This document shows positions 1-26,922 of a DNA stretch of 26,922 nt, one piece after another. A program made the position numbers and the translations under genes. This DNA is from Thermoleophilia bacterium. GTDB taxonomy: Bacteria > Actinomycetota > Thermoleophilia > Gaiellales > Gaiellaceae. Every line of letters starts with the position of its first letter. The stretch's first letter is position 1. The notes beneath the pieces were generated by a model. The model ran no database searches. It was not told the DNA's origin and saw only the letters and a list, made by a program, of their open reading frames with translations. The stretch spans positions 1-26,922 of the forward strand of contig JAERMP010000003.1 in the NCBI GenBank assembly GCA_016844515.1. Reading direction: 5' to 3'.

Positions 1-111
1 GGGGACCAGCGTCAAGATGTGCTTTCGAATCGCGTCCTCGTTCCGACTGACGGACGGGATGTCGACCAGCTCGAGCGTCCGCGCGGCAAGGCGATCGGCA
101 AGCGCGGTCAC
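1..111 (-). CDS. dapE: M20 peptidase, DapE-like (N-terminus only, cut by window start)
   Basis: The minus strand from GTG at 111 encodes 37 residues and then runs off the window. The segment TLELVDIPSVSRNEDAIRKH matches the start of M20-family amidohydrolases of the succinyl-diaminopimelate desuccinylase / carboxypeptidase type, where a helix and an (I/V)PS(V/P)S turn precede the metal-binding domain. DapE makes LL-diaminopimelate for lysine and peptidoglycan. The metal ligands lie outside the window, so ArgE or another M20 peptidase cannot be excluded. The GTG start is chosen because a TAGGCT hexamer (118-123, minus strand) lies 6 bases upstream, as for a leaderless mRNA. No Shine-Dalgarno is visible. 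It diverges from hflX across 30 bases. Confidence 0.65.
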   Translation of the reverse strand, partial: MTALADRLAARTLELVDIPSVSRNEDAIRKHILTLVP

Positions 112-141
112 CGGCTCAGCCTACCGCGGCATAATCCCTGC
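112..141. promoter_or_regulatory. Divergent leaderless promoters, dapE-like / hflX
   Basis: Only 30 bases separate two outward GTG starts. On the plus strand CATAAT (130-135) ends 6 bases before the hflX GTG at 142. On the minus strand TAGGCT (123-118) ends 6 bases before the GTG at 111. Both spacings would put transcription start on the first base of the start codon. There is no room for a ribosome-binding site on either side. Any -35 element would lie inside the opposite gene. Confidence 0.55.
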
Positions 142-1449
142 GTGACCGCTCGCCAGCCCGATCCCGCGCCAGGGGCGGAGCCGGAGCGCGGATTCGTGGT
201 CGGGGTCTTTCCGAAAGGAGTCGACGGAGAGACGGAGCTCGACGAGCTCAGGGAGCTCGCGCGCACTGCAGGCGTCACAACCGTCGCCGAGGTCGTGCAG
301 CATCGTGCTCATCCTGATCCGCGCACGTTCGTCGGGAAGGGGAAGCTCACGGAGCTCAAGCAGGCCTATTCCGACTCGTCGGCAGAGGTGCTCCTCGTCG
401 ACGACGAGCTGAGCCCGACCCAGCAGCGATCGCTCGAGGACGCCCTCAAGGCTCGCGTCGTTGACAGGACGCAGCTGATTCTCGACATCTTCGCCCAGCA
501 TGCGCGAAGCGCAGAAGGGAAGCTCCAAGTCGAGCTTGCGCAACTCGAGTACAACCTTCCGCGCATGCGGGGGATGTGGCAGCACCTCGAGCGCCTCGGC
601 GGCGGCGTCGGAACCCGCGGCCCAGGCGAGAGCCAGCTCGAGAGCGACCGACGCTTGGCGCGGACGCGTGTTTCTCTCGTAAAGCGGCGCCTGCGCACGC
701 TCAGCGGCCAACGAGCAACACGCCGAAAGGAGCGACGGAGGACGACGGTTCCGACGATCGCGCTCGCCGGGTACACGAACGTCGGGAAGTCGACGCTCCT
801 CAATGCGCTGACGGGAGCCGGAGCAGCGGTCGACGATCGCTTGTTCGAAACGCTCGACCCAACGACGCGGGCCTTTGAACACGACGGAAAGCGGTACCTC
901 GTGACGGACACCGTCGGCTTCATCCGGCGCCTTCCGACGCAGCTGGTCGAGGGCTTTGCGGCGACCCTCGAAGAGACGCTCGTCGCCGACCTCGTCTTGC
1001 ACGTGGCCGACGCATCACTTTCCGAGCACCGGCTTCGTGAAACGATCGACGCCGTGCAGTCGGTGCTCGCGGACATCGGTGCAGACGACATTCCGCTCGA
1101 GCTCGTGCTCAACAAGATCGACCTTCTCGACCCACTCGCCCGGAGGCGCATCGCTCACGGCTTTCCGCGAGCGCTCCAGATCTCAGCCGACACAGGGGAG
1201 GGTCTCGACACATTGAAGGCGCGGATCTCCGAACTCTTCTCCGACCGGTTCGAGGACGTGCGCCTGCTCGTCCCCTACTCGGACGGTCGAGCGCTTGCCG
1301 AGCTCTACGGTCTCGGCGCCCCAATCGCGGAGCGGCGAGATACACCAGAGGGCGTTCGCGTCCGCGCGCGGCTGCCCCGACAGGAGATTCGACGGTTCGC
1401 GAGCTTCCTCGTGGCCGGAGACGACGGGAAGGAGGTCTCGGCGTCGTGA
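142..1449 (+). CDS. hflX: GTPase HflX
   Basis: HflX is a GTPase of the Obg-HflX superfamily that binds 50S ribosomal subunits and splits stalled or stressed ribosomes. The 435-residue product has the HflX N-terminal domain (VGKGKL and DELSPTQQR motifs), the basic coiled-coil linker, and a G domain. G1 is NVGKST (about 212-217), G3 is DTVGF (about 256-260) and G4 is NKID (about 324-327). The frame is open back to base 19, but GTG 142 is chosen. The extra 41 codons would overlap the divergent dapE-like gene, and a CATAAT box sits 6 bases before GTG 142. The length fits the family (about 400-450). The stop overlaps the dut start by four bases (GTGA), so hflX, dut and the NUDIX gene appear cotranscribed. 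Confidence 0.95.
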   Translation: MTARQPDPAPGAEPERGFVVGVFPKGVDGETELDELRELARTAGVTTVAEVVQHRAHPDPRTFVGKGKLTELKQAYSDSSAEVLLVDDELSPTQQRSLEDALKARVVDRTQLILDIFAQHARSAEGKLQVELAQLEYNLPRMRGMWQHLERLGGGVGTRGPGESQLESDRRLARTRVSLVKRRLRTLSGQRATRRKERRRTTVPTIALAGYTNVGKSTLLNALTGAGAAVDDRLFETLDPTTRAFEHDGKRYLVTDTVGFIRRLPTQLVEGFAATLEETLVADLVLHVADASLSEHRLRETIDAVQSVLADIGADDIPLELVLNKIDLLDPLARRRIAHGFPRALQISADTGEGLDTLKARISELFSDRFEDVRLLVPYSDGRALAELYGLGAPIAERRDTPEGVRVRARLPRQEIRRFASFLVAGDDGKEVSAS

Positions 1450-1880
1450 TCGACGTACCCGTTCGACGCCTGCGGGAGGATTCCATCCTGCCGAGCCAGG
1501 CGTACCCGGGCGATGCGGGTCTCGATCTCGCAGCCTGTGAGGGTGTGACGCTCGAGCCCGGCGAGCGGGCGACGGTGTCGACCGGAATCGCCGTTGAGAT
1601 CCCCGCCGGGTATGCCGGCTTCGTTCAGCCGCGTTCCGGGCTCGCAGCACGCCACGGGATCGGTGTCGTGAACTCACCGGGGCTGATCGACTCGGGGTAC
1701 CGCGGCGAGATTCGAGTCGTCCTCCTGAACACGGACTCGCGGAACACGTTCACTGTCGAGCGGGGCATGCGAATCGCTCAGCTCGTCGTCGCACCTATAG
1801 CTGCTGTGCGCCTGGTCGAGGTCGAGGAGTTGGCCGTGAGCGAGCGCGGCGGACAGGGCTTCGGGTCGTCGGCGCACTGA
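1446..1880 (+). CDS. dut: dUTP diphosphatase (trimeric dUTPase)
   Basis: Hydrolyses dUTP to dUMP and pyrophosphate, keeping uracil out of DNA and feeding dTMP synthesis. All five motifs of the homotrimeric family are visible in the 144-residue product: YPGDAGLDL (20-28), PRSGLA (62-67), GLIDSGYRGEI (79-89, with the catalytic-site Asp and the Tyr that excludes ribose), RIAQLVV, and the C-terminal lid RGGQGFGSS. The start is the GTG that shares bases with the hflX stop (GTGA), so translation is probably coupled. The NUDIX gene begins two bases after its stop. Length is typical for the family. Confidence 0.95.
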   Translation: MIDVPVRRLREDSILPSQAYPGDAGLDLAACEGVTLEPGERATVSTGIAVEIPAGYAGFVQPRSGLAARHGIGVVNSPGLIDSGYRGEIRVVLLNTDSRNTFTVERGMRIAQLVVAPIAAVRLVEVEELAVSERGGQGFGSSAH

Positions 1881-1882
1881 GC

Positions 1883-2341
1883 GTGGAACCTCGGATCCGC
1901 GTCTCGGCGATCCTCCGCTGGCGCGGACGGATCCTGCTGCTTCGGCACGAGAAGGGGACGAACGAGGTGTGGCTCCTCCCGGGAGGCGGCGTCCGAACCG
2001 GTGAGAGCTTGATTCACGCGCTCCGGCGCGAGCTGTGGGAAGAGACGGGGCTCTTCCCAGCGGGCGCTGAGGTGCCGCTCGAAGGACCTGTCGCACTGGT
2101 CGATTCGATCTCTCCAGAGAACTGGCCGAAGCGCAAGCACGTCGTGCACGTGATCTTCGCGGCGGACGTGTCCGGATCACTCGAGGACGTGACGTCTCAG
2201 GACACCGCGGTACGTGGTCACCGCGCATTCGACGCTAGCGAGTTGGACTCGATCGCTCTGCACCCGCCGATCCAGCGGTTCCTGCAGCGATGGCAGCCCG
2301 GCGACCCGTCGGTCTACCTCGGGGAGATGTGGGTTCCGTAG
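1883..2341 (+). CDS. NUDIX hydrolase
   Basis: A 152-residue NUDIX-fold pyrophosphohydrolase. The Nudix box G-x5-E-x7-REUxEExGU is intact at residues 35-57: GGVRTGE, then RELWEETGL, carrying the Mg-binding glutamates. The N-terminus (RVSAILRWRGRILLLRHEKG) is the usual first strand pair. Substrate cannot be told from sequence. Being the third gene after hflX and dut, two bases from the dut stop, hints at nucleotide-pool clean-up, but this is inference. GTG 1883 is the first start after dut. It converges with gatD about 110 bases away. No clear terminator is visible between them. Confidence 0.88.
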   Translation: MEPRIRVSAILRWRGRILLLRHEKGTNEVWLLPGGGVRTGESLIHALRRELWEETGLFPAGAEVPLEGPVALVDSISPENWPKRKHVVHVIFAADVSGSLEDVTSQDTAVRGHRAFDASELDSIALHPPIQRFLQRWQPGDPSVYLGEMWVP

Positions 2342-2450
2342 CTCGCACCACTTGGCACGTTTTCGCCACGGTCCGCGCACCACTCGTACATCTTTCCGCG
2401 ATACGCTGACAGCGGGTGGTGGGCCGGGGTGCCCCTCGGAAATTCCGCTC

Positions 2451-3203
2451 CTAGCGGCGACCGCCGCGCTTTCGAGCCCGCTCCGCCGCGACGCGAAACG
2501 CCTCGGCTTCCAGCTCGTCCGGAAGCGGCTCCAAAGGTCGCGGGTCGCCTCCGGACGCATGCGCGAGCGCCTGGGCGAGGAGCCAGTCGGCCAGCCATGG
2601 GTTCCGCGGAAGCAGCGGGCCGTGAAGATAGGTTCCGATCGCCCGACCGATCCGGCATCCCTCGAACCCCGACTCTCCGTCGTTCCCGAATCCGAACAGC
2701 ACGCGCCCGAGCGGCGCTGCACCGGGGTCGAGGAGCGTTCGCCCGGCGTGATTCTCGAAGCCGGCGAGCTGGTGCTTCTCACCCGGGTCGAGCTCGCACT
2801 CGAGTAGCACGTCGCCAATCATGCGCGTCGCTCCGGCGACGGTCTCGTGCGCGAACAGGCCGACGCCGGGCATGAACGACCCGTCGCGGCCCCGGTAGCC
2901 GCGACCGAGGAGCTGGTACCCGCCGCAAACCGCGAGTAGCGCCGCGCCGGACGCATGCGCAGAATGGATCGCTTCGCTTTTCTCGACCAAGTCCGGAGCG
3001 ACGAGCGCTTGCTCGCGATCCTGGCCACCGCCGACGTAGAGGAGATCGTACGCATCTGGATCAACGGGATCGCCGATGCCAACCGAGCGGACCTGGAGCT
3101 CGTGGCCGCGGACGGTCGCACGCCGCTCGAGAACGGCAATGTTTCCGCGATCGGCGTAGATGTTCAGATAGCCGGGGTAGAGATGGCCAACGACGATTCT
3201 CAT
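2451..3203 (-). CDS. gatD: Lipid II isoglutaminyl synthase, glutamine amidotransferase subunit GatD
   Basis: GatD is the glutaminase half of the MurT-GatD complex, which amidates the D-Glu at position 2 of the lipid II stem peptide to D-isoglutamine on the cytoplasmic side. The 250-residue protein is a class I (CobB/CobQ-like) amidotransferase. It has an N-terminal YPGYLNIYADRGN segment typical of GatD, the nucleophile Cys93 in AVCGGYQLLG, and His194 in GTYLHGPLL. ATG 3203 overlaps the murT stop by four bases (ATGA). The partner gene directly upstream makes the assignment firm. The C-terminus is Arg-rich and extends slightly beyond the core. Confidence 0.93.
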   Translation of the reverse strand: MRIVVGHLYPGYLNIYADRGNIAVLERRATVRGHELQVRSVGIGDPVDPDAYDLLYVGGGQDREQALVAPDLVEKSEAIHSAHASGAALLAVCGGYQLLGRGYRGRDGSFMPGVGLFAHETVAGATRMIGDVLLECELDPGEKHQLAGFENHAGRTLLDPGAAPLGRVLFGFGNDGESGFEGCRIGRAIGTYLHGPLLPRNPWLADWLLAQALAHASGGDPRPLEPLPDELEAEAFRVAAERARKRGGRR

Positions 3204-4570
3204 GGCCGCTCGCCCTCCCAGTACGGGCGCACGAGCCCTCGCGCCGAGAGGATCTCACGCAGCGCCAGCATCGCCGTATAGGTCGGGAGGACGACGAGCT
3301 CCGTGCCTGCATCGACCAGCTCCAAGCCGCGGTCGAGCGCTCGCTCGAGCGACGGCTCGACCTCGAGCCGTTCGTCGGGAAGTCCGCCGTACAGCAGTCG
3401 TAGCCCAAGCTCGGCCGCCCGGTCGCCGCTCACCACGACGCGCCCGACGTGCTCCAGGATAGGCTCGAAGTCGACGTCCCAGATCCATGAGACGTCCTGC
3501 CCGTCGGCAATTGCGTCATTGAGCGCGAGCACGAGAACCGGCGGTACCCCGGTCTCGAGGGTGCGGAGCACCTCGTTCGCCCCGGCTGGGTTCTTCACGA
3601 GGAGGACGACGACCGTCTTTCCACCGGTCGGGATCCGCTCGAACCGCCCGAATGCGGCGCTGAACGCCTCGAGGCCGACCCGAACGTCGCTCAGCGACGC
3701 GCCGAGGGCCAGCGAGAGCGTTGCTGCCGCAGTGGCGTTGTAGACGTTGTAGAGGCCCGGGAGGCCAAGCTCGATGTCAACGGAGCCGGCCGGCGCGTCA
3801 ATCCGGAACCGCGAGGCGACGAGGCCACGAAGCTCGATCTCCCGTGCAGCAACGTCGAGCGAGGGTCGCGCGTGCTCACAGGCAGGGCAGCGGTAGTCGC
3901 CGAGGTGGCCGACGTACGCCGCCGCGTACTCGTACGGGGTGCCGCAGCGAATGCAGTACTTGGAGTCGGAAGCATGCTGGAGCGCCGGGCGCGCATGACG
4001 CGGGTCGTCCAATCCGAATCGAACCGCGTGCGGACGCGCGTCCGCGAGGCTTGCGACCACCGGGTCGTCGGCGTTGACCACGAGCGTCGTCTCGTCGGGG
4101 AGAGCCCCGATCGCATCCCGCCACCGCTCGGCTACGAGCTCGAGCTCGCCGTAACGGTCGAGCTGATCGCGGAAGAGGTTCGACAGTGCCACGACTCGTG
4201 GCTGCAGCCGAACGGTCGCCTCGGGGAGTGCACCCTCGTCCACCTCGAACAGGCCCAGTTCCGCACGTCGCGCCGTCGCGAGCTCGGACGCAATCCCTGA
4301 GAGCAAGTTCGCGCCGGACTGGTTCCACGCGAGGCGGGTCTTCCCACCGAGAATCCGCGCTGCCATCGCCGTGGTCGTCGTCTTCCCGTTGGTAGCCGAC
4401 ACGACGGCGCTGCCCTGCGGCAACCGTGCCGCGAGAGCATCGACGGATCCCGGATCCAGCTTCCAGAGGAGCTTTCCGGGAAGAGTGGTGCCGCCGCCGC
4501 GGCCCGCCACGCGCGAGAGCGCTCCTACGCCACGCGCCGCCAGCGTCTCGATCCCGACTCGAACCCCCAT
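3200..4570 (-). CDS. murT: Lipid II isoglutaminyl synthase, Mur ligase-like subunit MurT
   Basis: MurT is the ATP-dependent half of MurT-GatD. It activates the lipid II D-Glu carboxylate, and ammonia from GatD then gives D-isoglutamine. The 456-residue product has the Mur-ligase P-loop ATNGKTTTT (59-67), a four-Cys zinc finger inserted in the central domain (Cys206, 209, 228, 231 in CIRCG and CPACE), and the C-terminal DUF1727 domain with the conserved DVSWIWD (359-365). The frame is open to 4699, but ATG 4570 is preferred. It starts the typical MurT N-terminus, and a TACCCT box lies 8 bases before it. The longer form would run into the divergent gene's promoter. Confidence 0.93.
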   Translation of the reverse strand: MGVRVGIETLAARGVGALSRVAGRGGGTTLPGKLLWKLDPGSVDALAARLPQGSAVVSATNGKTTTTAMAARILGGKTRLAWNQSGANLLSGIASELATARRAELGLFEVDEGALPEATVRLQPRVVALSNLFRDQLDRYGELELVAERWRDAIGALPDETTLVVNADDPVVASLADARPHAVRFGLDDPRHARPALQHASDSKYCIRCGTPYEYAAAYVGHLGDYRCPACEHARPSLDVAAREIELRGLVASRFRIDAPAGSVDIELGLPGLYNVYNATAAATLSLALGASLSDVRVGLEAFSAAFGRFERIPTGGKTVVVLLVKNPAGANEVLRTLETGVPPVLVLALNDAIADGQDVSWIWDVDFEPILEHVGRVVVSGDRAAELGLRLLYGGLPDERLEVEPSLERALDRGLELVDAGTELVVLPTYTAMLALREILSARGLVRPYWEGERP

Positions 4571-4578
4571 CCGCGGCG

Positions 4579-4648
4579 AGGGTACAGAGTGGGGATGGGC
4601 GCCCGCCCGCTCTGACGTGCTTGCAGAATCTCCAGAACGCTCTAAGCT
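4579..4648. promoter_or_regulatory. Divergent promoters, murT-gatD / repeat-protein gene
   Basis: On the minus strand TACCCT (4584-4579) lies 8 bases before the murT ATG. On the plus strand TTGCAG (4621-4626) and TAAGCT (4643-4648) are separated by 16 bases, and the latter lies 10 bases before ATG 4659, leaving a leader of only a few bases. Neither start has a good Shine-Dalgarno. Confidence 0.45.
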
Positions 4649-4658
4649 AATTGCAGGT

Positions 4659-5354
4659 ATGGCTCGACCGCGCGCACGCAAGCGTGGCCCGTTGCGCATC
4701 GACGAGGCGGAACTCGCCGCATTTCGCGCGGGCTTGCGCCGTCGCTACTCGGACGCCGAGATCCTCGAGGAGCTTCGCGCCGCCGCAGAAAGGCTCGGAC
4801 GCTCGCCGACGATGCGTGAGTTCGCGCAGGATCCCGAGGCGCGAGTTCATCCTCAGACGGTTATCGAGCACTTCGGAACCTGGAATGCGGCGAAGCGCTC
4901 AGCAGGACTCTTCCCGCGTCGCTTTCTCACCCGCGACGATCTCCTGGATCAGCTCCGTACGCTGGGAGACGAGCTGGGGCGCACACCGACCGCGCGCGAC
5001 CTGGCCGCCCGTCGGCGCGCGCTTCCCTCGGCGTCGCTCTATGCGCATACCTTCGGCTCTCTTGCGAACGCGCTCCGCGAGGCCGGGTTCGAGGTGCTTT
5101 CCGGCGAGGAGCGCCTCGAGCGCGCGATTGAGCAGGGGGCAGAGCTCGCGCGGGCCATCGGCCGCCTGCCCAAGATGTCCGACTGGGCGGACGCGCGACG
5201 AGACGATCGCGCCCTTCTGTCCGAGTGGCAGGTCTATCGGTTGCTCGACGTGCCGCGCGGAGCTTGGACTGCGTTCCAGTTCCTCGTCCGCGAGCGTCTG
5301 CGAGACGAGGGCCTCGACGTCTTGCCGGACGGGTCCCTACACGGCGGCAGCTGA
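4659..5354 (+). CDS. Protein of tandem homing-endonuclease-associated (HNH_repeat) units, no nuclease domain
   Basis: The 231-residue product begins with a basic stretch (MARPRARKRG) and then three tandem units of about 55-60 residues, each a helix, an LGRxP turn, a helix, and an FGxWxxA(L)xxAG-like end. Unit 1 (about 30-84) has RLGRSPTMREF and HFGTWNAAKRSAGL. Unit 2 (about 90-144) has ELGRTPTARDL and TFGSLANALREAGF. Unit 3 (about 152-219) has AIGRLPKMSDW and a degenerate end. This matches the repeat found beside HNH/LAGLIDADG homing endonucleases and in some actinobacterial DNA-binding proteins. No HNH or LAGLIDADG motif is present, so sequence-specific DNA binding is the likely role. ATG 4659 is used although the frame is open from 4371, because the upstream part lies over murT. 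It overlaps the convergent amidotransferase gene by 18 bases. Confidence 0.75.
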   Translation: MARPRARKRGPLRIDEAELAAFRAGLRRRYSDAEILEELRAAAERLGRSPTMREFAQDPEARVHPQTVIEHFGTWNAAKRSAGLFPRRFLTRDDLLDQLRTLGDELGRTPTARDLAARRRALPSASLYAHTFGSLANALREAGFEVLSGEERLERAIEQGAELARAIGRLPKMSDWADARRDDRALLSEWQVYRLLDVPRGAWTAFQFLVRERLRDEGLDVLPDGSLHGGS

Positions 5355-6137
5355 GGCCAGTGCGGCGAGTCGCTCGAGGCACGACACGGCCTCGCGCGAG
5401 GCCCTGACGGGCGGGCGGTAGTCCTCCTCGCGATATCGGCGATCGGGCCGGAATCGCCGCTCGCGAACGATCTCTCCTCCGGCCACACGGAGGAGGCGAC
5501 CCTCGCGCACCTCGTGCACCTGGAGACGCGTCTGGAGCGCCGCCTCGACGATCCGGAGCGCACGCCGCGTCGAGGCAAAGTAGAGCTCGTGCCGACTCCG
5601 CCCGATCCATAGCGGACGCAGGCGCCCTCGCGCGAGGTACAGCGTCCTCGAGTCTCGCTCGTCCATCCACGCCGCGGCCATCGCGCCGCGCAACTGGGTG
5701 AGGGCTCGAGTGTCGTGGCGATGGTGCTCCACGAGCGCGAAGATCGCCTCGGAGTCGACGGTCATGTTCGGTTCCTCGCGATCGATCCCGTAGCGCGCGA
5801 GCAGCGCGTCGTCGTTCTCGATGACTCCGTTGTGGATCCCCACTACGGCGCCATGCCGGATGGGATGGTTGTTGGCCTCGATATCGGGGTGGCCCTTCGT
5901 GAAGTCGCGCACGTGGATGAGTGCCTGCTGCGCGGAGCGGGGGAGAGCGATCTCGTCGAGGAGGGCACTTGCCCCGCCGCGCAACTTCGTCACGTCGATT
6001 GCTCCCTGGTCGCGGCGCCACGCGTACCCGACCGCGTCGGCGCCGCGCTCGGCGATTCCCGCGAGGAGTGCCTGCGCCGCGAGCGTTCGCTCGACGGTCG
6101 AGTCAGGACTGAGGCTGTAGCCGGCTATGCCGCACAT
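5337..6137 (-). CDS. Stand-alone class II glutamine amidotransferase domain protein
   Basis: A 266-residue Ntn-type glutamine amidotransferase. MCGIAGY puts the nucleophile Cys at position 2, exposed after Met removal. RGADAVGYAWR (31-41) and HNGVIENDD (102-110) match the GlmS/PurF glutaminase half, and DSEAIFALVEHH follows. No sugar-isomerase or phosphoribosyltransferase domain follows, so this is not GlmS, PurF or AsnB. The ammonia acceptor is unknown. ATG 6137 is chosen because Cys must follow the initiator Met, although the frame is open further upstream. It diverges from the sigma gene and converges with the repeat-protein gene. Glutamine:fructose-6-phosphate-like regulation or a partner encoded elsewhere are possibilities only. 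Confidence 0.82.
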   Translation of the reverse strand: MCGIAGYSLSPDSTVERTLAAQALLAGIAERGADAVGYAWRRDQGAIDVTKLRGGASALLDEIALPRSAQQALIHVRDFTKGHPDIEANNHPIRHGAVVGIHNGVIENDDALLARYGIDREEPNMTVDSEAIFALVEHHRHDTRALTQLRGAMAAAWMDERDSRTLYLARGRLRPLWIGRSRHELYFASTRRALRIVEAALQTRLQVHEVREGRLLRVAGGEIVRERRFRPDRRYREEDYRPPVRASREAVSCLERLAALASAAAV

Positions 6138-6218
6138 GAATCGCTCTTCGACTCCCAGGGTCGGACGCCACAAGCATCTATCTAAAGACCGTAGACGCCA
6201 GGGACGAAGGCACTGTTT

Positions 6219-7253
6219 GTGAGGACCGTGTTGCACACGTTCGATCGGCTTCTCGCTCGAGCGGCAGATCCCTCGTCGGGGATGTCATCCCTCAAGGGGG
6301 GCAACCTCACGGTCGATACATCCGCCGTGGAAGGGAACGCCGCTGAGCATCTCTTCGATCCTGCGGACGAAGAAGTACAGGTCGCAGCCGACGAGCCGGC
6401 ATCGCGAGAGCGACCGGATCTCGCTGGACCGAGCCCCGACGATCCGCTGAAGCTATACGTCCGCCAGATCGGTGATGGTCGCCTCCTCACGCCGGCCCAG
6501 GAGCGCGAGCTCGCGCGCCGCAAGGACGCAGGCGACGAGGCCGCGAAGCGAAAGCTCATCGAGTCGAACTTGAGACTCGTCATGTCCATCACGCGCAACT
6601 ACACGCGGGCCGAAGTCCCGCTGCTCGACCTCATCCAAGAGGGCAACCTCGGCCTCATTCGTGCGGTCGAGAAGTTCGACTACAAGATGGGGTTCAAGCT
6701 GTCCACCTATGCCACCTGGTGGATCAAGCAGTCGATCTCCCGAGCGCTCGCCGAGCAGGGACGCACGATCCGACTCCCCGTGCACGTCGCCGACCAGGTG
6801 CGCAAGGTCACGAAGACCCGGCGTCTGCTCGGCCAGAAGCTGAACCGAGATCCATCTCTCGAGGAGATCGCCGCCGAGATCGGGATCACGCCGGAGCGTG
6901 TTCAAGAGCTGCTCGAGCTCGTTCTCGACCCGGTGAGCCTGGAGACTCCGATCGGGGACGGAGACTCGAGCGTGGCCGATCTCATCCCGGACACAAACGC
7001 GAAGCAACCAGAGGCTGAGACAGCCGACCGAGCTCGCTCGTCGGAGCTCCTCGATGCACTTGCGAAGCTCCAGCCCCGCCAGCGCCGCGTGGTCGTCGAG
7101 CGCTTCGGCCTCGACGGCGTTCGCCCGCGGACACTCGAAGAGGTGGGAAAGAACCTCGGCATCACCCGCGAGCGCGTCCGTCAGCTCGAAGCACGAGCGC
7201 TACGCGAGCTGCGAGCGGTCGCGCCCGGGCTCGAGCTGTACCTCCGTACCTAG
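6219..7253 (+). CDS. RNA polymerase sigma factor, RpoD/SigA-like (group 1/2)
   Basis: A 344-residue sigma-70 protein with regions 1.2 to 4 and no clear region 1.1. Region 1.2 is [11 protein letters not shown] with [13 protein letters not shown]. Region 2 includes [31 protein letters not shown] and [16 protein letters not shown]. Region 3 has [11 protein letters not shown]. Region 4.2 is [20 protein letters not shown]. The short acidic N-terminus and close similarity to the convergent neighbour suggest a primary or group 2 sigma. GTG 6219 is the first start. GTG 6228 and ATG 6282 are alternatives, and no Shine-Dalgarno decides between them. The stop lies 27 bases from the stop of the second sigma gene. 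Confidence 0.93.
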
Positions 7254-7254
7254 A

Positions 7255-7282
7255 GACGCCGCTTTCGTCGGCCTGGGGCGTC
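7255..7282. terminator. Weak hairpin between convergent sigma genes
   Basis: GACGCC (7255-7260) and GGCGTC (7277-7282) can pair across 16 bases in the gap between the two convergent sigma genes. The gap is only 27 bases, so one arm enters the minus-strand stop codon. There is no T-run on either strand. A bidirectional terminator role is possible but weakly supported. Confidence 0.2.
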
Positions 7283-8396
7283 AGGTCGCGTCGACGGCCT
7301 GCATCTCGCGCAGGCTGCCGAGGCGCCGGAGCGATTCGAGCTCGATCTGCCGCACGCGCTCGCGGGTGAGCCCAAGCCGCCTCCCGATCTCCTCGAGTGT
7401 TTGCGGCTCCGCACCTGTGATCCCATAGCGCATCACGACCACCTCGCGCTCGCGCGGGGGGAGAGCTGCGAGCGCGTGCCGCAGGGCTTCGCTCCGTAGA
7501 TGGAGCTCGACAGCCTCTTCGGGGAGGGGTTCGTCGCCTGCGACGAAGTCGCCGAACACCGCGTCCTCGCCGTCGCCGACGGGGGCGTCGAGACTCGTCG
7601 AAGCGCGGGCGGCCGCCCGTACCTCGAGCACCTGCTGGACGGTCAGCGACGCCTCGTCGGCGATCTCGTCGAGCGTCGGCTCGCGCCCGAGCTGCGTCCA
7701 CAGCAGGCGGTCGGCGCGGTTGATCTTCTGCAGTCGCTCGACGATGTGGACCGGCATGCGGATCGTTCGCGCCTTGTCCGCCAGCGCTCGCGCGACGGCT
7801 TGGCGGATCCACCACGTCGCGTAGGTCGAGAACTTGAACCCGCGACGCCAGTCGAACTTCTCGACCGCCCGAATGAGCCCGAGCGTCCCTTCCTGGATGA
7901 GGTCGAGGAACGGAAGCCCCTGGTTGCGGTAGTTCTTGGCGATCGAGACCACGAGGCGGAGATTCGACTGGATCATCCGCTCCTTGGCGTCCATGTCCCC
8001 GCGCTCGATCCTCTTCGCGAGCTCGACCTCCTGAGCGGCGGTGAGAAGCTGGTGCCGGCCAGCCTCGCGCAGAAAGAGCTGTAGCGCGTCGGTGGTCGTC
8101 TCAACGGGCGCGGTCAACGCAACAACGGCCTCCGAGTGCGGCGTCTGCTCGACGATCTCGATGCTTCGCTGGTCGAGCTCCCGCAGGAGCACGTCGTGCT
8201 CGAGCTCTGTGAGCTCGTACGCCTCGGCGATCTCGGCCAGATCGGACGCCCGGATGGTCCCGACCTGCTCGGACTGCTCGAGCAAGAGCCGGATGTCCTC
8301 GAAGCCGAGGATGTTGTCGATGTCGATTTGGGTCACGCGCGGCGGGGGAACGGAACGAACGCGGTAGGTGACACTCTCTCGCGTCTGGCGCGCCAT
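7281..8396 (-). CDS. RNA polymerase sigma factor, RpoD/SigA-like with region 1.1-like N-terminus
   Basis: A 371-residue sigma-70 protein with a longer N-terminus than its neighbour. Residues 22-85 ([16 protein letters not shown], later [20 protein letters not shown]) resemble region 1.1, which blocks DNA binding by free primary sigma. Region 1.2 is [12 protein letters not shown], region 2 has [12 protein letters not shown] and [16 protein letters not shown], and region 4.2 is [20 protein letters not shown]. The region 1.1-like part makes this the better candidate for a vegetative sigma, but both genes carry complete core regions. ATG 8396 is 67 bases from the stop of the upstream zinc-ribbon membrane protein. 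No Shine-Dalgarno is visible. Confidence 0.93.
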
Positions 8397-8463
8397 GTCT
8401 AGGGGTCACACGAGAAATCCCTCGGCTGGTGACCGCAATCGCCTTCACGCACGATAATCAGCG

Positions 8464-9249
8464 TTATGTCAAGTTGAGGGGCGACTCGCCCTCGACCACC
8501 GTCGCCGCGATCGTGAAGTCCCTCCCGCACCGCGCGCACCGGAGGTCGACACCGACGACGCCGGCGAGCTCTCGTCCGCAGTAGGGACAGAAGCGAACGG
8601 CGCCGGTCACGGCCTCGGCCGCCGCGAGCGCCCCGCGATCGACCCAGTGCAGCACGGGCACGGTGACGGTGAATGCGGCGAGCACGATCATGACGACGCC
8701 GAGAGCGCGGAGGTACGCGTCAGCAGGGTCATCCCCCAGCCACAGCAGGAGGCTAATCATCGCGGCGCCGAGGCCGAGCAGCGCGAGCGTCACGGTGAAG
8801 ATCCATGCATGCCTTGGCGCGAGCCGCGCAGGCGCCAGGAGGCTTGCGGCCGCACATGCGACAGCCACCGCGAAGATGGTGCCCATCGTCTTTCCCCAGA
8901 TCTCACTCTCTGGCTCGGCCCAGATGCCGGCGACCGCGAGCGTGAAGCCGACCCCGCCGAGGACCGCCCCGACGGGCGGCACGGGCCCGAGGAGCCTCCG
9001 CTCCCACGCCGGTTCGCAGGCAAGTGCGAGAACCACCGCGCCCGTGACACAGAGCGACGTCCCGAGGATCTTCCCCTGCGTCTCTCCGAAATCCGGTGCG
9101 AGCACCGCGTAGATTCCGAGGGCCGCGTTCACCGCGATCGACACGAAGAAGATCCCGAGGCCTAATCGGCGCATCCTGCGGCCCACCGGCCGACGCGCGC
9201 TCAAAGGACGCGAGGCACCCGACCCTACGTGGCGAAGGATGACGGACAT
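8464..9249 (-). CDS. Membrane protein with C-terminal zinc ribbon
   Basis: The 261-residue product has about six hydrophobic spans (roughly 31-51, 60-78, 92-110, 121-139, 148-170, 182-201), then a cytoplasmic zinc ribbon with Cys221/Cys224 (CPYCG) and Cys238/Cys241 (CARCG). I do not recognise a named family. ATG 9249 is preferred over GTG 9258. GGAGG lies 8 bases upstream of the ATG, one of the few strong Shine-Dalgarno sites in this window. It sits between uppP (upstream, 109 bases) and the second sigma gene (downstream, 67 bases), all on the minus strand. The mRNA leader can fold extensively. Confidence 0.75.
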   Translation of the reverse strand: MSVILRHVGSGASRPLSARRPVGRRMRRLGLGIFFVSIAVNAALGIYAVLAPDFGETQGKILGTSLCVTGAVVLALACEPAWERRLLGPVPPVGAVLGGVGFTLAVAGIWAEPESEIWGKTMGTIFAVAVACAAASLLAPARLAPRHAWIFTVTLALLGLGAAMISLLLWLGDDPADAYLRALGVVMIVLAAFTVTVPVLHWVDRGALAAAEAVTGAVRFCPYCGRELAGVVGVDLRCARCGRDFTIAATVVEGESPLNLT

Positions 9250-9358
9250 GAACAACACCTCCAGCTAAAGCGTGGTGCACCGGCTCCGTGACGCCATCGG
9301 GGCTCTCCCTGATCAGCCGTCGGGACTTTGTGGAACCTCCGATGCCGCGGTGCTAGCG
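9250..9358 (-). promoter_or_regulatory. Structured leader of the zinc-ribbon membrane protein gene
   Basis: The 109-base gap after uppP can fold on the minus strand. CATCGG and CCGATG pair as a closing stem enclosing a GGCT/AGCC hairpin, and a GCGT/ACGC arm encloses the self-complementary GGTGCACC just before TTTAGCT and the GGAGG ribosome-binding site. The placement would suit a translational switch or an uppP 3' end structure. No known riboswitch core is recognised in it. Confidence 0.25.
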
Positions 9359-10297
9359 CTAGAAGGTCGCCGCCCGCACCCCGCTCACGATCGCGAGCAG
9401 CACGAGCGCTGCAACGATGAGCCTGTAGACGACGAACACGCTGTACGTATTGCTGCGCACGAAGCCGAGCAGCCAGTCGATCGCGAGGAGGCCGCTCCCG
9501 AGCGCGGCGAGCGTTCCGACGACGAAGGGGCCCTGCCAACCGGCGGGAAGATCGCCCAGGAGAACGTCCCCCACTCCCTTGAGCGCAACCGCCCCGAGCA
9601 CCGTCGGGAGCAGCAGCAGGAACGAGAATCGCGCCGCGCCGTCGCGATCGAGCTTCATGAAGCGGCCTGCCGTGATCGTGATGCCGGAGCGCGAGACGCC
9701 GGGTGCCAGCGCGAGCGCTTGGGCGCAGCCCATGATCAGCGCGTGCCCCAGGCCAAGATCGCCCATGGCGCGGCTCTGCGCCGAGCGGTCGGCCCAGAAC
9801 AGGAGCAGCGCACCGCCGGCGAGGAGGAGAAGGATCTGCCACGGCTCTCCAAGCTTGTCTGCGATCAGATCTTCTCCCGCCAGGCCGGCTAGCCCCGCCG
9901 GAATCGTGGCGACGAGCACGAACCAGGCGATTCGTTCGTCGGATGACTCGACGCGCCTTCGTCCGATGGAACCGAACCAGGCGTGGACGAGTCGAACGAT
10001 GTCACCCCAGAAGTACGCCCCCACGGCGACGAGCGTCCCGAGATGGAGCGAGACGTCGAAGGTCTGGTTGAAGCGGTCGTTCTCTTTCAGATACGTCCAG
10101 TCGGCGCCCCAGGGAACGAGGATCAAGTGCCCGGATGACGAGACCGGGAGGAGCTCGGTGAGGCCCTGGACGACGCCGAGGACGAACGCCTGCCCGTTCG
10201 TGAGGGCTGCCGGGTCGTCACCGACCCCGAGCAGGGTCAAGACCGCGGCAAGCCCGAGCGCCGCCCCCGCGACGCTGTACACGACGGAGCGGCGCAC
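9359..10297 (-). CDS. uppP: Undecaprenyl-diphosphatase UppP (BacA)
   Basis: Integral membrane phosphatase that converts undecaprenyl diphosphate to the monophosphate, recycling the lipid carrier for peptidoglycan and other wall polymers. Overexpression gives bacitracin resistance in known relatives. The 312-residue protein has both family signatures. These are GVVQGLTELLPVSSSGHLIL (41-60), with the catalytic-site glutamate and serines, and APGVSRSGITITAGRF in the second inverted half. Multiple hydrophobic spans cover most of the sequence. GTG 10297 is chosen because TAGGAT (10309-10304) ends 6 bases before it, as in a leaderless promoter. Length is near the usual 270-290, slightly long. Confidence 0.95.
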   Translation of the reverse strand: MRRSVVYSVAGAALGLAAVLTLLGVGDDPAALTNGQAFVLGVVQGLTELLPVSSSGHLILVPWGADWTYLKENDRFNQTFDVSLHLGTLVAVGAYFWGDIVRLVHAWFGSIGRRRVESSDERIAWFVLVATIPAGLAGLAGEDLIADKLGEPWQILLLLAGGALLLFWADRSAQSRAMGDLGLGHALIMGCAQALALAPGVSRSGITITAGRFMKLDRDGAARFSFLLLLPTVLGAVALKGVGDVLLGDLPAGWQGPFVVGTLAALGSGLLAIDWLLGFVRSNTYSVFVVYRLIVAALVLLAIVSGVRAATF

Positions 10298-10303
10298 GCC
10301 GAG

Positions 10304-10309
10304 ATCCTA
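10304..10309 (-). promoter_or_regulatory. -10 box of uppP (leaderless)
   Basis: TAGGAT on the minus strand lies exactly 6 bases before the GTG start of uppP. No convincing -35 is seen 16-18 bases further upstream. Confidence 0.5.
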
Positions 10310-10378
10310 CGTTCAGCCACGGCGGGTGACGGCAGAAGAAAACGAGCGCAAATTGCGGCAATCCGGTGAACGCGGGCC

Positions 10379-10407
10379 TTGACCGCTTCGGCCCCGTCCA
10401 ATAGCTT
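10379..10407 (+). promoter_or_regulatory. Sigma-70 promoter in the uppP/small-protein gap
   Basis: TTGACC (10379-10384) and TAGCTT (10402-10407) are separated by exactly 17 bases. This is the best-formed -35/-10 pair in the window. The predicted start is near G10415, the first base of the candidate structured RNA. Confidence 0.5.
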
Positions 10408-10414
10408 CCCCTTT

Positions 10415-10526
10415 GCACCGAGCACGGAGCGCGACTAGGTCGAAGCGCAGCTCGCAGGCTCTACGCGGAAGCGGACGGTCAGCGGGTTGTGTGGACGAAA
10501 GCGCCACCGGCTCGGTGAATTTTTTT
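10415..10526 (+). ncRNA. Candidate structured small RNA with intrinsic terminator
   Basis: A transcript starting near 10415 would begin GCACCGAGC and end GCTCGGTGAA followed by seven T (10520-10526). CACCGAGC (10416-10423) is the perfect complement of GCTCGGTG (10510-10517), so the two ends pair as an 8-bp closing stem directly before the T-run. The 3' half can alternatively form a small CACCG/CGGTG terminator hairpin. Inside are CGAC-TAG-GTCG (10432-10442) and CGC-GGAA-GCG (10464-10473). A 17-bp-spaced promoter lies just upstream. It lacks the signatures of 5S rRNA, SRP RNA and tRNA, and I recognise no known RNA family. No persuasive open frame covers it. Confidence 0.4.
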
Positions 10527-10537
10527 GGTCCTTTCTT

Positions 10538-10595
10538 GGGGTCAGGTCTTGCATTCCTACACCACGCTTGGTGTTGGAATGCAAGACCTGACCCC
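10538..10595. repeat. REP-type 58-nt near-perfect hairpin
   Basis: The left arm GGGGTCAGGTCTTGCATTCC (10538-10557) is perfectly complementary to the right arm at 10576-10595. Inside, ACACCA (10559-10564) pairs with TGGTGT (10569-10574) around CGCT, leaving one T/T mismatch. Arms starting GGGGTCAG and ending CTGACCCC are typical of dispersed REP-like palindromes mobilised by IS200-like (RAYT) transposases. No transposase is in the window. Its right arm ends two bases before the -10 box of the following small gene. Confidence 0.7.
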
Positions 10596-10597
10596 GC

Positions 10598-10603
10598 TAG
10601 GAT
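10598..10603 (+). promoter_or_regulatory. -10 box of the 65-residue membrane protein gene
   Basis: TAGGAT lies 8 bases before ATG 10612 and two bases after the REP hairpin. A TTGGAA in the right arm of the hairpin (10574-10579, 18 bases away) could act as a -35. Confidence 0.4.
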
Positions 10604-10611
10604 CGGTTCCA

Positions 10612-10809
10612 ATGCACCTCCGAGCTCCGAGCATCGACCAAGGCGTCCACGCGTTCGGCTGGTCGGTCGTGTTCTTCCTCTACATGTGGCTCGGCGGTCT
10701 CGCGATCGACGTGCCGGGCGGCCTGGCGTTCGTCGTCTCGTTGCTCGCAGCGGGAGCGATCTTCCTGTTCGTCAGGACGCGCGGCGGCGACGGCCCCCGC
10801 CGGCGCTAG
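10612..10809 (+). CDS. Small two-span membrane protein
   Basis: A 65-residue product with two hydrophobic spans (about 15-33 and 37-54) joined by a short turn with IDVPGG, ending in a basic tail (RTRGGDGPRRR) expected in the cytoplasm. Function is not recognised. ATG 10612 is chosen although the frame is open from 10525, because the extra codons would translate the REP hairpin. TAGGAT lies 8 bases upstream. It converges on a small minus-strand frame 9 bases away. Confidence 0.6.
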   Translation: MHLRAPSIDQGVHAFGWSVVFFLYMWLGGLAIDVPGGLAFVVSLLAAGAIFLFVRTRGGDGPRRR

Positions 10810-10818
10810 ACGAATCGT

Positions 10819-11010
10819 TCAGTCGCGCGCGACGCGTTTGTCGCTGAGAGCGGCAACGAGTCGGTCTGCGAAGTCGCGGCCGAGTGCAGCCTCAAGGCGA
10901 TCCACGGCGGGTGTCTTGGTGCCCGTGTCTCTCCCGGCGATTGCGCTGACATCGGCAAGGAGGCGCCTCGAACCAGCGGGCGCGACTGTAGTGAGGACGG
11001 CGGCATTCAT
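10819..11010 (-). CDS. Small hypothetical protein
   Basis: The frame from ATG 11010 gives 63 residues. It has a mildly hydrophobic start (MNAAVLTTVAP) and a helix-prone C-terminal half (VDRLEAALGRDFADRLVAAL) ending in basic residues. I recognise no family. Codon third positions are GC-rich, as in neighbouring genes, which favours coding. There is no visible Shine-Dalgarno or close -10 box. The frame is open upstream to 11166, but that part would overlap the 3' end of the next gene. The start is therefore the only in-frame ATG in the gap. Confidence 0.4.
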   Translation of the reverse strand: MNAAVLTTVAPAGSRRLLADVSAIAGRDTGTKTPAVDRLEAALGRDFADRLVAALSDKRVARD

Positions 11011-11083
11011 GTAGCGAGCATCGGCCGCCGCTCGCTCGCTGCCGATCCCTGGCGGGAGTGAACGTCGCGCGCGAGCCGGTCGT

Positions 11084-11689
11084 TCAGAGCTCGAGATCGA
11101 GTCTCCTCTCGTCGAAGGTCGCCGAGTCGAGCTCAGCGCGGAAGTCGGCGGCGGCACGGAGTGCATCGCGTTCGAAGACGTGCGCCACTACTCCGACGTG
11201 TGCATCGTTTCGAAACGGGATGTCAACGTGCTCACGCGTCACCAGGTTCACCGAGACCGACGAGCACGCCGGGCACTGGACGGCGACTCCGAAGGCGCGC
11301 CCGCCCGGAGCAATCAGCACGAACGCAGACGGCGTTACCGGGCGCGGCCGACCCTCGAGAAAGCAGAAGAAGCTCCACGGCCACTCCCCCGCGCGGATTC
11401 GGCCCGCAGACAGATCGACCAGCTCCGTCGCGATCGGGTCGTCGTGCGCGGTCATCAGGTTCCTGAACGTGCGATCGATCGTCGTGCCGAGATGCGCCCA
11501 GTCGAGATCGTCGTGCGCGATCAGACCCGCATGCTCGCCGCCGCACCCACAGGCGAACTGAATGCGGTACACCGCGGGATGGACAGCTCCTGGGAGGCGG
11601 TCGAGCGTGCGGAAGGCCGACAGCGGCACCTGCGCTCCGCGCCCGTGTGGGCACGAGAACGAGTATGTGCTCGTCAGCGGGTCATACAT
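11084..11689 (-). CDS. Conserved-looking hypothetical protein with Cys motifs
   Basis: A 201-residue soluble protein of unknown function. Cysteines occur as Cys13 (SCPHGRG), Cys47/Cys49 (ACGCGGEH) and Cys139/Cys142 (CPACSS), a pattern that could bind zinc. The start resembles a target-recognition segment (MYDPLTSTYSFSCPHG). Further segments include WSFFCFLEGRPRPVTP and FVLIAPGGRAFGVAVQ. No membrane span or signal peptide is evident. ATG 11689 lies 41 bases after the apt stop on the same strand, so it may be the last gene of the rsiG-like/FHA/merR/apt transcript. Confidence 0.65.
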   Translation of the reverse strand: MYDPLTSTYSFSCPHGRGAQVPLSAFRTLDRLPGAVHPAVYRIQFACGCGGEHAGLIAHDDLDWAHLGTTIDRTFRNLMTAHDDPIATELVDLSAGRIRAGEWPWSFFCFLEGRPRPVTPSAFVLIAPGGRAFGVAVQCPACSSVSVNLVTREHVDIPFRNDAHVGVVAHVFERDALRAAADFRAELDSATFDERRLDLEL

Positions 11690-11730
11690 GGTCTCGTTGT
11701 AATCGGCGGCTCGGACGCCGCCACCACCCC

Positions 11731-12249
11731 TCAGTAGGTGATGAGCGAGTGCACGTCGTAACCGGCGAGCTTGTCGCGGCCGTGCAGGAACGTCAGCTCG
11801 AGCACGAACGCGATTCCGACGACGACGCCCCCGAGGCCTTCGACGAGCTCCACCTTCGCCTTCGCGGTCCCTCCGGTCGCGAGAACGTCGTCGAGCACGA
11901 TGACCCGCGAACCAGCCGGCACGGCGTCACGGTGCACCTGGAGACTGTCCGAGCCGTATTCGAGCGAGTAGAACGCCTCAACAGTCTCGCGGGGGAGCTT
12001 TCCAGGCTTTCGAGCGGCGACAAATCCCGCGCCGAGCGCATACGCGAGCGCTGAGCCAAAGATGAACCCCCTCGCCTCCGCGCCAAGGATGAGCTCGGGG
12101 TCACGGGGCCGTGCCCAGTCGGACAGCCGGCGGATGGTCTCACTGAAGTACTCCGGGTCCGCGATCAGCGGCATGAGGTCCTTGAAGACGACCCCCGCGG
12201 TCGGGAAGTCCGGTACGTCCCTGATCCGGTCGCGCAGGTCGAGCGTCAC
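11731..12249 (-). CDS. apt: Adenine phosphoribosyltransferase
   Basis: Salvages adenine with PRPP to AMP in the cytoplasm. The 172-residue protein has the APRT N-terminus (VPDFPTAGVVFKDLMPLI), the GAEARGFIFGSALAYALG hood segment, RKPGKLP, and the PRPP loop VIVLDDVLATGGTAK (116-130). GTG 12249 is chosen. It overlaps the MerR stop by four bases (GTGA) and gives the normal family length. The frame is open upstream but lies over merR. As the fourth gene of an overlapped operon it is translationally coupled to the regulator. Confidence 0.93.
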   Translation of the reverse strand: MTLDLRDRIRDVPDFPTAGVVFKDLMPLIADPEYFSETIRRLSDWARPRDPELILGAEARGFIFGSALAYALGAGFVAARKPGKLPRETVEAFYSLEYGSDSLQVHRDAVPAGSRVIVLDDVLATGGTAKAKVELVEGLGGVVVGIAFVLELTFLHGRDKLAGYDVHSLITY

Positions 12250-12959
12250 GACGTGCGCTCTACCGTCGAACGCAGATCGCGCAGAAAGAGAAGATGCGAG
12301 AGCTCCTGCGCGACTCGAGAGAGCACCTCGAGGTCGTCGAGCGCGTTCTTTCGACGCTCCGCATTGCGGGAGCGCAGACCCGGAGCGACGAGCTGCTCTA
12401 CGAGCGCTGCTTGCCTCCCGGCCGCTGTGAGGAACGTTCGCAGGTGACGCCCGTCGACGCCGAAACGCGCAAGCCTGGCGCACACGGATGCGATATCCGC
12501 CTCGCCCTCCCCGTACAGGCGCTCGCCCGCCTCGTTGCGAGAGACGATGAGGCCGTACTCCTCGAGCTGTCTTACGAAGTCGAGCGACACCGAGGCGCGA
12601 TCGCATAGCTCGGCCTCGTCGATCTCGTCCTCACGATCGGTAATCCCGACCGCGCGACGTCTCGTCCGCTCCGCCGATGCGCCGGGCCCTGCCAGCTCTT
12701 CGCGGATGACGCGAAGCGGCAGGAACTCGTCACGCTGGAGGCGCAGGATCGTCGTCAGGCGCTCGATGTCGTCCGGAGCGAAGAGCCGGTAACCACCCCG
12801 TGTCCGCTTCGGTGCGATGAGGCCCTGGTCCTCGAGGTAGCGGATCTTCGAGACCGAGATGTCGGGAAACTGCTCGCGAAGCTCGCCGCAGACGGAGCCG
12901 ATCGTACGGAGCCGAGGCTCCGCCTCGCCCTTCTCACGAGGTGTCGCGACGGTGCTCAT
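12246..12959 (-). CDS. ftsR: MerR-family regulator, FtsR-like
   Basis: A 237-residue regulator with an N-terminal winged helix (TIGSVCGELREQFPDISVSK, then IRYLEDQGLIAPKRTRGGYRLF, residues 19-60) of MerR type. A second helical region follows (ELCDRASVSLDFVRQLEEYGL). This layout and the position right after a GarA-like FHA gene match FtsR (Rv1828 next to garA in Mycobacterium tuberculosis; FtsR in Corynebacterium), which regulates cell-division genes. No metal-binding Cys cluster is seen, so it is not a metal sensor. ATG 12959 overlaps the FHA stop by four bases (ATGA). A palindrome over the operon's -35 is a candidate site for autoregulation. The orthology is inferred from architecture and synteny. 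Confidence 0.8.
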   Translation of the reverse strand: MSTVATPREKGEAEPRLRTIGSVCGELREQFPDISVSKIRYLEDQGLIAPKRTRGGYRLFAPDDIERLTTILRLQRDEFLPLRVIREELAGPGASAERTRRRAVGITDREDEIDEAELCDRASVSLDFVRQLEEYGLIVSRNEAGERLYGEGEADIASVCARLARFGVDGRHLRTFLTAAGRQAALVEQLVAPGLRSRNAERRKNALDDLEVLSRVAQELSHLLFLRDLRSTVERTS

Positions 12960-13417
12960 CGCTGGAGGAACGTCAGTCGGTACTTGCCGATCTGCACCTC
13001 GTCGTCATCCTCGAGGACGGCCGACTCGATGCGCTTGCGGTTCACGTACGTCCCGTTGAGACTGCCGAGATCGCAGATGGAGAACGTCTCGCCTTCACGC
13101 AGAAGCTCGGCGTGCCGCCGCGACACGGTCACGTCGTCGAGGAAGACGTCGCATTCGGGAGACCGGCCGATCAACGTCCTCCCCTCCCCGGGTTGGAACG
13201 ACTGTCCCGCCATGCCGCCACCGGAGCGCACCACCAGTGCAGGCCCTGTGATACCCAGCGCAGTCAGGAGATCGACCTCCTCACCGTCCTCGTCGATATC
13301 GAAGCTCATCGTCGTCTCGGAGCCCGTGTCGGTTGCGAGAAGCGCGCCGCAGCGAGAGCAGTAATTCGAGGCCTCCGGGTTCTGGAAGCCGCATTCCGGG
13401 CAGTAGACGTGGCTCAC
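12956..13417 (-). CDS. garA: FHA-domain protein, GarA/OdhI-like, with zinc ribbon
   Basis: A 153-residue protein. It has an N-terminal zinc ribbon (Cys6, 9, 20, 23), a flexible acidic linker, and a phosphothreonine-binding FHA domain (GRSPEC 84-89, SRRHAEL 99-105, NGTYVN 121-126). The linker contains SETTMSF (33-39), matching the ETT-x-x-F segment of GarA and OdhI. There the phosphorylated Thr (by PknG or PknB) binds the protein's own FHA domain and releases 2-oxoglutarate dehydrogenase and glutamate dehydrogenase. A similar phospho-switch is therefore likely. GTG 13417 overlaps the upstream stop by four bases, and the stop overlaps the MerR ATG. The added zinc ribbon differs from mycobacterial GarA. 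Confidence 0.85.
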   Translation of the reverse strand: MSHVYCPECGFQNPEASNYCSRCGALLATDTGSETTMSFDIDEDGEEVDLLTALGITGPALVVRSGGGMAGQSFQPGEGRTLIGRSPECDVFLDDVTVSRRHAELLREGETFSICDLGSLNGTYVNRKRIESAVLEDDDEVQIGKYRLTFLQR

Positions 13418-13662
13418 GCGTCGTCCGTGGGAACGGCCTTCGCGGTAAGAATCTCGCTCAGGCGCTCGACGTCCGCGAGCTTGGCCTCCCCCGCGCTCAC
13501 CTGCTCGCGCAGACGTGCAACGAGCTCAGCGCGGAGGATGTCGATGCGTCCGTGAAGCACGCGGCGCTGAAGGGAGATCTCGTCCTCCTCCTTCTCGAGC
13601 CCGCGAATCATCTCGCGCAGGTCGTCGTCGGTCATTATCGAGAGATCAGGATGTAGTTCCAC
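13414..13662 (-). CDS. RsiG-like small coiled-coil protein (possible c-di-GMP-binding anti-sigma)
   Basis: The 82-residue product is almost entirely helical: DDDLREMIRGLEKEEDEIS, then RRVLHGRIDILRAELVARL. Residues E26, S30, R33, H37 and D41 fit E-x3-S-x2-R-x3-(Q/H)-x3-D, the c-di-GMP-binding helix motif of the anti-sigma factor RsiG, with His in place of Gln. In Streptomyces RsiG has two such helices and holds sigma WhiG. Rubrobacter versions reportedly use one copy per chain as homodimers, and the present short single-motif protein fits that form. The target sigma is unknown, and no WhiG-like gene is in this window. GTG 13662 has AGGAAAGG about 7 bases upstream. The stop overlaps the FHA start (GTGA). 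Confidence 0.65.
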   Translation of the reverse strand: MELHPDLSIMTDDDLREMIRGLEKEEDEISLQRRVLHGRIDILRAELVARLREQVSAGEAKLADVERLSEILTAKAVPTDDA

Positions 13663-13689
13663 CGGGTGGCCTTTCCTCGAGGGTCACCT

Positions 13690-13731
13690 GAGTAAAGCAG
13701 TACCCACGCCGAGGGGTCAACCTCAGGTTGA
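13690..13731 (-). promoter_or_regulatory. Promoter and operator-like palindrome of the rsiG-like operon
   Basis: TCAACCTCAGGTTGA (13717-13731) is a perfect 7+1+7 palindrome. Its half overlaps TTGACC, a -35-like element on the minus strand, followed after 18 bases by TTTACT as a possible -10. A dimeric regulator binding here would touch the -35 hexamer of the operon. The MerR protein encoded third in the same operon is the natural candidate, but binding is inference. Confidence 0.5.
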
Positions 13732-13785
13732 GAGTTCAGACTCTCTGGTTCGCGCCCGAAGCCGATCTCCCTGCCCAACGGTGCT

Positions 13786-14331
13786 TCAGCTTTGGCGCAG
13801 CAGGCTCCTCGCACGCACGAGGTACTGGACGCCGGCGCCGATCGCGAGCGCGATGCCGATCGCGAGCAGCACGAGCGGCCAGCGCGTCCTTTCCTCGGTC
13901 ACGAGCACGAATCCGAGGGCCGCATAGAGGACCCAGGTCGCGAGCTTGCCGAGGAACGTGACCTCGAGCTGGTAGCCACTCGGCGCGAGCACCTTGTAGC
14001 CGACGATCAACACTAGGTCTCGCGCCAGGATGACGAGAGCCGCGAGAAGCGGGATCCGGCCCGTTGCCCACATGAGGACGACTGCGGTGCCGATCATGAG
14101 CCGGTCGGCGAGTGGATCGGCCACCTTCCCGAAGCTCGACTCCACCTGCCAGCGGCGCGCAAGGAAGCCGTCGAGCTGGTCGGTGAAGGCAGCCGCGGCG
14201 AAGAAGATCCCAGCCCCCCAGGCCGGGCCGTCTCCCGCCTCGAGGTAGAGCCAGGCGAAGATCGGAATCGCGGCGAAGCGAGCGATCGTGAGCGCATTCG
14301 GAATTCGTTGTCGCAGCTCGTACCAGGCCAC
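13786..14331 (-). CDS. pgsA: CDP-alcohol phosphatidyltransferase (PgsA-like)
   Basis: Membrane enzyme that transfers a phosphatidyl group from CDP-diacylglycerol to an alcohol, here most likely glycerol-3-phosphate, giving phosphatidylglycerophosphate. The 181-residue length and N-terminal IPNALTIARFAAIPIF fit PgsA. The catalytic motif D-x2-D-G-x2-A-R-x8-G-x3-D-x3-D is complete: D51, D54, G55, A58, R59, G68, D72, D76. About five to six hydrophobic spans follow. Cardiolipin or phosphatidylinositol-phosphate synthase activity cannot be excluded. GTG 14331 is supported by TAGGGT 7 bases upstream, again leaderless-like. Confidence 0.88.
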   Translation of the reverse strand: MAWYELRQRIPNALTIARFAAIPIFAWLYLEAGDGPAWGAGIFFAAAAFTDQLDGFLARRWQVESSFGKVADPLADRLMIGTAVVLMWATGRIPLLAALVILARDLVLIVGYKVLAPSGYQLEVTFLGKLATWVLYAALGFVLVTEERTRWPLVLLAIGIALAIGAGVQYLVRARSLLRQS

Positions 14332-14338
14332 GGCCGGA

Positions 14339-14344
14339 ACCCTA
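14339..14344 (-). promoter_or_regulatory. -10 box of pgsA (leaderless)
   Basis: TAGGGT on the minus strand lies 7 bases before the GTG start of pgsA. No ribosome-binding site fits between them. Confidence 0.45.
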
Positions 14345-14370
14345 CGACGTATCGCCCGATCGGGACCCTC

Positions 14371-14407
14371 GGGGTCTGACCCCTGGACCTGGCTTGGGGT
14401 CTGACCC
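14371..14407. repeat. REP-like tandem palindromes
   Basis: GGGGTCTGACCCC (14371-14383) is followed after TGGACCTGGCTT by GGGGTCTGACCC (14396-14407). Each copy is nearly self-complementary and the two can also pair with each other. The motif is the same GGGGTC..GACCCC class as the 10538-10595 hairpin. It lies between the divergent pgsA and hutF-like genes. The CTGACC at 14401-14406 is 17 bases before the hutF -10 box. Confidence 0.6.
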
Positions 14408-14423
14408 TATTCGCAGACCCTGG

Positions 14424-14429
14424 TAGCGT
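14424..14429 (+). promoter_or_regulatory. -10 box of the hutF-like gene (leaderless)
   Basis: TAGCGT lies 8 bases before GTG 14438. CTGACC in the second REP-like copy is spaced 17 bases upstream and could serve as a -35. Confidence 0.4.
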
Positions 14430-14437
14430 CGCGCGTC

Positions 14438-15448
14438 GTGGCAGGCACGCTCCGACTCCCTGGGTTCGTCAACGCCCATAGCCATACGTTCCAGCGCGCT
14501 CTGCGCGGGAGCGCGGCCGGCGGCGACTTCTGGGCGTGGCGAGAGACGATGCTCGCGGAGGCCGAGCACCAAACGCCGGACCTCGTCCGGGCGTCGTACG
14601 AGCAGACCTACCGCGAGATGCGCCTCGCCGGGTACACGGCCGTCGGCGAGTTCCACTACCTCGGCGTCCCTGAGGCACTCGCCGCGGCGGAAGCCGCGTC
14701 CGCGGTCGGCATCGAGCTCGTGCTCCTCCACGTCGCGTACGCGCGGGGCGGCCTCCCCCGCTTTCGCCAGGAATCGGTCACGGCGTATCTCGCCGAGGTC
14801 GAGGCCTTGCGCTCGGCGGGCCTGCGCGTCGGCGTCGCCCCCCACTCCGTGCGTGCGTGTCCAGCCGAGTGGCTCGAGCAGATCGCACGCTACGCGGACG
14901 CCGAAGCCCTTCCGCTCCACGTCCATGCGGACGAGCAGCCGCGCGAGATCGAGGAGTGCCTGGCCGAGCACGGCTGCCGCCCGATCGAGCTGCTGGCGCG
15001 CACAGGCTGCCTCGGCGAGCGCACGACCGTCGTTCACGCCACGCACGCCGATGGGCCGGAGCTCGACCTGCTCGCCTCGACCGGAGCCGCGATCTGCGCG
15101 TGTCCGACCACCGAAGCCGACCTGGGCGACGGCTTCCTGCCCGCCGAGCGGATTCGAACACGCGCGATCCCACTCTGCATCGGCTCCGACTCGAACGTGC
15201 GCATCGACCCGTTCGAGGAGCTGCGCGAGCTCGAGGGCATCGCGCGGCGGCAGACCGGTCGCCGTGGTGTGTTCTCGACTGACGAGCTCCTGCGCTTCGG
15301 CTCCGCGCAGGGCGCGCAAGCCATCGGCCTCGACGCGTGGCCGGAGATCGAGATCGATCTCGGGCATCGCTCGCTCGCAGGCGTCGAATCGGACGACGTC
15401 GCCGCTGCTCTCGTTGCCGGCTGCGGCGCTGACGTCGTCAAGGGATGA
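14438..15448 (+). CDS. hutF: Amidohydrolase, formimidoylglutamate deiminase-like (HutF), compact form
   Basis: HutF converts N-formimidoyl-L-glutamate to N-formyl-L-glutamate and ammonia in one branch of histidine degradation. The 336-residue product has the metal-binding HSH (His14, His16) in NAHSHTFQRALRG, the HutF-type FWAWRE, HVHADEQ (161-167), HATHAD (200-205), PTTEADLGDGFLPA, and Asp251 in GSDSN. Known HutF proteins are about 450 residues. Here the N-terminal strand region before the HSH motif is almost absent, and the protein stops at about the point where the C-terminal small sandwich begins. Both ends are therefore short, though the catalytic barrel looks whole. A relative acting on another substrate is possible. 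No other hut gene is nearby. Confidence 0.75.
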   Translation: MAGTLRLPGFVNAHSHTFQRALRGSAAGGDFWAWRETMLAEAEHQTPDLVRASYEQTYREMRLAGYTAVGEFHYLGVPEALAAAEAASAVGIELVLLHVAYARGGLPRFRQESVTAYLAEVEALRSAGLRVGVAPHSVRACPAEWLEQIARYADAEALPLHVHADEQPREIEECLAEHGCRPIELLARTGCLGERTTVVHATHADGPELDLLASTGAAICACPTTEADLGDGFLPAERIRTRAIPLCIGSDSNVRIDPFEELRELEGIARRQTGRRGVFSTDELLRFGSAQGAQAIGLDAWPEIEIDLGHRSLAGVESDDVAAALVAGCGADVVKG

Positions 15449-15479
15449 TCGACGCGCGCTGCAGCGTTTGAGACCAACA

Positions 15480-16043
15480 GTGGACGTCACCGAGACAACC
15501 TTCGAGCAGGACGTGATCGAGCGATCGCGCGAGACTCCCGTGATCGTCGACTTCTGGGCTGCGTGGTGCGGTCCTTGCCAGGCTCTCACGCCGGTGCTCG
15601 AGCAGGAGGTCGAGAGGCGCGGTGGCGAGGTCGTCCTCGCCAAGGTCGACGTCGACGCGAACCCCGGGCTCTCCACGACATATCGCGTTCAGGGCATCCC
15701 CGCCGTCAAGGGATTTCGCGACGGCCGCGTCGTTACCGAGTTTGTGGGAGCGCGAGCGCCAGCGGCGGTTGCGAGTTTCATCGACGAGCTCCTGGCGCCA
15801 CCGCGCGTCTCGACGCTCGTGGAGGAGCTCCGGGCGAGCGGTGAGCTCCCCGGCGTGCTCGGCGCTCTCGAAGAGAGCGATATCGAGCTCGCACTCGATC
15901 TGCTCCTGGACGCGATCCCCGGCTCCTCTCCCGAGCGCCGGGAGTGGCTGCGTGAGGTAGCGGTCGCGGTATTCCACGACCTCGGCCACGACGACCCCGT
16001 CACCGTCGCCTACAGGCGACGCCTTGCGACGGCGCTCTACTGA
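15480..16043 (+). CDS. Thioredoxin-domain protein with C-terminal helical (TPR-like) region, CnoX/YbbN-like
   Basis: The 187-residue product has a thioredoxin fold with active site WCGPC (Cys30, Cys33) and cis-Pro74 in GIPAV. Residues from about 110 form helices (STLVEELRASGELPGVLGAL, then DIELALDLLLDAIP and VTVAYRRRLATALY) like the TPR tail of YbbN/CnoX chaperedoxins, which protect unfolded proteins. CnoX of enteric bacteria is longer (about 280), so the tail here is short. GTG 15480 is preferred, and TTG 15468 in frame is an alternative. The frame is open upstream to 14853, but that lies over the hutF-like gene. It follows that gene by 31 bases and overlaps the convergent GH99-like gene by 7 bases. 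Confidence 0.82.
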   Translation: MDVTETTFEQDVIERSRETPVIVDFWAAWCGPCQALTPVLEQEVERRGGEVVLAKVDVDANPGLSTTYRVQGIPAVKGFRDGRVVTEFVGARAPAAVASFIDELLAPPRVSTLVEELRASGELPGVLGALEESDIELALDLLLDAIPGSSPERREWLREVAVAVFHDLGHDDPVTVAYRRRLATALY

Positions 16044-17035
16044 CGAGCCGCTGCGCGGAGCCGCGCGGCCCAACCGGACGTCGCGGTCAGATACGCACGC
16101 TGGGCGGCGACGCCGTTTTTCCCCCACGCACCCTCGTAGCTCGGCCTTCCGACCTGCAAGCGCGCGGGTTCTATCTGCGTCCCCTCTTGCCATTCGTTGT
16201 AGCTCGTGATGGTCACGAGATCGGCGCCGGCGCGAATTGCCGTCTTCCACATCCGGTCGTAGGTCACGCCGTGCTGGCGTGGACGGATCGCCTCATCGCG
16301 GGTTGCCAGCCGTGCGTCGTAGCCTGGACCGACCGACGGGGCGCACAGCAAGCCGGCGGTGTGCGCCTGAGTGCAGAGTCGTTTGAACAGCGATCCGTTC
16401 CAGGTGACGACGTCGTAGGTGTAGAGGCCGTCGAACCCTGAGGCCTTCGCCCGCCCGACGAGCGTCGTGTGCCCGAAGATGCGGACGCCGTCCAGCGGAG
16501 CGAGTGCGTCAGCCCAGGCGGCAGCCGGATCGCGGTCGGCATCGTAGACGTAGAAGTCGGTGTACCCGCCTTCCGTCTGGAGGCGGGCGATATCCTCGGC
16601 TGCCTTCGCCGGGGTCCGGGCGCGATACGGCTCGACGTGGATGGCGACCTCGAGGCCCTGACGTTGCGCGGCCGGCGCGACGATGGCGAGACGGTCGTTT
16701 TCGGGAGAGTCGAAGCCCCACCACGAGACGACGGCAGTGTCGACCCCGGCAGCCGCGATCTCCCGCATCTGTGCGGCGACGATCTTGGCGTTCGACGACG
16801 AGTACAGCCCGCGACTCGGAAAGTACGGCGTCGAGAGCACCGGCGCCCCGTCGTGCTCGACGTACCAGTGAGCCCAGCGGCCGTCCCGCACGGGGGTCGA
16901 GTACCACGGGTAGTAGAAGATCGAGACACGGTTCGCGCCAGCGTCGAGCTTCCCGAAGCCGGCGGCAGCGGGCAGCGCGAGAACGGCGGCACAGATCGCC
17001 GCGGCGAGGAATGTCCAGATTCGTGCTCCGCTCAC
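16037..17035 (-). CDS. Secreted glycoside hydrolase, GH99-like (endo-mannosidase type)
   Basis: The 332-residue protein starts with a signal peptide (ARIWTFLAAAICAAVLAL, likely cut after PAAA near residue 25). The mature part is a barrel with FYYPWY (40-45), SWWGF (104-108), HVEPYRART (133-141, the EPY glutamate being the proposed catalytic residue in GH99) and TSYNEWQEGTQIEP (277-290). These match the family that includes endo-alpha-1,2-mannosidases and many uncharacterised bacterial members. Substrate is unknown. GTG 17035 is preferred because it begins the signal peptide, and TAAAGT lies 10 bases upstream. The open frame extends to 17074. Confidence 0.8.
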   Translation of the reverse strand: MSGARIWTFLAAAICAAVLALPAAAGFGKLDAGANRVSIFYYPWYSTPVRDGRWAHWYVEHDGAPVLSTPYFPSRGLYSSSNAKIVAAQMREIAAAGVDTAVVSWWGFDSPENDRLAIVAPAAQRQGLEVAIHVEPYRARTPAKAAEDIARLQTEGGYTDFYVYDADRDPAAAWADALAPLDGVRIFGHTTLVGRAKASGFDGLYTYDVVTWNGSLFKRLCTQAHTAGLLCAPSVGPGYDARLATRDEAIRPRQHGVTYDRMWKTAIRAGADLVTITSYNEWQEGTQIEPARLQVGRPSYEGAWGKNGVAAQRAYLTATSGWAARLRAAARQ

Positions 17036-17045
17036 GCCGCGCGGG

Positions 17046-17081
17046 ACTTTACCGCCAGGTCCCGACCGACGCATCTACGAT
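17046..17081. promoter_or_regulatory. Divergent -10 boxes, GH99-like / reductase
   Basis: On the minus strand TAAAGT (17051-17046) is 10 bases before GTG 17035. On the plus strand TACGAT (17076-17081) is 9 bases before ATG 17091 and 6 before TTG 17088. The 55-base gap leaves no room for ribosome-binding sites with normal leaders. Confidence 0.4.
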
Positions 17082-17090
17082 CCAGCGTTG

Positions 17091-18272
17091 ATGGGCGTCT
17101 ACCGGTACCTGATCGTCGGTGGCGGGATGACCGCGGATGCCGCCTGTCGCGGAATCCGCAGCCACGACGCGGACGGCGCCATCGGGCTCTTCACCGCAGA
17201 GGCGCACGCGCCGTATGCTCGTCCGCCCCTCTCCAAAGCTCTCTGGGCAGGGAAGGGCGAGGACTCGGTATGGCGTGGAACGCCTGAGCTCGGTGTCGAC
17301 ATCCATTTCGAGCGACGGATCGTGCGGCTCGATCTGGATTCCCGGGCAGCGACGGACGAGGCCGGCGAGACCCACTCGTACGAGCGCCTCCTGCTCGCGA
17401 CGGGCGGCACCCCGCGTCGGCTGGCTGCTGGAGGCGACGACATCGTCTACTTCCGGACGCTCGACGACTTCCGCCGTCTGCACGCGCTTGCCGGCGACGG
17501 CGTGCGGGTCGCCGTCATCGGGGGCGGCTTCATCGGCTCGGAGATCGCAGCTGCGCTCGCCACGAGCGGCTGCGCGGTCACCATCGTGTTCCCCGAGAGC
17601 GGGATCGGCGCGCGCCTCTTTCCCTCCGGCCTGTCGAGCTTCGTCAACGACTACTACCGCTCGAAAGGTGTCGATGTCGTGCCCGACGAGCTCGTCGAGG
17701 AGATCGCTCGGGACGGCTCGGCGTTTCGACTGACGACCAACGCCGGGCGAGCGATCGAGGCCGACGCGGTCGTCGCCGGGCTCGGGATCGTGCCCGCGAC
17801 CGAGCTCGCGGAGCAGGCCGGACTCGATGTCGACGACGGCATCCTTGTCGACGAGCATGGGTGCGCAGCTGGACGCGACGACGTGTTCGCGGCCGGTGAT
17901 GTTGCGCGGTTTCCCGTGCCCGCGCTCGGGGAGACAAGGCGCGTCGAGCACGAGGATCACGCCAACACGCACGGCCGCATGGTCGGCGCCAACATGGCCG
18001 GAGCGCACGAGCACTACGACCACCTTCCGTTCTTCTACTCGGATCTCTTCGAGCTCGGCTACGAGGCCGTCGGAGACGTGGACTCGCGCCTCGCCACAGT
18101 CGAGGAATGGGCCGAGCTCAACCGCAAGGGCATCGTCGGCTACGTCGACGGCGACGGAAGGGCGCGCGGTTTCCTGCTCTGGGACGTCTGGGGCAAGGTC
18201 GATGCGGCCCGAGAGCTGATTCGCGCGGGAGCGGCGATCGACGGTGCCGCTCTGCGCACCCTCGTCGACTGA
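17091..18272 (+). CDS. FAD/NAD(P)-dependent oxidoreductase, AIF/ferredoxin-reductase type
   Basis: A 393-residue pyridine nucleotide-disulfide family flavoprotein. The N-terminal FAD dinucleotide fold is LIVGGGMTADAA (about 7-18), followed by the family's ARPPLSK. The NAD(P) fold is VAVIGGGFIGSE (about 140-151). The second FAD motif is DVFAAGDVARF (about 264-274). The C-terminal part with PFFYSDLFELGYEAVGDVD resembles the C-terminal domain of apoptosis-inducing factor and rubredoxin/ferredoxin reductases. Electron acceptor is unknown, and no ferredoxin or P450 gene is adjacent. ATG 17091 is used, with TTG 17088 as an alternative. The C-terminal 133 bases overlap an opposing membrane-protein frame. 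Confidence 0.88.
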   Translation: MGVYRYLIVGGGMTADAACRGIRSHDADGAIGLFTAEAHAPYARPPLSKALWAGKGEDSVWRGTPELGVDIHFERRIVRLDLDSRAATDEAGETHSYERLLLATGGTPRRLAAGGDDIVYFRTLDDFRRLHALAGDGVRVAVIGGGFIGSEIAAALATSGCAVTIVFPESGIGARLFPSGLSSFVNDYYRSKGVDVVPDELVEEIARDGSAFRLTTNAGRAIEADAVVAGLGIVPATELAEQAGLDVDDGILVDEHGCAAGRDDVFAAGDVARFPVPALGETRRVEHEDHANTHGRMVGANMAGAHEHYDHLPFFYSDLFELGYEAVGDVDSRLATVEEWAELNRKGIVGYVDGDGRARGFLLWDVWGKVDAARELIRAGAAIDGAALRTLVD

Positions 18273-18940
18273 AACGCGGGAGCGAGTCCGCTGAGTCGCG
18301 CAACGAGCGCCAGAGCAAGGACGTCGAAGACGACGTAGCCGCTTGCGGCACCGCTGGGCGGATTCCCCTGCGAGAGCCCGAGCCCGGGAACCGCTGCCTC
18401 CCACGTCCAGGTGCCGAGTGCCGTTCCGTACAACTCGAGCCCGGCGACGACCACGAAGACGCCCGCGTAGACCGCGCGCCTCGTCCACAACAGCACGCCG
18501 ATCAGGAACGCGCACCCCATCGCACCGACGACGTCTGACGCGGGCAGCACGGTCACTCCGGCGATCCCCCAGACGGCCGCGCCACCCCCCGCGACGCCGA
18601 GGAGCACGTTCGGACGTGCGCGCGCGAGCACGGCGAGTGCGAACCCGCCGAGATAGACGAGCCCGTGCCCCGGCGGGACGAACGCCGGCAGGTTCTCCAG
18701 GCGATAGCCGTAGAGCCCCCAGACGAGCGAGCCGACGACCTCTCCGAGTGTCGCGATTACCACCACCGCGAGCGCCTGCAGGCGTATCGTCGCCGGTTGG
18801 AGAGAGAGAAGCGCAGCGAGCACACCTGCGGTGAACACACCCAGCGCGAGCTGGCCCGTGCCGCCGACCTTCGAGTCCAGCCACAGGCCGCCCACGGTCC
18901 ACGCGGAGACGACGAGGAGGACGAGAGCCGGGCGGCGCAC
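18140..18940 (-). CDS. Polytopic membrane protein of unknown function
   Basis: A 266-residue product with about seven to eight hydrophobic spans, such as LVLLVVSAWTVGGLWL, LALGVFTAGVLAALL, GLVYLGGFALAVLA and FVVVAGLELYGTALG. Conserved-looking loops include YGYRLENLPAFVPPGHG, GTWTWE and GLGLSQGNPPSGAASGY. I do not recognise the family. GTG 18940 is chosen as the last start before the first span, and the frame is open to 18979. The last 44 residues (from about QSTRVRRAAPS) are Ser/Arg/Pro-rich and lie antisense to the reductase gene. They may be an extension caused by a lost stop. Confidence 0.6.
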   Translation of the reverse strand: MRRPALVLLVVSAWTVGGLWLDSKVGGTGQLALGVFTAGVLAALLSLQPATIRLQALAVVVIATLGEVVGSLVWGLYGYRLENLPAFVPPGHGLVYLGGFALAVLARARPNVLLGVAGGGAAVWGIAGVTVLPASDVVGAMGCAFLIGVLLWTRRAVYAGVFVVVAGLELYGTALGTWTWEAAVPGLGLSQGNPPSGAASGYVVFDVLALALVARLSGLAPAFQSTRVRRAAPSIAAPARISSRAASTLPQTSQSRKPRALPSPST

Positions 18941-18995
18941 TACCGCATCTTCGCGGACCGGCCGTCTGCCGGTTCGCAACCTCGGCTCGTTCTCG

Positions 18996-19085
18996 TCAGA
19001 TCGCGCTGGCGACGATGAGGAACACCACGACGGCGAGCGCCGAGACGCCCACCAGCACGAAGAACGCGCGAAGCGCTGCGGTCAC
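18996..19085 (-). CDS. 29-residue single-span membrane peptide
   Basis: GTG 19085 starts a 30-codon frame ending at TGA 18996. The product begins VTAALRAFF and is hydrophobic almost to the end (VLVGVSALAVVVFLIVASAI), with one Arg near the N-terminus, so it should sit in the membrane with the N-terminus inside. A very purine-rich GGGAGGGGG lies just upstream, stronger than any site at the larger genes nearby. TAGAGT (19124-19119) could be the -10 of a short leader. It precedes the polytopic membrane protein gene by 55 bases. Function is unknown. Confidence 0.5.
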   Translation of the reverse strand: MTAALRAFFVLVGVSALAVVVFLIVASAI

Positions 19086-19118
19086 CTTGCCCCCTCCCGC
19101 TATTGACCGGTCGCTTCC

Positions 19119-19124
19119 ACTCTA
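19119..19124 (-). promoter_or_regulatory. Possible -10 box of the 29-residue peptide gene
   Basis: TAGAGT on the minus strand lies 33 bases before GTG 19085. This leaves a leader of about 25-27 bases that contains the GGGAGGGGG ribosome-binding site. Confidence 0.3.
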
Positions 19125-19178
19125 CTGCACCTGGCGATGCCGCAACGTCAGCCGCGGACGAATCTCTTTCTGGGAGGC

Positions 19179-19209
19179 GAGAAAAGCCCGCGATTCCAGG
19201 GCTTTCCTC
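19179..19209 (-). terminator. Intrinsic terminator after tRNA-Pro
   Basis: On the minus strand GAGGAAAGCCC pairs with GGGCTTTTCTC (11 bp with one G/T) around a 9-base loop, starting two bases after the tRNA 3' end. The T-rich right arm acts as the U-tract. Confidence 0.6.
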
Positions 19210-19211
19210 AG

Positions 19212-19286
19212 TCGGGGCGCCGAGATTCGAACTCGGGACCTCTGGTCCCCCAGACCAGCGCGCTAACCAGGCTGCGCCACGCCCCG
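19212..19286 (-). tRNA. tRNA-Pro (anticodon GGG)
   Basis: The 75-base sequence folds as a full cloverleaf. The acceptor is CGGGGCG/CGCCCCG with discriminator A. The D arm is GCGC/GCGC with loop AGCCTGGTTA. The anticodon arm is CTGGT/ACCAG with loop CTGGGGG, so the anticodon is GGG. The variable region is AGGTC. The T arm is CCGAG/CTCGG with loop TTCGAAT. The 3' CCA is not encoded (A is followed by CTG). It lies 24 bases after the last gene of the Bat operon. Confidence 0.95.
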
Positions 19287-19297
19287 TGGCGACTGAC

Positions 19298-19303
19298 ACC
19301 TTA
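19298..19303 (-). promoter_or_regulatory. -10 box of tRNA-Pro
   Basis: TAAGGT on the minus strand lies 11 bases before the tRNA 5' end. That would give a leader of about five bases and a tRNA transcript independent of the operon upstream. No -35 match is clear. Confidence 0.4.
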
Positions 19304-19310
19304 GCCGACC

Positions 19311-20279
19311 TCAGAGATTGCGCCTCCGCAGCACGAACCCGAGCGGCAGGACCGCCGCGAGCACGACATAGGGCATCAGCGCGAACCTGCTCCCCTCGTG
19401 TCGTCGCTCCCGCGTCGGTCCGTCGCCGAGGGTTGAGCGCACCACAGCGGCCACCTCGTCGACCTGTCCCTCCTCGAACACGCGACCGCGGACGAGCGAG
19501 GCAACGTGCTGGAGCGCGGTGCGAGCAGCGGAATCGGGTCGATACCCCGGCTCCACCACACCGGTCTCATAGATCCGCTCTTCGGCGCTCCCGAACCGCA
19601 CGAAGATCGTCTCCACTCGCGGGCGCCGCGCGAAGTCCGCCGCGAGCGCACTCGGGCTCGAGAGCGGCTGGCTCTCGCCGTCCGTGTAGACGACGAGCAC
19701 GCGCCTCTTGGCGGTTGGCGAGAAGTACTTGAGCCTCGGCACCGCGCCGATCGCCTCGAGGCGCGTCGCGATGCCAGAGGAGCCCAATCTGGGAGGAGGT
19801 CGATCGACCCCCACGGAACCCTTCGCCGTTGCAACAAAGACGCGACGATCCGTCGTCGGAAACAGGTGCGGCAGCACGCGATCGGTCAGCGACGCGATGC
19901 CGACGGGCAGCTCGGCGAGCGCTTCTTCGAGCGCAAGCGTCTCCTCGCGGGCCCGTTCGAAGCGCGTCCGGGTATCCGGGGTCTCCGAGGCGAGCATCGA
20001 CCGAGAGATATCGAGAACGACGAAGACCTCGGCATCGGTTCGCTCGGAGAGGGCGCGGGCGCTCGTCACGACCGGCTGCGCGGCGGCGACTCCGATCAGT
20101 GCGGGTACGAGGCCGAGACAGGCCGCGAGCGGCACCCACACGCGCCTGGAGGGCTCCGCGAGCCCGAGCGCGTTCCGTACGTGCTGCGCGCGTTGCAGGC
20201 GGCCGGCGAAGACGACGAGCGGAACAACGGCCGCCACAGCAAGAAGCGCGGCGACCGGTGTCAGGAACGTAACACGCAC
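19311..20279 (-). CDS. VWA-domain membrane protein (BatA/BatB-like)
   Basis: A 322-residue protein in the Bat arrangement. It has two N-terminal spans (about 6-26 and 48-68), a periplasmic-side or outward von Willebrand A domain, and a C-terminal span (about 299-318) with an RRR tail. The MIDAS metal site is visible as DISRS (90-94) and TDGES (199-203). It is the last gene of the MoxR/Bat operon, three bases after the TPR-like gene stop. Bat VWA proteins are thought to act with MoxR ATPases in assembling or activating envelope or metal-dependent complexes. The client here is unknown. GTG 20279 is the first start after the upstream stop. Confidence 0.85.
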   Translation of the reverse strand: MRVTFLTPVAALLAVAAVVPLVVFAGRLQRAQHVRNALGLAEPSRRVWVPLAACLGLVPALIGVAAAQPVVTSARALSERTDAEVFVVLDISRSMLASETPDTRTRFERAREETLALEEALAELPVGIASLTDRVLPHLFPTTDRRVFVATAKGSVGVDRPPPRLGSSGIATRLEAIGAVPRLKYFSPTAKRRVLVVYTDGESQPLSSPSALAADFARRPRVETIFVRFGSAEERIYETGVVEPGYRPDSAARTALQHVASLVRGRVFEEGQVDEVAAVVRSTLGDGPTRERRHEGSRFALMPYVVLAAVLPLGFVLRRRNL

Positions 20280-20282
20280 GCG

Positions 20283-20918
20283 TCAGTACCCACCACCCGA
20301 GGCGCCCTGTCCCGACAGGCGTCCGCGCGCAGCGCCACCAGTCGGCTCGTTGCTCGGGGTGAGGATCCCGCTGAACGCCCGAAGCGCCAGCTCGAGGTTG
20401 ACTTTCGCGTCCTCGTTTCCCGGGTCGAGCTCGACCGCGTTTCGGAACGAGCCGAGCGCACCCTTGAGGATCTCGTCCCGCTCCTCGGGAGCCGAGTACA
20501 GGAAGCGCGCGAGGGAGAGGACGCCGAGGAGGTTCTGTAGCTCCGAGCGTCGGCCAGGATTCGACTCTTCGCGGCTGCGCGTCGTGAGGTCGAACTGCAG
20601 CTTCGCCCACTCGTTCTCGCGCTCGGGGTCGCTCACTTGAGCCACCTCGCCTGGGCGCAGCCGCTTGAAGAACGCGAGCGTCCGCCGATACGCGAGGTCG
20701 TCTTCAGCGCCGACGAGCCGTATGCCCACCTGCGCGGGCAGGCCGTCGACGTCGTCCCAGAGGCCGGCCTGCCGGAGGGGTGCGCTATGAAATCGCGCGT
20801 CGTCCGCTTCGATCGCGCCCGGTGCTCGTAACACGCCGATCGCGAGTAAGACGAGCGCGAGCGCCACGGGAACAGCGCAGATTGCGGCACCACGCAAGAA
20901 CCATGCGCGCATGCTCAC
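20283..20918 (-). CDS. Membrane-anchored TPR-like protein of the Bat operon
   Basis: The 211-residue product has one N-terminal span (about 15-33) and a soluble helical part. The clearest unit is a TPR-like ALGSFRNAVELDPGNEDAKV, where the NAVELDPGNEDAK core is diagnostic. The tail is Gly-rich (GRLSGQGASGGGY). By position between two VWA genes it corresponds to BatC or the TPR part of BatB. GTG 20918 overlaps the upstream VWA stop by four bases (GTGA). ATG 20912 two codons later is an equally good start. The frame is open to 21002 over the upstream gene. Confidence 0.7.
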   Translation of the reverse strand: MSMRAWFLRGAAICAVPVALALVLLAIGVLRAPGAIEADDARFHSAPLRQAGLWDDVDGLPAQVGIRLVGAEDDLAYRRTLAFFKRLRPGEVAQVSDPERENEWAKLQFDLTTRSREESNPGRRSELQNLLGVLSLARFLYSAPEERDEILKGALGSFRNAVELDPGNEDAKVNLELALRAFSGILTPSNEPTGGAARGRLSGQGASGGGY

Positions 20919-21715
20919 CGCCGCACCTCGAGCCTCGCGAGCAGTCGCTCGTTCGTCGCCAAGAGTACGACGAGCCCGAGCCCTGCGAGCAGGAACGCCC
21001 ACGGCAGGTCGCCGAGGATGCTTTCCCCTGGCGCCCGCACGGCCTCGGCCTCGTTCGGCTCGGGGAGCAACGCGGCGCTTCCGAGCAGCTGCTCGACGAG
21101 GGCGCGCTTTTCCTCGCTCGGGAAGAGCGGGACGATCCGGATCTCGAATCCGTCCCGGCGGAGGTCGGCCAACACCTTGACCAAACGCTGCACTTCGTCC
21201 GGGATGATCTCGAGGTCGCTGAGAAGGACGATGGTGCCCCGCGAGCCCTCCCGGTCGAGCGCGTCACGGGCGGCGGTGAGCCCGACGGAGATCCGGGTAC
21301 CCGCTCGGAACTCGTCCCAGGGGTTCGGAGGCGCGAGAGCTGTCGTAACCGGCTTGAAGAACCGCAAGAGCGGTTGGAGCTCGCGCCCCGAGGATCCGGG
21401 CGGAAGGAGCTCGTAGGCCGTGTCGGAGAAGACGATGAGACCGGCGCGCTCGTCCGTCTTCACGAGCTTGCGCACCGTGGCTTCGAACCCGCCCTCGAAG
21501 ACGCTCGCCGAGAGGTCGAGAACGACCATCCCGCTCGAGCCCGAGGCCACGAGCGGCGCATGGCGGACGTCATACCGCCGGGCGACGAGCACCGCGACCG
21601 CAAGCGTCGCGCAGAGCGCAAGCGCGAGCGCCCCGCGCAGGATCGCGGTGCGCTTCGCCGGTTGGCGGAGTCGGCCGACCTCGCCGGTCGGGATCGCTCG
21701 ACGCTCAGTCGTCAC
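20915..21715 (-). CDS. VWA-domain membrane protein (first of two)
   Basis: A 266-residue protein with an N-terminal span (about 24-45), a VWA domain with MIDAS DLSAS (67-71) and a LLSDLE segment, and a C-terminal span just before the end (LPWAFLLAGLGLVVLLATNE). It is the partner of the second VWA protein two genes downstream. GTG 21715 is chosen. It begins TTERRAIPTG, overlaps the upstream lipoprotein stop by 11 bases, and precedes the span. The frame is open to 21886, but that part lies over the lipoprotein gene. The third metal-site loop is less clear than in the second VWA protein. Confidence 0.82.
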   Translation of the reverse strand: MTTERRAIPTGEVGRLRQPAKRTAILRGALALALCATLAVAVLVARRYDVRHAPLVASGSSGMVVLDLSASVFEGGFEATVRKLVKTDERAGLIVFSDTAYELLPPGSSGRELQPLLRFFKPVTTALAPPNPWDEFRAGTRISVGLTAARDALDREGSRGTIVLLSDLEIIPDEVQRLVKVLADLRRDGFEIRIVPLFPSEEKRALVEQLLGSAALLPEPNEAEAVRAPGESILGDLPWAFLLAGLGLVVLLATNERLLARLEVRR

Positions 21716-22655
21716 CGTCGTTCTCCCGGACTGCGCGCAAGAGCTCCGCCATCTCGTCCGGCGAGGGCGGCACCCGCGACCAAGCCTGCTCTCGCGCTCG
21801 GTCTGCGAGCTCGCCGCGTTCTGCCTGAAGCTCGAACGCGAGCGCCTCGAGCGCCCCGCGTCGCTCTCCGGCATCTGAGCGCCCACGCGCCCATTCGACG
21901 AGGGCGAGCGCGCGCTCGAGCGGTGTGGGCTCCGGCGCGGCCTCCTGGTCCCGCCCCGGCCGCCTGCGCCGGTAGCGAACGAGGAGCCCCGCAGGGAGGA
22001 CCAGCAAAGCGAGTGCTCCCCCCAGGAGGCCCGCGCCGAGCAGGGCAGGGGGGGCGCGAAACGAGGGCTCGGAGACCGGCGTTACGTTCGACTCGAACGG
22101 GAATCCCAACCCGACGACGCTCGAGTCGCTCCAGTTGATTCGGGAGAGCGAGCGAAGCGGCGGCCACGTGATGCGCCCGAGCACCTTCGGCTCGAGACCG
22201 GCATCGTCGTCGTACAGCACCTTTGTCGCCGGAAACCGGTACGTGCGTTTTTCGTCGCGCTGCTGCCCGGAGAGGAGCGCGGGCAGGCCGGGCACCTGTG
22301 AGACCGTGATCTCCCCCTCGAACGTGCGCGGGATGCAGTCGGCGCCGAGGCAGCGGAGCTTGAGCTCGTAGCGAAGGTGCGTGAACCTGCCGACATCGCG
22401 GCGCGCCACGGAGGCCTCGCCGATTAGCTGGTACGGCTTGAAAGGCGCGTCGAGGCGGATGTTTCTGGGATCGATCCGGCCGCGGTCGACCACTACGTCG
22501 ATCCGCGCGACGACCGGCTCGGCGAAGAGGTGGACCGACGGTTTCAGCGACCCCTTGACGGCCGATGCCTTGCCTTCGGGGAGCGCGGGAGCCGTGTCGC
22601 TTCCCCCACATCCCGCCAGGAGAAGCGCGCCGAGTGCGAGGACGTGCCGTCTCAT
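21705..22655 (-). CDS. Lipoprotein with one membrane span, BatD-like position
   Basis: The 316-residue product has a lipoprotein signal (MRRHVLALGALLLAGCGG) with lipobox LLAGC, so Cys16 is the expected lipid site. An extracellular beta-rich region follows, with RIDVVVDRGRIDPRNIRLD, a pair of cysteines at 102 and 107 that could form a disulfide, and PFKPYQLIGEASV. Then come a span (about 204-226), RYRRRR, and a cytoplasmic helical tail (LERALALVEWARGR onward). The layout resembles BatD or DUF4381-type proteins of MoxR operons. ATG 22655 overlaps the DUF58 stop by four bases (ATGA). Confidence 0.72.
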   Translation of the reverse strand: MRRHVLALGALLLAGCGGSDTAPALPEGKASAVKGSLKPSVHLFAEPVVARIDVVVDRGRIDPRNIRLDAPFKPYQLIGEASVARRDVGRFTHLRYELKLRCLGADCIPRTFEGEITVSQVPGLPALLSGQQRDEKRTYRFPATKVLYDDDAGLEPKVLGRITWPPLRSLSRINWSDSSVVGLGFPFESNVTPVSEPSFRAPPALLGAGLLGGALALLVLPAGLLVRYRRRRPGRDQEAAPEPTPLERALALVEWARGRSDAGERRGALEALAFELQAERGELADRAREQAWSRVPPSPDEMAELLRAVRENDGDD

Positions 22656-23551
22656 GCTCGCCCTCGCGTGAAGAGCCGCTGGTCCGCCCAGCCTAGGAAC
22701 GAGGAGACGACGTCGCGCCACTCGTGCGAGGACACGACGACCGGATCCAGGTCGAGTGCTCGCAGGTCGTCCAGGAGCTTGCGCCAGCGCCCCTCGTTCG
22801 AGGCGCGGAGGTCTTCCACCTCGCGCGCGGTAAGCATTGCGAGCGAAACCTCAGGGTCATGGGGACCGACGAACGGCACGACCAGGCCGCTCACGTCGGG
22901 GAAGCTCTGCTCCCAGAGCGGATCCTGGACGATGACCGGGACGATCTCGAAGCGCCGCTCGAGGGCATCGAGCCACACGTCCCGTGCCGGCGCTACGAGA
23001 AAATCCGAGACCATGAAGACGAACGTCCCGCCCGGGAGGTCTCGCTTGTGCTCGACCAGGTGTCGCAGACCCCGCGTCAGCGTGTCCTCGGGCGCTTCGA
23101 AGCCGCGTTCGAGCTCAGGACTGCCAAATCCGCGCTCGCTCCTCGGCGGGTGCCAGTACGCCTCTCCGCCACCCTCGTCGAAGTAACCCAAGAGGCCTCG
23201 CGCCGCCGCCGCGCTCGACCCGATCAAAGTCACCGCGTTCCGGATCGCCTCCGGCTTGCGCAGCCATGGCCACCCTTCGGGGAAGACGGACATCGACGGG
23301 CGCCGATCGCAGAGGACGACGACGCGCGGAGCCTCCTCCGCCTGGTGCTCGCGGACGACGAACTCCTCCGTCCCGCGTGCGAGCGAGAGGCGCGCCGACG
23401 CGTACCAGTCGATCTTGTCGACGTCGTCGCCGGGCTGGTACGGGCGGGAGCCAGCGACGTCGGAGCCGAGACCGCGACGGAGGCTGTGCAGGCCTCCGAA
23501 CGGGAGGCCGAGCACCCGCCGCCGCGGGATCAGCGGGAACGTGGCCGTCAC
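22652..23551 (-). CDS. DUF58 family protein
   Basis: A 299-residue DUF58 protein. The signature GSDVAGSRPYQPGDDVDKID with WYASARL follows at about 30-55, and a degenerate VWA-like domain (VVVLCDRRPSMSVF) comes after it. Unlike many DUF58 proteins it has no N-terminal membrane spans, so it is probably cytoplasmic and soluble. DUF58 genes follow moxR in almost all such operons and their products are thought to be MoxR partners. GTG 23551 overlaps the moxR stop by four bases (GTGA). Confidence 0.88.
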   Translation of the reverse strand: MTATFPLIPRRRVLGLPFGGLHSLRRGLGSDVAGSRPYQPGDDVDKIDWYASARLSLARGTEEFVVREHQAEEAPRVVVLCDRRPSMSVFPEGWPWLRKPEAIRNAVTLIGSSAAAARGLLGYFDEGGGEAYWHPPRSERGFGSPELERGFEAPEDTLTRGLRHLVEHKRDLPGGTFVFMVSDFLVAPARDVWLDALERRFEIVPVIVQDPLWEQSFPDVSGLVVPFVGPHDPEVSLAMLTAREVEDLRASNEGRWRKLLDDLRALDLDPVVVSSHEWRDVVSSFLGWADQRLFTRGRA

Positions 23552-24534
23552 AGCGCGGCTGCGAGTGCCGCCTCGGCTTCGAGCTCTGCGCCGGGGCGCG
23601 GCGCGAGCGCGAGGCAGTGTTCCTGGAACCGCTGCGCCGCTGCCTCCCAGCCGATCTCGCGCGCCGTCGCCACGAAGCTCGGCGTGAAGACGATCCGATG
23701 CATGACGACTGCGAGGAACAGGCGCTCCACGTCGACCGGCGTCACGTATTCTCGTCCCTCGAGCAGTGCCCAGGCACGTGCCGCGCGCTCGAGGGCCAGG
23801 CTGCCGCGAACCGATGCGCCGATCGGCCTGATCACCCAGCGACGAAGCACCGGGTCGATGTAGACGTCGTGGACTGCGGACCGAAGTGCCTCGACGTCTA
23901 CCACGGACAGAACCGGTCGCAGATTCCGAAGGGGATGGACGCGAAGCTGCTCTTCGACGATTGCCACCTCGTCGTCCTCCCCTGGGTAGCCGAGCGCCGT
24001 TCGCAGGAAGAAGCGGTCGAGCTGCGCCTCCGGGAGCGGGAACGTGCCCTCCTGCTCGATCGGGTTCTCGGTCGCGAGCACGAGGAATGGATCAGGCAGC
24101 GCCCGGGTAACGCCGTCGATCGTGACCTGCTGCTCGGCCATGGCTTCGAGTAGTGCCGATTGGGTCTTCGGCATCGCGCGGTTGATCTCGTCGACGAGGA
24201 GGACGTTGGCGAACACAGGCCCCGGGCGGAACTCGAAGTCGCGCTCCCGCTGGTTGAACACGGAGAGACCGGTGACGTCTGTCGGCTGAAGGTCGGGCGT
24301 GCACTGGATGCGCGCGAAGGACGCTCCGTCGAGGCTCCCCGCGATCGCCCGGGCGAGGATGGTCTTTGCCGTGCCCGGCACGTCCTCGAGCAGCACATGC
24401 CCGCCGCACACGAGCGCCGCGAGGACGAGCGTGATCTCCTCCGTCTTTCCGCGTACCACGGTCTCGACGTTGGCGAGGAGCCGCGACCCCGCCTCCGTTG
24501 CCCGTGTCAGACCGCTGTCCCCGTTCGCCTCCAT
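23548..24534 (-). CDS. MoxR-type AAA+ ATPase
   Basis: A 328-residue AAA+ chaperone-like ATPase. Walker A is DVPGTAKT (51-58), Walker B is VLLVDEINRA (111-120), the sensor region is ATENPIEQEGTFPLPEAQLDR (read in two parts, ATENPIEQ and PLPEAQLDRF), and there is a C-terminal lid. MoxR ATPases act with VWA proteins to remodel or activate client complexes. ATG 24534 is preferred, and GTG 24537 directly before it is possible. GGGAGA lies close upstream. It follows the second paralogous secreted protein by ten bases, linking the Bat genes to the ECF sigma part of the operon. Confidence 0.92.
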   Translation of the reverse strand: MEANGDSGLTRATEAGSRLLANVETVVRGKTEEITLVLAALVCGGHVLLEDVPGTAKTILARAIAGSLDGASFARIQCTPDLQPTDVTGLSVFNQRERDFEFRPGPVFANVLLVDEINRAMPKTQSALLEAMAEQQVTIDGVTRALPDPFLVLATENPIEQEGTFPLPEAQLDRFFLRTALGYPGEDDEVAIVEEQLRVHPLRNLRPVLSVVDVEALRSAVHDVYIDPVLRRWVIRPIGASVRGSLALERAARAWALLEGREYVTPVDVERLFLAVVMHRIVFTPSFVATAREIGWEAAAQRFQEHCLALAPRPGAELEAEAALAAAL

Positions 24535-24544
24535 CACTCTCCCA

Positions 24545-25219
24545 TCAGTCGGGAACACAGCTCCGGGAGGCGAAGAGGCGCGCCTTACCCGACTCGAATA
24601 CCTCGGCGTAGGCAAGCGGCCTTCCGGACTGGGTGCGAACAGCGAGCTGAGCCTCCCGGATGACCGCGGCAGTAGCAGTGGTTAGCCACTTCTGCCCGAA
24701 GAGGCGCTGGACTCGAAGCGTCGTGGCCGTGCGGAAGACGGCGCGGATCCTGACGATGATCCCGCTCCGTGTAGTGCACTCGTACGCGTCGGAACCTACG
24801 TGCGCGCCCCCGCGAAGCTGACTCGCGGGCCCTCCAGAGAGGTCCTTCGCCGACAGCGCTGTGCGAGCCGTCGTCGGCTCGCACAACTGGGGGTTGATCG
24901 AGAGCCACCGGGTTTGGGCAGTTGCACCCGGATCGGGGAGGGGCGGTGGAGCGCCCGCGGACACACCGCCGAGGCCACCGTCGCGCGTCCCAATGCCCGC
25001 GCCCGCAAGCCACTTCCACCGCGGGCGATTCTCCGGGTCCCGGAAACCCGACACGGCGGACACCTCGATGACCCGAGCACCGGCCCAGAGACGAACCGAG
25101 CAGCTGAAGCTCAGATCGATGATCCGCGATGCGACCGGCTGCGCCGGAGCAGCGGGCTGGACGAAGAGCGCGACAGCCGCGACGCCGCTTACCACCAGTA
25201 CGATGAGATTCCTCACCAT
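24545..25219 (-). CDS. Secreted protein, second of two tandem paralogues
   Basis: The 224-residue product has a signal peptide or anchor (MVRNLIVLVVSGVAAVALFV, then QPAAPAQPVAS). The mature domain contains SRIIDLSFSCS, LCEPTTARTALSAKDL, IIVRIRAVF, EAQLAVRTQSGRPLAYAEV and SGKARLFASRSCVPD. Four cysteines (near 40, in LCEP, in YECT, and near the end) could form disulfides. Several of these blocks align with the preceding gene, so the two are tandem duplicates. Function is unknown. The start is at GTGATG, where GTG 25222 overlaps the upstream stop. ATG 25219 is used. The frame is continuous with the anti-sigma-like gene far upstream, which is an accident of high GC or a sign of frameshift. Confidence 0.7.
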   Translation of the reverse strand: MVRNLIVLVVSGVAAVALFVQPAAPAQPVASRIIDLSFSCSVRLWAGARVIEVSAVSGFRDPENRPRWKWLAGAGIGTRDGGLGGVSAGAPPPLPDPGATAQTRWLSINPQLCEPTTARTALSAKDLSGGPASQLRGGAHVGSDAYECTTRSGIIVRIRAVFRTATTLRVQRLFGQKWLTTATAAVIREAQLAVRTQSGRPLAYAEVFESGKARLFASRSCVPD

Positions 25220-25791
25220 CACTCCGGTGCGCAACCTCGAGCGGTGAAGAGCCGCGCCTTTCCGGACGCGGCAACATCCGCGTAAACGAGCTGCCTTCCG
25301 CCTTGGATTCGGACTGCAAGCTGCGCTGTCCTCACGGCAACCTGCGTTCTCAGGAAACCACGGGCATGTTGCAATCTCGCCGAGGACTCGAGCGTCGCTC
25401 GAATCCTCACCAGGACGCGAGATGGAGCCGAGCAGTCGACAACTTCGCCAAACGGCCCCGCCACCCCACCGCGGAGCCCTCTTGCGGTGAGAGGGATGCG
25501 TGCCGTGGTCTTCGTGCAACCCGTGGTCCTCAGCGCCAGTGTTCCGGAGCTGCGCACAGGCGAGGCCCCCCATCCCGAGTCGAGCGTTGTCGATGAAGAG
25601 GGCTTTCCCGCGGTGATCCACGCCAGGGAGTTGTCGAGCAACTCCGGGGTGTTCCTGACTCCCGCCGAACCTCCGGTGCTGACAGCCGCGAACGGGAGCT
25701 GCCTCCATCCCGTCGCGCTCTCTCGAATGCCTGAGTAGACCCTTGCCTCTACTCCGTAGATGCCGCCGAGTACGGCGGTCGAGCACAGCAC
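25219..25791 (-). CDS. First tandem paralogue, lacking its own signal peptide (possibly fused to upstream gene)
   Basis: From GTG 25791 the frame gives 190 residues. Blocks IDRTVLCST (beginning six codons before the GTG), VLVRIRATL, TAQLAVRIQGGRQLVYADV and SGKARLFTARGCAPE match the downstream paralogue. The frame carries sense sequence upstream of the GTG (back to about 25832: SLAITRQCAVIDRTVLC) with no start codon, so GTG 25791 cuts into the domain and leaves no proper export signal. The simplest reading is that it is the C-terminal domain of the anti-sigma-like protein, separated by one +1 frameshift, or a gene that has lost its start. The stop overlaps the next start. Confidence 0.55.
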   Translation of the reverse strand: MLCSTAVLGGIYGVEARVYSGIRESATGWRQLPFAAVSTGGSAGVRNTPELLDNSLAWITAGKPSSSTTLDSGWGASPVRSSGTLALRTTGCTKTTARIPLTARGLRGGVAGPFGEVVDCSAPSRVLVRIRATLESSARLQHARGFLRTQVAVRTAQLAVRIQGGRQLVYADVAASGKARLFTARGCAPE

Positions 25792-25831
25792 CGTTCGATC
25801 GATGACGGCACACTGCCTCGTGATCGCGAGG

Positions 25832-26536
25832 CTTGGTAGAAGCCACGACCAACCCGTCGAGCTGACGCTGGGCTTCGGCCAGGAGACGCGAGCTCGGCGT
25901 CGGAGTCCCGAAGTAGAACGTGAGATCGACGTTGTAGTTGCCGATCCGCGCCCGCAGCTGGTAGTTAGCGAGGGGCTGATCCGGCCGAACCTGCGCGCCC
26001 CACTGAACGTACGGAACGGCGTTCCGGAGCCGAAGCGGCAGTTCGGCCTCCTCGTAGTCGGGGAAGAGACCGGCGAAGTGCGGCTGGTCGTTCACCTTCG
26101 TCATGACCCCGACGATGACCGCGCCGCGAGGCGGCAACGTGAGCAGCGTCGAGTACGGCAGGCCGGACGGGTCTACGAGGCCGTCGACGACGTCGTCCTG
26201 AGCGAAGGGGACGTTGGCCGCGACCGCGACGACCGGCTGTCCCTCAACCGCCGTCGGGGGCGACTGGAGCGAGAACCATCCCGGCTCGGGAAGGAAGCCG
26301 AGACCCGAGGGTTCACGGGCCGCGGTGCCGCTCGGCGCCACGAGCGTGCCGAGGCTCACGCCAAGGGCCACGGCAGCAACGAGCGTGGCCCCGAGCAGCG
26401 CAACGACCCGCGCACGCGGCCGGCGGCGGCGAATCGCCGCCAAGGCTCTCATGCGGGCGCGCTCGGTTGCGTCCTCGTCAGGGCCGGGAAGTGCCTCTCG
26501 CGCCTCTCGCAACAGGCGTTCGAGCTCAGACGACAC
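25832..26536 (-). CDS. Anti-sigma-like membrane protein, no in-frame stop at its natural end
   Basis: GTG 26536 overlaps the ECF sigma stop by 11 bases. The product has a cytoplasmic N-terminus of about 43 residues (SSELERLLREAREALPGPD, then basic RRRRPRAR), one span (44-67, VVALLGATLVAAVALGVSLG), and an extracellular domain (GWFSLQSPPT, LTLPPRGAVIVGVM, RIGNYNVDLTFYFG) ending near QRQLDGLVVAST at residue 234. By position it is the likely anti-sigma factor, although the HxxxCxxC zinc anti-sigma motif is absent. No stop occurs in this frame until 24545. The part after about 25832 is antisense in sense-quality, being the wrong frame of the next gene. The end given is where credible coding ends, not a stop codon. 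Confidence 0.65.
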
Positions 26537-26921
26537 GGTCTTCCTCCAACGCCTCTCGCAGCTCCACCTTCGCACGCGCGAGGCGCGATGCCACCGTGCC
26601 GAGCGGGAGTCCGAGCACTCCCGCGATCTCCTCGAGCGGCAGGTCGAGCCAGTAGTGGAGCACGACCACGATCCTCTTCCCCGCTCCAAGCGCCGCAACC
26701 GCGTCCGCGATCACCCACCGGCGAACGTCGTCCTCGGCTGAGTCCCCGAGCGCCCAGGCGTGGAAGGTCGTCTCCTCGTCGTGGAGCACCTCGACCCGCC
26801 GGCCGCGCCGGAGGTGGTCGACGGCGCGATTGATCGCGATCCGTTTCAGCCAGGGCGCAAACGGCCGAGTCTCGTCGAACCGATCGAGCGCGGCGAACGC
26901 TTTCTCTACGGCCTCCTGAGC
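26526..26921 (-). CDS. ECF sigma factor (N-terminus beyond window)
   Basis: The minus-strand frame enters from the window end and gives 131 residues. Region 2 C-terminal part is FDETRPFAPWLKRIAINRAV and DHLRRGRR. After an acidic linker, region 4 is VVVLHYWLDLPLEEIAGVLG with the helix-turn-helix GLPLGTVASRLARAKVELREAL. This is the typical ECF (group 4) layout without region 3. The start codon and region 2.1 lie outside. It heads the operon with the anti-sigma-like gene, the tandem paralogues and the MoxR/Bat genes, so it may control that operon. Confidence 0.9.
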   Translation of the reverse strand, partial: AQEAVEKAFAALDRFDETRPFAPWLKRIAINRAVDHLRRGRRVEVLHDEETTFHAWALGDSAEDDVRRWVIADAVAALGAGKRIVVVLHYWLDLPLEEIAGVLGLPLGTVASRLARAKVELREALEEDRVV

Positions 26922-26922
26922 A

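Follow-up and report, generated by a model that had tools for sequence, protein, structure and literature searches.

The gap adjoining uppP raises the question of whether a short stretch flanked by promoter-like and terminator-like signals is a gene for an RNA in its own right or belongs to the gene that follows, and, if it is a gene, how its product would act. In the window, that is, the whole stretch of 26,922 nucleotides that was analysed, the predicted element occupies 114 nt of the forward strand in this gap (10413–10526), and its transcript, with a start placed at about 10413–10415, would be about 112 nt long. Direct reading gives TTGACC at 10379–10384, a 17-nt spacer and TAGCTT at 10402–10407, as well as the closing arms CACCGAGC (10416–10423) and its complement GCTCGGTG (10510–10517), all of which are present as a preliminary description of this DNA had them; the 3′ arm is followed by AA and then seven T (10520–10526). 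Folding of 10415–10526 reaches −58.2 kcal/mol against a mean of −40.4 kcal/mol for shuffled sequences (z = −5.05), and none of 200 shuffles is as good. That description proposed a discrete, structured RNA that has promoter elements of its own and is closed from end to end by a stem; covariation and the promoters of relatives lend support to this, and the element is very probably a free-standing structured RNA gene, a judgement drawn from comparative sequence analysis, folding and a covariance model. Not contained in the description are an operator-like palindrome, the further copies of the RNA and a promoter element belonging to the neighbouring gene.

A protein scan with uppP led to three loci. 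L001, the closest of these (uppP 90% identical), retains the gap; its 114-nt core and that of the window differ at four positions, and the promoter and operator have hardly changed. No such RNA was found at a second locus (uppP 60% identical). Searching the L001 genome revealed further places of the RNA besides the uppP gap, and the DNA of the window is matched at E ≤ 0.01 in 96 of the 103 genomes of the family to which L001 belongs. From 123 nhmmer hits, 94 distinct cores were retained, those shorter than 100 nt being left out; upstream features were counted in 91 (over 140 nt) or 90 (over 200 nt) of these 94 copies and genomic context in 95 copies. The RNAs form two classes, class A, which includes the window copy and is usually 114 nt long, and class B, mostly 111 nt. 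Eleven of the 94 cores are longer class A forms of 128–131 nt, in many of them by virtue of a longer apical part, and class B copies often share their stretch with an MFS transporter gene (L038, L068, L071, L072). Tandem arrangements are frequent, with two or three copies spanning a few hundred bases and each having promoter elements of its own, and between tandem copies the string TAGAGCA recurs shortly after GGTCC (L031, L067, L068, L071, L072). The window also carries, two genes from the RNA, a sigma-70 gene on the reverse strand (7281–8396) with Pfam regions 1.2, 2, 3 and 4, and in several other loci a similar gene adjoins the RNA in divergent orientation (L050, L093, L094 and others).

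To describe the family, the 71 class A cores of 114 nt were reduced to 61 differing by more than 4%, from which one class B-like row was removed, and the remaining 60 sequences were used to build the covariance model R1. This model matches 106 of 129 genomes of one order, at one to six places in each among the matches listed; the order is probably Gaiellales, and is taken as such because “Gaiellaceae bacterium” is the organism named in 4 of the 120 listed homologues of the 65-aa protein encoded downstream. Sampling of the class gives 106 of 349 genomes, all of which appear in the list of the order, and sampling of the phylum gives 4 of 396, all four in the same order. R1 found nothing in 23 of the 129 genomes of the order under strict filters, several of these being small or partial. 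Since samples of more than 40 genomes were searched with stricter filters, with 9 to 29 candidates scored per genome, weak matches may be lost. A second model, R2, built from ten class B sequences, matches 84 of 299 genomes of the class, a figure that is not a count of class B because many of the matches are weakly scoring class A copies.

Across the 60 class A sequences, the RNA is predicted to be a rod of 34 pairs in which 94.0% of cells are paired and 24 pairs change on both sides, so that the compensatory changes proposed as a check in the preliminary description are indeed present. None of 500 shuffles reaches any of five covariation measures, and controls in which the partners were slid pair in 27–36% of cells, compared with 94% in the rod. 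The eleven pairs tested were left out when a quick tree was built, and on this tree the minimum number of changes in pair type is 11 at 5–104, 11 at 35–78, 8 at 52–61, 6 at 53–60 and 2 at 6–103, although the tree rests on few columns and these counts are therefore rough. When ten homologues from both classes were folded, z ranged from −3.46 to −6.98, with one of 200 shuffles as good in one homologue and none in the other nine. The closing helix joins columns 4–20 (10416–10432) to columns 89–105 (10501–10517), with 97.4% of cells paired and changes on both sides at 10 of 15 pairs, and its sequence is conserved beyond the need for pairing, whereas the middle helix, formed by columns 33–47 (10445–10459) and 66–80 (10478–10492), drifts freely, 11 of its 13 pairs changing on both sides. 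For the short helix 2, the register that pairs the invariant G26 and C84 fits slightly better (94.2%), and neither register has a pair that changes on both sides. The view that no credible open frame covers the element holds loosely, as a mechanical open frame (10413–10847) does overlap the RNA; of the 94 copies, 60, 37 and 9 are open in the forward frames, and 79 in one of the reverse frames. Core lengths, however, include 111, 113, 114, 115 and 128–131 nt, and no single reading frame survives the differences.

Two internal loops and a capped hairpin interrupt and end the rod. In loop 1, U24, A25, G26, G30 and A31 on the 5′ side (columns 21–32; 10433–10444) and A83 and C84 on the 3′ side (columns 81–88, GGACGAAA; 10493–10500) are invariant in the 60 sequences. 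The apical module (columns 48–65; 10460–10477) consists of loop 2, of the form nnUA/GA, and a CGC-GNRA-GCG hairpin. The hairpin CGC-GGAA-GCG described for the window is paired in all 60 relatives, all three of its stem pairs covary, and its loop is a GNRA tetraloop throughout (GGAA in 52, GCAA in 8). The other internal hairpin that had been described, CGAC/GTCG, lacks conservation, with G as the fourth base in 42 of the 60 and T in 2, and its bases lie within the conserved internal loop. The bulged-G motif, also called the sarcin-ricin or loop E motif, is a non-canonical stack of AGUA on GAA, and the two internal loops resemble such modules, with AnUA (22–25) opposite GAA (85–87) in 54 of 60 sequences, nnUA opposite GA in 56 and the GNRA cap in every one. 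The letters mostly fit, but 18 of 60 sequences, the window copy (with C) among them, have C or T in place of the bulged G of loop 1, which is therefore not a strict bulged-G motif. Strict mimicry of the sarcin-ricin loop was considered as well and is weakened by the 128–131-nt cores, many with the longer apical part. Sites of the GGA type bound by CsrA were dropped because the apical GGAA is a GNRA loop with GCAA as an alternative form.

The presumed terminator, AA with the T-tract (10518–10526, forward strand), had been read as the 3′ end of the transcript, a reading that fits 73 of the 94 copies, in which at least five of eight bases are T; the tract is absent from the other 21. Beyond it, GGTCC is conserved in 57 of 94 copies, which termination at the T-tract does not explain. 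For both reasons, the 3′ end may lie further on. Among the 21 copies without the tract, a scan found a hairpin plus a T-rich tail right at this place in three, and L073, also without a T-tract, has a shorter hairpin terminator of the same kind. In the window, the terminator scan flags a hairpin at 10505–10517 as one of three terminator-like sites, shuffled sequences averaging 1.5. It had been suggested that this small hairpin and the closing stem, which share a 3′ strand, are alternative states of a switch. The alignment of 60 sequences speaks against it, for the hairpin (93–97/101–105) has 74% of its cells paired, no double changes and shuffles that do as well, while its competitor, the closing stem, covaries. 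Replacement of the closing pair 5–104 from A-U to G-C usually breaks the hairpin pair 94–104, which is unpaired in 38 of the 60. With no conserved alternative structure in the small hairpin, the switch was rejected.

Upstream of the RNA, the signals are arranged with little variation. Complete upstream DNA is available for 91 copies, of which 90 combine a −35 element with TTG and a −10 element of the form TAnnnT, the latter at −11 or −10, in a plain count without a shuffled control; the spacer is 17 nt in 74, 16 nt in 10 and 18 nt in 6. A strict sigma-70 scan of 9400–11400 flagged no promoter, and the promoter call in the window gains weight from the same elements in the copies of relatives. 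Further upstream lies the operator-like palindrome CGCAAATTGCG (10347–10357), whose centre is 61 nt upstream of 10413. Allowing up to two mismatches, 80 of 91 copies have it, and in 79 of these it begins between −64 and −68; in a control window of equal size, none of the 91 has it. The palindrome is rare, with 37 sites in 12 genomes and none for a reversed-pattern control. When 30 of these sites were fetched, an RNA was found to start 65–68 nt on at 19, and 11 have no RNA copy, which suggests that the putative regulator may have other targets. In two genomes (L119 and L121, at about 1501), the palindrome is likewise found ahead of a conserved gene encoding about 152 aa, possibly a co-regulated target. 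Class I activators bind at sites centred near −61, and the position of the palindrome is accordingly read as that of an activator site; it is probably an operator for a regulator.

In 25 copies, an inverted repeat TCCACA..TGTGGA, which we take to be DnaA-box-like, occurs upstream of the operator at nearly fixed positions, about −129 to −84 relative to the RNA (L049, L054, L057, L059, L075, L094 and others). A search for dnaA in 11 genomes located the gene in 10. In two genomes with contigs of 2.6 and 3.3 Mb, whose RNA copies are without DnaA-box-like repeats, it lies hundreds of kilobases from the listed RNA copies, and in draft genomes it is on a different contig, which is not proof of distance. 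A replication origin at the RNA locus is thus not supported by the positions of dnaA, nor do they strictly exclude it.

With respect to the mode of action, conservation sits in the internal loops, which makes protein binding the leading mechanism, and we judge it slightly better than an even chance that this, rather than base pairing, is the main mode of the RNA. A quite different role would be that of a trans-acting base-pairing sRNA, whose tail or loops pair with mRNAs and whose rod serves as a scaffold for stability. The promoter elements, the several copies, the U-rich tail and, behind it, the GGTCC that 57 of 94 copies share would all suit such an RNA. Yet the molecule is almost wholly paired, its conserved unpaired letters are purine-rich loops facing a fixed opposite strand, which is unusual for a seed, and GGTCC lies beyond the presumed end of the RNA. 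Base pairing as the principal function is therefore rather unlikely, if the most serious of the competing explanations.

More doubtful still is a cis-acting leader, an attenuator or riboswitch in which the closing stem and U-tract would form a terminator relieved by a ligand ahead of the next gene. That gene (10612–10809, forward strand, ATG at 10612) encodes a membrane protein of 65 aa, is syntenic with the RNA and follows, on the same strand and within 800 nt, 54 of 95 copies in a tblastn search; the closing stem, moreover, abuts the U-tract. The protein has 632 homologues and no Pfam family over the cut-off, with one hit at chance level (E = 0.079). The gene nevertheless has what is presumed to be a leaderless promoter of its own, TAGGAT at 10598–10603, and, of 37 distinct upstream sequences with a placeable start (from 44 called genes), 35 have a TAnnnT ending 4–10 nt short of the start codon, compared with 1 of the 37 at a control offset. 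Furthermore, 41 of the 95 copies are without the gene: a different gene on the same strand comes first in 24, an opposite-strand gene in 15, six of these within 60 nt of the RNA, and no gene was called in 2. The neighbour's own promoter element and the 41 copies without it make a free-standing sRNA likelier than a leader. Two further points oppose a leader. The competing small hairpin does not covary, and in the window, unlike in L001, an insertion separates the RNA from the 65-aa gene.

This insertion is a palindrome of 58 nt beginning GGGGTCAGGTCTTGCA (10538–10595), and its absence from the same place in L001 indicates that it is not part of the RNA. It looks like an insertion of the REP/MITE type, and its 16-nt half is also present, in a single instance, next to a different RNA copy in L013. 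The presence of a true palindromic insertion just beside the RNA, together with several copies per genome, some of them in tandem, could prompt the view that the element itself is repeat or mobile DNA rather than an RNA gene. The compensatory changes and the fixed geometry of the promoter make this most improbable, as does the recurrence of copies, in many fetched loci, at comparable syntenic positions close to uppP or a sigma-70-like gene.

Nor does the RNA correspond to catalogued families. The preliminary description had recognised no known signature, and Rfam 15 agrees: over the whole window at E ≤ 1, no family falls on the RNA, and in the search of Rfam it had suggested, the RNA is without a match at E up to 10, the seven hits within 10340–10620 all lying on the adjacent palindrome (10525–10607), below cut-offs. 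Two class B copies gave two hits (E = 0.64 and 3.9), far below cut-offs. Small SRP RNA (RF00169) is a rod of about 100–114 nt with two internal loops and a GNRA cap, and the predicted RNA shares with it the length, the single rod, the two loops and the cap; it differs in failing to match the model and in occupying up to six places per genome, and a separate SRP RNA was found, away from the listed rod copies, in 13 of 15 genomes tested, so SRP identity was rejected. 6S RNA (RF00013) is a long closed hairpin with its own promoter, features that the rod shares, and a sigma-70 gene is found two genes away from the copy in the window, but the rod is shorter and has only small internal loops instead of a large central bubble. 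Moreover, 6S-like matches (E ≤ 0.1), only one of them over the cut-off, were found away from the rod copies in 13 of 15 genomes, and 6S identity was rejected likewise. Such matches below the cut-off, for instance L159–L162 in Gaiellales genomes, are possibly real 6S RNAs just under it. Qrr and RsmY/RsmZ are multi-copy, regulator-driven bacterial sRNAs, and the rod resembles them in its several copies, its presumed dedicated regulator site and its predicted structured transcript, kinship having been compared through the Rfam scans only. Literature searches, at the level of their listings, gave no small RNA of Gaiellales. A diverged housekeeping RNA, whether SRP, 6S or another known family, thus deserves next to no credence, for all the resemblance of the GNRA-capped rod to small SRP RNA, as Rfam offers no match and separate SRP and 6S-like RNAs are found elsewhere in these genomes.

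At the level of sequence, a family of free-standing structured RNA genes that no Rfam 15 entry matches is well supported. Taken as a whole, the explanation that we favour, with moderate confidence, is a free-standing, regulated, multi-copy sRNA gene whose product acts in trans through loops presented to protein. A dedicated regulator, bound at the operator palindrome about 61 nt upstream, would drive a sigma-70-type promoter, and transcription ending near the U-tract would yield an RNA of roughly 112 nt. This transcript would fold into a rod comprising, in order, the closing helix, loop 1, the covarying helix, loop 2 and the GNRA-capped hairpin, and its two bulged-G-like loops would be presented to a protein in trans, with the several copies per genome adding dose. 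It is tempting to go a step further and speculate, as a long shot, that the RNA is a decoy, in which two tandem loop-E-like platforms and the GNRA cap, produced in multiple copies under the regulator, titrate a protein of the translation machinery that binds RNA. If so, the target might be, for example, a ribosomal protein that binds loop E, the RNA would be a sponge that tunes ribosome assembly or translation, and the DnaA-box-like repeats at the promoter would, in part of the order, tie the RNA to replication.

Owing to its strong covariation, its range across most of the genomes of the order that were searched and the fixed design of promoter and operator, the family is ready for immediate annotation, and a search for its regulator and partner can begin. 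To our knowledge, few RNA regulator systems are understood in high-GC bacteria, and this family adds a concrete, testable case.
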